Assembly: GCF_008630915.1 (NCBI RefSeq)
Contig: NZ_CP043909.1
Location: forward strand, 1,488,001 to 1,552,000
DNA: 64,000 bases
Direction of reading: 5' to 3'
Source of the DNA: Acinetobacter suaedae
GTDB lineage: Bacteria > Pseudomonadota > Gammaproteobacteria > Pseudomonadales > Moraxellaceae
Shown here: piece by piece, positions 1-64,000 of the stretch
How the letters are laid out: each line of letters begins with the position of its first letter
Position numbering within the stretch: the stretch's first letter is position 1
Notes under the pieces: model-generated
What the model was told of the DNA's origin: nothing
The model's input: the letters and a program-made list of their open reading frames with translations, nothing else
The model's database searches: none
Translations under genes and position numbers: made by a program

Positions 1-550
1 ATACGGTATAACCGTCTGGATGTAAGGCACGGATGGCTAGCCAATCTGCAAAGCTGGTTCCTGTTGAGTAAAATTTTTCTCCGTTTAAAAGGTATTGACC
101 ATTTTCCAAAGTTAAAGTGGTTTGAATGGCTTTAGTATCTTTGGAATTTTTTTCAGGTCCTCCATTGGCAATCCGTTTACCCGCAAGTACTTCAGTATAG
201 ATAAACTGCTTTTGAGCATCTGAACCGGTGATATTGATAAAATTGAGTAGCCCGAATTGGTTTTGAGGAATCTGTCCGACATTGGCATCGGCTTTACTTA
301 AAATACGAAACACATGAGCTAAGGTTTTATTGGAGACAAAAGCACCTCCATATTGTTTTGGAATACGAATACCGCCTAAGCCCTTTTGACTCAACAGATG
401 AATTTGTTCCGTTGGCAAAATACGATTTTGATCTCGTTTATTTCGTTCTTCTAATGCAAAGTCAGCAACTTGATAGGCGGCATTGATGGCCTGCTGATCA
501 TTTAAAATCAGTTGTACTGGAGTTTGGATCACTGATGGATTACTGGACAT
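1..550 (-). CDS. SfnB-type flavin-dependent oxidoreductase (acyl-CoA dehydrogenase fold), 3' end cut off
   Basis: Reading leftward from the ATG at 550, 183 codons are present before the window edge. The protein shows the N-terminal helical domain of the acyl-CoA dehydrogenase/DszC-like flavin monooxygenases: IRIPKQYGG near residue 70, then ADANVGQIPQNQFG and LLNGEKFYSTGTSFADW, which closely resemble SfnB proteins. SfnB-family enzymes are linked to use of organosulfur compounds (sulfone/sulfonate desulfurization) under sulfur limitation and work with a reduced-flavin supply. The rest of the enzyme, including the C-terminal helical domain, lies outside the window, so completeness cannot be judged. 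The family is well supported; the exact substrate is not. Confidence 0.75.
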   Translation of the reverse strand, partial: MSSNPSVIQTPVQLILNDQQAINAAYQVADFALEERNKRDQNRILPTEQIHLLSQKGLGGIRIPKQYGGAFVSNKTLAHVFRILSKADANVGQIPQNQFGLLNFINITGSDAQKQFIYTEVLAGKRIANGGPEKNSKDTKAIQTTLTLENGQYLLNGEKFYSTGTSFADWLAIRALHPDGYTV

Positions 551-908
551 GTAAACACCTCTAATAGACAAGAGGGACTTTACATAAAAATTACTTTTCA
601 ACTAAATTAGAAGTTTTGACTTAGATATCATAATAATTATTAAGCATTTTTTTTGAGAAAAAGCACATAAAAAGTAATATGGAATTTAATGGTAAAACAA
701 ATATTTAACTCTTTAAGACGTTTTCTTAATTCTTAAGGTCTATGCTTTTATGAAGTATATGAATATTTTCACCTTAAAAACATATAAATATTTTTAGCCA
801 AAATTTAAAAAAGATAGAGCAAAAACGACATTGTAATCATTCACTTTTACTTCTAAAGTATCAAAAAGCTTATGTTTGATCGAATAGAAAAATAAATTTG
901 GAGTGTTT
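551..908. other. Gene-free divergent intergenic region
   Basis: This 358-bp, very AT-rich stretch lies between the divergent SfnB-like gene and the GST gene, so it should carry promoters for both. I see no convincing coding frame, RNA gene or strong palindrome. No GG-N10-GC sigma-54 element was found on the SfnB side. Confidence 0.6.
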
Positions 909-1679
909 ATGCGGGTTTTATACCAATTTCCTTTATCTCATTATTGTGAAAAAGCTCGCTGGTTGTTAGATCATAAAGAATTGGACTATGTTGCTCATAA
1001 TTTAATTCCAGGTTTTCATCGTGCGTTTACTTATTTAAAATCAGGGCAAAATTATTTGCCGATGTTGAAGGATGATAAGCAGTGGATTGCAGATTCAACG
1101 CAAATCGCTCTGTACCTTGATAGTACTTATCCTGAGCATGCTTTGCTACGGCGTGATGAACAATTACGTGAACAAGCCATTGAGATAGACAAGCTTGCAA
1201 ATGAATTGGGTGTTCATGTGCGTCGTTGGTCATTGGCACAAGCGCTTTCCACTAGTGATCATCCGCTTGAAATTATGATGGGTGAACAAGGTTATTTGCG
1301 TCAATTTGAGAAATTTTCAAAGCCAATTCTTAAAAGTCTGGTGGCTTCAAACTACCAGTTAAATCCAGAAAAAGTCGCCCATTCCAAAGTGCGTATGACA
1401 GAGTTGATTACTGAATTAAATCAACGTTTGATCGACAATCAAGGTCGTTATCTCGTTGGTGATCGTTTAGGGTTGGCTGATATTTCAGTTTGTTCAATGC
1501 TCGCGCCATTATTGGTGATGAAGGGAACTCCTTGGGAGTTGGAAAATGATGATGTTGATCAATTTGGTGGAGAGTTAAAAGAATATTATGACTATTTGTT
1601 AGATCTTCCACTTGGACAATATGTTCAACGCATTTATTCAACTGAGCGTAATGCACGTGTGGATTGGCGTGGTATTTAA
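909..1679 (+). CDS. Glutathione S-transferase family protein
   Basis: A 256-aa protein. The first ~80 residues form a thioredoxin-like GST N-domain (YQFPLSHYCEKARWLLDHK, then LPMLKDDKQWIADSTQIALYLDSTYP with the cis-Pro/ADS glutathione-binding region). The rest is the all-helical GST C-domain, including YLVGDRLGLADISVCSMLAPL. The start is the ATG at 909, preceded by GGAG at 900-903; a GTG at 903 overlaps this ribosome site and is unlikely. Family members conjugate or reduce electrophiles with glutathione in the cytoplasm. The substrate cannot be inferred. The gene stands alone, with a 235-bp gap after it. Confidence 0.8.
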   Translation: MRVLYQFPLSHYCEKARWLLDHKELDYVAHNLIPGFHRAFTYLKSGQNYLPMLKDDKQWIADSTQIALYLDSTYPEHALLRRDEQLREQAIEIDKLANELGVHVRRWSLAQALSTSDHPLEIMMGEQGYLRQFEKFSKPILKSLVASNYQLNPEKVAHSKVRMTELITELNQRLIDNQGRYLVGDRLGLADISVCSMLAPLLVMKGTPWELENDDVDQFGGELKEYYDYLLDLPLGQYVQRIYSTERNARVDWRGI

Positions 1680-1914
1680 TCTATTTTTTACTTTAAATCT
1701 AATGGTTAAACTGGGTATAAATTACTTAGTTTAATTTATTAGATGAACGATCAAAGGATGTACATATCTAATCAGGTCGAAATTTATCAATTTAATAAAA
1801 GAAGTAAGACAATCGGCTAATCAATAAAACACAATTGTATATATAATAATTCATACCGTACGAGTCGGTTTTAAGCTGTGATCCAGCTAAGAACATAAAA
1901 ATAGAGGGAATACC

Positions 1915-2298
1915 ATGAAAACATTGCAATTTATAGCGGATTGCCCTAAACATGGGTTAATTGATCATCCACCTAATGAATGCTATATCACCCAAGAATA
2001 TGTGGCTGCATTATTATATAAACAATTAGAACAATACGGTTTTGATGCCCAGCATATGCGTCATGAACATGAAAAAATTGAAGTTTGTATCGACAATCAC
2101 CAGTTGCCACTTTCTATTCTATGTTCACAGCAAGATTCGGAAGGTCATATTTTGTGTGAGATCACAGCAAATCCTCAACAAGAACAAGCTTGGTTTGAAA
2201 AGATTGAGACACAAAGCATTATCCGTCAATTGGCCCAAGCTGTTGAAAATAGTTTAAAAGCTGAACATAGTTTTTCTAAATTTGTATGGAAAAGTTAA
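1915..2298 (+). CDS. Hypothetical protein, 127 aa
   Basis: A soluble, acidic protein with no signal peptide or membrane segment and no family I recognise. The ATG at 1915 follows a good ribosome site (AGAGGGA, ~1902-1908). Four cysteines and several histidines are scattered, including an early CPKHG, but no clear metal motif is formed. Upstream, two small hairpins (ACCG/CGGT near 1856-1870 and AGCTG/CAGCT near 1874-1888) lie in the leader; the first is followed by TTTT. It precedes pepD on the same strand by ~100 bp but has no visible functional tie to it. Confidence 0.6.
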   Translation: MKTLQFIADCPKHGLIDHPPNECYITQEYVAALLYKQLEQYGFDAQHMRHEHEKIEVCIDNHQLPLSILCSQQDSEGHILCEITANPQQEQAWFEKIETQSIIRQLAQAVENSLKAEHSFSKFVWKS

Positions 2299-2401
2299 GT
2301 TAGTTTTCAATATGTCATCTTAAATGAAGTGATTTAACATCATGACCGTTTCGGTGTATGGTGTATATTTGTTTAAACGCTTTATTTGAGAGTATATGTG
2401 C

Positions 2402-3862
2402 ATGATACAGGTCGATTTTTCTAAATTATCTCCCCAAGTGGTTTGGCGACATTTTGAGACTTTGTGCACAATTCCTCGACCATCAAAACATGAACAACAA
2501 TTACGACAGCATCTCAAAGATTGGGCGGAACAGTGCAACCTAGAAACCTATGTCGATGATATTGGTAATCTGATTATTCGAAAAGCTGCCACAGCTGGTA
2601 AAGAACAAGTTGCAGGTGTAATTTTGCAGGGACACTTAGATATGGTGACTCAGGCAAATCGTGGTACGCAACATGACTTTTTTAAAGATCCGATTCGACC
2701 TGTATTAAAAGATGGTTGGCTGATTGCTGAAAATACTACGTTGGGTGCTGATAATGGTATCGGAGTTGCACTGGCGTTGGCGGTATTAGAATCAGATGAT
2801 ATTGCGCATGGGCCGATTGAAGTACTTTTGACGATTGATGAAGAAGCGGGAATGAGCGGTGCCCGTTTGCTTAAATCGGGTGTTTTAACGGGGCAATGGT
2901 TATTTAATATTGATACCGAAGAATGGGGTGAACTCTATCTTGGTTGTGCTGGGAGTATTGATATTGAAGTACAACAGCCTATCCAATATCAAACAGCACC
3001 TAGTGATTTAATTTATGTAGATTTGTTGGTGTCAGGCTTAAAAGGTGGTCACTCTGGTGTTGATATTCATCTTGGTCGTGGTAATGCCAATGTGATTTTA
3101 GCCAATTTCTTAAATGATTATTTGACACAATCAAATGGCAGACTGGTTGAATTTGTCGGTGGAACAGCGCGCAATGCCATCCCACGTGAAGCGGTAGCAA
3201 CCATTGCAATTAAAGCAGAGCAATTATCAGAATTAGAAAATGCCGTTGCAGTTGTACAAAAAGAATGGCAACAAAAACTACAAGGTATTGATGATCAACT
3301 GCAAATTACCTTTCAACAAAATGCCAATCAGATCAATGAAGTGATTGTGCTGCATCAACAACAAGCTTGGTTGCAGGCATTGGCAACGTGCCCATATGGC
3401 ATTGCGCAGTGGAGTCGTGCTTTAGCTGATGTGGTTGAGACCTCAAATAATATTGGTGTGGTCAAATTGACTAAAGATGAGGCGAAGACTTTAATTATGG
3501 TTCGTTCTATGGTGAACCAAGAAGCACTAACATTTGCCCAGAATATCCAACAGCACTTTGCCAATTTTGAAATTCAGTCTGAGTTAACGCCATTGGTGTC
3601 GGGTTGGACACCAAATCCAGATTCAGCGGCATTGAAGTGTTTACAACAGGCTTATCAGAGCGCATTTGAAATTGAACCGAACTTGAAAGTGATTCATGCG
3701 GGCTTGGAATGCGGCATTATTGCGGAACATTATCCTGATTTGCAGATGGTGTCTTTTGGCCCGGATATTCAAGGGGCGCATGCGCCTGGTGAGCGGGTTA
3801 AAGTCGATACTGTAGAGAAATGCTGGAAGTTGTTGGTGACGGCTCTGGAATCTGTAAAATAA
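2402..3862 (+). CDS. pepD: Aminoacyl-histidine dipeptidase (cytosol non-specific dipeptidase PepD)
   Basis: About 486 aa, the usual PepD length. M20-family zinc peptidase motifs are in order: GHLDMVTQ (first metal His with catalytic Asp), NTTLGADNGIGVALALAVL (bridging Asp), IDEEAGMSGA (catalytic Glu pair), the lid-domain GGHSGVDIHLGRGNAN, and a C-terminal HAGLECGII with metal ligands. It hydrolyses Xaa-His and other dipeptides in the cytoplasm. Two ATGs are possible: 2396 sits only 3 nt after the GAGAG at 2388-2392, while 2402 is 9 nt away and was preferred. It converges on rtcA and shares its terminator hairpin. Confidence 0.9.
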   Translation: MIQVDFSKLSPQVVWRHFETLCTIPRPSKHEQQLRQHLKDWAEQCNLETYVDDIGNLIIRKAATAGKEQVAGVILQGHLDMVTQANRGTQHDFFKDPIRPVLKDGWLIAENTTLGADNGIGVALALAVLESDDIAHGPIEVLLTIDEEAGMSGARLLKSGVLTGQWLFNIDTEEWGELYLGCAGSIDIEVQQPIQYQTAPSDLIYVDLLVSGLKGGHSGVDIHLGRGNANVILANFLNDYLTQSNGRLVEFVGGTARNAIPREAVATIAIKAEQLSELENAVAVVQKEWQQKLQGIDDQLQITFQQNANQINEVIVLHQQQAWLQALATCPYGIAQWSRALADVVETSNNIGVVKLTKDEAKTLIMVRSMVNQEALTFAQNIQQHFANFEIQSELTPLVSGWTPNPDSAALKCLQQAYQSAFEIEPNLKVIHAGLECGIIAEHYPDLQMVSFGPDIQGAHAPGERVKVDTVEKCWKLLVTALESVK

Positions 3863-3870
3863 ATTTTTAT

Positions 3871-3900
3871 AGAAAAGAAGCTCATTCATGAGCTTCTTAA
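3871..3900. terminator. Bidirectional terminator between pepD and rtcA
   Basis: A perfect 11-bp inverted repeat (3875-3885 with 3888-3898) overlaps the rtcA stop codon. On the minus strand it is followed by TTTTCTATAAAAAT, giving a good T-tract for the rtc operon. On the plus strand the tail is weaker. Confidence 0.75.
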
Positions 3901-4943
3901 ACTTTGACAATGACCTGAAACAGATTTTTGTCTAGTTCAATAAATTCAGTTTCACAATCAATAAATTTTTCAATCATCGCGGCTTGAGTGCGAGTATGTT
4001 CGCTAATAGATTGTGCGGTAAATTCACCACCTTGCCCCAATGCCAAAGGTAATAGCAACTGATCCGCTAAATACTCATCTACTACAGCTTGAGAAGCAAT
4101 ATATCGTTTCACCTGTTTCGCCAAATGATTGGCAATTTGTTCTGCACTTTTGCGCATTTCACCTAAAGCAGTAAATAGCTGAACGTGATGTTGATATTCA
4201 ACTTTAACATACGCTGTATTGCCTTGGCTGATTCCATTTAAATGGAATTGCTGCTGAGTATCTAATTTCAGTCTTTTATTTAAAGTGGCTAATTCTCGTT
4301 GTGCGATTTGCGCTTCTTCGGAAAGGTTGAGTACTGCTGCAAAAGCCTCAGTGCTTTGCAAAGTACCACGATCTAATAGGCTTAACTTGTTTCGATGTTG
4401 CCAAGGCTGAATCTTGATTTGAATTTCACCAGCACCAATCGGGAAGAAGCCTGCTTTGTTTAACTTAAACTCGACCTGTATTCCAAGTTTTTCTAATGCA
4501 GGCAAAAAGCATTGCTCGATAAAATCTGCCGTTGGCGCAAGCGGGTTGTGAGTGCCACCAGAAATAGTCAATTCACTTGCTTCATTTTGCAATAACAAAG
4601 CAGGTAATAGCGTCTGTAAAACCAGTGTTGTACTTCCTGCTGAACCAATCTGGAATTGGTATTCTCCACTCTGTACATGCTGTGGTGCGAAGTACAATCG
4701 CTGGCTATGGAGTTCAGCACCTTCCACATACGCTTGGCTGATGTGTTGAGATGCCTGTACACAGACTAAATGCTGACGCATTAAGCCTGGTTTTTTACGC
4801 CCAGCACGAATGTTGATTAATTCAAATGCTTGACCTGTAATCATCGAAAGAGCTAGGGCAGTTCTTAAAATCTGCCCACCACCTTCACCTTGTGAACCAT
4901 CAATTTGGATGGCTGCTGGCATATTTGCCAAAGCTTTATTCAC
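3897..4943 (-). CDS. rtcA: RNA 3'-terminal phosphate cyclase
   Basis: A 348-aa protein. RtcA converts RNA 3'-phosphate ends to 2',3'-cyclic phosphates via an adenylylated histidine. Visible marks are the N-terminal IDGSQGEGGGQILRTALALSMITG nucleotide/RNA-binding signature, the central IGSAGSTTLVLQTLLPALL, and the C-terminal YLADQLLLPLALG followed by SEHTRTQ, whose His is the expected adenylylation site. The start is a GTG at 4943 with AAGGA eight bases upstream; the next ATG (4922) has no such site. It is the last gene of the rtcB operon, separated from its upstream neighbour by 253 nt that hold a structured RNA candidate. Confidence 0.95.
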   Translation of the reverse strand: MNKALANMPAAIQIDGSQGEGGGQILRTALALSMITGQAFELINIRAGRKKPGLMRQHLVCVQASQHISQAYVEGAELHSQRLYFAPQHVQSGEYQFQIGSAGSTTLVLQTLLPALLLQNEASELTISGGTHNPLAPTADFIEQCFLPALEKLGIQVEFKLNKAGFFPIGAGEIQIKIQPWQHRNKLSLLDRGTLQSTEAFAAVLNLSEEAQIAQRELATLNKRLKLDTQQQFHLNGISQGNTAYVKVEYQHHVQLFTALGEMRKSAEQIANHLAKQVKRYIASQAVVDEYLADQLLLPLALGQGGEFTAQSISEHTRTQAAMIEKFIDCETEFIELDKNLFQVIVKV

Positions 4944-4972
4944 TTCTATTTTCCTTATTTTCTAATTTAATG

Positions 4973-5159
4973 AACATACTGTCAGTACATGGTAATGCGA
5001 AGTAACGCGTGACTTTGCTTTTAGCAAAGGTTTGCTAGGTACATGGTGCTGAGCCTAATCAGTGAAGATTGATGCATGACTCACATGCTGCCATAGCCGC
5101 CTGAATTATTTTCAATCCCTCAAGCGGACGCAGGATCTTGTACTCGCCCAGTATGCCCA
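4973..5159 (-). ncRNA. Candidate structured RNA between the DIP1984-family gene and rtcA
   Basis: This gap is visibly more GC-rich than its surroundings, has no ORF, and folds well. The two ends pair: 4975-4981 with 5149-5155 (7 bp), then 4984-4989 with 5139-5144 (6 bp) across a small internal loop. Inside are a 9-bp stem (5097-5105 with 5119-5127), a 5-bp hairpin (5074-5088), and two overlapping hairpins (5013-5029 and 5022-5037). The motif GTACATGGT occurs twice (4985, 5039). Paired ends plus an rtc operon recall bacterial Y RNAs; a multicopy Acinetobacter C4-like sRNA is another possibility. Strand is uncertain: the minus strand is co-directional with the operon and has a weak -10-like CATAGT just before 5160, while a plus-strand terminator-like hairpin lies at 5168-5195. 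Confidence 0.5.
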
Positions 5160-5196
5160 AACTATGATTGTGAACTAGATCCACAAAATTTTTTGT

Positions 5197-5655
5197 TTAT
5201 TCGATTAAATCAATCTGCCAGTTTGCAGCCTGAATTTTGATGTTTAAGTCGCGTAGCTTTGCGCTGATATCATCGGCTTGTTTTTGCAAGCTAGAAACAG
5301 GGATAACCTTCTGCCACTTGATTTCACGAGCACTATAACGGTCGGGTTCACGATGGGTATTAGCAATCGCATTAATCAGAATCTTATGCTGTTCTGTATA
5401 ACTATCCCTTGAACTTAGAAGGGATAGCAATATTTTGCCATCCTCAAGTTTTGCTTGCGCATTGGTCAAATGAATACGACAAATCAGTTGATTGCTTTCT
5501 TGGGTTAAAGCAAACGCCTGTTTGATCAGTTCATTTGGGTCTTCACTCGGTTCATCGCCATCTTGTACCAATACATTGGCGTTGATCCGTTGTTTTAATG
5601 AAGCGAGCTTTTTTTGTTGATCGCTTCGCAGTAAAAGTGCTTCTGCGAGTTTCAT
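5197..5655 (-). CDS. DIP1984 family protein
   Basis: A 152-aa, helix-rich soluble protein matching the DIP1984 family (sometimes labelled septicolysin-like): MKLAEALLLRSD, the central NELI/QLICRIHLTNAQAKLEDGK, and a C-terminal REIKWQKVIPVSSLQKQADDISAKLRDLNIKIQAANW. The biochemical role of the family is not established. Alternating charged and hydrophobic residues suggest coiled-coil helices. The ATG at 5655 follows AAAGGT and lies 12 nt after the preceding gene, so it is co-transcribed with rtcB. That placement suggests, but does not prove, a role in RNA repair or in handling the adjacent RNA. Confidence 0.75.
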   Translation of the reverse strand: MKLAEALLLRSDQQKKLASLKQRINANVLVQDGDEPSEDPNELIKQAFALTQESNQLICRIHLTNAQAKLEDGKILLSLLSSRDSYTEQHKILINAIANTHREPDRYSAREIKWQKVIPVSSLQKQADDISAKLRDLNIKIQAANWQIDLIE

Positions 5656-5667
5656 TTTATTTACCTT

Positions 5668-6051
5668 TTATTCAATCTGTAAAATGACTAATTTTGAAAT
5701 ACTTTCCAATTGCATACCGATTTTTGCAAACTCAATAACTTCATCTAAAGTTTCATTCTCATGCCAAGTGGTTATAAAACAGGTATTAATTGGCGGTTCA
5801 TTGTTATAAAAAGCTACATAAGTCTCGTCTAAAACATCATCCCAAATAGAGCATTCATGTCCTGTCACCATTGCCTGAATGCATCGTTTTGAATAGACAA
5901 TCTGCTCACAAATCCAATTACGCCATTCAGGCAGAATTTGCTTAGTATCCACAATGAGAATAATGTAATAGGGTTGCTCAGGTAGAACGAGATGAGCTTC
6001 TTCATTTGCCCTGATTCTACAGCTCTGAATATCTAAACAATCCTTTTTCAT
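5668..6051 (-). CDS. Unrecognised 127-aa protein in the rtcB operon
   Basis: I do not recognise this protein. It is soluble and acidic, with no signal peptide. It carries a buried-looking PYYIILIVDT strand, a Cys/Trp-rich middle (WRNWICEQIVYSKRCIQAMVTGHECSIWDDV), and a hydrophobic C-terminus. The ATG at 6051 has AGGGG five bases upstream and lies 2 nt beyond the rtcB stop (6054-6056); an overlapping GTG at 6057 is possible. Tight spacing to rtcB means it is translated with the ligase. The likely fold is a small alpha/beta domain, but no catalytic motif is evident. Its position makes it a candidate accessory factor of the RNA-repair system. Confidence 0.7.
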   Translation of the reverse strand: MKKDCLDIQSCRIRANEEAHLVLPEQPYYIILIVDTKQILPEWRNWICEQIVYSKRCIQAMVTGHECSIWDDVLDETYVAFYNNEPPINTCFITTWHENETLDEVIEFAKIGMQLESISKLVILQIE

Positions 6052-6053
6052 TA

Positions 6054-7325
6054 TCACCCCTTAACACAAACAACTTGTCTTAATGTATAAACCACTTCAA
6101 CCAAATCGCTTTGTGCTTTCATCACATCTTCAATCGGTTTATAAGCCGATGGAATTTCATCAATCACAGCCGCATCTTTTCGGCACTCTACACCTTCAGT
6201 TTGCGCAATCTGATCCTCTACAGTAAAGCGACGTTTTGCTTCAGCACGGCTCATTACACGTCCTGCACCATGTGAACATGAACAGAACGATTCCTGATTT
6301 CCAAGCCCACGAACGATAAAAGACTTTGCACCCATTGAACCTGGGATAATTCCATATTGTCCAAGTTTGGCACTTACAGCGCCTTTACGGGTCACCATCA
6401 CTTCTTCGCCGTAATGTTCTTCCTTTTCCACATAGTTATGGTGGCAGTTTACGGCTTCCAAACGTGCTTGGAACGGTTTCGGGATAATGGTTGCTAAGGC
6501 TTTAATCGCAGATTGCATCATGATTTCACGGTTTTTCATCGCGAAGCGTTGTGCCCAACCTACAGCAAACCAGTAATCATCAAAATGATCTGTTCCTTCG
6601 ACTAAATATGCTAAATCTTTGTTGGGTAAGTTAATAAAGTGCTTTTGCATATCTTTGCGAGCAAGCTCAATAAAATGATTACCGATGGCATTACCCACAC
6701 CACGAGAACCTGAGTGCAACATAATCCAAACATGATCATGTTCATCCAAACAGACTTCGACGAAGTGATTTCCTGTACCTAAAGTTCCTAACTGTTTTCG
6801 GTTGTTGGTGTTTTTTAGGCGAGGATGCTTGGCACAAATCAACTCAAAGTCGGCAACTAAATCTGCCCAAGCTTGATCCACCATTTCAGGTGGATTTTCC
6901 CAAGAACCACGATCTCGTCCTCGGCCTTTGGTCATCCCATGTGGGATCAAACGTTCAAGTTCAGTACGTAAAGCATGTAAGTTATCAGGTAGATCTGAAG
7001 CAGTTAGGCTGGTACGAGTTGCCATCATTCCACACCCAATATCAACACCGACAGCAGCAGGGATAATCGCACCTTTGGTTGGAATGACACTTCCAATCGT
7101 TGCACCTAAACCAAAGTGAACGTCTGGCATCACAGCCATCCATTTATAAATAAAAGGCATTTGAGCTGTTTGTAGCAATTGTTGTTTTGAGTTGTCATCA
7201 ACAAGGACGCCATTGGTCCACATTTTTACAGGCATGCTGTTTTCATTTTGAAGTACTTGATAAGCACGTTGTTGCTGTTCTTGTTCAAATTGAGCTTGTT
7301 GGTTGATTTGTTCAACGACAGACAT
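6054..7325 (-). CDS. rtcB: RNA ligase RtcB (GTP- and Mn-dependent 3'-phosphate/5'-OH RNA ligase)
   Basis: About 423 aa. RtcB seals 2',3'-cyclic phosphate or 3'-phosphate RNA ends to 5'-OH ends through a GMP-histidine intermediate. Signatures seen: GAIIPAAVGVDIGCGMMAT (metal Cys), LGTGNHFVEV, HSGSRGVGN, NCHHNYVEKEEHYGEEVMVTRKGA (candidate guanylylated His), GSMGAKSFIVRGLGN, and FCSCSHGAGRVMSR. The ATG at 7325 has AAAGGA eight bases upstream. An in-frame extension to 7391 is rejected because it would have to be encoded by the leader hairpin at 7344-7372. It is the first gene of the operon, downstream of a sigma-54 promoter. Confidence 0.95.
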   Translation of the reverse strand: MSVVEQINQQAQFEQEQQQRAYQVLQNENSMPVKMWTNGVLVDDNSKQQLLQTAQMPFIYKWMAVMPDVHFGLGATIGSVIPTKGAIIPAAVGVDIGCGMMATRTSLTASDLPDNLHALRTELERLIPHGMTKGRGRDRGSWENPPEMVDQAWADLVADFELICAKHPRLKNTNNRKQLGTLGTGNHFVEVCLDEHDHVWIMLHSGSRGVGNAIGNHFIELARKDMQKHFINLPNKDLAYLVEGTDHFDDYWFAVGWAQRFAMKNREIMMQSAIKALATIIPKPFQARLEAVNCHHNYVEKEEHYGEEVMVTRKGAVSAKLGQYGIIPGSMGAKSFIVRGLGNQESFCSCSHGAGRVMSRAEAKRRFTVEDQIAQTEGVECRKDAAVIDEIPSAYKPIEDVMKAQSDLVEVVYTLRQVVCVKG

Positions 7326-7343
7326 TTTCATTTTCCTTTCTAA

Positions 7344-7372
7344 ACCTGCCTGCCAAGCGTTTGCAGGCAGGT
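7344..7372 (-). promoter_or_regulatory. Hairpin in the rtcB mRNA leader
   Basis: A perfect 10-bp GC-rich inverted repeat (7344-7353 with 7363-7372, 9-nt loop) lies between the inferred sigma-54 start (~7403) and the rtcB ribosome site, ending about seven bases before the AAAGGA. It is not followed by a T-tract, so it is not a terminator. Confidence 0.6.
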
Positions 7373-7413
7373 GATATTCACAAGATCCCAATGATGTTGT
7401 GTGCTTATACTAT

Positions 7414-7430
7414 TGCAGTGACTGTGCCAA
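7414..7430 (-). promoter_or_regulatory. Sigma-54 promoter of the rtcB operon
   Basis: Minus-strand TTGGCACAGTCACTGCA matches the -24/-12 consensus with the invariant GG-N10-GC spacing. It lies ~90 bp upstream of the rtcB ATG, exactly where an RtcR-activated operon should start. Confidence 0.85.
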
Positions 7431-7538
7431 CTTTTTTAAATTTAATTTTAATAATTAATAAGAACTTGATAATTAAATAAAATGATTTTTTGAAATATCT
7501 TTCAAACTGCGATCTATGCTTAATGTTAATAAATTTAT

Positions 7539-7570
7539 TATATCTTATAATATATAAATATATCTTATAA
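7539..7570. promoter_or_regulatory. Direct repeat upstream of the sigma-54 promoter, possible RtcR sites
   Basis: TATATCTTATAA occurs exactly twice (7539-7550 and 7559-7570), with starts 20 bp apart, about two helical turns. It lies ~110-155 bp upstream of the -12/-24 element, the usual range for enhancer sites of sigma-54 activators. The low base complexity weakens the case. Confidence 0.35.
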
Positions 7571-7622
7571 AATATTTATTTTGTTGTGAATTTTATCAGG
7601 CTCCTCACATACTGCAGACTTA

Positions 7623-8585
7623 TTAATATTTTTCAATTTTTGTAAGCTGACCTGTTTCATCTAAGCTAAATTGATCGAAATCATGGGCCAAATAAAAATT
7701 GCCTGTATAGAATGTTTTTACCTCCTCAGCAATCGCTTGCTGCCCAGTGTTATCCTGATGACGTGGACTAAAGTGTGTCAGGATCAGATTGCTTAGATTT
7801 TGATGTTGAGCAAATTCTGCAACCATCTTTGCTGAACTATGCATAGGACCTGAACCTACTTTATCTAAAATCGCTTGAGTGTAGGTACTTTCATGAATTA
7901 AGAGTTGGGCATCTTGGCAAGCTTGTGCCAATAACTCGGGACGATTATTATCTCCACCCACAATGGTATGAACACGTTTAGTTTGTAACTGAATAAAATC
8001 AGTTGCTTTTAATGTTTCCCCATTAAATTGAATGTTCTGACCTTGTTGTAAGTCACCCCAAGCTTTACCTTTGGGTATGCCGAGTTGAATTAAAGCCTGT
8101 GTATCTAATTTCTTTTGTGTGTTTTGAGCAATAATACTAAATGCAAAACTGGGTACACGATGACTCAATGGATGGGCTTGAATTGAAAGTTCATCCGTTA
8201 TTTGTTGTATTTGAGCCGCTTCATTCACATCAATAAAGTTAAGTGGGTAGGGCAAATGTAAATCCGTGAGCTGTGCCGTAACTTCAATCCATTGTTGAAT
8301 TTGTTTGGGGGCGATAATAGTTAAAGGTGCAGTACGGGCATTCATACCTGCACTGGCCAATAAGCCAACCAAACCATAACAATGATCGCCGTGAACATGG
8401 GTAATACAGATGGCAACTAGGCTTTGTAATGCAAGTTTCGCCTGTTGAATACGATGCTGGGTACCTTCACCAGCATCGACCAAAATCCAGTCTTTATTCT
8501 TGCTGTTACGGATGGCTAGGCCAGAGACATTGCGTGTGAGTGTGGGTACACCAGAAGAGGTACCTAAAAAAGTAAAATGAAGCAT
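7623..8585 (-). CDS. rnz: Ribonuclease Z (tRNA 3' endonuclease)
   Basis: About 320 aa, a typical short-form RNase Z. It is a metallo-beta-lactamase fold zinc hydrolase that trims tRNA 3' trailers. Visible motifs: FLGTSSGVPT at the N-terminus, ILVDAGEGTQHRI, CITHVHGDHCYGLVGLL (metal motif HxHxDH), a GGDNNRPEL segment, LIHESTY, and the C-terminal LILTHFSPRH. The ATG at 8585 gives the expected N-terminus; a GTG at 8603 would add six residues. It sits between rtcB and rtcR, with a ~290-bp upstream region for the rtc promoter on one side and a 67-bp divergent gap to rtcR on the other. Confidence 0.9.
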   Translation of the reverse strand: MLHFTFLGTSSGVPTLTRNVSGLAIRNSKNKDWILVDAGEGTQHRIQQAKLALQSLVAICITHVHGDHCYGLVGLLASAGMNARTAPLTIIAPKQIQQWIEVTAQLTDLHLPYPLNFIDVNEAAQIQQITDELSIQAHPLSHRVPSFAFSIIAQNTQKKLDTQALIQLGIPKGKAWGDLQQGQNIQFNGETLKATDFIQLQTKRVHTIVGGDNNRPELLAQACQDAQLLIHESTYTQAILDKVGSGPMHSSAKMVAEFAQHQNLSNLILTHFSPRHQDNTGQQAIAEEVKTFYTGNFYLAHDFDQFSLDETGQLTKIEKY

Positions 8586-8617
8586 ATTGTTGGAATTTTT
8601 CACTGAAATGCGTATTG

Positions 8618-8634
8618 TATATGATAGTCATATA
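8618..8634. promoter_or_regulatory. Palindrome between divergent rnz and rtcR
   Basis: TATATGA-TAG-TCATATA is a perfect 7-bp inverted repeat with a 3-nt spacer, in the 67-bp divergent gap and 19 bp before the rtcR ATG. It could be an operator or simply overlapping -10 elements. Confidence 0.35.
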
Positions 8635-8652
8635 TAAAATATTATAGAAATT

Positions 8653-10254
8653 ATGCTGAATGCAAAGAAAACTGTCGTGATTGGCTTTGTTGGTTCTACT
8701 CTAGATCAAGGAAAACGCCCTGATCGTTGGCAACGTTGGCGTCCGACTTTGAGTCTTTTGATGCATGAAGATTTGATTGTGGATGAACTGGTGCTATTGC
8801 ATGATCGACAGCATCATAATTTAGTTAAATTTATTGCTGAAGATGTGCAGGATGTATCGCCATCGACTATCGTGTCTGGACAGCGAGTGAGCATCCGTGA
8901 TCCTTGGGATTTTGCTGAGGTCTATGGTGCGCTATATGACTTTGTGAAAAGTTATCCCTTTGATACTGAAAAAAACAACTATCTTTTGCATATCACTACA
9001 GGCACACACGTTGCTCAAATCTGTTGGTATCTTCTGGTCGATGCCAATTACCTACCTGCTAAGCTGATTCAAAGTGCACCTAATCAGCAGAAAACACCAG
9101 AAGGTGAATATCGTATCATTGATCTGGACTTATCTCGCTACGATGTTCTCAAGCAGCGCTTTGAAGATGAGCAGCTACAAAACTGGCAACAGCTGAAAGC
9201 CAATATTTCAACCTATAACCACGAATTCAATCAACTGATCACTGAAGTTGAATTGGTTGCAACACGTTCTAGCGCACCAATCCTAATTATGGGCGCAACA
9301 GGTGTGGGTAAATCGCATTTAGCGAAACAAATCTATCAATTAAAGAAAAATAAGTTTCATTTAAGTGGGCGTTTTGTTGATGTGAACTGTGCGACGCTTC
9401 GTGGTGATAGTGCTATGTCGAGTTTGTTTGGGCATATCAAGGGGGCTTTTACAGGGGCAGCAGCTTCGCGAACAGGTTTATTAAAAAGTGCTGATCAGGG
9501 TATTTTATTTCTGGATGAAATTGGTGAGCTTGGGCTAGATGAGCAAGCGATGTTGCTTAAGGCACTCGAAGATAAATCCTTTTTTCCTGTTGGGAGTGAC
9601 AAAGAGGTTCAGGCCGATTTTCAGCTAATTGCGGGGACAAATAGAGATCTAAGAGCCGAAGTGCAAGCGGGCCGTTTTCGTGAGGATTTGTGGGCACGAT
9701 TGAATACATGGACTTTCTTTTTACCGAATCTTAAAGATCGAATTGAAGACATTGCTCCCAATATTGAGTTCGAGTTGCAACGCTTTTCGGCAAATCACCA
9801 ACGACAATTCCGTTTTCAGCGTGATGCACTTGATGTGTATTTGAAATTTGCCAAGTCGAAAGAAGCATCATGGCAGGGGAATTTTCGTGATTTGACTGCC
9901 AGTGTGACGCGGTTAGCGACATTATCCAATGGTGAGCTGATCTGTTCAGAAACGGTGGAAAAAGAGATTCAGCGTTTAAAGCAGTTGTGGTCGATCCAAA
10001 CTACACAATCTGTATCTAAAGAAACAGATATTTTACTTAAATATTTAGATCAAACGCAGCTGGGAGAGATTGATGAGTTTGATCAGATTCAGCTGCGTGG
10101 TGTACTTCAAGTGTGTGAAAATGCCAAATCGATGGCGGATGCTGGACGCCAACTGTTTGCAGCTTCACGCCAGCAACGCAATACCACCAATGACAGTGAC
10201 CGGGTCAAAAAGTATTTGGCCCGGTTTGGCTTGAGTTGGCATGATTTTCAATAA
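8653..10254 (+). CDS. rtcR: RtcR, sigma-54-dependent activator of the rtc operon
   Basis: A 533-aa protein. Residues 1 to ~185 form the CARF-type sensor typical of RtcR (VVIGFVGSTLDQGKRPDRWQRWRPTLSL, and HITTGTHVAQI). Residues ~190-420 are an AAA+ domain with Walker A GATGVGKS (214-221), the sigma-54 contact loop GAFTGA (~264-269), and Walker B ILFLDEIGEL. The C-terminal ~90 residues should hold the DNA-binding helices. In other bacteria RtcR is kept inactive by its sensor domain and switched on by RNA fragments with damaged ends, opening the rtcBA promoter. The partner promoter is at 7414-7430. Its stop abuts the stop of the DUF2157 gene. Confidence 0.95.
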   Translation: MLNAKKTVVIGFVGSTLDQGKRPDRWQRWRPTLSLLMHEDLIVDELVLLHDRQHHNLVKFIAEDVQDVSPSTIVSGQRVSIRDPWDFAEVYGALYDFVKSYPFDTEKNNYLLHITTGTHVAQICWYLLVDANYLPAKLIQSAPNQQKTPEGEYRIIDLDLSRYDVLKQRFEDEQLQNWQQLKANISTYNHEFNQLITEVELVATRSSAPILIMGATGVGKSHLAKQIYQLKKNKFHLSGRFVDVNCATLRGDSAMSSLFGHIKGAFTGAAASRTGLLKSADQGILFLDEIGELGLDEQAMLLKALEDKSFFPVGSDKEVQADFQLIAGTNRDLRAEVQAGRFREDLWARLNTWTFFLPNLKDRIEDIAPNIEFELQRFSANHQRQFRFQRDALDVYLKFAKSKEASWQGNFRDLTASVTRLATLSNGELICSETVEKEIQRLKQLWSIQTTQSVSKETDILLKYLDQTQLGEIDEFDQIQLRGVLQVCENAKSMADAGRQLFAASRQQRNTTNDSDRVKKYLARFGLSWHDFQ

Positions 10255-11325
10255 TCACTCAGCTGGATGGTCTTTCTTGATTTTGGATTGGCTGGGTAGA
10301 AATTCCAAATTCCAGAGTTTTTCAGCATGACGGCCAATCCACCAGAAAGAGATAGCCAATAAAATAAAGAAAATGGCTTTGTGCATGCCATTCCAGAAGA
10401 ACTCAAAATACTTAGTGTAGAGGTTAATAAATAAGAAAGTGATCCCAAAACCACGTGAGGTGGCATCATCATGTTTTAAACCATAGACAATTGCGATGAT
10501 GGCAATAAACGCGAATAGTACACCCCAATGTAACAGCTCATATTGCTTGACGCTATACCAACTCCCTAAGTCACCATAATTGCCAAAGATAGAGAGAATC
10601 CATAAGGCAATAAATAGATAAAGTAGTCCCATGACATAAGTTGAATGGGCGAAGTCTATAAAATGCGCATAGCGTTTAAACAGCAGGCTTAAGCCAATTA
10701 AGGCACCGCCAAAAAAGACAAAGCGTAACGGGAAGTTCATGCCTAGATAATAGGCTCCCCAACCGGACATATAGCCAGTTTCTGTACCAAACCATGAGCC
10801 GAGTGAAAGTAGAGCAAATACCCAGATCAGTTTAGAGGGGAACCAGAAGGCAAGTGCAGCATAAATAAGAGTGGAGAGCAGAAATAACAAAGAAAAATGA
10901 CCACTACCTGTATCAATTGCTTGCCCGAAATAGGCGACAGACGCTGCAGTAGACAGCACACCTGCAAAAATAATCGCTTCATTGCTAAATTGATGCTGGG
11001 GTTTGGTTCTACGCCGACGATAGGCAAAGCCATAAAAGGCAGTCGCCACCACAGCAAAAATCAGACATGGAATGATCTTGGAATTGATAAAGATTTTTTC
11101 AATTAGCTCCATCAAGAACTGATCGGCAGTAACTGCAGCGATGGCAATCACTGCACAAATCATTGAAATCCAGAATGAATATTTTGCGAGTCGCTCCCAG
11201 TCAAAAGGTTGAATCGAAAAACTATCATTTAATTTATTGGCGACATCGGGTGTAATCGTGCCTTGTTGTTGCCAATTTTCGATGATTTGCTTTAAAAAAA
11301 GTCCTTGTTTTTTATTTAATTTCAT
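10255..11325 (-). CDS. DUF2157 domain-containing membrane protein
   Basis: About 356 aa. A short cytoplasmic N-domain (KKQGLFLKQIIENWQQQGTITPDVANKLNDSF), characteristic of DUF2157, precedes roughly nine or ten hydrophobic segments, e.g. FWISMICAVIAIAAVTA, CLIFAVVATAFYGFAY, LLFLLSTLIYAALAF, LLYLFIALWILSIF and IFFILLAISFWWIG. Function is unknown; it is an inner-membrane protein. The ATG at 11325 matches the start of the conserved domain. The stop codon lies directly against the rtcR stop with no spacer and no visible terminator. Confidence 0.75.
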   Translation of the reverse strand: MKLNKKQGLFLKQIIENWQQQGTITPDVANKLNDSFSIQPFDWERLAKYSFWISMICAVIAIAAVTADQFLMELIEKIFINSKIIPCLIFAVVATAFYGFAYRRRRTKPQHQFSNEAIIFAGVLSTAASVAYFGQAIDTGSGHFSLLFLLSTLIYAALAFWFPSKLIWVFALLSLGSWFGTETGYMSGWGAYYLGMNFPLRFVFFGGALIGLSLLFKRYAHFIDFAHSTYVMGLLYLFIALWILSIFGNYGDLGSWYSVKQYELLHWGVLFAFIAIIAIVYGLKHDDATSRGFGITFLFINLYTKYFEFFWNGMHKAIFFILLAISFWWIGRHAEKLWNLEFLPSQSKIKKDHPAE

Positions 11326-11418
11326 TATTAAAGAACCTGAATGTCTGTACATCTATACTGATATAACAGACATTGGATTCAAAAGACGTATATTTTTCTT
11401 AGTAATTTGTTGTTAAGT

Positions 11419-12048
11419 CTACAGTTTTAAAAAGTGGGTAATGACTTGACGCAACTGCTTTAGATAGCCTGTAAAGAAATGATTGGCACCCGGCAGAATC
11501 GTGATGGGATGTTTTTGCGGTTTTGCCCAAGCGATCATGTCTGAAAGGAGGGTAATATCATCTTGCTCGCCGTGAACAAATAAAATATCACCATCAATTG
11601 CAGGGGTTTGGTAATGACGTAAGTCAACAACAGAACCTGTTGGTAATCCACACAAAACTAATTGTTTTGGGCGAGATTCTTCGCTGAGTTGGGCTTGGCA
11701 CTTTGCAAGCACATGAGAGCCGAAACTGAAACCGCCTGCATAGAAGGTTAAACCTGCATGCTTTGCACGCGCATATTCAATCACAGCCATAATGTCATCA
11801 GTTTCACCATGACCTTGATCATGTGTACCTTCGCTACCCGCTAAGCCACGGAAGCTAGGACGATATACCACACACCCCATTTCATTAAAAATCTGAGCCA
11901 ATAAAACAGGGACTTTATGATTTGGTGTTCCGCCTTGTAAAGGATGTGGGTGGCAGACAACAGCAAAACCTGTGACTTCACCTTGAGGTTGATCGACAAA
12001 CATTTCAATTTGACCAACAGGACCTTGGATGAATAATTGCTCAGACAT
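11419..12048 (-). CDS. Alpha/beta hydrolase (YpfH/dienelactone hydrolase-like)
   Basis: A 209-aa compact alpha/beta hydrolase. CHPHPLQGGTPNHKV is the oxyanion region, FRGLAGSEG follows strand beta-4, GGFSFGSHV is the nucleophile elbow with its Ser, FVHGEQDDITLLSDM holds the acid, and GANHFFTGYL holds the catalytic His. The set matches small uncharacterised bacterial hydrolases related to CC3/TIP30-type proteins. No signal peptide, so cytoplasmic. Substrate unknown. It lies between the DUF2157 gene and divergent yaaA, ~120 bp away. Confidence 0.75.
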   Translation of the reverse strand: MSEQLFIQGPVGQIEMFVDQPQGEVTGFAVVCHPHPLQGGTPNHKVPVLLAQIFNEMGCVVYRPSFRGLAGSEGTHDQGHGETDDIMAVIEYARAKHAGLTFYAGGFSFGSHVLAKCQAQLSEESRPKQLVLCGLPTGSVVDLRHYQTPAIDGDILFVHGEQDDITLLSDMIAWAKPQKHPITILPGANHFFTGYLKQLRQVITHFLKL

Positions 12049-12173
12049 AAGATACGTAATGGATAATGGAAGAATCCACTATTTTACCGATAATGAAGAA
12101 TGAAAACACGAATTGGCATTAAAAATTATCAACTGTTATAGTTTCACCAAGTTAAATTTATTTTTGATTGATT

Positions 12174-12956
12174 ATGCTTACTTTAATTTCTCCAGCGAAA
12201 ACACTTGATTATACAACCGCTTTACCTACAGATACATATACACAGCCACGTTTATTAGAACAATCACAGCAGCTGATTGATGTATGTCGCAAGCTTTCTG
12301 CGAGTGAAATCGCATCTTTGATGACGGTTAGTGAGAAAATCGCCAATTTAAATGTAGAACGTTTCCGTGACTGGAATGCAGATTTTGATTTTTCCAATGC
12401 ACGTCAAGCCTTGTTTGCATTTAAAGGTGATGTGTATACCGGTTTAGATGCTTATCACTTGAAAGATCAGGATATTGATTTTGCCCAGCAGCATTTACGT
12501 ATGTTGTCTGGTCTTTATGGTTTATTACGTCCGTTGGATTTGATGATGCCGTATCGCTTGGAAATGAGTACTAAACTAAAAAATACACGTGGACATAATC
12601 TTTATGAATTCTGGGGCAGCATTATCACTGACCAAATTAACCAAGATTTAGCTGACATTAATTCAAAAGTATTGGTAAATTTAGCATCTGATGAATATTA
12701 TAAGTCAGTGAATGAAAAGAAAATTCAGGCAGAAATTATTAAGCCTGTATTCTTGGATCAGAAAAACGGAAAATATAAAGTCATTAGTTTCTACGCGAAA
12801 AAAGCGCGTGGTCTGATGGCAAGATACTTGATTGAAAATAAATTAAGCCAAGTAGAACAATTAAAAGCATTTGATAGTGAAGGGTATTACTTCGATGCTG
12901 AAAGTTCATCGGATAAAGAACTAGTCTTTAAGCGAGATGAACAGCACGCAGCTTAG
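12174..12956 (+). CDS. yaaA: Peroxide stress protein YaaA
   Basis: A 260-aa member of the UPF0246/YaaA family, recognised from [62 protein letters not shown], the [13 protein letters not shown] stretch and the C-terminal [15 protein letters not shown]. In E. coli YaaA limits Fenton damage by lowering intracellular free iron during peroxide stress and binds DNA. The ATG at 12174 gives the canonical N-terminus; an upstream TTG at 12168 is unlikely. Confidence 0.93.
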
Positions 12957-12975
12957 ATTTGCCTTGGGTGGTGGG

Positions 12976-13240
12976 ATGTTAACCAAAGAATATTTACTAA
13001 AGCATGGATATCGTCTGATCAAGTCCGAATCAAAGGGTATCTGACAGAACCTCGGCGTTATGGGGGGTACAGCCTTTAGATCTTGATGGCACTCGATGGT
13101 TCCGATTTGGTAATCATCCTATCCGTCAACAGGAACTAAAACATGAGTTTGGTTCCTGTACCTTGTACCAGCTCTTTCCTGAGCGTAAAGATGCAGAGTC
13201 CTTGGCAAAGTGGCTGAATTTGAATAAAGAAATCCAATGA
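12976..13240 (+). pseudogene. Decayed small coding region
   Basis: Between yaaA and the HD hydrolase the three forward frames each hold part of what reads like one small protein: MLTKEYLLKHGYRLIKSES from the ATG at 12976 (stop at 13042), a middle piece GYLTEPRRYGG in a second frame, then QPLDLDGTRWFRFGNHPIRQ to AESLAKWLNLNKEIQ ending in TGA at 13238-13240 in a third. The last piece has coding-like composition but no start codon; a run of six G at 13062-13067 is a plausible frameshift point. I do not recognise the family. A sequencing error is an alternative. Confidence 0.4.
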
Positions 13241-13249
13241 GGATGAGTA

Positions 13250-13873
13250 ATGCAGCAGTATTTAACGCTATTAGAAAAATCATGGTTTGAACTGCATCGG
13301 CATTATCATTTTTCTGAACCGCAGAAAGTTTTTAATAAGTTGATTGCTGCCTACAGTGAAAAACAGCGAGCTTATCATACGCTTCAGCATGTGTATGAAT
13401 GTTTGATCTTGCTTGAATCGATTCGATCTGACTTAAAAGATGCTTATTCAGTTGAGTTAGCACTTTGGTTTCATGATGCGATCTATGATCCGCAAGCAAA
13501 AGATAATGAAATGAAAAGTGTGGAGCTGTTTGAAAAGTATATGGCTCAGGACCTATCTGTTGAGATTGTTGAAAAGATCAAGCGCTGGATTATTGCGACG
13601 CAAAAGCATGAATCAACGAACGAGTTGGATTTGCAGTTTTTATTAGATATCGATTTGGCGATTCTAGCGGCTTCACCAGAACGTTTCGAGGAGTATGAGC
13701 AACAGATTCAACAAGAATATGCTTGGGTGGAATCAGAAATTTATTCCATTAAACGAAAAGAAGTTCTTGCACATTTTTATCAAGTGGAACCGTTGTATCA
13801 AACGGAATATTTTCAACAGAATTTTGAGCAAAGGGCGAAAGTGAATTTGAGGGAAATATTAGATGAGAAATAG
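13250..13873 (+). CDS. HD-domain metal-dependent phosphohydrolase
   Basis: A 207-aa protein of the predicted HD-superfamily phosphohydrolases (COG4339-like). YHTLQHVYECL carries the first metal His, LALWFHDAIYDPQAKDNEMKS the HD pair, and FLLDIDLAILAASPERFEEYEQQIQQEYAWV the distal Asp. Members are cytoplasmic and presumed to act on nucleotides or phosphate esters; the actual substrate is unknown. The start at 13250 follows GAGGATGAG and lies just beyond the decayed ORF, which may once have been in the same operon. Confidence 0.75.
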   Translation: MQQYLTLLEKSWFELHRHYHFSEPQKVFNKLIAAYSEKQRAYHTLQHVYECLILLESIRSDLKDAYSVELALWFHDAIYDPQAKDNEMKSVELFEKYMAQDLSVEIVEKIKRWIIATQKHESTNELDLQFLLDIDLAILAASPERFEEYEQQIQQEYAWVESEIYSIKRKEVLAHFYQVEPLYQTEYFQQNFEQRAKVNLREILDEK

Positions 13874-13986
13874 TTCAAATATTCCTAAGTTCCCTAACAC
13901 TAATGCTAGGGTAGCATTGGCAAAGCGATTGAACTTACCTTATCACGATAATATGTAAGATTGGGAATATGAAGTTGCTGTAATAA

Positions 13987-14007
13987 TGGGCGAACTGTGT
14001 TCGCCCA
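13987..14007 (-). terminator. Hairpin downstream of thiG
   Basis: An 8-bp GC-rich stem (13987-13994 with 14000-14007) lies 18 bp past the thiG stop. On the minus strand it is followed by only a weak ATTATT tail. A smaller hairpin AATGCTA/TAGCATT lies at ~13902-13918. Confidence 0.5.
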
Positions 14008-14024
14008 AAACATGATGATTTGAT

Positions 14025-14810
14025 TTACTTGAAGAAATAACCCGTTTCAGGCGAGCTGGCATTGGCCATACGCTTACGCGGCATACGACCCGCCAAGAAT
14101 GCTTCACGACCCGCTTCAACGGCTTTTTTCATCGCAGAAGCCATCAAAATTGGATTTTGCGCCGCGGCAATGGCTGTATTCATCAATACGCCGTCACAAC
14201 CGAGTTCCATCGCAATCGCCGCATCACTTGCAGTACCCACACCAGCATCCACCAATACAGGAACTTTGGCATTTTCTTTGATGATGGAAATGGTGTGTGG
14301 ATTCAGAATGCCGAGACCGGAACCAATTAAACTACCCAAAGGCATGATTGCTACACAGCCCATGCTTTCAAGCTCTTGAGCGACGATCGGATCATCCGAG
14401 GTGTAGACCATGATCTCAAAACCATCATCAATCAAGGTTTGCGCGGCTTTGAGCGTTGCAGTCACATTCGGATACAAGGTTTTTTCATCACCGAGTACTT
14501 CAAGCTTTACCAAGTTGTGACCATCAAGCAGTTCACGAGCCAGCATGCAGGTACGAATCGCGCTATCTGCATCAAAACAGCCAGCTGTATTTGGCAGAAT
14601 CGTGTATTTCTCAGGTGGAATGACTGAGAGTAAATTTGGTTGATCGGCATGCTGACCAATGTTTACGCGACGAATTGCAACGGTCACAATTTCAGCACCG
14701 CTTGCTTGAATGGCTAAATCGGTTTCATTGAGATCTTTATATTTACCAGTTCCGACCAGTAGACGAGATTGGAAAGTACGTGAACCAATAATTAAAGGGG
14801 AATCTTGCAT
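14025..14810 (-). CDS. thiG: Thiazole synthase
   Basis: A 261-aa protein. ThiG forms the thiazole phosphate of thiamine from 1-deoxy-xylulose-5-phosphate, dehydroglycine and ThiS-thiocarboxylate. Seen: the N-terminal [52 protein letters not shown] with the Schiff-base Lys, [29 protein letters not shown] (phosphate-binding loop), and the C-terminal [17 protein letters not shown]. It is co-transcribed with thiS, 23 nt downstream of it. The TIM-barrel length is standard. Confidence 0.95.
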
Positions 14811-14833
14811 GGGCTTACTCCATTTTTAGCCGA

Positions 14834-15031
14834 TTAGCCGCCACCAACAGCTTGGATAATTTCAATACGATCTTCAGGAGCAATTGCGGTTTGCTCAAGT
14901 TTGCTCTTAGGAATGATTTGCTGGTTCTTTTCTACAGCGAAGCGTTTGCCTTCAAGTGCCAAGCTTTGAATCAATTGCTGTAGATTTTCACAAGACGTGT
15001 CTGTTGACTCGCCATTTAAATAGATATGCAT
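14834..15031 (-). CDS. thiS: Sulfur carrier protein ThiS
   Basis: A 65-aa ubiquitin-like protein ending in Gly-Gly-Gly (QAVGGG), the tail that is adenylylated and converted to a thiocarboxylate as sulfur donor for ThiG. The N-terminal MHIYLNGES and central FAVEKNQQIIP are typical. It lies between thiG and the DUF423 gene on the same strand, 9 nt after the latter, suggesting an operon. ThiF, which charges it, is not in the window. Confidence 0.92.
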   Translation of the reverse strand: MHIYLNGESTDTSCENLQQLIQSLALEGKRFAVEKNQQIIPKSKLEQTAIAPEDRIEIIQAVGGG

Positions 15032-15040
15032 GATAAATCC

Positions 15041-15406
15041 TTATTTCGCATGTTTGGTCGCATGCCATGCGAGGAATAGCCAACCTGCGATCATAAAGGC
15101 ACCACCAATCGGCGTAATCGCACCTAATATTCGAGGCAAGCCCAGCGCCATAATGTACAATGAACCACAGAAAAAGAGGATGCCAATTTGCATCAAAATA
15201 AACGGAATTTTTATAGAAAAAGTTGGCGTGGTTTTATTTAATACGCCCAACATTAATAAGCCAAGCGCGTGGTAGAAAAAATATTGGGTTGCGGTACCCC
15301 ACCAAGTCAGTTGCTCAGGCGTTGCAAAGGATTTAAGTCCATGAGCACCAAACGCTCCGAGCATGACTGCAAGGGCAAGATTGATTGCAGAGATTGCTAT
15401 CCACAT
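15041..15406 (-). CDS. DUF423 family membrane protein (YgdD-like)
   Basis: A 121-aa inner-membrane protein with four hydrophobic segments. The N-terminus AISAINLALAVMLGAFGAHGLKS is the DUF423 hallmark, followed by QYFFYHALGLLMLGVL, IGILFFCGSLYIMAL and ITPIGGAFMIAGWLFLAW. The family is widespread but functionally uncharacterised. It sits 9 nt upstream of thiS and downstream of rpoH, which ends in its own terminator. Confidence 0.88.
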   Translation of the reverse strand: MWIAISAINLALAVMLGAFGAHGLKSFATPEQLTWWGTATQYFFYHALGLLMLGVLNKTTPTFSIKIPFILMQIGILFFCGSLYIMALGLPRILGAITPIGGAFMIAGWLFLAWHATKHAK

Positions 15407-15474
15407 ATTGGAAATAGAACTGGAAATTTGATAAACAAAATTAACATATTCGGGACTTTAAACAAAGACAAGAT

Positions 15475-15501
15475 AAAACAAAAGGGCATTATAGCCCTTG
15501 T
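15475..15501 (-). terminator. rpoH terminator
   Basis: On the minus strand ACAAGGGC-TATAAT-GCCCTTTTGTTTT forms a stem with a good T-tract, 14 bp after the rpoH stop. Confidence 0.75.
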
Positions 15502-15514
15502 ATTTGATCTGATT

Positions 15515-16384
15515 TTAACTTGCAGACATGGCGGTTTTGATCTTTTCCATCGCATTCTTTTCAAGCTGACGAATACGTTCTGCTGAAACGTTATATTCGG
15601 CAGCTAATTCGTGTAGTGTAGATTTATCATCATCTAGCCAACGACGTTGTAAGATATTACGTGAGCGATCATCAAGTTGATCCATAGCCTCATGTAGTGC
15701 TGCAGTACTTTGTTCTTCGTAATCTTCTTCTTCAGCAAGTCGTGCTGGATCATAACGATTATCTTCTAGGTAGAGTGCAGGAGCTGTATGTGGTGTATCA
15801 TCGTCATCATCACCTTGTGCTTCGAAAGCTGCATCGTATGCGGTTAAACGACCTTCCATTTCGAGCACTTGCTCAGGCGTCACATTTAAATCATTTGCAA
15901 TCGCTTGAGCTTCTTCTAAAGACAGTCGCTTGCTTGATTTTTTGAGACTACGTAAATTAAAAAATAATTTACGTTGAGCTTTGGTTGTTGCAATTTTAAC
16001 GATACGCCAGTTACGAATTACATATTCGTGAATCTCAGCCTTGATCCAATGCACGGCAAATGAAACTAAACGCACACCCATATTTGGATCGAAGCGCTTA
16101 ACAGCTTTCATCAATCCGAGGTTGCCTTCTTGAATCAGATCGCCTTGTGGCAATCCATAACCTGCATAGCTACGTGCAATATGAACAACAAAACGTAAGT
16201 GTGACATTACCAGTAATTTGGCAGCATCAAGATCTTGGTCATAATAATAACGCTCTGCAAGTTCTTTTTCCTGCTCGGCTGTTAAAATTGGAATTTGATT
16301 GACAGTACTGATATATGCACCAAGATTTACGCCTGGCGCAGACAATGACAGGGGCATCAATTGATTGCTGCTGTCAGTAGTCAT
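15515..16384 (-). CDS. rpoH: Heat-shock sigma factor RpoH (sigma-32)
   Basis: A 289-aa protein. Region 2 is seen in [43 protein letters not shown] and [20 protein letters not shown]; the RpoH box QRKLFFNLR, diagnostic for sigma-32, is at ~136-144; region 4 with its HTH is in [28 protein letters not shown]. It directs RNA polymerase to chaperone and protease genes. An acidic insert ([13 protein letters not shown]) follows the region 3 part. The Shine-Dalgarno AAGGAG lies inside a short TCCT-ATA-AGGA repeat just before the ATG, which could affect translation. Confidence 0.95.
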
Positions 16385-16535
16385 GGAGTCTCCTTATAGG
16401 ATGGTATTTAAGTCAACAATTTCATCTTAATGCGAATGTTCTTCATCACTAAGGAAATTTGAGTATAGAAATGTAAATTTATCTTTACCGTTTACCAAGA
16501 GTTTAGCAAAGAAAGTGAGTTGAGTTCTACAAGAC

Positions 16536-16778
16536 CTAAAGAGATTCAATGAGGTAGTGAAATTCATTTTCAGATATTTTCGTTGTTTGGCATTGTAGAT
16601 TTTTGATTTGGCAATATCGTGTTACATCAATTTCACTATGTGGATCTGATGATTTTAATAGGTAAAGTTTTTTACCGTTTGATTTTTTTAGGGCTCGTTT
16701 CAACATTAATAATGGCATTGGACACGGTTGTCCTAAAGCATCAATAATTTCAGTTGAATGAGAGGGTAAGGTGGTCAT
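16536..16778 (-). CDS. TusA-family sulfurtransferase-like protein
   Basis: An 80-aa protein with the TusA/SirA fold signature DALGQPCPMPLLMLKRALKK, including the CPxP active-site Cys. TusA proteins relay persulfide sulfur, e.g. toward tRNA thiolation; other family members have regulatory or unknown roles. The C-terminal half (EIDVTRYCQIKNLQCQTTKISENEFHYLIESL) is compatible with the fold but has two further cysteines. It stands alone upstream of rpoH on the same strand. I would not insist on TusA itself. Confidence 0.8.
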   Translation of the reverse strand: MTTLPSHSTEIIDALGQPCPMPLLMLKRALKKSNGKKLYLLKSSDPHSEIDVTRYCQIKNLQCQTTKISENEFHYLIESL

Positions 16779-17157
16779 ATCGGTTGAATATAGCTTTCAT
16801 GAAAATTGATTCTGATTGATTTTATAGGTGGGGGGAGTGTTCAACAAGTTGTTTTTCGCTCTTATCTATATTTAAGTCTATAAACTAAATGATGAGCATA
16901 AACAGATAGAAGCATAGGAAATAACTTAAAATATATCTATTAATTGTCATAAACCCATGTTAAGCTCGATGCGTTTTAGGAAGTGTTTCATTTCGTTTTA
17001 TCGTAAAAAACCCTATAACAAATGGATGTAACCGGAAATTGTTGATAGTTTTACAGAATGATTACAAGCTTTAAAATTATAAGATTTTAAAACCTTGTTG
17101 GCTCTGCTGTTTGCAACACCGGAAGGTCCTTATCTTTCAATATCTGAGGATTGACTT
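16779..17157. other. Long leader/intergenic region before the cold-shock gene
   Basis: A 379-bp gene-free, AT-rich stretch between the divergent TusA-like gene and the csp gene. It includes an 8-bp inverted repeat TTTAAAAT/ATTTTAAA (17070-17091). A long 5' untranslated region is usual for CspA-type genes, where it acts as an RNA thermosensor; I infer that here but cannot place the promoter. Confidence 0.4.
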
Positions 17158-17370
17158 ATGACAGCTCGTGAACAAGGCGTAGTAAAGTGGTTTAATGACA
17201 CTAAAGGCTTTGGTTTTATTCAACGTAACGGCGGTGATGACGTATTTGTTCATTTCCGTGCAATTGTTGGTGAAGGTCACCGTTCTTTACGTGACGGCCA
17301 ACGTGTAGAATTTAGCGTAGTTCAAGGACAAAAAGGTTTCCAAGCTGAAAACGTTCAGCCTTTAGACTAA
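17158..17370 (+). CDS. CspA-family cold-shock protein
   Basis: A 70-aa single cold-shock domain. RNP1 KGFGFIQ and RNP2 VFVHF are intact, and the start [12 protein letters not shown] is canonical. It binds single-stranded RNA/DNA as a nucleic-acid chaperone. The ATG follows GAGG at eight bases' spacing. It is monocistronic, with a strong terminator after it; a DEAD-box helicase follows on the same strand, a common partner function in cold adaptation. Confidence 0.93.
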
Positions 17371-17391
17371 TTTGTTGCTTTGACGCAATAT

Positions 17392-17426
17392 AAAACGCTC
17401 CAATGTTATTTGGGGCGTTTTTGTTT
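17392..17426 (+). terminator. csp terminator
   Basis: A 12-bp stem (17392-17403 with 17410-17421), loop of six, followed by TTGTTT. Twenty bases past the csp stop. Confidence 0.85.
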
Positions 17427-17470
17427 ATAATAACGACTTTGTTTTGGTCATTGATGGTTTGAGAGCATAT

Positions 17471-18622
17471 ATGACGTCTGGTTTTGAAACCTTGAAATTA
17501 CATCCGCAGTTGAAAAAAGCGATTGATGCTTTGGGTTTTACTCAAATGACTCCAATTCAACAAAAGGTTTTAAAATATACGCTAGCAGGGCACGATGCAA
17601 TTGGTAGAGCACAAACGGGGACAGGTAAAACGGCTGCCTTTCTAATTAGTGTGATCAATGATTTATTAAATAATCCAATTCAAGAACAGCGCTTCCGTGG
17701 TGAGCCACGAGCATTGATTTTAGCGCCTACCCGCGAGCTAGCACTACAAATCGAAAGTGATGCAAAAGCATTAACAAAGTTTACTAATTTGCATCTTGTT
17801 ACGTTACTTGGTGGCGTTGATTTTGATAAACAGAGAAAGCTACTTGATCGTAACTTTGTTGATATTGTGGTCGCAACACCTGGACGTTTAATTGACTTTG
17901 TCGAGCAAAAAGAAGTTTGGTTAGATCGAATTGAATTTTTGGTCATTGATGAAGCAGATCGATTATTGGATATGGGATTTATTCCTTCTGTAAAGCGTAT
18001 TGTGCGTTATTCTCCATTTAAGGAGCAAAGACAAACTTTAATGTTCTCAGCAACGTTTAGTTATGATGTTTTGAATTTGGCGCGTCAGTGGCTATTTGAA
18101 CCTGTTACAGTTGAGATTGAACCTGAGCAGAAGACCAATGTAGATGTTGAGCAGCGTGTATATGTTGTTGCAAAGCAGGATAAATATAAATTATTGCAAG
18201 ATATTTTGCGTGAAGAGCCAATTGATAAAGTCATGATTTTTGCGAATCGTCGGGATCAGGTTCGTCGTTTGTATGATCATTTGAAACGTGATGGATACAA
18301 GGTTGGTATGCTATCTGGTGAGATTGCACAAGATAAGCGTTTAAAAATGCTGGATCAATTCAAGCAAGGTAAGCACAATATCATGATAGCAACTGATGTG
18401 GCTGGACGTGGTATTCATGTTGATGGTGTTTCACATGTTGTGAATTTTACTTTACCTGAACAGTCAGATGATTATGTACATCGTATTGGGCGTACAGGTC
18501 GTGCTGGAGCTCAGGGGGTGAGCATTAGTTTCTTATCAGAAGATGATGCGTTTTATTTACCTGAAATTGAAAAAGCAATTGGGAAAAAACTACCGCTTAC
18601 ACGTCTTGAAGGATATTGTTAA
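17471..18622 (+). CDS. rhlB: DEAD-box ATP-dependent RNA helicase, RhlB-type
   Basis: About 383 aa, two RecA domains without a long C-tail. Q motif GFTQMTPIQQ, Walker A AQTGTGKTAAF, PTRELALQI, TPGRL, DEAD box VIDEADRLLDMGF, SAT (MFSATFS), then domain 2 motifs MIFANRRDQV, ATDVAGRGIH and HRIGRTGRAG are all present. It unwinds short RNA duplexes; RhlB in other gammaproteobacteria is a degradosome helicase. The length fits RhlB better than RhlE or CsdA, but the symbol is a family-level guess. The ATG at 17471 has GAGAG five bases upstream; a TTG at 17444 is rejected. Confidence 0.85.
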   Translation: MTSGFETLKLHPQLKKAIDALGFTQMTPIQQKVLKYTLAGHDAIGRAQTGTGKTAAFLISVINDLLNNPIQEQRFRGEPRALILAPTRELALQIESDAKALTKFTNLHLVTLLGGVDFDKQRKLLDRNFVDIVVATPGRLIDFVEQKEVWLDRIEFLVIDEADRLLDMGFIPSVKRIVRYSPFKEQRQTLMFSATFSYDVLNLARQWLFEPVTVEIEPEQKTNVDVEQRVYVVAKQDKYKLLQDILREEPIDKVMIFANRRDQVRRLYDHLKRDGYKVGMLSGEIAQDKRLKMLDQFKQGKHNIMIATDVAGRGIHVDGVSHVVNFTLPEQSDDYVHRIGRTGRAGAQGVSISFLSEDDAFYLPEIEKAIGKKLPLTRLEGYC

Positions 18623-18672
18623 GGGTTTATTTAATTTGTTTTCTGCATTTTTAGGTAAAACTTTGTGTGATC

Positions 18673-18707
18673 AAAGGCTAAATCTTTTTTAGATTTAGCC
18701 TTTTTTG
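18673..18707 (+). terminator. rhlB terminator
   Basis: A perfect 13-bp stem (18673-18685 with 18691-18703) with a TTTTT loop and a continuing T-tract. Confidence 0.9.
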
Positions 18708-18833
18708 TTGATAAATGTGGTTGGATACGCAAATTACACAAAAGATTCAGGTTTTTTTTTCAAATCCAGTGATTAGTTGCTGAATTGAAATAAATCAACA
18801 TGTAGAATATGGCGCATTACCTGGGAGGATATT

Positions 18834-19871
18834 ATGGCTCTAATCTCGATGCGCCAGCTCTTGGATCACGCTGCAGAACACAACTACGGCGTACCAGCGT
18901 TTAACGTAAACAACTTAGAACAAATGCGCGCAATCATGCTTGCTGCAGATGCGACAAATTCACCTGTAATCGTACAAGCTTCGGCAGGTGCACGTAAATA
19001 TGCAGGTGCACCTTTTTTACGTCATCTTATTTTAGCTGCAATTGAAGAATGGCCACATATTCCAGTGGTAATGCATCAAGATCATGGTACAAGCCCTGAT
19101 GTTTGTCAGCGCTCTATTCAGTTGGGCTTTAGTTCAGTGATGATGGATGGTTCATTAGGGACTGATGGCAAAACACCTACATCTTATGATTATAACGTTG
19201 ATGTAACTCGTCGTGTAGTCGCTATGGCACATGCGTGTGGTGTTTCAGTCGAAGGTGAGATTGGTTGCTTAGGTAGCCTTGAAACTGGTATGGCCGGTGA
19301 AGAAGATGGTGTAGGTGCGGAAGGTGTACTTGATCATTCTCAATTGCTTACCTCTGTAGAAGAAGCAACTCAATTTGTTGCCGATACAAATGTCGATGCT
19401 TTGGCTATTGCTGTAGGTACTTCACATGGTGCGTACAAGTTTACTCGTCCACCTACAGGTGATATCTTGGCAATTGACCGCATCAAGGAAATTCATGCTG
19501 CATTACCAAATACGCATCTTGTAATGCATGGTTCAAGTTCTGTACCGCAAGAATGGTTGAAAGTAATCAATGAATTTGGTGGTAACATCGGCGAAACTTA
19601 TGGTGTTCCAGTAGAGCAGTTGGTTGAAGCAATTAAGCACGGTGTTCGTAAAATCAACATTGATACGGATCTTCGTTTAGCATCTACTGGTGCGATCCGT
19701 CAATTCTTGGCTGAGAATCCTGCTGAATTTGATCCACGCAAATATTTCGCTAAGACTGTTGAAACAATGCGCGATATTTGTATTGCGCGTTATGAAGCAT
19801 TCGGTACAGCAGGTAATGCTGACAAGATTCGTCCAATTTCTTTAGAGAAAATGGTAGATCGTTATAAATAA
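18834..19871 (+). CDS. fba: Class II fructose-bisphosphate aldolase
   Basis: A 345-aa zinc aldolase of the longer 'Calvin-cycle-subtype' class II group. It cleaves fructose-1,6-bisphosphate to DHAP and GAP, here most likely serving gluconeogenesis. Metal-site HQDHG (after VVM), the [17 protein letters not shown] segment, [14 protein letters not shown], the second metal His in [11 protein letters not shown], and the phosphate loops MHGSSSVPQ and [13 protein letters not shown] are intact. A near-ideal GGAGGAT lies before the ATG. It is monocistronic, ending at a bidirectional terminator shared with surA. Confidence 0.95.
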
Positions 19872-19883
19872 GCGTTTTGCAAT

Positions 19884-19916
19884 AAAAAACAGCGCTTTTA
19901 GCGCTGTTTTTTATTT
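19884..19916. terminator. Bidirectional terminator between fba and surA
   Basis: AAAAAACAGCGCT and AGCGCTGTTTTTT form a 13-bp stem around a TTT loop, with T-tracts on both strands. A second inverted repeat GAACCAGT/ACTGGTTC lies at 19924-19950, on the surA side. Confidence 0.88.
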
Positions 19917-19962
19917 GTAGAATGAACCAGTTCAGCAAGTTGACTGGTTCTATTTCTGGGGG

Positions 19963-21276
19963 TTACTTTTGTTGAGCTCTAGAATCTAAGCTAACATCTT
20001 TGATTTCAACATAAGCATTAGCACGTAATTCACGTGTCCAACTATCAACTTCTGTTTCAAATTGGCGTTCACCTAGAATTTGACGAGCCATTCGCTCTTG
20101 AGCTTCTTTGGTCATATCTTGTTGGCGAGTATCTGTTACTTCCAAAATATGCCAGCCAAATTGACTTTGGAATGGCTCACTGAGTTGGCCTACAGGAGTT
20201 TCTTTCATGACTTTCTCAAATTCAGGTACCATTACTCCCGCATTAACCCAACCCAAGTTACCGCCATCACGAGCTGAACCAGGATCATTAGAGAAGGTGG
20301 CTGCTAAAGTTGCAAAGTCTTCACCAGCTTTAATCCGATTGTAGAGGCTATCGATCATTTGTTTTGCACGATCTGAACTAACAACTTCTGATGTTTGGAT
20401 TAAAATATGGCGAGTTTTGTATTGAGGGACAAGCGCTCTTTGATCGTTTTGCTTACGGTCTAGTAATTTTAAGACGTGGGTTCCATCGCGAACATTCACA
20501 AGACCAGTGGTTTGTCCAACTTGTAAAGGTGTAATGCGAGCAGCAAGTTCTGTTGGAATGTCTGATAAAGTACGGAAGCCCATATCTGCGCCATCAACTT
20601 TGATGGTTTCTGTAGATAATTTGTTGCTAATTGCTTTAAGGTCATTGCTGGTTGTCAGTGATCGTCTAACCTCCTCAGCAACTTTTTTCACTTCATTATT
20701 ATCTGCGCCAGAGATACGCATATGGAGAACATGTACTTGTGTTCCTAATGCAGCTTGTCCCTCTGGTGATTTTAGGAAGTTTTCAACATCGTGATCACTG
20801 ATTTTGATTCGAGACATCACTTGCTGTTGACGTAGACGTCCGATTGCAAGATCTTCGGCAATGCGGTTTCGTAGGTTTTCATAAGTCCCAGGTGCAATTG
20901 CATCTAATTTTTGTTGAAAAGCAGAAAGAGAGTTAGTACCTGATTGATTCGCAACTCTTAAAACAGCAGCATTTAGGCTGTTTTCATCAGGTTTGATGCC
21001 GTAACGTTTTACTTGCTCTAACTGTGCTTGACGAATAATTAATTGATCCAAGACTTGCATTTGCAAATATTGTTGTGGAGGTACAGTTTGGTTTTGAGCT
21101 TTTAATTGGTGTTCAGCTTCAGCAATTCCTTGTGCTAAATCGCTTTTCAGAATGACACTACTATCTACAATTGCGACAACCTCATCCGTAGGCTGAGCAA
21201 AGCTTTGCATTGATGAAGAAATTAGGGCGGCTAGAACAGTGGTTCTAAAGATATGCTGAAAGTGTTTTATCTTCAT
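19963..21276 (-). CDS. surA: Periplasmic peptidyl-prolyl isomerase/chaperone SurA
   Basis: About 437 aa. A signal peptide (hydrophobic VLAALISSSMQSFA, ending near AQP) is followed by the SurA N-terminal domain (VVAIVDSSVILKSDLAQGI) and two parvulin domains, one around VHVLHMRIS and one around TRHILIQTSEVV with NDPGSARDGGNLGWVNAGVMVPEF and FGWHILEVTD. It escorts outer-membrane proteins, including LptD, through the periplasm. The ATG at 21276 overlaps the lptD stop as TAATG, indicating translational coupling; an in-frame ATG 15 bp further upstream lies inside lptD and is less likely. Confidence 0.93.
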   Translation of the reverse strand: MKIKHFQHIFRTTVLAALISSSMQSFAQPTDEVVAIVDSSVILKSDLAQGIAEAEHQLKAQNQTVPPQQYLQMQVLDQLIIRQAQLEQVKRYGIKPDENSLNAAVLRVANQSGTNSLSAFQQKLDAIAPGTYENLRNRIAEDLAIGRLRQQQVMSRIKISDHDVENFLKSPEGQAALGTQVHVLHMRISGADNNEVKKVAEEVRRSLTTSNDLKAISNKLSTETIKVDGADMGFRTLSDIPTELAARITPLQVGQTTGLVNVRDGTHVLKLLDRKQNDQRALVPQYKTRHILIQTSEVVSSDRAKQMIDSLYNRIKAGEDFATLAATFSNDPGSARDGGNLGWVNAGVMVPEFEKVMKETPVGQLSEPFQSQFGWHILEVTDTRQQDMTKEAQERMARQILGERQFETEVDSWTRELRANAYVEIKDVSLDSRAQQK

Positions 21277-23744
21277 TAACGTTGTGTCCAAGATTGATTA
21301 GTTTTGTTGAAACCTAGAACTCTATTCTCGAGTAGAGAGGCTAGTTTACTATTTAAAGCGCCCAAACCTTTTAGAGTGAACTCAGCCATGACCGCATTTT
21401 TCTTACGTACATCTGGAGAGTTTGGATCATCCAAATCATTGTAGTAAGAGCGACCATAAACTGAAACAGCCCAACAACAAGATTCATAATTTACGCCAAG
21501 TAGGTATTCGCGCATAAGGTTATTGTCTAGGTCATACTGAGCATGTCCCATGATACGCCAATTATCTTTTACAGGTTGTATAAACGATGCAACAACTTGG
21601 TCGTAAGCATCTTGTCTATCTTTGATATCTTTTCGATAAAAATAGCCAACATTGTAAAGATTGCCTTTTTCACCAGTATAATAGGCTTGAAAATCACGCT
21701 GGGCATTATCACCGTTAGACATCCATGCTGAATTAGCGCTAATGGTGAAATTTTGATTGAGCTGACTAGATAAGCTAACCACTGGGCCAGTGCGGCGCTG
21801 AGTGTCAAACTCATCGAGTTGTTCGTTTAAGCTAACACGACGATCATTAAAATAATAACTTTGTCCGACGCTAGCTTTAATTCGTTCCAAACCTTCAGTA
21901 TCTAAAAGGCTATAAGTCACACCAAGCGATAAAAAGTTGTTATCGTCTAAACGGTCATGTCCATAAAAACGATATGGATTAAATAACTGGTCGTAACTGA
22001 TCGATGCTGTTGTGGAGTCAAAGTTTGGGTGATCGTCTTGCTTTCTATATGGTGAATAAGCGTAAAAAGCACGAGGAGAAATACTTTGTAAGTATTTTCC
22101 ATCTTTTTCAAAAGTTAAGCCTGTTGCTAAAGTAAATTGTGGGACGACGACAGATTTTTCTAAATCGTTGGAGCTGCGATTTTGCTGTGAGTCTTGGTCG
22201 TAGAATGTATTGATACTACGTACTGAGGCTTCAGGAATAACATAAAACCATGAGGGGGTCATGTAGTTATAACGAACAGCAAATTGATTATAAATACGCG
22301 TACCACTTGATTCTAATGCTGACCCATCATTGATCGACTTCTTAAAGTAAGCTGTATCATTGTTAAATTCATATTGCAGACCTTGTGGATTGCCTACAAC
22401 ATAATTTAATAAGAATTGAGGTAATCTTGCATAAGGTTTGTCTTTATCATCGATTTCCTTATCAAGTGTTTGGAAATCTTCAACTTTTAATTGCGCTTTT
22501 AGACCAGGGATGCCATTACGATAATTTAGTTCCCACGCACGTCGTAAGTTTAAATCGGTTCGTGTATTGGGGTTGTTATTAAAGTCAGAGAAATAGTCTT
22601 TATCTGATGCGTAATTGTACTCTAAGTTGGTTGACCACTGATCATTGATTTTCCAGTCATGGAGCAGATGGAGATCAGAGCGGTTTTCCTTATTTTCCTC
22701 TTTATCATTGGGGATATATCCACCCCAAATTTGGCCGGAACCAAAGTTTTCAGTCATGTAGCGAAATTCAGCGTCTAATTTCGCGCCGCGTTTGCTCATA
22801 AAACTTGGTGTGAGGGTTAGGTCGTAGTTCGGTGCTAAATTAAGATATACAGGAATTGCAAGTTGCGCACCGCCATCATTACTATAACCAAAATTTGGGC
22901 TTAAAATACCTGTTGTACGACGATCATCTATCGGGAAGTTAAAATAAGGTACAGCGATTACTGGTACATCTTTGACATACAGTTTAGTACCGCGAGTAAC
23001 ACCACGCCCAGTATCTTGATTTAACTCAATTTGCTTAGCTTGAATTTTCCAAGCAGGTTTTTGTTCTGGTGGACACGCGGTATAGCTTGCATCTTTTAAT
23101 ACGAGAAGATTTTCATTTTTACGAAGTATTTGACTTGCCTGTCCGTGAGCGTGCTGTTGCTCTGCAATATAAAAACTATTATTTAAATCACCAGTTTGGG
23201 TCTTTAGGTTGTAGTTGATTTGATCGCTTTGGGTTATCAAGCCAGATTGTGCGAGTTGTACTCGACCTTGGGCATTCGCATGAGTTTGTGTTGAGTCGAT
23301 TGTTACTTGATCAGCACGAATAGTACGACCTTCTTGATCGATAACAACATTTCCCTGTAATACTGAATCTCCATTTGGATTGTAATGCCCATAATCTGCT
23401 GTAATAACTGATGTTGTGCTATTGGGGTCGCTTGGTTTTGTTGCAGGGCTTATTGGTGTAATCCATGTACCTTGACAAAACGAAGAGCTTAAATACTGAT
23501 TATTACGTAATTGAGCTTCAGGGGCTGACTTATCTACATAATATTGTTGAAAAAAATGCTCACCAGCATAGTTTTCTTGTGGTTGTTCAACGTGGCTTTT
23601 CTCGGCGAGGGCTTTTAGTTGAGCATTGTCTAGTGTCGAGACATGAGACGTTTTGGTTGCTGCGAAACCAGATTGAATCGAGCCGCCACACAAGAGTGTC
23701 AAAATAGCTGTTGCTAAAGGATTAAATTTAAACTGATGTTTCAT
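21276..23744 (-). CDS. lptD: LPS assembly protein LptD
   Basis: An 822-aa outer-membrane barrel protein that, with LptE, inserts lipopolysaccharide into the outer leaflet. A signal peptide (ATAILTLLCGGSIQSGFAA) comes first. The periplasmic OstA-like domain covers ~90-240 (ITADYGHYNPNGDSVLQGNVVI, and LKDASYTACPPEQKPAW). The large barrel follows, with YFNFPIDDRRTTGILSPNFGYS opening it. Near the C-terminus LLGVNYESCCWAVSVYGRSYY carries the conserved Cys pair used in inter-domain disulfides. Partner SurA is encoded immediately downstream. It is divergent from amgK across 118 bp. Confidence 0.95.
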   Translation of the reverse strand: MKHQFKFNPLATAILTLLCGGSIQSGFAATKTSHVSTLDNAQLKALAEKSHVEQPQENYAGEHFFQQYYVDKSAPEAQLRNNQYLSSSFCQGTWITPISPATKPSDPNSTTSVITADYGHYNPNGDSVLQGNVVIDQEGRTIRADQVTIDSTQTHANAQGRVQLAQSGLITQSDQINYNLKTQTGDLNNSFYIAEQQHAHGQASQILRKNENLLVLKDASYTACPPEQKPAWKIQAKQIELNQDTGRGVTRGTKLYVKDVPVIAVPYFNFPIDDRRTTGILSPNFGYSNDGGAQLAIPVYLNLAPNYDLTLTPSFMSKRGAKLDAEFRYMTENFGSGQIWGGYIPNDKEENKENRSDLHLLHDWKINDQWSTNLEYNYASDKDYFSDFNNNPNTRTDLNLRRAWELNYRNGIPGLKAQLKVEDFQTLDKEIDDKDKPYARLPQFLLNYVVGNPQGLQYEFNNDTAYFKKSINDGSALESSGTRIYNQFAVRYNYMTPSWFYVIPEASVRSINTFYDQDSQQNRSSNDLEKSVVVPQFTLATGLTFEKDGKYLQSISPRAFYAYSPYRKQDDHPNFDSTTASISYDQLFNPYRFYGHDRLDDNNFLSLGVTYSLLDTEGLERIKASVGQSYYFNDRRVSLNEQLDEFDTQRRTGPVVSLSSQLNQNFTISANSAWMSNGDNAQRDFQAYYTGEKGNLYNVGYFYRKDIKDRQDAYDQVVASFIQPVKDNWRIMGHAQYDLDNNLMREYLLGVNYESCCWAVSVYGRSYYNDLDDPNSPDVRKKNAVMAEFTLKGLGALNSKLASLLENRVLGFNKTNQSWTQR

Positions 23745-23862
23745 TGTCTCATTAACCAGTATGCTAATTCACAATTAATTATTGTCGCATCATAGAGAAA
23801 AAGTTGATAAGTGGCTACACTTAAGCTTTCAAAATCTCAGCTAGTTTTAGATTTTATTGCAA

Positions 23863-24876
23863 ATGAATACACAACGTGAACAATTGATACAAACTTGGCT
23901 TCAAGCCACTCTCCAATCTGATCAATTCGAGATCAACTTCTTAGCAGGAGATGCAAGCTTTCGTCGTTATGCGCGAATTACGTTACAAAACAAAACATAT
24001 ATGCTCATGGACGCGCCGCCTGAAAAAGAAGATTGTGCACCATTTGTAAATATCGATGAGTTCTTTGACAAGAATGGTGTGCGTGTCCCGCATATCGTTG
24101 CCAAAGATCTGACATTGGGTTTGTTGTTGTTGGAAGATTTTGGTGATGTTGTGCTATCCACATTATTGAATGATCAGACTGTAGACGACTATTATGCTCA
24201 AAGCTTTAAGCAACTGATCGAGCTGCAACAAATTGATGGACAGGAATATTTACCCGCTTATTCTTATGAAAAGCTGATGACTGAAATGCGTTTACTTACT
24301 GAGTGGATGTTACCTTCATTAAATATTCAGCCGACAGAACAGCAATTAGAAACGATTGAGCAAGCATTTGACTTTCTTGCGATTGAAGCAACTCAACAGC
24401 CACAAGTGATTGTACATCGTGATTTTCATAGTCGTAATCTGATGAAAATTGAAAATGAACAAGAACTGGGAGTTATTGATTTTCAGGATGCGGTAATTGG
24501 TGCAGACACTTATGATCTGATTTCGATTACCCGTGATGCTTATGTACAGTGGAATGCTGAACGTGTGTATCAATGGTTTGAAGTGTTCTATAACTTATTA
24601 CCAGCTTCAGCTAAAGAAAACCGCAGTTTCGAGCAGTTTAAACGTGATGCTGACCTAATGGCGATTCAACGCCATATCAAGATTCTAGGTATCTTTGTGC
24701 GTTTGTTCGAACGTGATGGTAAATCGGGCTATCTAAAAGATTTGCCAAGAGTGATGTGGTACTTACTCGAAGAAAGCCAAGGTTATGATGAGTTGAATGA
24801 CTTTATGCAATTTATCCGTGATGTAGTCATGCCGAAGTTTATTGCTAAATATGGTGATTATGAGGTTGCAGCATAA
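23863..24876 (+). CDS. amgK: AmgK, N-acetylmuramate/N-acetylglucosamine 1-kinase
   Basis: A 337-aa aminoglycoside-phosphotransferase-fold sugar kinase. LAGDASFRRYARITL near the N-terminus, LLLLEDFGDVVLS, the catalytic loop VIVHRDFHSRNLMK and the metal motif GVIDFQDAVIGADTYDL are intact. AmgK phosphorylates MurNAc at C1 in the cell-wall recycling shortcut known from Pseudomonas; the next gene, murU, provides the uridylyltransferase. Adjacent lptD-surA is the expected neighbourhood. It is not an antibiotic-resistance phosphotransferase despite the fold. ATG 23863 was chosen over a TTG two codons earlier. Confidence 0.9.
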   Translation: MNTQREQLIQTWLQATLQSDQFEINFLAGDASFRRYARITLQNKTYMLMDAPPEKEDCAPFVNIDEFFDKNGVRVPHIVAKDLTLGLLLLEDFGDVVLSTLLNDQTVDDYYAQSFKQLIELQQIDGQEYLPAYSYEKLMTEMRLLTEWMLPSLNIQPTEQQLETIEQAFDFLAIEATQQPQVIVHRDFHSRNLMKIENEQELGVIDFQDAVIGADTYDLISITRDAYVQWNAERVYQWFEVFYNLLPASAKENRSFEQFKRDADLMAIQRHIKILGIFVRLFERDGKSGYLKDLPRVMWYLLEESQGYDELNDFMQFIRDVVMPKFIAKYGDYEVAA

Positions 24877-25565
24877 TGAAAGCGATGATTCTAGCCGCTG
24901 GTTTGGGTAATCGTATGCGCCCACTAACTTTGCATACCCCAAAGCCTTTGTTGGAGGTTGGTGGTAAACCACTGATTGTCTGGCATATTGAAAAACTGCA
25001 AAAGGTGGGTGTCACTGAAATTGTGATCAATACAGCTTGGTTGGGTGATAAGCTTGTTGCCGCTTTAGGTGACGGTTCCCAATTTGGTGTGACGATCTTG
25101 TGGTCGCACGAAGGTGAGGGTCTGGAAACAGCTGGTGGTATCATCAATGCTTTGCCATTGCTGGGTAATGAACCTTTCATTTTGGTGAATGGTGATGTTT
25201 GGACCACTATGGATTTTGCACCATTGTTAGATATTGGATTAGGGGCTAAACAGGCACATTTAGTTTTAGTGGATAATCCACCACAGCATTTAAAAGGCGA
25301 TTTCATCCTAGCAAATGATTTGGCTTATACTTTTGAGCAAGAGCAGTTGGGAGAAGCCTTAACCTATAGTGGTGTGGCTGTTTTGGCGCCACAAATGTTT
25401 GCTGGGCTAGAACATGGCAAGCGGCCATTGGCGCCGTTGTTAAAAGAAGCAATGTCAGCGGGGCAGGTTTCAGCTGAAAAACTGCAAGGTGTCTGGGTGG
25501 ATGTGGGAACGCCAGAGCGATTAAAGCAATTAGATCAGCAAATTCAACAAGGCTTGTTTGCTTAG
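24876..25565 (+). CDS. murU: MurU, N-acetylmuramate-1-phosphate uridylyltransferase
   Basis: A 229-aa nucleotidyltransferase. AMILAAGLGNRMRPLTLHTPKPLLEVGGKPLI is the nucleotide-binding signature, FILVNGDVWTTMDF the metal Asp region, and GVWVDVGTPERLKQL the C-terminal motif. MurU makes UDP-MurNAc from MurNAc-1-phosphate, feeding recycled muropeptide sugar back to peptidoglycan synthesis. Its ATG overlaps the amgK stop as TAATG, so the pair is translationally coupled. Confidence 0.92.
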   Translation: MKAMILAAGLGNRMRPLTLHTPKPLLEVGGKPLIVWHIEKLQKVGVTEIVINTAWLGDKLVAALGDGSQFGVTILWSHEGEGLETAGGIINALPLLGNEPFILVNGDVWTTMDFAPLLDIGLGAKQAHLVLVDNPPQHLKGDFILANDLAYTFEQEQLGEALTYSGVAVLAPQMFAGLEHGKRPLAPLLKEAMSAGQVSAEKLQGVWVDVGTPERLKQLDQQIQQGLFA

Positions 25566-25737
25566 CCAGCTGCTTGTTTATCTTTGGATTATTGTCAGGC
25601 AAGCAAAAAAACTAATAGATTATGCAGTTTATCATGCTTACACTTGTTTAACTGCGTAATCGTTCAACAACTCCTACTGTGTCTTGTATCAGAAATAGGT
25701 ATACTGCACAGCAAATTTATCGAGTATTTGCACCGTT

Positions 25738-26373
25738 ATGCATCCTTTTTTTCAAGAATTAAAGCAAGGAAGTCAAGCCTTAGGTTTAAGTCTAAGTGAA
25801 GAAGCCCTAACACTCTTGTTGAAATATCAAGATGCTTTGGTGCTATGGAATAAGGCATATAATCTAACAGCTATTCGTGAGCCTAAAGAAATGTTGGTTA
25901 AACATTTATTGGATAGTTTAAGTGTCTTAAATGATTTACCTGCTGGGCGTTTGTTAGATGTGGGCACTGGTGGTGGTATGCCAGGCATGATCATTGCATT
26001 GTGTCAGCCAGAGCGTAATTGTGTGCTGCTAGATTCAAATGGAAAGAAAATTCGGTTTTTGAAACAGTTTATCGCAGACCTAGGTCTTACAAATGTAATT
26101 GCAGTGCAAACGCGTGTTGAAAATAAAGACAGTATTACTGAACTTGGTCATTTCGATGTCATTACAAGTCGTGCATTTGCATCGCTGACTGATTTTGTTA
26201 ATGCTGCACAACCATATATGCATAAACAAAGTATTATTGCTGCGATGAAAGGTCTTATTCCTGAAGATGAAGTTGAGCAGATGAAAGATGAGTATTCTTG
26301 TAAAATCATTGAACTTCGTGTGCCAAGACTGGATGAGCAACGTCACTTGCTGTTACTTCAACGTATTCAATAA
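25738..26373 (+). CDS. rsmG: 16S rRNA (guanine-527-N7)-methyltransferase RsmG
   Basis: A 211-aa SAM methyltransferase. WNKAYNLTAIREPKEMLVKHLLDSL is the RsmG-specific N-terminal motif, LLDVGTGGGMPGMIIAL is SAM motif I, LLDSNGKKIRFL motif II, and VITSRAFASLTDFV the later motif. It modifies G527 of 16S rRNA. It lies directly upstream of parA-parB, the standard arrangement near many gammaproteobacterial origins, though no other origin marker was seen in this window. Confidence 0.94.
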   Translation: MHPFFQELKQGSQALGLSLSEEALTLLLKYQDALVLWNKAYNLTAIREPKEMLVKHLLDSLSVLNDLPAGRLLDVGTGGGMPGMIIALCQPERNCVLLDSNGKKIRFLKQFIADLGLTNVIAVQTRVENKDSITELGHFDVITSRAFASLTDFVNAAQPYMHKQSIIAAMKGLIPEDEVEQMKDEYSCKIIELRVPRLDEQRHLLLLQRIQ

Positions 26374-26391
26374 AAAATATTAAGGGTAGTT

Positions 26392-27174
26392 ATGGCTCAG
26401 ATTATAGCAATTGCAAACCAAAAAGGTGGTGTAGGGAAAACCACGACAGCGGTAAATCTTGCTGCTTCTTTGGCGATCTTAAAAAAACGTGTCTTGTTGG
26501 TCGATATGGACTCTCAAGGGAATGCGACGATGGGGTCTGGCATTCAAAAGAATGATTTACTTTATACTGTAGCAGATGTGCTTTTGGGTGAGGTACCAAT
26601 CGAGACAGCGATACAGAAAGCAGAAGTTGGTTACAAAGTCTTAGGTGCAAACCGTGAACTTGCAGGGGTTGAGCTTACTATTGCAGAACAGGATGGGCGT
26701 GAGTTTATTCTAAAAAATGCTTTGCAAGAAATTGATGCGTCATTTGACTATATTATTGTAGATTGTGCACCTAGCCTTAGTCTGATTACTGTAAATGCAT
26801 TAGCTGCAGTAAATGGTGTCATCATTCCAATGCAATGTGAATATTATGCTTTGGAAGGATTAGCTGATTTAACACAAACGATTGATCGTATACAAAAAGC
26901 ATTGAATCCAAACTTGGAAATTGTTGGTGTATTACGTACTATGTATGATGCTCGTAATGCGCTGACTCGAGATGTATCTGCTGAGTTGGAACAATATTTT
27001 GGTAAAAAGTTGTACGAAACAGTAATTCCTCGAAATGTCAGACTCGCTGAAGCACCCGCACATGGTTTGCCTGTGATTTATTTTGAAAAAAGTTCGAAAG
27101 GTGCTGTTGCCTATCTGAATTTGGCTGCCGAAATGTTGAAGAAAAGTAAAGTGAAAAAAGGAAGTGCTGTATGA
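26392..27174 (+). CDS. parA: Chromosome-partitioning ATPase ParA (Soj)
   Basis: A 260-aa deviant Walker-type ATPase. IANQKGGVGKTTTAVNLAASLA (deviant Walker A with its signature Lys), LLVDMDSQGNATMGSG, and YIIVDCAPSLSLITVNAL are intact. ParA binds DNA nonspecifically and moves ParB-parS complexes. The gene begins 18 bp after rsmG and overlaps parB by 4 nt (ATGA). Confidence 0.95.
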   Translation: MAQIIAIANQKGGVGKTTTAVNLAASLAILKKRVLLVDMDSQGNATMGSGIQKNDLLYTVADVLLGEVPIETAIQKAEVGYKVLGANRELAGVELTIAEQDGREFILKNALQEIDASFDYIIVDCAPSLSLITVNALAAVNGVIIPMQCEYYALEGLADLTQTIDRIQKALNPNLEIVGVLRTMYDARNALTRDVSAELEQYFGKKLYETVIPRNVRLAEAPAHGLPVIYFEKSSKGAVAYLNLAAEMLKKSKVKKGSAV

Positions 27175-28058
27175 GCATCAAAAAACGCGGATTGGCTAAA
27201 GGTCGTGGTTTAGATGCGCTACTGGGTTCAATTCAGAAAGAAAAGTTGCAACTTGAAGCACAAGCCTTGGATCATGGCCAACTCAAGCAAATTGATGTGA
27301 ATTTATTAAAGCGTGGTGAATATCAACCTCGTCGTTTTATTCAAGAGCAAGATCTTCAAGAGCTCGCATCATCAATTGAAAAGCATGGTGTGATGCAGCC
27401 TATAGTGATTCGTCCAGTAGACGATGAACAGTATCCATATGAAATTATTGCTGGTGAGCGCCGTTGGCGTGCAGCACAATTGGCAGGGTTGACTGAAATT
27501 CCTGCAATTGTACGTGAGCTGAATGACCAAGTAGCGATTGCATTAGCATTAATTGAAAATATTCAGCGTCAAGATCTAAATCCAATCGATCAAGCTCTCG
27601 CTTTGCAACGTTTTCATGACGAGTTTGGTTTAAGTCATCAGGAAATTGCTGAGACAGTGGGTAAGGCGCGTGCAACAGTAAGTAATTTATTGCGTTTGCT
27701 TAGTCTAGCAGACCCAATTAAAGCGTTTATGCAACAAGGTCAACTTGACATGGGACATGCACGTGCGATCTTGAGTCTAAAAGCAAAAGATCAAATGGAC
27801 GTTGCAAAGATCGTTATTGAAAAAGGTTTGTCGGTACGCCAAACTGAACAATTGGTGCGTGAGAGGAATGAACCCAAACCTGAAAAGGAGAAAGCAATGG
27901 TTTCTCCTGATATTGAACAATTGACCCAAAAATTATCAGAGCGTTTTGGGGCAAATGTTAAAATTGACCATAATCAAAAAGGTAAAGGGAAAATGGTCAT
28001 TCATTATCACTCATTGGATGAGTTGGATGGAATTTTAAATATTTGTTTGCCAAACTGA
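27171..28058 (+). CDS. parB: Chromosome-partitioning protein ParB (Spo0J)
   Basis: A 295-aa protein. The CTPase/N-terminal domain shows IDVNLLKRGEYQPRR, QPIVIRPV and IIAGERRWRAAQLAGL; ALALIENIQRQDLNPIDQALALQRF follows; the HTH is at LSHQEIAETVGKARATVSNLLRLLSL; a C-terminal dimer domain ends the protein. It loads at parS sites and spreads as a clamp. No convincing parS was found in the window. The ATG at 27171 overlaps the parA stop. Confidence 0.95.
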   Translation: MSIKKRGLAKGRGLDALLGSIQKEKLQLEAQALDHGQLKQIDVNLLKRGEYQPRRFIQEQDLQELASSIEKHGVMQPIVIRPVDDEQYPYEIIAGERRWRAAQLAGLTEIPAIVRELNDQVAIALALIENIQRQDLNPIDQALALQRFHDEFGLSHQEIAETVGKARATVSNLLRLLSLADPIKAFMQQGQLDMGHARAILSLKAKDQMDVAKIVIEKGLSVRQTEQLVRERNEPKPEKEKAMVSPDIEQLTQKLSERFGANVKIDHNQKGKGKMVIHYHSLDELDGILNICLPN

Positions 28059-28116
28059 ACTTATAACATTGAGAGACCATCCTTTTATAATTTTTTAAAT
28101 ATTATTGGGGAATGAT

Positions 28117-28746
28117 ATGTGGGAACTTGTTAAGGCAGGTGGTTGGTTAATGCTGCCGCTTATTCTCTCATCAATTTTTACGGTTGCCATCATTATCGAG
28201 CGTTATATCCGTTTGAAACGCTCACAAGTTTTACCGCAAGCGCTGTTGGTTAAAGGGGCTGATGTAGAAGATGTTGTTTTGACCCTTGAACAGCCAGAAA
28301 TCAGTCATAGTGCGTTGGGGCGAATTTTAAAATCTGGATATGATTCCCGAGATCAAGGGGAGCAATTTGCTTGTGCCCAAATGGAAGCCACCGCTTCAGG
28401 AGAAATTGCATATCTTGAAAGAAATATAAATTTCTTAGGAACATTGGGGGCGATTGCGCCATTACTTGGTTTGTTGGGCACGGTTCTCGGTATTATTGAG
28501 GCATTTTTGGTTGTTGATGTGGGCTCGGCTGGAAATGCGAGTATGATGATGCCTGGAATTTCGACAGCTTTGATTACAACGGCTGTGGGGATGTTAATCG
28601 CAATTCCTGCGATGATTGCATATCGCTATTTTCAGCGTGTTGTGCATGAATATACTGCTGAGTTAGAACAACAATCAACATTGTTCCATGCTGCTCTTTT
28701 TTATAAAAAGACATTACAAATTCAAGAACATCGTCGTGCCAGTTGA
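28117..28746 (+). CDS. MotA/TolQ/ExbB proton-channel family protein
   Basis: A 209-aa inner-membrane protein. The first membrane segment is WLMLPLILSSIFTVAIII; the paired segments with the family signature are NFLGTLGAIAPLLGLLGTVLGIIEAF and ISTALITTAVGMLIAIPAMIAYRYF. It should form a proton channel with the ExbD-like protein next door. In Acinetobacter and Pseudomonas this pair precedes lipid A genes, and its energised partner is unknown. The ATG at 28117 is chosen over an upstream TTG; GGGGA provides the ribosome site. Confidence 0.88.
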   Translation: MWELVKAGGWLMLPLILSSIFTVAIIIERYIRLKRSQVLPQALLVKGADVEDVVLTLEQPEISHSALGRILKSGYDSRDQGEQFACAQMEATASGEIAYLERNINFLGTLGAIAPLLGLLGTVLGIIEAFLVVDVGSAGNASMMMPGISTALITTAVGMLIAIPAMIAYRYFQRVVHEYTAELEQQSTLFHAALFYKKTLQIQEHRRAS

Positions 28747-28760
28747 ATGGAGGTATGATG

Positions 28761-29189
28761 ATGAAATTTAAGCGCGCTCAAGTTGAAGATATTCATATAA
28801 ATTTGACACCAATGATTGACTGCATGTTATTTATTTTGGTGTTCTTATTGCTTTCTACAACGTTTAGTCAGCAAAGTCGTATCAATTTGACATTGCCTGA
28901 TGCTCAAGGCGTTCCACCGAAACAATTCGATCACAAAATTGAAATAATGGTAGACTCAAAAGGGCATTATTCTGTGAACGGCCAAGCTATGGCGAGTAAA
29001 GAGATTGCTGATCTGAGTACTGCGGTTAAGCAGATTGCTCAAGATCGTCGAGATTTTATGTTTGTGATTGCTGCTGATGCAAATGCTGCGCACCAAGATG
29101 TTATCCGCGCTATGGATGTGGCGGGGCAACTGGGTTTTGTCAATGTCAATATTAGCACTAAAGTTCCAACGAGAGGTTTTACTGAGTGA
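28761..29189 (+). CDS. ExbD/TolR family biopolymer transport protein
   Basis: A 142-aa protein with one N-terminal membrane helix (MIDCMLFILVFLLLSTTF) carrying the conserved Asp needed for proton flow (NLTPMIDCML), then a periplasmic domain (LPDAQGVPPK to VNVNISTKVP). Three in-frame ATGs follow GGAGG (28749-28753); the one at 28761, seven bases away, is best placed. It is co-transcribed with the ExbB-like gene and overlaps msbA by 4 nt. Confidence 0.88.
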   Translation: MKFKRAQVEDIHINLTPMIDCMLFILVFLLLSTTFSQQSRINLTLPDAQGVPPKQFDHKIEIMVDSKGHYSVNGQAMASKEIADLSTAVKQIAQDRRDFMFVIAADANAAHQDVIRAMDVAGQLGFVNVNISTKVPTRGFTE

Positions 29190-30913
29190 ATCAAGATTTT
29201 AAGGTCTATTTGCGTCTTTTAGCTTATTTAAAATCTTATTGGGGCGTAGCCTTATTTGTATTGATTGGTTTTAGTATTAATGCTGCAACAGAAGTTTCTG
29301 TTGCAAAGCTTCTTAAATTTATTATTGATGCAATACAAGAAGGTAGTCGAGAAAACTTAAACTGGTTTCCTGCCTTGATTGTCTTGCTAATGTTTTTCCG
29401 AGGCATTGGTTTGTTCTTGGGTGGATATTTTACAGCTGTAATTTCGCGTAGATTGGTGTTTAGTATTCGTCAGGAAGTGTATGCAAAGCTACTCAGATTA
29501 CCTTCTCAATACTATTTAGATAATACTTCTGGACATATTAGCTCTAAATTGATGTATAACGTCCAGCAGCTAACAGCAGCCTCTTCCGATTCAATACAAA
29601 CCTTAGTGAAAGATGGTCTGATTGTTATTGGCTTATTGAGTTATTTATTTTATACCAATTGGCGTTTAACGCTTTGTATTATTGTATTTATGCCTGTGAT
29701 TGGGGTATTGGTACGTGTTGCAGCAAAGCGTATGCGTAAACTTTCTGTTCAAGTACAAAACACCATGGGTGATGTGAACCATGTGGTTCAAGAAACCATC
29801 AATGGTAATTCTGTGGTGAAAAGTTTTACTGGTGAGGCTTTTGAACAGCAACGTTTTTATAAGTCTTCTGAAGAAAACTTACGTCGCGGTTTGAAAATGG
29901 TGGTCGTTCAGAATATTAATAGCCCCGTGGTGCAGTTAATTTTATCATGTGCAATGGCGGTCATTCTTTGGTTGGCATTGCGTCCACAGGTATTTGGTGA
30001 CACATCTGCTGGAGAGTTTGTTGCATATATTACGGCTGCAGGTTTAATTTCTAAACCAGTGAAAAACTTGACTGATATTAATGAAAAATTACAGCGTGGT
30101 CTTGCAGCTGCGCATTCGGTATTTGAGTTATTAGATTTACCTGAAGAAGAAAATAAGGGTCAATTAAAGCCTGCACTCAAGGGAAATATCCGTTTCGACC
30201 ATGCTAATCTTCAGTATTCAGACGGTACGCATGCGATTAAAGATTTCTCGTTGGAAATCAAGGCTGGACAAACGATTGCTTTGGTTGGGCGCTCTGGAGC
30301 TGGGAAGACATCGTTAGTTAATATGCTGCCACGTTTCCAAGAGCTAAGTCGCGGTCAAATTTATTTTGATGACACGCCTATTGATCAAATAGAGCTTTTA
30401 TCATTGCGTTCACAAATTGCTATGGTTAATCAGCAGGTCGTGTTATTTAATCGCTCAGTACGTGACAATATTGCCTATGGACAATTGCAAGATTCAAGTG
30501 ATGAACAAGTCATTGCTGCTGCTAAAGCTGCTTACGCACATGAGTTCATCATGGCATTACCACAAGGCTATGATACGATTTTGGGTGCACAAGGACTAAA
30601 TTTATCTGGCGGTCAACGTCAACGTATTGCAATTGCACGCGCAATATTAAAAGATTCACCAATTTTGATTTTAGATGAGGCAACAAGTGCTTTAGATAAT
30701 GAGTCTGAATATTTTATTCAGCAAGCATTTGATGAGGCAATGCAAGGTAGAACAACAATTGTTATCGCACACCGTCTTTCTACGGTTGAGAACGCTGATT
30801 TGATTGTTGTTATGGATAAAGGGCAAATTATAGAGCAAGGAACGCATACTGAATTGCTAGCAAAACACGGGATGTATTATCAACTACATCAACGTAATTT
30901 TGAGGAAGAGTAA
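29186..30913 (+). CDS. msbA: Lipid A export ATP-binding/permease protein MsbA
   Basis: A 575-aa half-size ABC exporter. About six membrane segments fill residues 1-310. The nucleotide-binding domain has Walker A GRSGAGKTSL, signature LNLSGGQRQRIAIARAIL, Walker B ILILDEATSALD and H-loop IVIAHRLS. MsbA flips lipid A-core across the inner membrane. It starts with GTG at 29186 overlapping the exbD stop (GTGA). The following lpxK and kdsB make lipid A and Kdo, supporting the assignment. Confidence 0.93.
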   Translation: MNQDFKVYLRLLAYLKSYWGVALFVLIGFSINAATEVSVAKLLKFIIDAIQEGSRENLNWFPALIVLLMFFRGIGLFLGGYFTAVISRRLVFSIRQEVYAKLLRLPSQYYLDNTSGHISSKLMYNVQQLTAASSDSIQTLVKDGLIVIGLLSYLFYTNWRLTLCIIVFMPVIGVLVRVAAKRMRKLSVQVQNTMGDVNHVVQETINGNSVVKSFTGEAFEQQRFYKSSEENLRRGLKMVVVQNINSPVVQLILSCAMAVILWLALRPQVFGDTSAGEFVAYITAAGLISKPVKNLTDINEKLQRGLAAAHSVFELLDLPEEENKGQLKPALKGNIRFDHANLQYSDGTHAIKDFSLEIKAGQTIALVGRSGAGKTSLVNMLPRFQELSRGQIYFDDTPIDQIELLSLRSQIAMVNQQVVLFNRSVRDNIAYGQLQDSSDEQVIAAAKAAYAHEFIMALPQGYDTILGAQGLNLSGGQRQRIAIARAILKDSPILILDEATSALDNESEYFIQQAFDEAMQGRTTIVIAHRLSTVENADLIVVMDKGQIIEQGTHTELLAKHGMYYQLHQRNFEEE

Positions 30914-30915
30914 GT

Positions 30916-31923
30916 ATGTCCATGGCGCAACGTATACAGGATGCTTGGAACCGACAGGCTTCATGGTTAATCGTATTGCGTCCATTAGCATGGCTATATC
31001 GGTTAGGTTTTTGCCTAAATAAAAGTTTATACGCAATCGGTCTGAAGAAAGTTTATAAAGCACCTGTGCCAGTCATGGTCATTGGTAATATTACGGTAGG
31101 TGGTAGTGGTAAAACACCATTATTGATCGAGTTGGTGAAGCATTTACAGCAGCAGGGTATTCGAGTTGGTGTGATTAGTCGAGGTTATGGCGGTCATGGA
31201 CCTTTTCCCGCGATTGTTGACCAAAACTCTACTCCTTCAGAAGTTGGGGATGAACCTTGTTTGATCGTCCAATCCACTCATGTGCCGATGGCTGTAGGGG
31301 CGAACCGTCAAGCCTCAATTGAACTGTTATTAAACGCCACTCAACTTGATCTGATTATTAGCGATGATGGTTTGCAGCATTGGGCTCTAGAACGTCAAAT
31401 TGAATGGATCGTTTTAGATCAGAATCGTGGTCTTGGAAATGAAAAATTATTACCAGAAGGTTATTTGCGCGAACCTAAATCTCGATTGCAAAAGAGTACA
31501 GTGATTCAACATACCAGAAGTGCTGATTCTGAAAGAAATATGCATTTAGGTGTTGGTGAACCTTATTTACTTAATTCCAGCCTTCAGGGGAATTGGTTTG
31601 ATGTAAATCAGTATTTTAATGCAGTTGTTGGTATTGGCTTTCCTCAACGATTTTATCAAACCTTAAAGACGCTAGGTGTTCATCAATTTCAGGCACATGA
31701 GTTTCCTGATCATCATGAGTATGAAATTGAGGATTTAATATTTGATTCGAATGATGCAATCATTACGACTGAGAAGGATGCTGTGAAATTTAAACAATTG
31801 CTAGAACAATATCCTGACTTTAGTACACCGATTTGGGTCATTCCAGTTAAAGCTATTTTATCACCTGATTGCTACGATTTGCTAAAGCAACAGTTACAAC
31901 AAATTGGTATCCAATTTTCTTAG
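30916..31923 (+). CDS. lpxK: Tetraacyldisaccharide 4'-kinase
   Basis: A 335-aa membrane-associated kinase adding the 4'-phosphate of lipid A. The N-terminal hydrophobic segment (LIVLRPLAWLYRLGFCLNK) anchors it; Walker A is in GNITVGGSGKTPLLIELV, followed by VISRGYGG, VGDEPCLI, LIISDDGLQHWAL and the C-terminal FPDHHEY/IITTEKDAVKF, all LpxK hallmarks. It lies 2 bp after msbA and 9 bp before kdsB. Confidence 0.95.
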   Translation: MSMAQRIQDAWNRQASWLIVLRPLAWLYRLGFCLNKSLYAIGLKKVYKAPVPVMVIGNITVGGSGKTPLLIELVKHLQQQGIRVGVISRGYGGHGPFPAIVDQNSTPSEVGDEPCLIVQSTHVPMAVGANRQASIELLLNATQLDLIISDDGLQHWALERQIEWIVLDQNRGLGNEKLLPEGYLREPKSRLQKSTVIQHTRSADSERNMHLGVGEPYLLNSSLQGNWFDVNQYFNAVVGIGFPQRFYQTLKTLGVHQFQAHEFPDHHEYEIEDLIFDSNDAIITTEKDAVKFKQLLEQYPDFSTPIWVIPVKAILSPDCYDLLKQQLQQIGIQFS

Positions 31924-31932
31924 AGAATGACC

Positions 31933-32694
31933 ATGAAACATATCGTTATACCTGCTCGTTTCGCGAGCTCTCGTTTACCTGCTAAGCCACTATTGCTGAT
32001 TCATGGTCGCCCAATGATTTTGCGCGTAGTTGATCAGGCTAAAAAGGTTGATGGTTTTGATGATCTATGTGTAGCGACAGACGATCCTCGTATTGCTGAG
32101 GTATGCCGTGCCGAAGGTGTGGATGTTATTCTAACTAGTGCAGATCATCCTTCTGGTACAGATCGTTTGAGTGAAGTTGCACGTATCAAAGGTTGGTCGG
32201 AAGACGATATTATTGTGAATGTTCAGGGTGATGAACCTTTGCTTCCTGCGCAACTTGTTAAACAAGTTGCACAATTGCTTGTAGATAATCCTCAATGTTC
32301 AATGTCGACTTTATGTGAGCCAATTCTGCACTTAGATGAATTCCAGCGAGATAGTATTGTTAAAGTTGTGATGTCAAATCGTAATGAGGCGCTTTACTTT
32401 AGTCGTGCAACGATTCCTTATGATCGTGATGGTTCTAAGCAAGCTAATGTTCAATTGCATGGTCAAGCATTTCGTCATTTAGGTTTATATGCATATCGCG
32501 TTAAGCTGTTGCAAGAATATGTAACATGGCAACAAGGTAAATTGGAGGTTTTAGAGAGTTTAGAGCAATTGCGTGTTTTAGAGAATGGTCACCGTATTGC
32601 GATTGCTGTTGCTGAAGCTAACCTACCACCGGGTGTTGATACACAAGCTGATTTGGATCGACTTAATGCGATGCCAGTAAGTGCGTTTGAATAA
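31933..32694 (+). CDS. kdsB: 3-deoxy-manno-octulosonate cytidylyltransferase
   Basis: A 253-aa CMP-Kdo synthetase. [18 protein letters not shown] is the nucleotide motif, VATDDPRI and [12 protein letters not shown] line the active site, and [11 protein letters not shown] is the metal motif. It activates Kdo for lipid A-core assembly. ATG 31933 has GAGA six bases upstream; ATG 31927 would abut that site. The gene ends 1 bp before the holB start codon. Confidence 0.94.
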
Positions 32695-32695
32695 T

Positions 32696-33679
32696 ATGAT
32701 AGACGATACACAGGCAACAACAATTTTTCCTTGGCATCAACAGACTTGGAAGCTACTTAGTTCGAGATTTCCTGATCTTGGACATGGGTTATTGTTTTAT
32801 GGCAAAAAAGGTTGTGCGAAAGATGAGTTTACAGCTCGTTTTGTTGCTTGGGTTTTATGTTTGAACAAACAGCCTGAATCAGCATGCGGGGAGTGTAGTA
32901 GCTGTCAGTGGTTAAAATCTGATACTCACCCAAACTATGTGCATATCACGACGGATGAGGATAATAAAAAGCAGAATGCTAAAATTAAAATAGAAAAAAT
33001 ACGTGATTTACTCCCATTTGTACAACAAACAGGTGAAGGTTGGCGTGTAGTTGTAATTGAGCCTGCGGAAGCTTTAAATACAGCCTCTGCAAATGCATTA
33101 TTAAAAACTTTGGAAGAGCCTGGTGAAAAGGTTGTTTTGATTTTACTTGCTGATCATTATTTAAAATTACCAGCCACAATTCGTAGTCGATTACAACATT
33201 TTGCTTTAGATCGGTTGAATTCTCAGGAAGCTGAATTGTATATACAGCAGCAAATCCCAGCAATTACACAAAATCAAATTTCTTTGCTGCTGAATCTGGC
33301 AAACGATATGCCGTTGACGGCAGTTGAAATTGAAAAGAGTGATTGGCTACAAAAACGATCTCAATTTGTTAGTGATTGGTTGAAGTTAGTTGCTGAAAAA
33401 AATATGCCTTTAAGCTATGTAAATAAATGGTCAAAAGAACTGAATTTTTCAGAATTCATGATTATGTTTGAATATTTGTTGGGAGATTTAATTGCTTTTA
33501 AGCTTAAGCAATCACTAAGAAATGTGGATTTAGATTTTCAAGAACTTGAAAGACATTATCAACTAGACGACTTATTTAATATTTATAGTGATTTGCAGCA
33601 AAAGAAATTGATGGTTGCCCAAAATGTACAAGCACAATTGATTATGGATGAGCTTTTTATACAACTTATGAATGCATAG
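32696..33679 (+). CDS. holB: DNA polymerase III subunit delta'
   Basis: A 327-aa clamp-loader subunit. LLFYGKKGCAKDEFTARFVAWVLC is the AAA+ P-loop region (degenerate, as usual for delta'), CGECSSCQWLKSDTHPNY is the zinc module, and EPAEALNTASANALLKTLEEPGEKVVLILL followed by LPATIRSRLQ holds sensor regions. It opens the sliding clamp with delta and tau/gamma. ATG 32696 follows the kdsB stop immediately. Confidence 0.92.
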   Translation: MIDDTQATTIFPWHQQTWKLLSSRFPDLGHGLLFYGKKGCAKDEFTARFVAWVLCLNKQPESACGECSSCQWLKSDTHPNYVHITTDEDNKKQNAKIKIEKIRDLLPFVQQTGEGWRVVVIEPAEALNTASANALLKTLEEPGEKVVLILLADHYLKLPATIRSRLQHFALDRLNSQEAELYIQQQIPAITQNQISLLLNLANDMPLTAVEIEKSDWLQKRSQFVSDWLKLVAEKNMPLSYVNKWSKELNFSEFMIMFEYLLGDLIAFKLKQSLRNVDLDFQELERHYQLDDLFNIYSDLQQKKLMVAQNVQAQLIMDELFIQLMNA

Positions 33680-33784
33680 TTGTATCTTAGTGTTGCTTAG
33701 CTATCGATTGTTTTTGGATGTTTTTGTAAATATTGTATGTAAATTGTTTTATTGTTCTATCTTCCTGATAAAAAATAGATAATA

Positions 33785-33800
33785 TGTGAGTCACTTCACA
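33785..33800. promoter_or_regulatory. CRP/Vfr-type palindrome
   Basis: TGTGA-N6-TCACA matches the CRP core consensus exactly. It is centred ~36 bp before the ATG of the small secreted protein, so it may act by repression or serve a promoter that overlaps it. Confidence 0.5.
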
Positions 33801-33828
33801 ATAATATTAAAAAATAAGGAATATAGTG

Positions 33829-34137
33829 ATGAAAATAAGACTATCTGTTGTTGCGTTATCACTTTTGACTTGGCCAATCATCGCGATGGCTGAACCGAAG
33901 TTTGAATCAAATATTAGTGGTTCTTCTATTTTGATTAATGCTTCGAATTCTGGGGCACACGCTTATGAATGTGTATACAATTACTCTTATAACCATCCAC
34001 AACAGAATGTGGGTGCATATCAGTTTAGTGGAAAATTATATATAGAGGCGGGGGCGCGACAAGTTGCTGTTGTAACAAGGCATACTGATCAAGTTGTTGC
34101 TAAACTCAACTTTGATTACAAATGTACCCAAAAGTAA
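33829..34137 (+). CDS. Small secreted (periplasmic) hypothetical protein
   Basis: A 102-aa protein. A clear signal peptide (IRLSVVALSLLTWPIIAMA, cleavage after AMA) is followed by ~83 residues rich in beta-strand patterns with a Cys pair (YECVYNYSY and the C-terminal YKCTQK) that could form a disulfide. No family is recognised. ATG 33829 has AAGGA upstream and follows a GTG. It is monocistronic: a CRP-type palindrome lies before it and a strong terminator after it, interrupting the usual holB-pilZ order. Confidence 0.75.
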   Translation: MKIRLSVVALSLLTWPIIAMAEPKFESNISGSSILINASNSGAHAYECVYNYSYNHPQQNVGAYQFSGKLYIEAGARQVAVVTRHTDQVVAKLNFDYKCTQK

Positions 34138-34151
34138 AATTTGATAAAGTA

Positions 34152-34190
34152 AAAGCCATTCTTTTGTAAAGGAAGAATGGCTTTTTTTGT
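34152..34190 (+). terminator. Terminator after the small secreted protein gene
   Basis: A perfect 12-bp stem (34152-34163 with 34173-34184) followed by TTTTTGT, 15 bp past the stop. Confidence 0.9.
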
Positions 34191-34359
34191 AGAGGCAGAA
34201 ACTGTTTAATTTTTCATATTTGTAAATTGGGGCGATAGATTAGTTTTTCTTATCATTTAATCAAAACACAGTTTGTTGTTTCTAACATTGTTTTCTATAA
34301 TCTAGTTATAAATTAGAATTATATTTTAATTTGATGGTAAGCCAAAGAACATGCGTCAT

Positions 34360-34384
34360 AAATATTTGAGTTTTTCAAATATTT
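34360..34384. repeat. Inverted repeat upstream of pilZ
   Basis: AAATATTTGA and TCAAATATTT form a 10-bp hairpin with a 5-nt loop, 57 bp before pilZ. A second short repeat GATAT/ATATC follows at 34388-34399. AT-rich, so it could be chance, an operator or leader structure. Confidence 0.35.
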
Positions 34385-34440
34385 TGCGATATCAATATCA
34401 TAAAACTTTGGTAATTTTAGGTATTTAACAGGGGAATGTT

Positions 34441-34785
34441 ATGCAGCAGCAAATGATGGGCGGGATTATACAAGTCAATATTCCAGACAAAGCAACTTTG
34501 CAATCAAGTTATATGCCATTTGTTGTAGGTGGAGGATTATTTGTTCCAACTAAACAAACAGTCAAAATGGGGCAGGAAGTATTTATTCTCGCAACACTAC
34601 CAGAACAAGTACAAAAAATCCCACTTACCGGTAAGGTGATTTGGATTTCACATAAGCAAACACATTTTAAACCGCAAGGCTTTGCGATCCAGTTGGTTGG
34701 AGAAAAAGGTGTGTATTATAAGAATGAAGCGGAAAGAATATTAGCTGGCTCTAAAGCTTTAGAGCGGCCAAGTTATACGATGTAA
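34441..34785 (+). CDS. pilZ: PilZ domain protein, type IV pilus biogenesis
   Basis: A 114-aa single-domain protein matching PilZ itself: IIQVNIPDKATLQSSYMPFVVGGGLFVPT, GQEVFILATLPEQVQKIPLTGKVIWIS and KPQGFAIQLVGEKG. The arginine motif that binds c-di-GMP in other PilZ domains is absent, as in true PilZ proteins, which instead interact with the pilus machinery (FimX/PilB in other bacteria). AGGGG lies six bases before ATG 34441. tatD follows 20 bp later, the conserved order. Confidence 0.9.
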   Translation: MQQQMMGGIIQVNIPDKATLQSSYMPFVVGGGLFVPTKQTVKMGQEVFILATLPEQVQKIPLTGKVIWISHKQTHFKPQGFAIQLVGEKGVYYKNEAERILAGSKALERPSYTM

Positions 34786-34805
34786 ATGAAGAGTAGGAAG
34801 AAAGC

Positions 34806-35579
34806 GTGTTCGTAGATACACATTGTCATTTAACTATGTTAGATCTAAGTCCTTATAATGGGGATTTAGATCAAGCACTGGCTCAAGCTCGACTTGCGGG
34901 TGTTTCGAAGTTTATGGGTATTTCAGTTGATCTCGAAGATCATGTGAAATTGGCTGAAATTGCCGCTCGTCATGACGATGTGGGGTATACAGTAGGTGTG
35001 CATCCTTGTGAAGATGAACATATCATGGCACAAGCAACAACCGATTATCTTGTGCAACTTGCGCAATCGGACAAAGTTTGGGCTTTAGGGGAAACGGGCT
35101 TGGATTACTACCATAGTACCGATTTTGTTATTGAGCAAAAACGTTGCTTTGCACGTCATATTGAAGCGTCGAAAATTGTTAAAAAGCCTGTGGTAGTACA
35201 TACCCGAGCAGCGAAACACGATACTGTCGATATCATTCGAGCAGAACAGTCTACACATGGGATTTTGCATTGTTTTACCGAAGACTGGGAAACTGCAAAA
35301 GCAGTATTAGATTGTGGATATTATATTTCTTTTTCGGGAATTATTTCTTTTAAGAATGCTCAAGATCTTCGTGATGTAGCAAAGCAAGTACCACTTGACC
35401 GCGTGCTTATCGAAACTGATAGCCCATATTTGGCTCCTGTACCCTATCGTGGTAAAACCAATGAACCTAAATACGTTCCTTATGTAGCCAAAGCTTTGGC
35501 AGATGTATATCATAAATCGGTTGAAGAAATGGGTCTGATTACGACTCAAAATTTTGAAAATCTTTTGAAATTTAAATAA
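34806..35579 (+). CDS. TatD family metal-dependent hydrolase (YcfH-type)
   Basis: A 257-aa TIM-barrel hydrolase. Metal ligands are in FVDTHCHL, ALGETGLDYYHS, VVHTRAAKHD, GILHCFTEDW and LIETDSPYLAPVPYRGKTNEP. Family members show 3'-5' exonuclease/DNase activity and may help DNA repair or turnover. The start is GTG at 34806, with AGGAAG upstream; no ATG fits the conserved FVDTHCHL. It is co-transcribed with pilZ. Confidence 0.9.
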   Translation: MFVDTHCHLTMLDLSPYNGDLDQALAQARLAGVSKFMGISVDLEDHVKLAEIAARHDDVGYTVGVHPCEDEHIMAQATTDYLVQLAQSDKVWALGETGLDYYHSTDFVIEQKRCFARHIEASKIVKKPVVVHTRAAKHDTVDIIRAEQSTHGILHCFTEDWETAKAVLDCGYYISFSGIISFKNAQDLRDVAKQVPLDRVLIETDSPYLAPVPYRGKTNEPKYVPYVAKALADVYHKSVEEMGLITTQNFENLLKFK

Positions 35580-35614
35580 ACGGTTTATGTTGTATTAGGA
35601 AAGAGAGTTATCAC

Positions 35615-36238
35615 GTGAAAATGGATCGTCAAGCCCAATTCAGGGCAAGAGAAGTATTAATTTTTCAAATCGCTGAGCAACTCCTATTAGAAAATGGTGA
35701 AGCAGGCATGACCCTTGACGCTTTAGCGGCGGAATTGGATCTGGCAAAGGGTACGTTATACAAGCATTTTCAGAGCAAAGATGAGTTATATATGTTACTC
35801 ATTATTCGTAATGAACGAATGCTATTAGAAATGATCCAAGATACGGAGAAGGGGTTTCCTGAGCATTTGGCTTTTTTTATGCTACATCATTTGCATCATC
35901 CTGAGCGTACGGCATTATTTCATCAGATTGAAGAACGCTTATCGACAACTGCACAAGGCATCCAACTATTATTTAGTGAACTTTATAAAATTCGTCGTCA
36001 ACGCTTACGTATTATCATTCGTATGACTGAAAGCTATTTGGCTGAAATTAATAGTACTATGACTACGCGTGATTATCTTGCGTCTATATGGTCTTTAACT
36101 TATGGAGCTGCAGTAATTCTAAATTCGAGTTTCTATCAGCGTTATCTTGGATCAAGAGATACATTGCGAGTTGCTTATATTGAGCAAGCTTTGGCAATGC
36201 CAAAACTTCCTGAATATAGTGCCTTAGCTGATCTATAG
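35615..36238 (+). CDS. TetR family transcriptional regulator
   Basis: A 207-aa repressor-type protein. The N-terminal HTH is in GEAGMTLDALAAELDLAKGTLYKHFQSKDELYMLL; the rest is the variable ligand-binding helical domain. The start is GTG 35615 (AGAGAG upstream) or ATG 35621. Its stop (TAG 36236-36238) lies 2 bp before the gspH ATG, so it is probably co-transcribed with the type II secretion pseudopilins. Ligand unknown. Confidence 0.85.
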   Translation: MKMDRQAQFRAREVLIFQIAEQLLLENGEAGMTLDALAAELDLAKGTLYKHFQSKDELYMLLIIRNERMLLEMIQDTEKGFPEHLAFFMLHHLHHPERTALFHQIEERLSTTAQGIQLLFSELYKIRRQRLRIIIRMTESYLAEINSTMTTRDYLASIWSLTYGAAVILNSSFYQRYLGSRDTLRVAYIEQALAMPKLPEYSALADL

Positions 36239-36240
36239 TG

Positions 36241-36852
36241 ATGATTTATCATTCTTCTAAGTATGGGCAAAATTCGAAAGCTTCTCGTCCTGCGGAGCGG
36301 CCGAGCGGTGCTCGACTTAATCGCTCCTCAGGATTTACGTTGATTGAGATTATGGTCGTTATTGTTATTATGACGATTATGACATCATTGGTCGTATTGA
36401 ATATTGGTGGCATTGATCAACGTCGAGCGATGCAAGCGCGAGAAATGTTGATTCTCGATTTAAAGAAAATCAATAAAGAATCAACAGATCAAGCTAAGGT
36501 ATTTGCATTGAATATACAAAATGCGACTGATGTGGCTCCCTTTAGTTATAGCTTATTTGAATATCATGATCAGAGCTTTGAGCGAGTGCGACAAGCTGAA
36601 CGTATCTGGCAACCATATACAGAATTTAAACCTCGTCAATTACCAAATAATGTCTCATTTAGTGTGCAAAGTGTAAATAATGAGAATTATCCCCGTGCGC
36701 AGAATGATGATTTATTGGGTGGTCAAGCACCACAGTTAATTTGGTTTGGAAATGGTGAAGTGAGACCTGTTCGAATCCAATTTTATTATGCACAGCAGCC
36801 GATTGGACATGAGTTAGAGTTGGATCATTTGGGGAAGGTTAATGAAAATTAA
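36241..36852 (+). CDS. gspH: GspH/FimT family pseudopilin, type II secretion
   Basis: A 203-aa protein. A long hydrophilic leader of ~31 residues precedes the prepilin-peptidase site SSG/FTLIEIMVVIVIMTIMTSLVVLNIGG, giving a methylated Phe and a membrane helix with Glu5. The rest is a GspH-like globular domain (RRAMQAREMLILDL, and LIWFGNGEVRPVRIQFYY near the C-terminus). GspH is a minor pseudopilin of the type II secretion piston. It overlaps gspI by 11 nt. The leader contains ARLNRSSG, repeated in the next genes. Confidence 0.85.
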   Translation: MIYHSSKYGQNSKASRPAERPSGARLNRSSGFTLIEIMVVIVIMTIMTSLVVLNIGGIDQRRAMQAREMLILDLKKINKESTDQAKVFALNIQNATDVAPFSYSLFEYHDQSFERVRQAERIWQPYTEFKPRQLPNNVSFSVQSVNNENYPRAQNDDLLGGQAPQLIWFGNGEVRPVRIQFYYAQQPIGHELELDHLGKVNEN

Positions 36853-37294
36853 GGCTTTAACAGATCTTCCAGAGAAAGCTTTTCGTCCTGCAGAGTGGTC
36901 GTGCAGTGCTCGATTTAATCGTGTCTCAGGATTTACCTTACTTGAAGTAATGGTCGCTTTGGCAATTTTTGCTGTGGCTGCAATTGCACTAACAAAAATA
37001 GCGATGCAATATACACAAGCAACATCAAATGCAATTTTACGTACAAAAGCACAGTTTGTTGCAATGAATGAAGTTGCGATGATGGAAATTAACAAAGAGT
37101 GGTTGGATGGTACGCAATCCAAACAAGTTACATCGCAAGGTGAAACTTGGCAAATTGACAAAAAGGCACAAGCAACAATTAGTCCTAAGATACAGCGGAT
37201 TGAATTACAGGTGAGTTTGTTTAATGTCGATCAGGATAAGGTTGAAGCTGGCATTAGTCATCTTGTATTTTTCAATCATCCAAAAGAAAGTTAA
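36842..37294 (+). CDS. gspI: Type II secretion pseudopilin GspI
   Basis: A 150-aa minor pseudopilin. Cleavage site VSG/FTLLEVMVALAIFAVAAIALTK with Glu5; downstream NAILRTKAQFVAMNEVAMMEI matches the GspI conserved region (xxTxAxFVAxNxxxxxxL). A leader of ~30 residues carries RPAEWSCSARFNR, related to the gspH leader. It overlaps gspH and precedes gspJ by 5 bp. Confidence 0.9.
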   Translation: MKIKALTDLPEKAFRPAEWSCSARFNRVSGFTLLEVMVALAIFAVAAIALTKIAMQYTQATSNAILRTKAQFVAMNEVAMMEINKEWLDGTQSKQVTSQGETWQIDKKAQATISPKIQRIELQVSLFNVDQDKVEAGISHLVFFNHPKES

Positions 37295-37299
37295 ATCAT

Positions 37300-37986
37300 A
37301 TGAATAACAAAGCCAATAAAAACAATAATACGCAATTTTCAAGGTTTCATTTTATTAATCCTTGTGCTCGACTGAATCGCTCCTCAGGATTTACGTTAGT
37401 TGAGTTACTGGTTGCAATTGCAATATTTGCTGTGCTTTCTATGTTGGGGTGGAAAGTGTTTGATTATTTGTTAAAAGTCAAAGATCGTAATGCTGAACAT
37501 GAAGTGCATTTATTTGCATTGCAAGATGCTTACCAGCAAATTTTAAGAGACAGTCTCCAGATTATTCCTTTAACAGCCAATGATGGAAGACAATTGCAAG
37601 CTGCCTTAGTGCTCGATGATCAGAGTTTTATATTTAGTAAAGGTGGTGTTTCTGATCCTCTTAAACAAGGATTATCACCCTACGAACGTATTGAGTATCG
37701 TTTTGATGAGTCTCAAAAAAAACTATATCGATTGAAGTATGCAAATCTAAACATTCCAAATCGTGTACAACCTACGTCGAGTTTATTGTTGGATAATGTT
37801 GAGCGATTTAAAGTATCAGTGCTTAATCCACAAGAGTTGATGGAATGGCCAGAAAATAATACTGATCCAGAAAATACAGCTGAATTAAAAAAATTACCAT
37901 TAGGGTTGAAAATTCAATTAACTGTTGCTGGTACGGATTATGAATGGATCTATCGTCTGATTGATCGTAATGAGGATGGTCAATGA
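37300..37986 (+). CDS. gspJ: Type II secretion pseudopilin GspJ
   Basis: A 228-aa pseudopilin. Leader with CARLNRSSG/FTLVELLVAIAIFAVLSMLGWKVFDYLL, then the larger beta-rich GspJ domain (RDSLQIIPLTANDGRQLQAAL, GLSPYERIEYRFDESQKKLYRLKY, LPLGLKIQLTVAG). It forms the pseudopilus tip complex with GspI and GspK. The leader again carries the ARLNRSSGFTL block. It ends 1 bp before gspK. Confidence 0.9.
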   Translation: MNNKANKNNNTQFSRFHFINPCARLNRSSGFTLVELLVAIAIFAVLSMLGWKVFDYLLKVKDRNAEHEVHLFALQDAYQQILRDSLQIIPLTANDGRQLQAALVLDDQSFIFSKGGVSDPLKQGLSPYERIEYRFDESQKKLYRLKYANLNIPNRVQPTSSLLLDNVERFKVSVLNPQELMEWPENNTDPENTAELKKLPLGLKIQLTVAGTDYEWIYRLIDRNEDGQ

Positions 37987-37987
37987 T

Positions 37988-38965
37988 ATGAAGAGTATAA
38001 GATCTCAACATGGCGTTGCTTTGCTAACCATTCTTATTATGGTTGCTCTAGCAACTATTCTTGCAGCAACAATTGCAAAACGTCAGACAAATAGTGTTGA
38101 AAATACAGGCTATTTAATGCGTCAGAATCAATCTTTGCTCTATGCAAAAAGTGCTGAGGCATTTTTTGCAGAGTTATTGGTTCAGGATAATGATAATGGC
38201 AATAATGTTGACCACTTACAAGAAAATTGGGCTAAACCGATGCCATCATTTCCTGTGGAAGATGGTTCAGTTTCTGGTCGGTTAGTCGATGAGTCTGGAA
38301 AATTTAATCTCAATAACTTAATCAAAAATGATGGGAGTGTTGATGATTCTGCACGACGATGGTTTGAAAGATTGCTACAACGGGTAGGATTGCCAGCAGA
38401 ATTAAGTCAAGCAGTAATTGATTGGCAAGATAGCGATGATGAGCCAACAGGGGCGATGGGCGCTGAAAGTAATTATTATCAAGGCTTAGATCCAGCTTAT
38501 CTAACACCAAATACTAAATTTCATAGTGTTGAAGAATTAAAGTTAGTTCGTGGTTTTGAAGGTAAAAACTATGATTTAATCAAAAACTATATTTCAACTT
38601 TGCCTGAACCTACAAAAATTAATATCAATACTGCCCCAGCATTATTACTTGCAAGTATTGATCCTAGAGTTGATATTAATGCAGTGGATCAAGAGTTAAA
38701 AGCAAAGCAAGCAAATTTAACTTACTTTTCTAATGTTGAAGACTTGTGGAAATTAAACGCATTTTCAGGAATTGAAGAACAGAATAAAACGGATGTATCG
38801 ACATGGTTGGATACTAAAACTGATTACTTTACAGCACAGATCGAAGTCGTTTTGAGCGAACGGAAGCGCCAATTTATTAGTTCTATGTATAGGAAAGATA
38901 AACAGGTCACTGTTTATTCAAGAAGCTTAGCACCTTTTCATAGAGTACGTGGATTGGATAATTGA
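37988..38965 (+). CDS. gspK: Type II secretion pseudopilin GspK
   Basis: About 325 aa. The N-terminal segment HGVALLTILIMVALATILAATIAKRQTNSV is the GspK transmembrane start (GVALL with no Glu5, as usual for GspK). The helical insert includes ADVxGRLVDESGKFNLNNLI-like sequence (here SVSGRLVDESGKFNLNNLI), the SAM-like domain contains KININTAPALLLASID, and the tail is GspK-like. It caps the pseudopilus. Its leader is short and lacks the repeat seen in gspH/I/J. ATG 37988 was chosen. Confidence 0.9.
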   Translation: MKSIRSQHGVALLTILIMVALATILAATIAKRQTNSVENTGYLMRQNQSLLYAKSAEAFFAELLVQDNDNGNNVDHLQENWAKPMPSFPVEDGSVSGRLVDESGKFNLNNLIKNDGSVDDSARRWFERLLQRVGLPAELSQAVIDWQDSDDEPTGAMGAESNYYQGLDPAYLTPNTKFHSVEELKLVRGFEGKNYDLIKNYISTLPEPTKININTAPALLLASIDPRVDINAVDQELKAKQANLTYFSNVEDLWKLNAFSGIEEQNKTDVSTWLDTKTDYFTAQIEVVLSERKRQFISSMYRKDKQVTVYSRSLAPFHRVRGLDN

Positions 38966-39050
38966 ATAGTCACAAATTTTAAATTCGATCCCAATGCTTG
39001 TTTTTTTGTTTTATAATAAACTTCGTTTGCAGAAAAGATTCGCTCGGTGC

Positions 39051-39647
39051 ATGTTAATTCGTAAATTATTTAAGTTTGAAAACGCCCATATTGTACGGAA
39101 TTGTACATCAGATCGCTGTAAGCGCTCTATTCATGGTCATAGCTATAAAGTCGAGTTATTGCTGAAAGCATCGAAGCTAGATCATGGGCAAATGGTTTAT
39201 GACTTTGGTTTGTTGAAAGGTGTGATTAAAGAGTTATTTGATAGTTTTGATCATGCAATTTGTTATTGGCAAAAAGATGATCCAGCTTACATTGATGCGT
39301 GTAAGACTTTCAGTGCGCGTTGGATTGCTTTGCCTGTTTCACCTTCAGCAGAACAGTTTTCTCGTATTTTTTTCTATCTAGCTCAGCAAGTGTTAAATTC
39401 AACAATTACCCAAAATGGCGAGGGTGACGTTGAAGTGTACTCAGTGATTGTTCACGAAACAGATACGGGTTATGCACAAAGTTTTCAAGAAGATATTGAT
39501 AATGAGCAAATGGGTGCATTGAGCTTGGATCAAATAATTTTTTCTGAGCAGGTTCAAGCGGAATGGAGCAATCCAGAGATGTATGAAAGCTTGAAACAGG
39601 GTTTAAAATTTCAAAATCCAAACGTAGATCTACAAGTTAATATTTAA
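39051..39647 (+). CDS. 6-carboxytetrahydropterin synthase (QueD)-like protein
   Basis: About 198 aa, longer than the ~120-aa QueD norm. [32 protein letters not shown] carries metal His residues (AHI, HGH) and the catalytic Cys region; [25 protein letters not shown] and the C-terminal [12 protein letters not shown] match the T-fold family. The C-terminal ~45 residues ([12 protein letters not shown] onward) extend beyond the canonical domain. QueD makes a queuosine precursor; a divergent role is possible. Start at ATG 39051 is a best guess, with a weak ribosome site. Confidence 0.75.
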
Positions 39648-39694
39648 TCGGTACAAGTCCACTCATGGGAGTGAGGTTATTTCAAGGAATGTTG

Positions 39695-40408
39695 ATGCAA
39701 TTTACTGAACAGCAGCATGATAAATTAAGTAAAGTTCAGTTGGATGAGTCTTGGAAGATTTCTTTATCAGACTTTCTGCTTGGCGAGAAGATGGATCGTT
39801 TGCGTCATTTCTTATTGCAGCAGAAACTTGCAGAAAAAACAATTTATCCGCCGAGTAAGCTAATATTTAATGCATTGAATACAACACCTTTAAGCTCAGT
39901 TAAAGTTGTAATATTGGGTCAAGATCCTTATCACGGTCCGAATCAGGCAAATGGTTTAAGTTTTTCTGTGCAAAGAGGGGTTGCATTACCACCATCTTTG
40001 CGTAATATTTTTCATGAATTGTATACTGATTTGGCGATACCCGTTTCTCGTCATGGCGACTTAAGTAAATGGGCAGAACAAGGTGTTTTACTTTTAAACA
40101 GTGTGCTTACGGTTGAAGCTGGGCAACCTACCTCACATCAAAAACAGGGTTGGGAAGAATTTACCGATGCAGTGATTGATGTGTTAAATGAGCAGCGGGA
40201 ACATGTTGTTTTCATTTTGTGGGGAGCTTATGCACAACGCAAAGGGCAACGTATTGATCGTACTCGGCATCTTGTTTTGAGTGCAGCTCATCCATCACCA
40301 TTGGCAGCAAACCGTGGTGGTTTTTTTGGCTGTAAAGTATTTTCTAAAAGCAATCATTATTTGAAACAACATGGCATTGAGCCTATAGACTGGCAATTGG
40401 ACGCATAA
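39695..40408 (+). CDS. ung: Uracil-DNA glycosylase
   Basis: A 237-aa family 1 UDG that excises uracil from [25 protein letters not shown] contains the catalytic Asp and water-activating motif, [10 protein letters not shown] binds uracil, and [19 protein letters not shown] is the DNA-intercalation loop with the catalytic His. ATG 39695 has AAGGA six bases upstream; earlier in-frame starts lack one. The stop overlaps the next start as TAATG. Confidence 0.94.
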
Positions 40409-41529
40409 TGACTTCTCCCGATTTGAATAGCTATCATCCTGATTTAGTTATTGAGCAAGAAAAGAATGGTTGGCGAGTAATTCGTTTAAACCGCCCAAAA
40501 TCATTGCATGCATTAGATGAATCTATTGTTAGTGCACTACTTAAGGTGTTTGAGCATTTTCATGAAGATGAAAGTGTTAAAGCAATTTGGCTAGATTCAA
40601 CAACGCCTAAAGCATTTTGTGCAGGCGGTGATGTACGTAAGCTTCGTCAACTTGTCATTAACAATGAGGTTGATGCCGCAAATCGATTCTTTGAACAAGA
40701 ATATGCCTTAGATTTATTGTTACATAATTATGCCAAGCCAATTGTGGTTTGGGGTGAAGGTTATGTCATGGGTGGCGGGCTTGGTTTATTTATGGCAGCG
40801 CCATTTCGCTTAGTTACACCTTATTCGCGTCTTGCTATGCCAGAAATCAATATTGGTTTATACCCAGATGTGGGTGGAAGTCGCTTCTTGGCAGATCGTG
40901 GTCAAATTGGTTTGTTTACGGGGCTGACAGGGTCAATTATGACGGCTGCAGGAGCATTCAGCATCGGGTGGGCAACTCATATTTGTGAGGCGCAACGCGA
41001 TAATGTGTTACAGAAGGTATTAAATATCGATTGGAATCACTATCCAGCAGGTGCTTTCCGTGCCATTGATGACACTTTAAATAGCTTGCATCGTCCAGTA
41101 GCCGCTGGTCCATTGCAAAATTCTATTGACGTCATACATAGTGTTTGTCGCGGTCAAAATTTTGAATTTGATTATCAAGCAATCATCGGGTTGAGTGAAG
41201 CGAGTAGTGATTGGTTACGTCAAGCAAGTGAGAATTTGCAAAAAGGCTCACCAAGTACAGCCGCAATTACGTGGTTGCTTTGGCAATGGGGTAAACAAGG
41301 GCATGCATGGGATGAAGTGTTTGCATTAGAAGCTCAGATCTCTGATTGGAAAATTCGTCATCCTGATTTTGTTGAGGGGGTGCGTGCACGTTTAGTGGAT
41401 AAAGATTTATCTCCTGAATGGAAAGCAACTGAAAAAATTACATTAAAAGATATTTTATCTGATTGTCCGCCTGTAACTACGATAGATAGTTGGAATGCAT
41501 TGTTGAGACAATATGGTGTCATTGCATAA
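40408..41529 (+). CDS. Enoyl-CoA hydratase/isomerase family, 3-hydroxyisobutyryl-CoA hydrolase-like
   Basis: A 373-aa crotonase-fold protein. WRVIRLNRPKSLHALD opens the fold, AFCAGGDVRKL and GEGYVMGGGLGLFMA give the oxyanion hole, and MPEINIGLYPDVGGSRFLADR is the catalytic segment typical of 3-hydroxyisobutyryl-CoA hydrolases in valine breakdown. Length (~370) also fits this subgroup. It is coupled to ung by a 1-nt overlap, and tadA follows 4 bp later. Function is inferred from family; specificity was not tested. Confidence 0.82.
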   Translation: MTSPDLNSYHPDLVIEQEKNGWRVIRLNRPKSLHALDESIVSALLKVFEHFHEDESVKAIWLDSTTPKAFCAGGDVRKLRQLVINNEVDAANRFFEQEYALDLLLHNYAKPIVVWGEGYVMGGGLGLFMAAPFRLVTPYSRLAMPEINIGLYPDVGGSRFLADRGQIGLFTGLTGSIMTAAGAFSIGWATHICEAQRDNVLQKVLNIDWNHYPAGAFRAIDDTLNSLHRPVAAGPLQNSIDVIHSVCRGQNFEFDYQAIIGLSEASSDWLRQASENLQKGSPSTAAITWLLWQWGKQGHAWDEVFALEAQISDWKIRHPDFVEGVRARLVDKDLSPEWKATEKITLKDILSDCPPVTTIDSWNALLRQYGVIA

Positions 41530-41533
41530 AGCG

Positions 41534-42046
41534 ATGAGTAGTCAAGACACCTTTAATGATGAATATTGGATGCAGTTTGCTTATGAGCAAGCTGCATTAG
41601 CTGCAACACAAGGCGAAATACCTGTTGGTGCTGTTATTGTAAGTCAATCGAAGATTATTGGGGCAGGTTATAATGCGCCAATTTCGCTTTCAGATCCAAG
41701 TGCACATGCGGAAATTCAAGCATTACGCATGGCATGTCGTAGCATTCAAAACTATCGCTTACCTGAAGATGCAACACTTTATGTAACACTTGAGCCTTGT
41801 ACTATGTGCGTAGGTGCTTTGATTCATGCTCGTATTCAGCGGGTTGTATTCGCAACGACTGAACCAAAAGCAGGATCATTAGTAAGTGCTCGTCAGTTGC
41901 TTGACAGTGGGTATTACAATCATAAGTTCGTGTTTGAACATGGTTGTTTGCAAGAACAATGCGCAGCTCAACTCAGTGATTTTTTTAAACAAAGGCGTAA
42001 TGAGAAAAAACAGATCCGTTTATCTAAAACGTCCTCAAATGATTAA
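41534..42046 (+). CDS. tadA: tRNA-specific adenosine deaminase
   Basis: A 170-aa zinc deaminase converting A34 to inosine in tRNA-Arg(ACG). Catalytic motif PSAHAEIQALR (HAE) and the zinc ligands in LEPCTMCVGALIHARIQRVVFAT (PCxxC) are intact; the N-terminus (MQFAYEQAALAATQGEIPVGAVIV) is typical. ATG 41534 is preferred over an ATG at 41513 that lies inside the preceding gene. Confidence 0.93.
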   Translation: MSSQDTFNDEYWMQFAYEQAALAATQGEIPVGAVIVSQSKIIGAGYNAPISLSDPSAHAEIQALRMACRSIQNYRLPEDATLYVTLEPCTMCVGALIHARIQRVVFATTEPKAGSLVSARQLLDSGYYNHKFVFEHGCLQEQCAAQLSDFFKQRRNEKKQIRLSKTSSND

Positions 42047-42062
42047 AAATCTGTAATGAGTT

Positions 42063-42554
42063 ATGGCAGACTACACCCCCGATGATTTTGGTTTAATCAA
42101 AAAAGGCGAAACTATGCGTAATGCAATCACCATAAAAAAAGAATTCAATGCACCGATCTCTGAAGTTTTTGATCTCTTATCAAAACATGCAACTTACAAT
42201 AAGGCATTTGCTCCTTTGCAAGTTGTGCGTATTAAAGACTCCGCTGATCCACAGCGCCCAGATGGAGTCGGTTCTATTCGTCGTATGGGATTTGGTCCGA
42301 TTAAGCCACTACAAGAAGAAATTACGTTATTAGAAGAAAATCAACGTATCGAGTATAAGTTGATTAACAATCCTTTAGTCAAACATCATTTGGGGCAAAT
42401 TGATTTTAAAGAAATTACACCTTATATCACTTTAGTGACTTACAAGATTGAATTTACAGCAAAAGCACCGCTTGTAAGTAAATTAATTCTTGCACAACTC
42501 AAAGCAGCGATTACACTAGGTTTTTCAAAATTAGCGAAGTCGATTGCTTCATAA
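42063..42554 (+). CDS. SRPBCC family (polyketide cyclase/START-like) protein
   Basis: A 163-aa protein with the helix-grip fold of the SRPBCC superfamily: ITIKKEFNAPISEVFDLLSKHATYNKAFAPLQVV, then GVGSIRRMGFGPIKPLQEEIT and a C-terminal helix LILAQLKAAITLGFSKLAKS. These bind hydrophobic ligands; the role here is unknown. ATG 42063 (GAG upstream) or ATG 42114 (AAGGCG upstream) could be the start; the fold begins just after 42114. It lies between tadA and cmk on the same strand. Confidence 0.75.
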   Translation: MADYTPDDFGLIKKGETMRNAITIKKEFNAPISEVFDLLSKHATYNKAFAPLQVVRIKDSADPQRPDGVGSIRRMGFGPIKPLQEEITLLEENQRIEYKLINNPLVKHHLGQIDFKEITPYITLVTYKIEFTAKAPLVSKLILAQLKAAITLGFSKLAKSIAS

Positions 42555-42563
42555 GAGATGGGA

Positions 42564-43244
42564 ATGACAGTTCATATTATTACGATTGATGGTCCAAGTG
42601 GTTCAGGTAAAGGAACATTGGCAGCAAAAATTGCCGCACATTATGGTTTTAATTTATTAGATTCTGGTGCGTTATATCGTTTACTTGGGCTGTCTTTATT
42701 TCAACGTGGGCTATTGGATCAGCTAGAGACTAAGCTGGAACAGTGTGTTGAATACGCTACACATCTGGATATCGAATTCAAATCGACGGAAGAAGTAACA
42801 CTTGTTTTTCTTGAAGGTATTGATGTCACTAATACCATTCGTACTGAGCAGGTTGGTGAATACGCATCGAAAGTTGCGACTGTACCAGAATTGAGAAAAG
42901 CATTATTTGAACGTCAACGTGCATTTATCCAGGCGCCAGGTTTAGTGGCCGATGGTCGTGACATGGCGACATCAATTTTCCCTGAAGCACAAGCTAAAAT
43001 TTATCTAACCGCATCTGCTGAATCCCGTGCCGATCGTCGGGTAAAACAGTTGCAGGGTATGGGGCTTGATGCTAAAATAAACGACATTTTATCTAATATA
43101 CAGGCTAGAGATAAAAGAGATATGGAACGTACTGTTGCGCCTTTAAAGCCTGCAGACGATGCGTATATCATTGATAGTTCTAATATAGGTATCAATGAAG
43201 TCTTCCAGTTGATGGTGGACTATATCGATAGTCGTATTCAATAG
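42564..43244 (+). CDS. cmk: Cytidylate kinase
   Basis: About 226 aa. [20 protein letters not shown] is the P-loop, [13 protein letters not shown] the NMP-binding region, and [16 protein letters not shown] with [14 protein letters not shown] the LID region. It phosphorylates CMP and dCMP. ATG 42564, six bases after AAGAG, is preferred to ATG 42558. rpsA follows after 115 bp, the conserved cmk-rpsA order. Confidence 0.94.
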
Positions 43245-43359
43245 ATAAATCATTTTATTTTCAGTTGAAGCATTGCTTGATCAGATTTTTTGGACAATGT
43301 AACAACTTAACTAAACCGGCCTTGTCTGATCCAAGACCGCTGACTTTATCAGGTATATC

Positions 43360-45042
43360 ATGACCGAATCTTTTGCAGCCCTCTTTGAAGAAAGTGAATT
43401 AAACCTCAATGTTGAAAAGGGTGCAGTCATCCAAGGTACTGTTGTTAGTATCGATTCTGACTGGGTTACTGTTGACACTGGCCTTAAATCTGAAGGCGTT
43501 GTTGATCGTGCTGAATTTTTAAATGAACAACGTGAACTTGAAGTTCAAGTTGGCGATACTGTTGATGTAGTTGTTGAAGCACTTGACAACGGTATGGGTC
43601 AAACAGTTTTATCACGTGAGAAAGCGAAACGTGCTGAAACTTGGACTAAACTTGAGAAAATCTTTGAAGACGGCGAAATCGTTACTGGTGTTATCTCTGG
43701 TAAGGTTAAAGGCGGTTTCACTGTTGACATCGGTCCTGTACGTGCATTCTTACCAGGTTCTTTAGTTGACACTCGTCCTATTCGTGACACAACTCACCTT
43801 GAAGGTAAAGAGTTAGAGTTCAAAGTAATCAAGCTTGATGCTAAACGTAACAACGTTGTTGTATCTCGTCGTGCAGTTATGGAAGCTGAATCTTCAGCTG
43901 ACCGTGAAGCATTACTTGCTCAACTTGAAGAAGGTCAAACAGTTACAGGTACAATCAAGAACCTTACTGATTACGGCGCGTTCGTTGATCTTGGCGGTAT
44001 TGATGGTCTTCTACATATCACAGATATGGCTTGGAAGCGTATCAAGCACCCATCAGAAGTTGTTGAAGTTGGTCAAGAAGTTACAGTTAAAGTACTTAAG
44101 TTTGACCGCGAGCGTAACCGTGTATCTTTAGGTCTTAAGCAATTAGGCGAAGATCCATGGTTAGCGATCATGAGCCGTTACCCTAAAGGTTCTATCGTTA
44201 AAGCACGTGTAACTAACTTAACTGACTACGGTTGCTTTGCTGAAATCGCTGAAGGCGTTGAAGGCTTAGTACACGTTTCAGAAATGGACCACACAAACAA
44301 AAACATCCACCCATCTAAAGTTGTTCAGATTGGTGACGAAGTTGATGTTATGGTTCTTGAAGTTGACGAAGAACGTCGTCGTATTTCATTGGGTATCAAA
44401 CAAACTCGTGCTAACCCATGGGAAGAGTTTGCTAAAGCACATGAAAAAGGCGAAAAAGTTTCTGGTACAATCAAGTCAATCACTGACTTCGGTATCTTCA
44501 TCGGCTTAAACGGTGGTATCGACGGTTTAGTTCACTTGTCTGATATTTCTTGGAACGAACAAGGCGAAGAAGCGATTCGTCGTTACAAGAAAGGTGACAC
44601 AGTTGAAGCAGTTATCTTGTCTGTAGATGCTGAAGGTAACCGTATCAGCCTTGGTATTAAGCAATTAAACAGCGATCCATTCAATGACTTCTTGGCTGCG
44701 AATGAGCGCGGTGCTTTGGTTAAAGGTACTGTAACTGCTGTTGATGCTAAAGGCGCTACTGTTAAGTTAGCTGATGACATCGAAGCTACACTTAAAGCTT
44801 CTGAAATCAACCGTGATCGTGTTGAAGACGCAACTAAATTCTTAGAAGTTGGTCAAGAAGTTGAAGCTAAGATCATCAACGTTGATCGCAAATCTCGCTC
44901 TATCAACTTGTCTATTAAAGCGAAAGACGAAGCTGAAGAGAAAGAAGCTGTGAACAATGCTCGCCAAGCTGCTGCGACTCAAGCTGCAGAAAGCAATGGT
45001 CCTAAGACTATTGGTGACTTAATTAAAGCACAAATGAAGTAA
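43360..45042 (+). CDS. rpsA: 30S ribosomal protein S1
   Basis: A 560-aa protein with six S1 (OB-fold) repeats. Examples of repeat starts are [80 protein letters not shown] and [33 protein letters not shown]. It unwinds and delivers mRNA to the ribosome. Codon use is strongly biased toward presumed major codons, as expected for a highly expressed gene. It ends at a clear terminator before ihfB. Confidence 0.97.
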
Positions 45043-45100
45043 TTTGTTAAAAGGTACGTTTCTTGTAACAGAGATGTACTTTTTTATACAAAAATACTGT

Positions 45101-45142
45101 AAACGGTAGCGTAGTAATCATGTACTTCGCTACCGTTTTGTA
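45101..45142 (+). terminator. rpsA terminator
   Basis: An 11-bp stem (45101-45111 with 45128-45138), extended by AGTA/TACT in the loop, followed by TTGTATTT. About 58 bp past the rpsA stop. Confidence 0.8.
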
Positions 45143-45199
45143 TTTAAACAGGTTATTATTAAAAACACTGAAAAGTAGCAATAATTAAAGAGGTCATCA

Positions 45200-45502
45200 A
45201 TGACTACTGAAGCACTTAATAAATCTGATTTAATTGAACGGATTGCACTTAAAAACCCACACTTAGCAGAACCTTTAGTAGAAGATGCTGTGAAAATTAT
45301 GATTGACCAAATGATTGAAGCACTTTCAAGTGGTGATCGTATTGAAATTCGCGGTTTTGGTAGTTTTGCATTACATCATCGTGAGCCACGTCTGGGTCGT
45401 AATCCAAAAACGGGGAAAGCTGTTGATGTAGCAGCGAAAGCAGTACCGCATTTTAAACCTGGTAAAGCACTTCGTGATGCAGTGAACGAATCTGCTAAAT
45501 AA
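45200..45502 (+). CDS. ihfB: Integration host factor subunit beta
   Basis: A 100-aa HU/IHF-fold DNA-bending protein. [15 protein letters not shown], the central [30 protein letters not shown] arm with its intercalating Pro, and [15 protein letters not shown] are diagnostic of the beta subunit. It pairs with IhfA (not in window). IHF often assists sigma-54 promoters such as the one found for rtcB. It follows rpsA, the standard order. Confidence 0.95.
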
Positions 45503-45517
45503 TTTTTTGAGGTGTTT

Positions 45518-45877
45518 ATGCGTTATGTATTAATTGCATTACTCGTTGTCATCTTTGGTTATTCACTTGCCTTGGTGCTTCAAAATCCAACTGAGCTACC
45601 AGTTGATTTGTTGTTTACTCAAGTTCCGGCAATGCGCTTGGGGTTATTACTTTTATTGACCTTAGCATTAGGCATTGTTGTTGGTTTACTCTTAGGGGTG
45701 CAAGTTTTTCGTGTTTTTCAAACGAATTGGGAAATTAAAAGATTACGTAAAGATATTGATCATCTTCGTAAAGAGCAAATTCAGCTCGCCCAACAAGCTG
45801 CAGCTGAGGCTGCTGCCAGTGTAAGACACGAAAAAACTGTATTGGATATTACCAATGAAAATAAAAGCCCATTATAA
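45518..45877 (+). CDS. lapA: LapA-domain inner-membrane protein
   Basis: A 119-aa protein with two membrane segments (YVLIALLVVIFGYSLALVL and LGLLLLLTLALGIVVGLLLGVQVF) and a C-terminal cytoplasmic coiled coil (IKRLRKDIDHLRKEQIQLAQQAAAEAAASV). It matches the lipopolysaccharide-assembly LapA/DUF1049 domain; LapA works with LapB to tune LpxC turnover in enterics. ATG 45518 follows TGAGGTG. lapB is not adjacent here. A hairpin terminator overlaps its stop codon. Confidence 0.85.
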   Translation: MRYVLIALLVVIFGYSLALVLQNPTELPVDLLFTQVPAMRLGLLLLLTLALGIVVGLLLGVQVFRVFQTNWEIKRLRKDIDHLRKEQIQLAQQAAAEAAASVRHEKTVLDITNENKSPL

Positions 45878-45894
45878 TATGGGCTTTATTTTTA
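45864..45894 (+). terminator. Terminator overlapping the lapA stop
   Basis: AAAGCCCAT and ATGGGCTTT (45864-45872 with 45879-45887) form a 9-bp stem whose loop holds the lapA stop codon, followed by ATTTTTAT. Confidence 0.75.
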
Positions 45895-45910
45895 TCGGGA
45901 AGAAAAGCTC

Positions 45911-46591
45911 TTGAGTATTATTGTTGCCCTAGATGCAAAAAGCCAATACGACGCTCTGACGATTGTGGAACAACTTGATCCTGCTTTATGTCGTGTCAAA
46001 GTAGGCAAGGAGCTTTTTACTCACGAAGGGCCTGCTGTTGTTAAAAGCTTACATGACAAGGGGTTCGAAGTTTTTCTTGATTTAAAATTTCATGATATTC
46101 CAAATACAACTGCGCAAGCAGTGTGTGCTGCTGCTGACCTAGGTGTCTGGATGGTAAATGTCCACGCATCTGGTGGTCGTAAAATGATGGAAACTTGTGT
46201 AGAGCGTCTCAGAGCAGGAAACTATCATACACAACTTATTGCAGTAACTGTTTTAACTTCAATGGGACGTGAAGATTTACGTGATATTGGCTTAGATATT
46301 GAACCTGTAGAGCAAGTACAGCGTTTAGCAAAATTGACTAAAGAAAGTGGTCTAGATGGTGTTGTTTGTTCAGCACAAGAAGCAAAAATTCTACGTGAAA
46401 TGTTAGGTCAAGATTTTGCATTGGTAACACCTGGTATTCGTCCTGAAGGGTCGAATGCTGATGACCAAAAACGTATTGTGACACCGAAGCAAGCGATGCA
46501 AGATGGTTCTACTCATTTAGTAATTGGCCGCCCAATCACTAAAGCAGAGAATCCGACAGCGATGCTAAAATCGATTTTAGCTTCAATTTAA
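45911..46591 (+). CDS. pyrF: Orotidine 5'-phosphate decarboxylase
   Basis: A 226-aa TIM-barrel enzyme making [30 protein letters not shown], the catalytic [17 protein letters not shown] (Lys-x-x-Asp) and TPGIRPEG are intact. No ATG is available; the start is TTG 45911 with GGGAAGA upstream. It overlaps the convergent lysO by 4 nt at their stops, with no room for a terminator between them. Confidence 0.94.
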
Positions 46592-47505
46592 AATTTTAAG
46601 CTTAAAAATAAACTGATTAAGAGTGGTGCGAGCAAGGATAGAATTAATCCGCTCATCATGGCGTGTGGTACGTAATGCGTACCACATGATTGTTTGACCA
46701 TTGCTAAAGTCACGTCCATCGACGTTGCGCCAGCACTAGAAATAGCTGATCGTGGAAAACGCCAGCCTAAACAATACATCAATAGAATTGCAAAAATCTC
46801 TCTAAATAAATCAGTAAGCAGCGCAATACCACCAAGTTTTGCTGAGTGTAATTCAGTAAAAACAATTCCTGACATTGAATACCAACCGTAGCCTTGAGCT
46901 AACGCGAGAACTTCGTTCACTTTATAGTGATCTGATAGAATAAAATAGTTAAAGATAGAAGCGAGACAAGAACCAATAATAGCAGCAACAGGAACAAGTA
47001 GAATTTTCCAACTTAACCAACTGCGATCAAATTGGGTAAAGGCGAGTTCAATGCCGATTAAGAAAATAAAAATAAGTAGTAGATACCAGCTGTTGAATGA
47101 TATATGTACATCAAAATTTTTGATCAATAGGCCAATTACAACACCTATCGCAAGTGCCAGAAATGCTTTAGTAATATTTTTTAATGCATTTAAAAATAAG
47201 CGTAATGATATTTTGCCTTGAACACTTTGGCGATCAATCAATTTATAAGTAAATAAACAAATAAAGAAAGCACCGATAGATGTTGTAAATGCAATCAGTA
47301 ATGCTGGAGGAAGAATAGCGATAGGATTTTCAATATGATTGAGGGCTTGAGTTAGCTCAAAAGCCACACTGATCAATAGGATATAGGAAAAATAAGGAAG
47401 AATTTTGAATACTAGCTGTTTTATGGTTTTGGATAGTTGTGGGGCAATAAAATAGCCTAAAGAAATTGCAAAAAAGATTTGAAGAATAAGAATGAAAGAT
47501 TGCAT
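46588..47505 (-). CDS. lysO: LysO-family lysine exporter
   Basis: A 305-aa inner-membrane protein with about eight to ten hydrophobic segments. The C-terminal half contains the LysO (YbjE/DUF340) signature [40 protein letters not shown], followed by [28 protein letters not shown]. LysO exports L-lysine in E. coli. Its stop overlaps pyrF's. A short stretch containing AAGCAGGTT/AACCTGCTT (~47511-47534) lies just upstream of its start and could be the terminator of the upstream monooxygenase gene. Confidence 0.88.
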
Positions 47506-47510
47506 AAAAA

Positions 47511-47534
47511 AAGCAGGTTAAGAATAACCTGCTT
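47511..47534 (-). terminator. Hairpin between the flavin monooxygenase gene and lysO
   Basis: AAGCAGGTTA and TAACCTGCTT form a 10-bp stem (47511-47520 with 47525-47534), preceded by an A-run that reads as a T-tract on the minus strand. It lies 19 bp past the monooxygenase stop. Confidence 0.75.
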
Positions 47535-47552
47535 ATTATGAAGAATTACTGA

Positions 47553-49067
47553 TTACGCTGCATCATTTCTTGCACTGATTGATGTACTAATAAAGTTGTA
47601 ATCAGCGACATTCACCTTGCGCGTTTCTAACCAATATTTCCAAGTGTAAGTTGGCCACAAAGAGAAGTTTTTGCCATCTGCAGCTTGATACCAACTACTA
47701 CAACCACCAGCTTGCCAAACAGTTCCTTTCAGCTGTTCTTGTACACGCTCATTAAACTGATCTTGTACATCAGGCTTAATTTCAACAGCTTGGGTACCCG
47801 TTTTGTCTACAGTTTGAATTAATTGTAAGATGTAATTCACTTGCGACTCGATCATAAAAATTACAGAGTTATGACCAAGAATTGTGTTTGGACCTAAAAG
47901 CTGGAAAAGGTTAGGGAAGTTTTTAGTTGCAATACCATAATAACTCTCAGCGCCATCTTTCCAAGCCTGTTTAAGTTCAATACCATTACGTCCAACACAA
48001 TCAAAATGCTTTAAGTAGATGCGTGGATCAGTAATAAAACCTGTACCATAGATTAAACAGTCGATCTGACGTTCTTTGCCATCTTTGGTGATAATACCAT
48101 TTGCTGTGATTTCTTGAATACCATCAGTTACTAGTTCAACATTTTTACGATTAAATGTCGGGAAGTATTTGTTTGAAATCAGAATACGCTTACAACCCAT
48201 AACAAAATCAGGGGTAAGTTTCTTCGCTAAGGCTTTGTCTTTGACTTGATAACGAATAAAGGCTTCGGCAAGTTTTTGCCCATATTTCATGATTTGTGGT
48301 TGCACAATCGGTACAACACGCGACTCGTTACTCCAGTACAAACGACTACGATGAATTTGACGATAAATATTTGAAGCTTTAAATAAAAATTTACTTAGTT
48401 TTGAATATTTACGTTCATCACGTGGAATTACCCAAGCTGCTGTACGTTGGAAAACATAGAGTTGTTTAACTGCAGGTGCAATTTCAGGAATATATTGAAT
48501 GGCACTACCACCTGTACCAATTGAAGCAACTGATTTTCCATTTAAATCGTAATCGTGTTCCCATTTAGATGAATGGAATACTTTACCTTTAAATTTTTCG
48601 ATACCTTTAATATGTGGAATTTGTGGAACATGCAATGGACCAGAAGCAAAAATTACGAATTGTGCTTCTAGTGTTGGTTGGTCTTTAAACTCTACCGTCC
48701 AGACATTACGGTTTTCATCAAATTCAGCGTGCGTTACTTCATGATTAAATTTGCAATAATCCTTTAGCTTGTATTGCTCTGTAATATCCTGAATATAACT
48801 AAAAATTTCATCTGCTTCTGCATATCGTTTGGACCAATCTGTCTTTGGTGCAAAGGAAAGAGAGTACATATGTGATTGGACGTCACATGCAGCACCAGGA
48901 TATTGGTTTTCTCGCCATGTTCCACCAACATCGTTGGTTTTTTCTAAAATAACAAAATCATTGATTTGACTTTGCAATAGGCGAATCGCCATAGCTAAAC
49001 CACCAAAACCTGCACCAATAATTGCAACTTTAGTTTTTTGAATAGCATTTTTGGTTACATCACGCAT
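47553..49067 (-). CDS. Flavin-containing (Baeyer-Villiger-type) monooxygenase
   Basis: A 504-aa class B flavoprotein. FAD-binding VAIIGAGFGGLAMAIRL, NDVGGTWRENQYPGAACD, the Baeyer-Villiger fingerprint FKGKVFHSSKWEHD (FxGxxxHxxxW type), and the NADPH motif VASIGTGGSAIQ are present. Such enzymes insert oxygen into ketones or oxidise heteroatoms using NADPH and O2. Substrate unknown. It is divergent from an AraC regulator across ~155 bp, which is likely its control gene. Confidence 0.85.
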   Translation of the reverse strand: MRDVTKNAIQKTKVAIIGAGFGGLAMAIRLLQSQINDFVILEKTNDVGGTWRENQYPGAACDVQSHMYSLSFAPKTDWSKRYAEADEIFSYIQDITEQYKLKDYCKFNHEVTHAEFDENRNVWTVEFKDQPTLEAQFVIFASGPLHVPQIPHIKGIEKFKGKVFHSSKWEHDYDLNGKSVASIGTGGSAIQYIPEIAPAVKQLYVFQRTAAWVIPRDERKYSKLSKFLFKASNIYRQIHRSRLYWSNESRVVPIVQPQIMKYGQKLAEAFIRYQVKDKALAKKLTPDFVMGCKRILISNKYFPTFNRKNVELVTDGIQEITANGIITKDGKERQIDCLIYGTGFITDPRIYLKHFDCVGRNGIELKQAWKDGAESYYGIATKNFPNLFQLLGPNTILGHNSVIFMIESQVNYILQLIQTVDKTGTQAVEIKPDVQDQFNERVQEQLKGTVWQAGGCSSWYQAADGKNFSLWPTYTWKYWLETRKVNVADYNFISTSISARNDAA

Positions 49068-49222
49068 AGTCTACGTCCTACACAGCTAAATTTTGTGCAA
49101 GTTTAACGGTTTTGTTGAGATTAAATATGATTGTATAGACGTAAAACTTGATCATTTCGGCAATTCATTTGCTAGTTTTTTTATAGTACAACATTAAAGT
49201 TTTGAGAATTAGATTTAGAATT

Positions 49223-50242
49223 ATGAAAAGATCTATCCTCGGATTGATGTATTTGATTCAAGGCATGCGCCACATTGGTATTGATGTGGATGCACGTTTA
49301 GCAAAAATGGGAATACATGCCGATGCTTTAGATCCAAGTTCAATCATTGCAGATGAGATCGAGTGGGATATTTTGCAGCATATTAGTCAAGATGTTTCAC
49401 CTGAGCAAGGTTTGTTTATTGGACAGCATTATGCCTTAGCTGGTTATGGTCCATTTCTTATGCTTTTAGTGACCAGTGATACATTGGAAAAAGCTTTACT
49501 CAATGGTATACGTTTTCAACAGCTCACACATTTGTTTGGTTCTCTACAATTAGATATTCGCAAAGATTTGATTCGTTTATCTTACCAGCCGATTGACCTT
49601 GAAACACATTTAGGGCATTTAAGAGCACAGTGTGAAATCTCTGGAACCTATAAGTTCCTACAAGATATTTTTAAAATGATGGGATTAGAGATTCCTAAAA
49701 TAAAGATTGAATTACCTTTTAAAAGACCCAAAGAGTTACAATTGATCGGGTCCTACCAAGATTATTATGGTGTAGATGTAGAATTTGGCTGTGAGCAAGC
49801 CGCATTTATTATGGAAAATACCCAACTCTTGGAAACTAAAATTCCATCTGCGGATATCTTGACCTATCGCATTTATGAAGAAAAATGCCTATCCGATTTG
49901 GAGCTGTTGAAGAAGGTTGAACATTTAGATGTGACTATAGTTGAGTATGTAGAAGGTTATTTGGAATTACAAAATGGAGTCATACCAACCATGTCTGAGA
50001 CAGCATGTGCACTCAAAATTCCTGAACGAACATTAAGGCATCAATTGCAGCAAATGCAGACCAGTTATAAAGAAATCCGTGAAAGGCTCATCAAGAAAAA
50101 GGCAATAAAATTTATAGAAGCAAGTACATATTCAGTTGAGCAGATTGCAGAAATGTTAGGTTATTCTGAACCTGCTGCTTTTAATCATGCATTTAAACGA
50201 TGGTTTGGACAGAGTCCTCGACAGTACAATCGAAATCATTAA
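49223..50242 (+). CDS. AraC family transcriptional regulator
   Basis: A 339-aa protein. The N-terminal domain resembles the 'Arabinose-binding-like' GacT/OruR-type sensor (IADEIEWDILQHISQDVSPEQGLFIGQHYALAGYGPFLMLL). The C-terminal double HTH is PTMSETACALKIPERTLRHQLQQMQTSYKEI followed by YSVEQIAEMLGYSEPAAFNHAFKRWFGQSPRQYN. It probably senses the substrate of, and activates, the divergent monooxygenase. ATG 49223 was chosen over an upstream TTG. Confidence 0.87.
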   Translation: MKRSILGLMYLIQGMRHIGIDVDARLAKMGIHADALDPSSIIADEIEWDILQHISQDVSPEQGLFIGQHYALAGYGPFLMLLVTSDTLEKALLNGIRFQQLTHLFGSLQLDIRKDLIRLSYQPIDLETHLGHLRAQCEISGTYKFLQDIFKMMGLEIPKIKIELPFKRPKELQLIGSYQDYYGVDVEFGCEQAAFIMENTQLLETKIPSADILTYRIYEEKCLSDLELLKKVEHLDVTIVEYVEGYLELQNGVIPTMSETACALKIPERTLRHQLQQMQTSYKEIRERLIKKKAIKFIEASTYSVEQIAEMLGYSEPAAFNHAFKRWFGQSPRQYNRNH

Positions 50243-50360
50243 ATGATTAAAAATGGAACATTATGATGTTTAAACTACATGATAATTAAGCCTAAAATCT
50301 AATGTCTTTGAACTCAATGTTCGATATAATTTTTCTCAATTAAAATTGTAATAACACCTT

Positions 50361-51506
50361 ATGTTAAATTCTAAGCCAGACTCGCATAGCACTGCATACA
50401 TTCCAACATCACCTGCTGAGCGTTATGCTCAAGCACTTGAGTCAGGACAGTTTATGCCTGATGAAGCACAAGCTCAGGCTGTTCAAGAGCTAGATCGCGT
50501 GTGGAAAGAGTTACTCACTCGTTATAAAGCATCGAAGAAGGCGTTTCGACGTTTCCGTCGCCAAACCTATCCGAAAGGCGTTTATATGTGGGGTGGTGTA
50601 GGACGTGGAAAGACATGGTTAATGGATCAGTTCTATGAGTCTGTGCCATTCCGTCGCAAAACGCGTATGCATTTTCATCACTTTATGCAACATGTACATA
50701 AAGAGTTAAACAAACTTTCTGGTCAACGTAATCCATTGGATTTAGTTGCAGATCAAATCTACAAAAATGCTGTGGTGATCTGCTTTGATGAGTTCTTTGT
50801 ATCAAATGTCACAGATGCAATGATCATAAGTGACTTGTTCCAAAAGTTGTTTGAACGTGGTGTTACTTTAGTTGCAACTTCAAATATTGCACCTGAAGGG
50901 TTATATAAAAATGGAATTCATCGTGATCGCTTCTTGCCAACGATCGCATTAGTCCAGAAAAATTGTGTTGTTCTAAACGTTGATGCAGGGATTGATTACC
51001 GTTTACGTGTATTAAAACAGGCGCAGTTATTCAAGTATCCACTTGGTAGTGATGTACAAGCTTGGATGGCTGAACGTTTTAATGCTTTAACTCAAACACA
51101 AGTGCAATCAAACTCTCCAATTATGATTAATAATCGTGTTGTTGAGACTTTGGGTCATACTGAAGATGTATTGTGGTGTGAGTTTTCTGAATTATGTTTT
51201 AAACCGCGTAGTCCTGCTGATTTCATCGAAATTGCGAATATATACAATACTGTGTTGGTCAGTAACGTCCCGCATTTAACAGACTTCTTGTCTGAAGGGA
51301 CGCGTCGATTTATTTATTTGGTCGATGAGTTCTATGATCGTGGGGTGAAATTGTTATTGACCTCAGAGGATTCAATTATTGATTTATATAAAGGTGATAA
51401 ATTAGCATTTGAAATTGAACGGACCCGTTCAAGATTACTAGAAATGCAATCAGATGATTATTTGAACTCTGAGCATCGACAAATACAAATCGCGAAAACT
51501 TCATGA
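50361..51506 (+). CDS. zapE: Cell division protein ZapE (AFG1-like ATPase)
   Basis: A 381-aa AFG1 family P-loop ATPase. Walker A GGVGRGKTWLMDQF, Walker B VVICFDEFFVSNVTDAMII, sensor VATSNIAPEGLYKNGIHRDRFLPTI, and the C-terminal ARG-finger-like FLSEGTRRFIYLVDEFYDRGVKLLLTSE are all typical. ZapE acts at the constricting Z-ring in E. coli. It is monocistronic, ending at a terminator. Confidence 0.93.
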   Translation: MLNSKPDSHSTAYIPTSPAERYAQALESGQFMPDEAQAQAVQELDRVWKELLTRYKASKKAFRRFRRQTYPKGVYMWGGVGRGKTWLMDQFYESVPFRRKTRMHFHHFMQHVHKELNKLSGQRNPLDLVADQIYKNAVVICFDEFFVSNVTDAMIISDLFQKLFERGVTLVATSNIAPEGLYKNGIHRDRFLPTIALVQKNCVVLNVDAGIDYRLRVLKQAQLFKYPLGSDVQAWMAERFNALTQTQVQSNSPIMINNRVVETLGHTEDVLWCEFSELCFKPRSPADFIEIANIYNTVLVSNVPHLTDFLSEGTRRFIYLVDEFYDRGVKLLLTSEDSIIDLYKGDKLAFEIERTRSRLLEMQSDDYLNSEHRQIQIAKTS

Positions 51507-51510
51507 TTTA

Positions 51511-51541
51511 AAAAAGGCATTCTTCGGAATGTCTTTTTTTA
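51511..51541 (+). terminator. zapE terminator
   Basis: A 12-bp stem (51511-51522 with 51527-51538, one G-U pair) with a TTCG tetraloop and a T-tract. Confidence 0.9.
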
Positions 51542-51800
51542 TGAATTTAAGTAGAGAACACTTTATTCTTGCTTGAATTTTGTTATAACTAGATAGGTTT
51601 GAACCTTGAATCAGGGTGATAACACTAAACAGTAAGGACATAATACATAAGCTTTTCCCAAAACAAGAAATTTAATTTTTGTCAATACTACATGTTGGGA
51701 AAATGCTTACTATTTAGGAATGTGATATTACTATTCAGGCTAGTATAAATCGGTATACTAGGTTTCTTGTTATAAAAAGTTAGCACCATCAGGAAAGACA

Positions 51801-53963
51801 ATGACTGTACGTATTCAACAAGGCAAGCTAGCGATTGCTAAAGAACTTTACGATTTCATCGAAAATGAAGCTTTACCAGGTTCTGGTTTAGATAGTGAAA
51901 CTTACTGGAAAAACTTCGAGCAAGTCGTTGTTGATCTTAGTCCAAAGAACAAAGCATTATTGGCTAAGCGTGAAGAGCTTCAAGAGAAAATTGATGAGTG
52001 GCATCGCAATAATAAATTTGAAATCAATGCATATAAAGCATTCTTAATTGAAATTGGTTATTTAGTACCAGAAGTAGAAGATTTCAAAGTTACAACTGAA
52101 AATGTTGACGAAGAAATTGCTTTATTAGCTGGTCCGCAGTTGGTGGTACCTGTACGTAATGCACGTTACTGCTTGAATGCTGCAAATGCGCGTTGGGGTT
52201 CATTGTACGATGCACTTTATGGTACGGATGTAATTTCTGAAGAAAATGGTGCTGAAAAGGGTAAAGGATATAACCCTGTTCGTGGCGATAAAGTTATTGC
52301 TTTTGCAAAAGATTTCTTAAATCAAACCTTCCCATTGGCGCAAGGTTCGCATGCAGATGCAACAAAATATGCAGTTGATCATAACCGTTTAGCTGTAAGC
52401 TTAAAAGATGGTTCAACCACCACCTTAGAACATGAAGCACAATTTGTTGGTTTTAATGGTGATGCGGCTAATCCAACAGAAATCGTTTTATTAAATAATG
52501 GTTTACACGTTATTATCGATATTGATGCGAATAGCCCAGTAGGTAAAACTGATGCGGCTGGTGTAAAAGATTTAACACTAGAAGCGGCAATCACGACAAT
52601 CCAAGATTTAGAAGATTCTGTTGCAGCAGTTGATGCAGAAGAGAAAGTCGAAGGTTATCGTAACTGGTTAGGCTTGATGAAAGGTGACTTGCAAGAGTCA
52701 ATCGAGAAAAATGGTAAAACCATTACTCGTGCTTTGAATAAAGACCGCACTGTTCAGAACCTAATTGGTGGTACAACAACACTACATGGTCGCTCATTAA
52801 TGCTTCTTCGTAATGTTGGTCACTTAATGACAAACCCTGCGATCCTTGTAGAAGGTGAAGAAGTATTTGAAGGCATCATGGATGCTTTGATTACACCATT
52901 GCTGAGTATTGTTGATATTCGTGGTCAAAATGAGAACAAAAACTCTCGTAAAGGCTCAATGTATATCGTAAAACCTAAGATGCATGGTCCTGAAGAGGTC
53001 GCATTTGCAGTAGAGTTGTTTGAGCGTGCTGAACAAGCACTTGGCTTACCAGCTAAAACACTCAAAATCGGTATTATGGATGAAGAACGTCGTACTTCTG
53101 TGAATTTGAAGAACTGTATCGCTGCTGCTAAGGATCGTACGATCTTCATCAACACAGGTTTCATGGACCGTACCGGTGATGAAATCCACACTTCTATGGA
53201 AGCTGCACCAGTTGTACGTAAAGAAGCAGTTAAGACTCAGAAATGGATTGCTGCTTATGAAAACCGTAACGTTGCGATTGGTTTAGCATGTGGTTTGCAA
53301 GGTAAAGCTCAGATTGGTAAAGGCATGTGGCCAAAACCAGATAGCATGAAAGATATGTTGGCGACTAAGACTGCACATCCAAATGCTGGTGCAACTTGTG
53401 CATGGGTTCCATCTCCAACGGGTGCAGTACTTCATGCGTTGCATTATCATCAAATCAATGTAAAAGCACGCCAAGATGAGTTGGCTGCAGAAGATATGTT
53501 GACGCTTGATGACTTGTTAACTCCACCATTTGCACCTGAAACAAATTGGACTGCAGAAGAGTTAAATAATGAGCTTGAGAATAACTGCCAAGGTATTTTA
53601 GGTTATGTTGTTCGTTGGGTAGATTTGGGTGTGGGTTGTTCGAAAGTTCCAGATATCAACAACGTTGGTTTGATGGAAGATCGCGCAACATTACGTATCT
53701 CTTCTCAACATGTTGCTAACTGGTTACGTCACGGTATCGTAACACGCGAACAAGTTGAAGAAGTGCTTAAGCGCATGGCTGTGATTGTTGATCAACAAAA
53801 TGCTAATGATCCATTGTACACGCCAATGGCACCGAACTTTGATGGGATTGCATTCCAAGCTGCTTCTGACTTGATCTTCAAGGGTGCTGAGCAACCATCT
53901 GGTTATACAGAGCCATTGTTACACGCTGCTCGTTTAAAACTTAAAGGTTATACAGGTGACTAA
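51801..53963 (+). CDS. glcB: Malate synthase G
   Basis: A 720-aa enzyme condensing glyoxylate and acetyl-CoA to malate in the glyoxylate bypass. [67 protein letters not shown] with the catalytic Asp, [20 protein letters not shown] and [23 protein letters not shown] are all G-isoform motifs. It is monocistronic with a ~260-bp AT-rich upstream region containing no gene. AGGAAAG lies before ATG 51801. Confidence 0.96.
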
Positions 53964-53986
53964 TTTCGATTAGTTGCGTGAATCTG

Positions 53987-54023
53987 ACAAAGACCTTTCA
54001 ATTTTGAAGGGTCTTTGTTTTTA
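53987..54023 (+). terminator. glcB terminator
   Basis: A 15-bp stem (53987-54001 with 54004-54018, one G-U pair) with a 2-nt nominal loop, followed by TTTTTA. Confidence 0.9.
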
Positions 54024-54098
54024 TAGCTTCAACATATAAAAGCAAACCAAATTTTTGCTATAATTCTCTTAATTTGATCATTTAGTCGAAACTTAACG

Positions 54099-54719
54099 AT
54101 GTCACAAATTTTAAAATTAGATGCTTTACAACAAGCACAAGTTTCAACCTCCCCGTATCCATATTTTGTAGTAGAGAATTCTATTGTGGATAGTGAAGTA
54201 ATGGCAGTGATTCAAGACTTCCCAAAAATTGATCAAGGTGGAAGCTATAATATTGAAAATGTTGAAATCAAACCTAATTTTGATCGTTTCTTAAAGTCTC
54301 TTGATACCAAAGAGTTTCGTCAAATCTTAACAGAAAAATTTGATGTGGATGTGATGGAGCATCCAATGATGATCACATTACGTGGCTATTCACGTCAAAA
54401 AGATGGTCGTATTCATTCAGACTCTAAAACTAAGCTGCTCACTATTTTGATTTACTTAAATGAATCTTGGGAAGCGCCTACAGGCCGTCTTCGTATTTTA
54501 AATGATGAAAAAAATATGGATGACTATGCTGAGGAAATTAATGCTGGTCCAGGAACTTTGGTTGCGTTTAAAGTAACCGATAATGGCTGGCATGGGTATG
54601 TTCCTTATGAAGGGCAGCGTCAGTCGATTCAAATTAACTTTTTAACAAGTGATAAAGCCAACGCTAAGCATCGTTTTGTACATGGTTTAAGTGCGAAATT
54701 GAAAAAGTTATTTAAATAA
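54099..54719 (+). CDS. 2OG-Fe(II) oxygenase family protein
   Basis: A 206-aa double-stranded beta-helix protein. GYSRQKDGRIHSDSKTKLLTILIYLNESW provides an HxD pair, GRLRILNDEK follows, AGPGTLVAFKVTDNGWHGYVPYEGQRQSIQINFL gives the distal His and the Arg that binds 2-oxoglutarate. It resembles prolyl-hydroxylase-like proteins encoded near surface-polysaccharide genes, but no such genes are adjacent here. Target unknown. It is monocistronic with a terminator after it. Confidence 0.75.
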   Translation: MSQILKLDALQQAQVSTSPYPYFVVENSIVDSEVMAVIQDFPKIDQGGSYNIENVEIKPNFDRFLKSLDTKEFRQILTEKFDVDVMEHPMMITLRGYSRQKDGRIHSDSKTKLLTILIYLNESWEAPTGRLRILNDEKNMDDYAEEINAGPGTLVAFKVTDNGWHGYVPYEGQRQSIQINFLTSDKANAKHRFVHGLSAKLKKLFK

Positions 54720-54732
54720 CATTAAAAAAAAC

Positions 54733-54757
54733 AAGGAGGTGATGAAGCCTCCTTTTT
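54733..54757 (+). terminator. Terminator after the 2OG oxygenase gene
   Basis: AAGGAGG and CCTCCTT (54733-54739 with 54748-54754) form a stem followed by TTTTT. It lies 13 bp past the stop. Confidence 0.8.
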
Positions 54758-54786
54758 AAACAGCATTTTTTAAATTAATCATCAAT

Positions 54787-55449
54787 ATGTGTGCTAACTA
54801 TAAGCCTTTAACACTTGAGCAAGCAAAGCAGCTAAAATTGCCATTAATTCCATTTGAATATGTGGATGAAGTCTATCCGAGTTATAAAACACCTTTGTTA
54901 TTTCAATCCGAATTAGGCTTAGAGTGGCGAGAAGTATTGTTTGGACTTGTACCGAAATGGGCTGAAGACACGAATATTGCTAAGCATACTTATAACGCAC
55001 GGCATGAAACTATTTTTCAGAAGCCAAGTTTTCTTGAATCAGCATCAAAATGTAAATTTGGTGTTATACCTGTTTTTGAGTTTTATGAAAGCAAATATAT
55101 CGACGGTAAACCACAGCGTTGGGGAGTACGTCGAAAAGATGGTCAAGCATTTTATATTGCGGCACTTTACGAAATACGAAAATTAAATGATCAAATTGTG
55201 CGCTCAGCAACGATGTTAACGATGAATGCGATTGATCATCCGATGATGAAAGATTTTCATGAACCTGGTGACGTTAAACGGTCAGTAGTTGTTATCCCAC
55301 ACAATCGTTTGAATGAGTGGCTAAGTTTAAAGCAACCTAACGAACTTGGTCATTTTATGTGTGGATTCCCAATAGAGGAATTTGAGTGTTCTCATGTACC
55401 AAAAATAAAAGTAGAAAAGGTAACACCTCAGTTGAATATGTTTGATTGA
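54787..55449 (+). CDS. SRAP-domain abasic-site processing protein (YedK/HMCES family)
   Basis: A 220-aa SRAP protein. The catalytic Cys2 follows the initiator Met (MCANYKPL), the DNA-contact Asn is in YNARHET, the active-site Glu in VFEFYESK, and the His in TMNAIDHPMMKDFH. These proteins form stable thiazolidine crosslinks with abasic sites in single-stranded DNA and are often SOS-associated. The insert WGVRRKDGQAFYIAALYE is typical. Start ATG 54787 is required to expose Cys2. Confidence 0.92.
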   Translation: MCANYKPLTLEQAKQLKLPLIPFEYVDEVYPSYKTPLLFQSELGLEWREVLFGLVPKWAEDTNIAKHTYNARHETIFQKPSFLESASKCKFGVIPVFEFYESKYIDGKPQRWGVRRKDGQAFYIAALYEIRKLNDQIVRSATMLTMNAIDHPMMKDFHEPGDVKRSVVVIPHNRLNEWLSLKQPNELGHFMCGFPIEEFECSHVPKIKVEKVTPQLNMFD

Positions 55450-55475
55450 AGAAAACTGAACTAGTGATATAAATG

Positions 55476-55507
55476 ATAAAGGCTTCATGATCGAAGCCTT
55501 TATTTAT
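55476..55507. terminator. Bidirectional terminator between the SRAP gene and marR
   Basis: ATAAAGGCTTC and GAAGCCTTTAT form an 11-bp stem (55476-55486 with 55493-55503), 26 bp past the SRAP stop and 20 bp from the marR stop. The tails are ATTTATT on the plus strand and CATTTATAT on the minus strand. Confidence 0.75.
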
Positions 55508-55523
55508 TAACCTACAGAAACGT

Positions 55524-55988
55524 CTAGCGAGCTAGATTTTTGAACATATGCTTCAAAATTTCCATAGTCTTTTCAATTTGAAGAGGGGTTAAGCCATCAA
55601 AAGACTGCTCCAGAATGACAGAGGTTAAATCATTAATTTTAGTGATCATTTCTTTACCTTTGTCAGTGAGATAAACACGAGTGATACGTCCATCTTCATT
55701 ACATGAGTAAGTTTCAATATAACCTTCATCTTTCAGGCGATAAACAATTTTAGTTGTTGTCGACATTTTTGAGATGACCATATCTGATAGTTCAGATACG
55801 CTTGCATGAGGTTTAACATCTAATGCGATTAGAATACGACGACGTGAATTGTCTAAGCCATATTTTTTTAGTACGTTATCAATGTTTTGTACGTACTGAG
55901 CATTTACTTGAGATACCCAATAGTAAGGAAAATCTTCTAACTTAAATGAATCGGCTGTAGGTAAAAAACGCGCATATTTCTTTGTCAT
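55524..55988 (-). CDS. MarR family transcriptional regulator
   Basis: A 154-aa winged-helix protein. The HTH region is ASVSELSDMVISKMSTTTKIVYRLKDEGYIETYSCNEDGRITRVYLTDKGKEMI, with the wing Asp-Gly-Arg; N- and C-terminal helices form the dimer interface. The ~680-bp upstream region is unusually long and AT-rich. Ligand and targets unknown; no catabolic or efflux gene is adjacent. Confidence 0.87.
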   Translation of the reverse strand: MTKKYARFLPTADSFKLEDFPYYWVSQVNAQYVQNIDNVLKKYGLDNSRRRILIALDVKPHASVSELSDMVISKMSTTTKIVYRLKDEGYIETYSCNEDGRITRVYLTDKGKEMITKINDLTSVILEQSFDGLTPLQIEKTMEILKHMFKNLAR

Positions 55989-56671
55989 TTCCCTTTTTCC
56001 CCCATGCTTTATGAAGAGCGGTATAGCAGTTTAACGCTTAGATTCCATGAAATGTCTACAATCTCATTGCTAAAAACACAAGGTTTATAGCATGTCGTTG
56101 ATAGCCAATCTATTTAAAGATAATCATCTCATTATCTTTCGAATTGTCTTTGGTAATTATCACAAAATTCACATAAAATTGTAATGAACCATGAATTCAC
56201 CTAAACAATTATATCCAACGATATTCCAACGACTTCGCATTTCTGCTCATTTGTAGAATAATCACATTGTAGAAAAAAAATACGCATTTTGACGTGACTT
56301 TTTTATAAAAAATTCTGTCTAAAATGTCATAAAAATATAAAATTAATATATTTAATAAAAAAATAATAGTCAAAAAACTAATTAATACAGAATTTTGGAT
56401 TGATCAGCTGGTTAAAAAAACAGTTGATAAAAATTTGTAAAACGCTGGAATAAGTACATTCTTTGTCACATTTTTTGATCTATAAGCTAAAAAAGACAAG
56501 ATCGATAAAAAATATATTAAGTTTTTCTAATTTGTTTTTATTTTTTATAAGAGTGGCTAACTAATATTGTCTCATTTATGGACTTAAATGAGTTAAAAAG
56601 ACGCATCTAAATAGGATTACAAATTTAGATGCGTAAACAGAGAAACTTATATGAGAAGTTGATAATAGTGG
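55989..56671. other. 683-bp AT-rich gene-free region
   Basis: Lies between the divergently read marR promoter and the 3' end of a hydrolase gene. I see no ORF or RNA gene. It holds a direct repeat TCCAACGA at 56214-56221 and 56225-56232 (11 bp apart), a short hairpin ATCAGCTG/CAGTTGAT near 56402-56427, and the hydrolase terminator at 56594-56634. Codon-like structure is absent, and base composition is extremely AT-rich at 56270-56400. Confidence 0.5.
56594..56634 (-). terminator. Terminator of the alpha/beta hydrolase gene
   Basis: A perfect 12-bp inverted repeat (56601-56612 with 56623-56634). On the minus strand it is followed by CTTTTTAAC, 38 bp past the hydrolase stop. Confidence 0.85.
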
Positions 56672-57541
56672 TTAGATATGTAATTCATTTTCGATAATTG
56701 GCCATAGTTTTTGATGTGTTTTTTTGAACATTAGCATATGCCCGATTTGCTTATAACCATGTTGTCTTGGGTTTAATTCAATGAGTTTAGTTTTTGCGTT
56801 TGGATATAAACGAAGTAAATCTTTGACATTGGCATGAGTTGCAATCTCATCATCACTTGCCCAAAATGAGGTTATAGGGCATTGAATTTCTTGGTGATAA
56901 TCTTCAAAAATACTTTTTCCAATTGCATTCATTACATAGCCTGGCTTACTACAAAATTCAGCCCATTGTTTAGCAACATTTTTAGGTAGATTTTCGCCCA
57001 TGCCAATAAACTGAGTGGCTCCATATCCTTTTAATAGACTCGAAAGAGGGAAAATTACATTAAACATTACTGGTGCAAGTAATTTAGTTTTGCCTTTTAA
57101 GCCTTTTATATGTCCAGTAGAACCTGCAATTGCCAATACTTTAGCAACTTTGTGATAGTTTGGTGCTATTCCTAGTAATTGACCACCAGCACTGTGTCCA
57201 ATAATAATGACTTGTTTTGCAAGCGTGCGGTTTAATAATGTTTCAATTGCAGCAGGAATATCTAACATCCCCCAATCATCGATACTGGCAGTAGAATCCT
57301 TTAGTGCACCATGTAAGGATTCGCCGATCCCCCTAAAATCAAAACTGAGTACATCATAGCCTTGGTGGCTTAGCCATTCTGCAAAGGCATGATAAAAGGT
57401 TTTGGTGATACCAGTTGCTGGGCAAATTAAAATAGGTAGAGCTTTGATGTTTTTTTGTTGAGCAGGATAGAATTGAGCTGCAAGTTGATAGCCATCTCTA
57501 CAACTTATCCAAAATGGTTCAAATGTTTTCATCCCAAACAT
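56672..57541 (-). CDS. Alpha/beta hydrolase
   Basis: A 289-aa alpha/beta hydrolase. LILICPATGITKTFYHAFAEWLSHQGYDVLSFDFRGIGES covers the oxyanion region, IIIGHSAGGQLLGI is the nucleophile elbow with Ser, FWASDDEIAT the acid, and IGHMLMF the catalytic His region. It resembles uncharacterised hydrolases of the serine aminopeptidase S33/YheT-like group. No signal peptide. Start 57541 or 57532 (three codons later); ribosome-site spacing does not decide. Confidence 0.75.
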   Translation of the reverse strand: MFGMKTFEPFWISCRDGYQLAAQFYPAQQKNIKALPILICPATGITKTFYHAFAEWLSHQGYDVLSFDFRGIGESLHGALKDSTASIDDWGMLDIPAAIETLLNRTLAKQVIIIGHSAGGQLLGIAPNYHKVAKVLAIAGSTGHIKGLKGKTKLLAPVMFNVIFPLSSLLKGYGATQFIGMGENLPKNVAKQWAEFCSKPGYVMNAIGKSIFEDYHQEIQCPITSFWASDDEIATHANVKDLLRLYPNAKTKLIELNPRQHGYKQIGHMLMFKKTHQKLWPIIENELHI

Positions 57542-57670
57542 ACTCTTTTTGATTCATCATTCTACTTTACACAAGTTCTAAAAAGAAACTCGATTGAAAT
57601 GTGACTCAAAAGTCAAATTTTATGTAATATAGCTGCAAAAGGGACTGAAGTTGATATTGGGGATATCGGA

Positions 57671-58126
57671 ATGTATGTGTTAAATGCAGCAACACAAATT
57701 GCTATTGTGTTTAGTGGGGTGTTTTTATGGGTTGGTATGCTTACAGGTGTTTGGAAATACTACCAAATTAGACAAACAGAACAGGCAAGGGCGCATTACT
57801 ATGTAGATATTGCCCATCGAAGTAGCCTATTGTATGCCGCAGCGAGCTTGATACTTGCAGTGCTTAGTTATTTTACGATTTTGGCTGATTCTGTAGTTTT
57901 ATTTTGTGTTATTGCCAATTTATTCTTTTTCACAATATCAATTGTGACTTATATCATTCATGGAATATTAAAAGATACGACCAATCAATTTAAACAGCCC
58001 CATAAATTGGGGCACTTAACACTTCCAGCTTGGTCTATGACAATTATGATGTTGGCTTTGATTATGGTTGAACTTGGTGCAACAGGTGTGTTGTTATTAG
58101 GGACGGTTTTACGTTTTATGAATTAA
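57671..58126 (+). CDS. Four-helix inner-membrane protein, unknown function
   Basis: A 151-aa protein with four membrane segments (AIVFSGVFLWVGMLTGVWKY, SLLYAAASLILAVLSYFTIL, VVLFCVIANLFFFTISIVTYII, TIMMLALIMVELGATGVLLLGTVL). No family is recognised. A periplasmic or cytoplasmic loop holds YVDIAHRSS. It converges on another small membrane protein and shares a terminator with it. Confidence 0.7.
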   Translation: MYVLNAATQIAIVFSGVFLWVGMLTGVWKYYQIRQTEQARAHYYVDIAHRSSLLYAAASLILAVLSYFTILADSVVLFCVIANLFFFTISIVTYIIHGILKDTTNQFKQPHKLGHLTLPAWSMTIMMLALIMVELGATGVLLLGTVLRFMN

Positions 58127-58155
58127 AAAAATGGATGATCACTCATCCATTTTTC
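58127..58155. terminator. Bidirectional terminator between two small membrane-protein genes
   Basis: AAAAATGGATGA and TCATCCATTTTT form a perfect 12-bp stem with a TCAC loop. It starts inside the first gene's stop context and includes the end of the second gene (58139), so the second gene's last codons form its arm. Confidence 0.85.
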
Positions 58156-58399
58156 CTAAAGAATTTTTCTTACGTGCAAGACTTAATTGTCTAAATTTCT
58201 GATCTACAATAGCCCAGACGCAAAATGCCAGTGAAACAATTAATGCATAAGCAAAATATTCAGGTTTTAAATTGCCTTTAATTGCACCTTGAAATAAGAG
58301 CGTTGCCATTAGGGCTAATGTCGTAATAGCATAAATAATTGAGTCATTGGTCTTCAGAGTGTTAATGAAGACTTGCTTGTTGAAATGTATTGATAACAT
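58139..58399 (-). CDS. Small membrane protein, unknown function
   Basis: An 86-aa protein with two hydrophobic segments (IIYAITTLALMATLLFQGAI and YFAYALIVSLAFCVWAIV) and a basic C-terminus (FRQLSLARKKNSLG). No family is recognised. ATG 58399 has AAGGAGG seven bases upstream, better than an ATG at 58405 that nearly abuts it. It is convergent with another uncharacterised membrane protein, sharing a terminator. Confidence 0.65.
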   Translation of the reverse strand: MLSIHFNKQVFINTLKTNDSIIYAITTLALMATLLFQGAIKGNLKPEYFAYALIVSLAFCVWAIVDQKFRQLSLARKKNSLGKMDE

Positions 58400-58683
58400 C
58401 TCCATCCCTCCTTGTTGCGATGACAAAACCATGTGTTTTTGTCGGAATTATTATTAAAGTTGTACTTGGATTCTCTAAACTTTTCAATAGCTAAATACAT
58501 TCTTTTTTATGAAAACTATATATCTAGATTGATTTATATAAGTTTTTGGTATTTATTATGTGAATTTCGCTTATTTAATTGTTAAATAAAGGTTGTTTTT
58601 ATATCCTTGAGGCTTGTTTGAAAATGCTTATTCGTTTGGTCGTGATGTATAAATCCATGCTTTGATCATTTTGAATTTATTTC
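58400..58683. other. Gene-free region upstream of the small membrane protein
   Basis: About 280 bp of AT-rich sequence that should hold the promoter of the leftward membrane-protein gene. No ORF or RNA gene seen. Right of it begins the palindromic element. Confidence 0.5.
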
Positions 58684-58796
58684 AAGTAAAATGATTTGTC
58701 GTAAACAAAAAATGGACATTGGATAAAAGAACATTTTTTGTATAGCTAAAATCATGTTTGGGTAAAACATCATTTTAACGACAAATCACTTTAGTT
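58684..58796. repeat. Nested palindromic element at the brnQ 3' end
   Basis: Outer arms 58684-58705 and 58775-58796 pair over 22 positions with a few mismatches, including a perfect 10-bp core GATTTGTCGT/ACGACAAATC. Inside lie two further hairpins: ACAAAAAATG with CATTTTTTGT (58705-58714, 58732-58741), and 58748-58759 with 58765-58776 (11 of 12). The right arm includes the brnQ stop codon (58791-58793). It could be a complex terminator, a MITE-like element or a structured RNA. Confidence 0.5.
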
Positions 58797-60092
58797 TTTG
58801 ATCGTAATCACTCGATCTATAACAATTGCAAATACGAGAACAATTAAGGATGGAAGTAACCATGCAAGATTTTGTTCATTTAATGGTAATTGCTCGATAA
58901 AAGTAGGTAAATATGTTTCAAAACCTGCAGCTTTTATGGCCTCAATAATTCCAAAAAAGAAAGCAATCGCTGTTACTGAGCCAACAACAAGAGAAGGCTT
59001 TTTCCAATATTTCCAGAAGAAACTCAGCATGATGACCACAATTGCAGGTGGGTAAATTGCACTTAACACTGGAACAGAGAAAGCAATCAATTTGGTTAGA
59101 CCAAGATTTGAAATTAATAAAGACAAGCCTGTGAGAATGAAGACCAATAACTTATATGGTAAACCTGTTAACTCAGTGAAGTATTCGGCACATGCACAGG
59201 TCAAACCAATAGCAGTGACCATACAGGCTAAGAAAATTAAACCAGTGAGAAAATAAGAACCATAATCACCAAATGCATGTTGGACGTAAGCATGCAAGAT
59301 GATTGCGCCATTGTCTGCATTGGCTGCAACCTCATGGCTACCTAAACCAAGTTTAAATAAGCTGATATAAACCAGAGTTAAGCCAAGACCTGCAATTAAA
59401 CTCGCAATGATGGCGTATTTAGTAATAAGTTTAGAATCAGTGACTCCACGTGAATGAATTGCTTGAATGATCACAATACCAAATACAAGTGCACCTAAGG
59501 TATCCATGGTTAGATAACCACTTACAAAACCTTCTGATATTGGGCTTGCAATATAGTTGTTGATCGGGGGAGAGATCATTCCTGTTGGGATCGCAAATGC
59601 TGCAATACCTAAGATGGCTAGGGCAATGATTTTTAATGGCGCAAGTACATGGCCGACAGTATCTAAGAGTTTGTTTGGGTACAAAGACACAGCCATGACA
59701 AAAACAAAATAAATGATACTGTAGATGAAAAGACTACTGCTTGATGTTCCAAAATAAGGTGCAAAGCCAATCTCATAAGAAACGGTCGCCGTGCGTGGCG
59801 TAGCAAACAATGGTCCTACTGTTAGGTAACAGACGATCGTGAGAAGTAAACTCGAAAAACGTCCTAAGGGAGAGCTGATGATTTCAATTGAGCCTTGCAT
59901 GCGAGACAAAGCCATAATTGTGATAACAGGTAGACCTACTGCGGTGATTAAAAATCCAAAAGCAGCTAGCCATACATGTTCACCAGCTTGTTGAGCAACA
60001 ATTGGTGGAAAAATAATATTACCAGCACCAATAAACAGTGCAAAGGTCATAAAACCTAAGGCAATAATATCTCCTGTACGGAGTTGATTCAT
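58791..60092 (-). CDS. brnQ: Branched-chain amino acid transport system II carrier protein
   Basis: A 433-aa, ~12-helix sodium-coupled carrier of the LIVCS family. The N-terminus RTGDIIALGFMTFALFIGAGNIIFPPIVAQQAG is diagnostic; GPLFATPRTATVSYEIG and the later YLTMDTLGALVFGIVIIQAIHSRGV are also typical. It imports Leu, Ile and Val. ATG 60092 gives the canonical start; no strong ribosome site is visible and an in-frame TTG lies at 60155. Its stop lies inside the palindromic element. Confidence 0.92.
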   Translation of the reverse strand: MNQLRTGDIIALGFMTFALFIGAGNIIFPPIVAQQAGEHVWLAAFGFLITAVGLPVITIMALSRMQGSIEIISSPLGRFSSLLLTIVCYLTVGPLFATPRTATVSYEIGFAPYFGTSSSSLFIYSIIYFVFVMAVSLYPNKLLDTVGHVLAPLKIIALAILGIAAFAIPTGMISPPINNYIASPISEGFVSGYLTMDTLGALVFGIVIIQAIHSRGVTDSKLITKYAIIASLIAGLGLTLVYISLFKLGLGSHEVAANADNGAIILHAYVQHAFGDYGSYFLTGLIFLACMVTAIGLTCACAEYFTELTGLPYKLLVFILTGLSLLISNLGLTKLIAFSVPVLSAIYPPAIVVIMLSFFWKYWKKPSLVVGSVTAIAFFFGIIEAIKAAGFETYLPTFIEQLPLNEQNLAWLLPSLIVLVFAIVIDRVITIKN

Positions 60093-60444
60093 AAAAGCGG
60101 GATGATTTAATAAAAGTGCGGATTTTAGAACAGAAAGATGATCAATTGAAACCAATTTTATGTGAAAACTGGTTTATTTTTGACTAAAAAGAACGCATAA
60201 AAATCAAAATATGATTTTGTTGGATTTGAATTGTCGATAAGTGTTTAAAAGTGCAGCAGATTTAATAGGTTATTGTTTTTCTCTATAATTGTCATTGAAA
60301 TTAAATGTAAAATAAAAGTGTTATTTTCGTCATAAAATGATTGAAGATTTTTCTTTTGAAGCGTAAAACTACAACGCATACTTAATTGTGGCTTTTTTTG
60401 CTACATTTCTGAACTGAAATTGTTTTTTATAAGGAATATCTCGA
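60093..60444. other. Divergent intergenic region, brnQ/map
   Basis: About 350 bp of AT-rich sequence between two divergent start codons, presumably holding both promoters. No coding frame or strong repeat seen. Confidence 0.5.
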
Positions 60445-61239
60445 ATGAGAGCTTCTACTGTGACCATTAAGACAGAACAAGATATCGAGAAACTACGTAT
60501 CTCGGGGCGTTTGGCGGCACAAGTATTAGAAATGATCGGACCTTATATTAAACCCGGCGTTTCAACGGAGTATTTAGATGATATCTGTAATGATTACATC
60601 GTAAATACATTACAGGTTGTCCCTGCAAATGTGGGCTATCATGGCTTTACCAAAACCACTTGTATTTCTGTTAATGAAGAAGTCTGTCATGCGATTCCTT
60701 CTGCAAAGAAGATTCTACAGGATGGTGATATTTTAAATATCGATGTTGCAGTGATTAAAGATGGATATTTTGGTGATACAAGTCGTATGTATTTTGTGGG
60801 TGAGCCAAGTCCAGCAGCTAAAAAACTAGTTGAAACCACCTATGAAGCAATGTTAGCTGGTATTCATACAGTCAAACCAGGTGCGACTTTAGGGGATATT
60901 GGTTACGCGATTCAATCTGTGGCTCATCGAGAGGGTTATAGCATCGTTCGTGAGTATTGTGGGCATGGTATCGGACGTGTTTATCATGAGCAGCCAAATA
61001 TTTTGCATTATGGGCAAAAAGGCCAGGGTATGGTGTTAAAGAAAGGAATGGTATTTACTATTGAGCCGATGGTAAATGCAGGAAAACCTTTTGTGAAAGA
61101 ATTAAACGATGGTTGGACTGTTATCACACAAGATAAATCTTTATCTGCACAATGGGAACACATGGTTGCAGTGACTGATGACGGTTTTGAGCTACTCACT
61201 CCATGGCCAAATGGAACAGGAAATTATCCGCCTGTTTAA
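60445..61239 (+). CDS. map: Methionine aminopeptidase, type I
   Basis: A 264-aa metallopeptidase that removes the initiator Met. Metal ligands are in LNIDVAVIKDGYFGDTSRMYF (two Asp), CGHGIGRVYH (His), VFTIEPMV (Glu) and SAQWEHMVAVT (Glu). YHGFTKTTCISVNEEVCHAIP is the S1 pocket. It is not next to rpsB here, so it may be a second paralogue. AAGGA precedes the ATG; a strong terminator follows. Confidence 0.93.
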   Translation: MRASTVTIKTEQDIEKLRISGRLAAQVLEMIGPYIKPGVSTEYLDDICNDYIVNTLQVVPANVGYHGFTKTTCISVNEEVCHAIPSAKKILQDGDILNIDVAVIKDGYFGDTSRMYFVGEPSPAAKKLVETTYEAMLAGIHTVKPGATLGDIGYAIQSVAHREGYSIVREYCGHGIGRVYHEQPNILHYGQKGQGMVLKKGMVFTIEPMVNAGKPFVKELNDGWTVITQDKSLSAQWEHMVAVTDDGFELLTPWPNGTGNYPPV

Positions 61240-61260
61240 TATTTATTCGATTGTTAAATA

Positions 61261-61302
61261 AACAAAAAAGGTTCGGTTTAAGACAGAACCTTTTTTGTTG
61301 CA
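61261..61302. terminator. Bidirectional terminator between map and the LysR gene
   Basis: AACAAAAAAGGTTC and GAACCTTTTTTGTT form a perfect 14-bp stem (61261-61274, 61286-61299) with T-tracts on both strands. It covers the last codons of the LysR gene. Confidence 0.92.
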
Positions 61303-62198
61303 CACTGAGCTAATTCTTCTACTAAATAATCAATAAAAACACGTACTGCAGGAAGCAAACCCCGACGTGAAGGATAAACGGCATGGAAAATACCGTGGGG
61401 TGCGGTCCATTCTGGTAGTACTCTGACAAGTTGTCCAGATTCGACAAAGTCTTGGGCAATGCTATCCGGTAATAATGCAATACCACAGTTTTGGCTGGCC
61501 AACTCAGTCAGCATTAATAAGTTTGAGCCCATAATGACGGGATTTACTTTAATTTTCTTTTGAATATTATTCGGTCCCGATAGTAAAAACTGTTGATCAA
61601 GATGATCTTCAGACATGCTAATGATACGGTGTTCTGTGAGTTGTTCGGGAGCAGTTACATGGCCAAACTCGTTTAAATAAGCTTGACTTGCAAAAAGACG
61701 TTGTTCGATCGTTTCAAATTGTCTTAAGACCAAGTTTGGATCTTCATCAAGTTTTGAGCGGACACGTAGCGCGAGATCAATTCCTTCATTAATCACATCA
61801 ACTCGCCGATTACTAACCAACATTTGTACTCGTACTTCAGGGTATCTTTTTAAAAAGGTTGGTAGGATTTTGGCCATTTGATTTTGAGCTATGTCTACGG
61901 GCACACTGACTTTAATTACACCTCTGGGCTCACTGCTTAAATGGTTGACTACATCATGTGCAGCTTGTGCAGCATTCATCATGACCTGTGCATGACGATA
62001 GACATCCATACCAATATCTGTAACTGCAAAATGTCGAGAACTACGCTGAATTAGACGTACACCGAGTTGCTCTTCGAGGTTGTAAACGCGCCGACTGAGT
62101 TTTGATTTTGGAATATCAGTTGCGCGTTCAGCCGCACTAAACCCACCATGTTCAACGACTAGCGCAAAACAGTAAAAATCATCTAAATCGGTTAGCAT
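61278..62198 (-). CDS. LysR family transcriptional regulator
   Basis: A 306-aa regulator. The HTH is in DFYCFALVVEHGGFSAAERATDIPKSKLSRRVYNLEEQLGVRLIQRSSR; the type 2 periplasmic-binding-like effector domain begins near residue 90 (GVIKVSVPVDIAQNQM). It belongs to the large group related to CrgA/DsdC-like regulators. No catabolic operon is divergent from it: the neighbour is a small CxxC protein gene 128 bp away. Effector unknown. Confidence 0.88.
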   Translation of the reverse strand: MLTDLDDFYCFALVVEHGGFSAAERATDIPKSKLSRRVYNLEEQLGVRLIQRSSRHFAVTDIGMDVYRHAQVMMNAAQAAHDVVNHLSSEPRGVIKVSVPVDIAQNQMAKILPTFLKRYPEVRVQMLVSNRRVDVINEGIDLALRVRSKLDEDPNLVLRQFETIEQRLFASQAYLNEFGHVTAPEQLTEHRIISMSEDHLDQQFLLSGPNNIQKKIKVNPVIMGSNLLMLTELASQNCGIALLPDSIAQDFVESGQLVRVLPEWTAPHGIFHAVYPSRRGLLPAVRVFIDYLVEELAQCATKKVLS

Positions 62199-62326
62199 TA
62201 TTCAATTCCATTTCTGCAACATTCGATATTTTATAGATTTGTCGTTGCAAAAATAAGAGCGTATTCGATATTTTTTGTGAAGTAAAAAGTCCTTTATAAT
62301 TCAGAAAATTTTTATGATCGATAAAT

Positions 62327-62650
62327 ATGACTTATCAACTCTTTGAAGTATCTGATGCTAGTGCGAATATTAGCTGTCCTTATTGTGACCAAGCAGTTTT
62401 AGATTGGACGCAAGAGCAATATATACAACCATGTGAACATACTTTGTTTATGGCAATGGATTTAGGGTTTGAGTTCATTGCTGATCGTTTTGAAGCAGCT
62501 TTGTCTCAATCAGTGGATGAAATTCACGATGATCCCAATATGAACATCTATGCAACAGTGACTCAGGCAAAATACTTAAATATACAGATTTTTAAAGCAG
62601 ATTTGGGCGTGGAAGGGATGTTTCGTTATATCGGGTTTAGTAAAGAGTAA
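62327..62650 (+). CDS. Small cysteine-motif protein, unknown function
   Basis: A 107-aa soluble protein. CPYC near residue 17 and a later CEH (residues ~36-38) resemble a zinc-ribbon or rubredoxin-like knuckle, possibly C-x2-C with C-x-H. The remainder is acidic with no recognised motif. Not a thioredoxin: the CPYC is in a ribbon-like NISCPYCDQAV context without the fold's usual strand pattern. Monocistronic, ended by a terminator shared with grxD. Confidence 0.65.
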   Translation: MTYQLFEVSDASANISCPYCDQAVLDWTQEQYIQPCEHTLFMAMDLGFEFIADRFEAALSQSVDEIHDDPNMNIYATVTQAKYLNIQIFKADLGVEGMFRYIGFSKE

Positions 62651-62675
62651 GACTTTCTATTCTCAATTTCCAATA

Positions 62676-62706
62676 AAAAAGCCAATCATATGATTGGCTT
62701 TTTGCT
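62676..62706. terminator. Bidirectional terminator between the CxxC protein gene and grxD
   Basis: A perfect 14+14-bp palindrome (AAAAAGCCAATCAT / ATGATTGGCTTTTT, 62676-62703), with T-tracts on both strands. Confidence 0.92.
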
Positions 62707-62713
62707 TGATAGC

Positions 62714-63055
62714 TTATGCTTCAGGCGCTGGGCTATACTGTTCAACTAATGGCTTTAATTCGCCATTTTGGAACATTTCAAGCATGATATCGCTACCACC
62801 AATTAACTCGCCATTGATCCATAATTGTGGGAAAGTTGGCCAGTTCGCAATTTGTGGTAAAGTTGCACGAATATCTTGATTTTCCAAAATATTTACATAG
62901 GCAAATGGACGACCAATTTGGCTAAGTGCTTCTACTGCGCGAGCAGAAAAACCACATTGCGGGAATTGTGGAGTGCCTTTCATGTAAAGTAAAACAGGGT
63001 GTTTCGCAATTTGATCACGAATTAACGCTACTGTATCACGCGCTTGTTCCGTCAT
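62714..63055 (-). CDS. grxD: Monothiol glutaredoxin (Grx4 type)
   Basis: A 113-aa CGFS glutaredoxin. VLLYMKGTPQFPQCGFSARAVEAL contains the CGFS active site, NWPTFPQLWINGELIGGSDIMLEM binds glutathione and a shared Fe-S cluster. Grx4 proteins carry [2Fe-2S] clusters to target proteins with BolA partners. ATG 63055 has GAGG nine bases upstream. Confidence 0.94.
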   Translation of the reverse strand: MTEQARDTVALIRDQIAKHPVLLYMKGTPQFPQCGFSARAVEALSQIGRPFAYVNILENQDIRATLPQIANWPTFPQLWINGELIGGSDIMLEMFQNGELKPLVEQYSPAPEA

Positions 63056-63222
63056 TAGATAGATCCTCAACTAAACTTCGGACATTATATACCTAAAAAA
63101 ATCGCTTCGCCGAGCATTGCCCAAGATTTTTCTTGTATAAATGTGAGTTTATGCTTTCAATCTAGGCAAGTTTTTGCTTATATAACTTTTTTCAACACAA
63201 CTACTGATAGATTGAGTTTGTT

Positions 63223-64000
63223 ATGACAAATATTACTCTTGCTCCTGTGCAACCTGATCAACCGTCTCATCTTATGGCAACCTATGGTCGCCAAGCGATC
63301 AGTTTTGTGCGAGGACGAGGGGCGTATTTATATACAGCAGATGGTACCGAATATCTCGATGCTTTGACAGGAATCGCAGTATGTGGTTTGGGGCATGCAC
63401 ATCCAGTCATTGCATCTGCTATAGCAGAACAAGCTGCAACATTAGTGCACACTAGTAATTTATTTGAAATCCCTTGGCAAACTGCAGCAGCGCAGAAACT
63501 TGCTGAAGTCTCTGGAATGGAAGAAATTTTCTTTTCGAACAGTGGTGCCGAGTCAAATGAGGGTGCAATTAAAATTGCACGTAAGTTTGGGGCACAACAA
63601 GGTATTTCAAATCCTAAAATTATCGTAGCTGAGCAGTCTTTCCATGGACGTACATTGGCAACTTTGTCTGCGACAGGTAATAAGAAAGTTCAGGAAGGTT
63701 TTGCTCCATTAGTCGATGGTTTTGTTCGTGTGCCTTTTGGGGATATTGAAGCGATTCAAGAAGCAGCGATTCATCATCCAGATATTGTTGCAATCTTGAT
63801 TGAGCCAATTCAAGGTGAGGGTGGTGTCAATACTGCACCACAAGGCTTTAGTTATCTCGAAGAAGTACGTGCGTTGTGTAATCAACATAATTGGCTCATG
63901 ATGCTTGATGAGATTCAAACTGGGAATGGTCGTACTGGTAAGTATTTTGCTTATCAACACACCAATATTATTCCTGATGTGATGACAACTGCCAAAGGTT
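63223..64000 (+). CDS. argD: Acetylornithine/aspartate aminotransferase family protein (ArgD), 3' end cut off
   Basis: The first 259 codons of a class III PLP aminotransferase. GAYLYTADGTEYLDALTGIAVCGLGHAHP, FFSNSGAESNEGAIKIARK (phosphate/PLP site), SFHGRTLATLSATG, IEPIQGEGGV, MLDEIQTGNGRTGKYFAYQ, and the final TTAKG, whose Lys is the expected Schiff-base residue, are present. ArgD makes N-acetylornithine in arginine synthesis. The last ~140 codons lie beyond the window. The ATG at 63223 fits the family start. Confidence 0.88.
   Translation, partial: MTNITLAPVQPDQPSHLMATYGRQAISFVRGRGAYLYTADGTEYLDALTGIAVCGLGHAHPVIASAIAEQAATLVHTSNLFEIPWQTAAAQKLAEVSGMEEIFFSNSGAESNEGAIKIARKFGAQQGISNPKIIVAEQSFHGRTLATLSATGNKKVQEGFAPLVDGFVRVPFGDIEAIQEAAIHHPDIVAILIEPIQGEGGVNTAPQGFSYLEEVRALCNQHNWLMMLDEIQTGNGRTGKYFAYQHTNIIPDVMTTAKG

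Follow-up and report, generated by a model that had tools for sequence, protein, structure and literature searches.

What occupies the long gap between the DIP1984-family gene and rtcA in the RNA-repair operon of Acinetobacter suaedae? The question was addressed in a window of 64,000 nucleotides (contig NZ_CP043909.1, positions 1,488,001 to 1,552,000), the whole stretch of DNA that was analysed. On its minus strand, an RNase Z-like gene is followed by rtcB, a DUF7684 gene, the DIP1984 (DUF6847) gene, the gap and rtcA, with rtcR divergent from them:

3897..4943, minus strand: rtcA (TIGR03399, PF01137)
5197..5655, minus strand: DIP1984-family protein (DUF6847), the proposed RNA partner from its linkage with the RNA (PF20935, E 8.4e-47; NF038048, E 1.6e-48)
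5668..6057, minus strand: DUF7684 protein (PF24733)
6054..7391, minus strand: RtcB-family RNA ligase (PF01139)
7414-7429, minus strand: possible sigma-54 promoter before rtcB, TGGCACAGTCACTGCA, one mismatch
7623..8603, minus strand: RNase Z-like protein (best model TIGR02651, 263 bits, below the cut-off of 293)
8653..10254, plus strand: rtcR, presumed operon activator (NF038308, 807 bits)

The DIP1984 protein scores well above the thresholds of both family models (PF20935, 159.1 bits, cut-off 27; NF038048, 164.7 bits, cut-off 70). An earlier note on this DNA gave the gap a length of 253 nt, which is correct: it spans exactly 4944-5196, the DIP1984 gene stopping at 5197 and rtcA starting at 4943. 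The other gaps in the operon had been put at 2 and 12 nt; the latter exists (5656-5667), but rtcB and the DUF7684 gene overlap by 4 nt, and a second long gap of 231 nt (7392-7622) lies upstream of rtcB. The suggestion that the gap is richer in GC than its surroundings fails, its GC fraction being 0.403 compared with 0.407 for the DIP1984 gene and 0.412 for rtcA; the sole part to stand out above the window mean of 0.384 is the RNA core described below (0.465). The gap had also been said to lack an open reading frame; one of 41 aa is in fact listed at 5059-5184, but coding is disfavoured because the indels among the relatives aligned below are not divisible by three. Matches to the sigma-54 motif with up to two mismatches are not enriched in the window (45, against 41.6 by chance), so it is the position of the site before rtcB that is suggestive of an operon promoter. 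Sigma-70-like sites (4-of-6) occur near the gap at the frequency expected by chance.

Judged by covariation among its relatives, the nature of the gap can be regarded as settled: it contains a conserved structured RNA, with the following parts, in 5' to 3' order on the minus strand after the first entry:

4973..5157, minus strand: conserved RNA core, 185 nt, P1 to P1' (covariation; covariance model R1, match G000:C1:1492973-1493157 at E 8.8e-27, obtained by construction because R1 training included the window sequence)
5149..5157, minus strand: P1 5' strand, GGCAUACUG (99.6% of cells paired in alignment A3, where both sides have changed in 8 of 9 pairs; in the diverse set, 9 of 9)
5145..5148, minus strand: internal loop, 5' side, GGCG (second G nearly invariant, fourth-base G invariant in 34 diverse sequences)
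5139..5144, minus strand: P2 5' strand, AGUACA (6 of 6 pairs changed on both sides in 34 diverse ends)
5132..5137, minus strand: P3 5' strand of an H-type pseudoknot, GAUCCU (28 sequences: 93.9% of cells paired, with both sides changed in 3 of 6 pairs)
5120..5127, minus strand: P4 5' strand, CCGCUUGA, within the P3 loop (85.4% of cells paired, 8 of 8 pairs changed on both sides)
5114..5119, minus strand: P3 3' strand, GGGAUU (A3 covariation)
5097..5104, minus strand: P4 3' strand, UCAGGCGG (A3 covariation)
5079..5082, minus strand: P5 hairpin loop GAGU, which is the P6 5' side (partner-swap test)
5051..5055, minus strand: P6 3' side, GGCUC (partner-swap test)
4991..5050, minus strand: AGCAC, then the heptad region (NNNNYAY), ending UACC (YAY phase test, profile, sequence)
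4984..4989, minus strand: P2 3' strand, UGUACU (covariation, diverse set)
4982..4983, minus strand: internal loop, 3' side, GA (G nearly invariant in 34 diverse sequences)
4973..4981, minus strand: P1 3' strand, CAGUAUGUU (covariation, diverse set and A3)

The two ends of the gap pair as the earlier note had seen, P1 consisting of seven Watson-Crick and two G-U pairs and P2 of six pairs, with the GGCG/GA loop between them. Folding energy alone is moderately unusual (z of -2.39 on the minus strand, -1.45 on the plus strand and -1.92 for the 185-nt core) and would not prove structure. The compensatory changes that the note had proposed looking for are present: among 34 diverse sequences all 15 of the 15 P1/P2 pairs have changed on both sides, 85.7% of cells pair, compared with 53.7% when shuffled and 27-40% when slid, and the covariation score is 0.850, compared with 0.262 +/- 0.021 and 0.12-0.18 respectively, counts that lean upward because the scripted placement selects for P1/P2 pairing. 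These sequences derive from 114 distinct regions downstream of DIP1984 genes, 85 of which were placed by script, 14 by hand and 15 excluded from the pair counts, the 99 placed regions giving 63 distinct and finally 34 thinned rows; the closing-helix search scored at least 14 in 85 of the 114 regions and in none of 342 dinucleotide shuffles. As the first P2 pair, 28 sequences have A-U and the four actinobacterial ones U-A.

The inner helices were assessed in A3, a MAFFT alignment, made without regard to structure, of the window sequence with 27 others thinned from 74. P3, P4 and P6 were spotted by eye on the very sequences later used for counting, and with that qualification 94.4% of P1-P4 cells are paired in the 28 full-length sequences, against 27-41% when slid, with 24 of 29 pairs changed on both sides and a covariation score of 0.491 against 0.222 +/- 0.012, while P6, in which the P5 hairpin loop pairs with the five bases preceding AGCAC, matches 125 bases with its own partners against 92.9 +/- 4.1 with swapped ones (maximum 109 of 2000 swaps, 28 sequences). 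The basal P3 pair is G-U in 25 of the 28 sequences, and such pairs fit transcription of the minus strand. Outside the Moraxellaceae, a compact short-loop pseudoknot of strict geometry is found in 18 of 23 RNAs as opposed to 19% of shuffles, a supportive result that is not blind, as the geometry was set after viewing examples; a permissive scan (at least 9 pairs) does not discriminate (20 of 23, against 67% of shuffles). Across the family the core is approximately 140-195 nt long; P1, the GGCG/GA loop and P2 close it, and it contains P3/P4, P6 and heptads ending in YACC. The covariation of P1/P2, the P3/P4 pseudoknot and P6 thus upholds the original idea of a structured RNA embedded in the RNA-repair operon.

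The heptad region, in the 3' half of the RNA, is characterised by YAY at intervals of 7 nt upstream of the conserved YACC. In 30 sequences, thinned from 94, YAY occurs 71 times in phase and at most 20 times in any other phase, the maxima being 54 in 5000 rotations and 32 in 5000 letter shuffles; the signal is strong in Moraxellaceae (46 vs 9) and weaker elsewhere (25 vs 13). The units in the window are CATGTAC, CTAGCAA, which departs from YAY, a hairpin-bearing unit, GCGTTAC and TTCGCAT, followed by TACC, the hairpin (CUUUGC..GCAAAG) interrupting the region at 5013-5029. This spacing suggests a repeating protein contact.

Other motifs are confined to, or commoner in, relatives outside the Moraxellaceae. 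There (for example at loci L102, L122 and L141) a conserved G-rich tail follows P1', and P1 is often preceded by GGUAG, which could pair with CUACC. A strict form of the tail (GAGGG, 1-2 nt, GGG) is present in 28 of 34 non-Moraxellaceae regions, none of 80 others and 1.2% of shuffles, the corresponding values for a loose form being 31 of 34, 14 of 80 and 25%. A hairpin resembling a tRNA T-arm is found in 9 of the same 34 regions, none of the 80 others, which include the window locus, and 0.4% of shuffles.

The RNA has no counterpart in Rfam. Searching window positions 4000-6000 against Rfam (E <= 5) yielded two chance-level rows only and no meaningful match, and ARAGORN detected no tRNA or tmRNA in the window. 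One identity put forward by the earlier note was a C4-like sRNA, present in many copies and located here by chance; such sRNAs are described as abundant in A. baumannii (PMC5320573). The copy-number check that the note had suggested nevertheless revealed just one copy of the gap run in this genome, there is no C4 row at E <= 5 and the RNA is constantly linked to DIP1984, as detailed below. A C4 antisense RNA was accordingly rejected, and the chance that it is the correct explanation is negligible.

Which gene the RNA belongs with was addressed by a survey using model R1, built from the 28 sequences of A3. In a draw of 299 Moraxellaceae genomes, which agrees with that used for DIP1984, the protein is found in 114, the RNA in 115 and both in 114. 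A same-strand DIP1984 gene precedes 129 of the 130 RNA copies, 128 of which follow it within 300 nt (median 60 nt), and an RNA is missing behind just two of 127 DIP1984 places. One genome (G055, locus L217) retains rtcB and rtcA while both DIP1984 and the RNA are missing. The three weakest RNA matches are those of the genomes with fragmentary DIP1984 genes (G205, G250 and G258), although G082 and G121 combine a split DIP1984 match with a strong RNA, and six genomes (G047, G063, G072, G092, G175 and G301) have two RNA copies in tandem. The RNA had been tied to the rtc repair genes, but its constant neighbour is DIP1984, including away from rtc; as it is nearly always directly behind DIP1984 across phyla and plasmids, the two probably work together, and comparison of loci strongly supports DIP1984, not rtcA, as the partner.

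Some individual arrangements differ. The only RNA in a genome without DIP1984 (G248:C68:81457-81610; L208, 5458-5611) lies 4 nt past an IclR-family gene; it is a partial match, to model positions 14-169, and thus lacks P1. In L090 (4001-5740), L091 (4001-5690) and L195 (6291-8741), two DIP1984 genes lie close together with RNAs between or behind them, those of L195 being separated by a 434-aa protein without clear family.

A position between two same-strand genes, always behind dip1984, could also be that of a cis-acting element, such as a riboswitch, attenuator or leader controlling rtcA, or an element that affects how stable the dip1984 mRNA is. Yet at many loci, among them plasmids pAB0057 and pACI-df08 and 22 loci outside the Moraxellaceae, the RNA is not followed by rtcA; pAB0057 has its next annotated gene on the opposite strand. 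Tandem copies also sit poorly with such an element, as does the outcome of a terminator scan, which found no terminator-like site on the minus strand between 4900 and 5700 (across 31 regions the script gave matches after the RNA in six, and it overlooked a terminator recognised by eye in L129). A cis-acting element is consequently quite improbable, while a role for the RNA in dip1984 autoregulation is possible.

DIP1984 is a four-helix protein assigned to DUF6847, a family with a solved structure and no known function. Only 3kdq stands out in its list of structural matches, which contains no recognisable RNA-binding relative, though a list of this kind leaves room for such a relative or for a ToxN-like fold. 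Neither PADLOC nor PHROGs matched the window protein (5197-5655), and the matches for its relatives were weak. DIP1984 proteins, including those of Acinetobacter plasmids, are sometimes labelled septicolysin; no observation in this analysis supports a cytolysin role.

The pair of gene and RNA is widely, if patchily, distributed. In a blastn search of plasmids, relatives of the gap were present on 344 records, and DIP1984 itself is found on 344 Acinetobacter plasmid records; of the three plasmids with gap relatives inspected first, one carries a copy of the rtc operon, and on two the RNA is directly behind DIP1984 with no rtc gene annotated. Plasmid p2AB5075 (NZ_CP008708.1, L218) has DIP1984 and the RNA at 6194-6870, 100% identical to the copy on pAB0057, the RNA occupying 6681-6870 of the plus strand. 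Further afield, the same core is readable behind DIP1984 in Bacillota, Actinomycetota, Paracoccus, an Enterococcus plasmid and phage record, and a viral contig. R1, trained on Moraxellaceae and one other gammaproteobacterium, finds the RNA directly behind DIP1984 in 12 of 14 untrained non-Moraxellaceae loci at E <= 1e-4, values that are rough because calibration was short; its weak spots are L129 (E 0.01), L130, which was missed, and L194, where the match (E 0.0023) is not behind DIP1984. At the Pfam cut-off, DIP1984 occurs in 114 of 299 Moraxellaceae, 2 of 274 Gammaproteobacteria and 3 of 249 Pseudomonadota genomes, each set including this one, and, in sets drawn around a Lachnospiraceae genome, in 7 of 196 genomes from its class and 18 of 299 from its phylum. 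A record titled Streptomyces cinereus JCM 3040 (L100, G598) shares its match coordinates with the Moraxellaceae genome G139, is probably mislabelled and was treated as Moraxellaceae.

Around these distant copies, the window's rtcA, rtcB, rtcR, RNase Z and DUF7684 proteins had no match at 22 DIP1984 loci outside the Moraxellaceae, each taken with some 1.7-8 kb of flanking sequence, and ten neighbouring proteins from seven such loci included no recurring family. Two DNA patterns for the RNA and its tail had no match in viral_contigs. In the viral contig L105, DIP1984 and the RNA adjoin a dense tRNA array (310-4670 and 8370-8442), with 18 Rfam tRNA matches, 17 upstream of the pair and one downstream. 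These distributions show, at the level of sequence, a DIP1984-RNA cassette that has spread with or without rtc genes.

A small protein encoded with a pseudoknotted RNA, on small plasmids as well as in sequence records of phages or viruses, recalls type III toxin-antitoxin systems, in which ToxN is restrained by the RNA ToxI. A growth-affecting DIP1984 held in check by its RNA would also be compatible with the joint loss in L217, the weakest RNAs lying beside fragmentary DIP1984 genes in three genomes, and the tandem copies; the strong RNAs beside split DIP1984 matches are neutral in this respect. ToxI, however, lies upstream of its protein gene as an array of pseudoknot repeats, whereas this RNA is downstream, and Rfam, which includes ToxI, has no match whatever at the locus. 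Given also that DIP1984 is a four-helix protein from a family of unknown function and sits here inside a repair operon, a toxin-antitoxin relationship is unlikely.

The other identity originally proposed was a Y-RNA-like repair substrate or cofactor, the rtc operons of Salmonella carrying Rsr and Y RNAs (PMC7790460, PMC9879122). The resemblance in form holds in part: the RNA has paired ends in a long terminal helix with an internal loop, and tRNA-like pieces in the 9 of 34 non-Moraxellaceae relatives with T-arm-like hairpins, but it is unrecognisable as YrlA. No Rfam YrlA match is present at the locus, nor at the RNA in ten further DIP1984 loci, where the sole YrlA row (26 bits) falls inside the L105 tRNA array, away from the RNA. 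The absence of a Ro gene, already remarked upon, extends to the entire genome, in which PF05731 (TROVE) has no match. TROVE was found in 8 of 199 Moraxellaceae genomes, seven above the cut-off; four of the eight carry DIP1984, one of these with a TROVE match below cut-off. For three of these four genomes the rtc regions (L213-L215) were examined; all three have a TROVE match, confirmed as Ro in L213 and L214 by the Pfam check. In their rtc operons a YrlA-like RNA comes next after the Ro gene, scoring 56-60 bits (E 5e-11 to 4e-10) and so short of the Rfam cut-off of 69, and the DIP1984 RNA is several kb further, behind DIP1984; in L213, rtcA is moreover followed by a KptA/Tpt1-family gene. Although rtc operons are therefore common to the RNA and Ro in some genomes, a YrlA or Ro-bound Y RNA was rejected on the absence of a YrlA match and of Ro from this genome, together with the separate YrlA-like RNA in L213-L215, and even a divergent member of that class is very improbable. 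As L213-L215 hold both Ro with a YrlA-like RNA and DIP1984 with its own, this type of operon can hold two protein-RNA pairs.

The explanation favoured here, with good though not complete confidence, is that the gap is a non-coding RNA gene whose product would form, with the DIP1984 protein encoded upstream, a two-component protein-RNA module recruited into the RNA-repair operon. By analogy, the best reading is that the module works like Ro and Y RNA yet is unrelated to them. DIP1984 would bind the conserved P1/P2 loop, the heptads or both, conceivably with one protomer per heptad, giving a stable RNP in which the RNA half might act as a tRNA-like scaffold or decoy. In Acinetobacter, DIP1984 and the RNA would share a transcript with rtcB and rtcA, controlled by RtcR and sigma-54, and the RNP may for that reason be made upon tRNA cutting; it could then act as a tether for damaged RNA, shield it or deliver it to the repair enzymes, as Ro and Y RNA are thought to do in other rtc operons. 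That the pair handles damaged RNA is suggested by its presence in Moraxellaceae rtc operons and beside the L105 tRNA array; the other DIP1984-RNA loci offer no hint of such a role.

A bolder extension joins these elements, and is tentative and rather doubtful: a particle in which DIP1984 oligomers would cover the heptad strand, one protomer per NNNNYAY, with P1/P2 and the pseudoknot closing the scaffold, might constitute a mobile tRNA-handling module and a second, independent instance of the Ro-Y RNA principle. Such a module would stand alone as a decoy, tether or protector for cut tRNAs, be carried by plasmids and phage-like elements, and have been taken over by RNA-repair operons.

No printed description of the RNA or of the DIP1984-RNA pair was found in the open-licence literature, seen mostly as listings, nor any paper on DIP1984 with RtcB or on DUF6847. 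Burroughs and Aravind reportedly linked a tRNA-like RNA to Band-7 proteins, not DIP1984, in 2016. Since there is likewise no Rfam match, the DIP1984-linked RNA looks like a previously undescribed class of structured RNA. It would add a widespread structured-RNA class beyond those in Rfam, give DIP1984/DUF6847 its first functional lead in the form of an RNA partner, indicate that two distinct protein-RNA pairs can coexist in an rtc operon, and make the role of RNAs in RNA-repair operons testable; expression may be checkable from existing data, as strain AB5075, for which RNA-seq is published (GEO GSE75708, named in PMC5320573), carries the pair on p2AB5075.

Among known systems, the closest parallel is Ro (Rsr) with Y RNA (YrlA, Rfam RF02553). 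Both RNAs have paired ends and tRNA-like pieces, the latter in part of the DIP1984-linked family, and lie beside the gene of a presumed partner, and both occur in RtcR-linked rtcBA operons, together in L213-L215; the DIP1984 RNA differs in having a DUF6847 instead of a TROVE protein, an H-type pseudoknot, heptads and no Rfam match, and in not being near rtc genes in the 22 non-Moraxellaceae loci examined. With ToxI of type III toxin-antitoxin systems it shares a pseudoknot, a small protein partner and an association with mobile DNA, but it is located downstream instead of forming a pseudoknot-repeat array before the gene, and its proposed partner is a four-helix protein of unknown function. 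The C4 and A. baumannii group 1 sRNAs are likewise structured RNAs of Acinetobacter, from which it is distinguished by its single copy, the lack of a C4 match and its different linkage. Finally, a T-arm-like hairpin, in 9 of 34 relatives, and a pseudoknot are features that the family has in common with tRNA and tmRNA, neither of which is called in the window or matched by Rfam at the locus.
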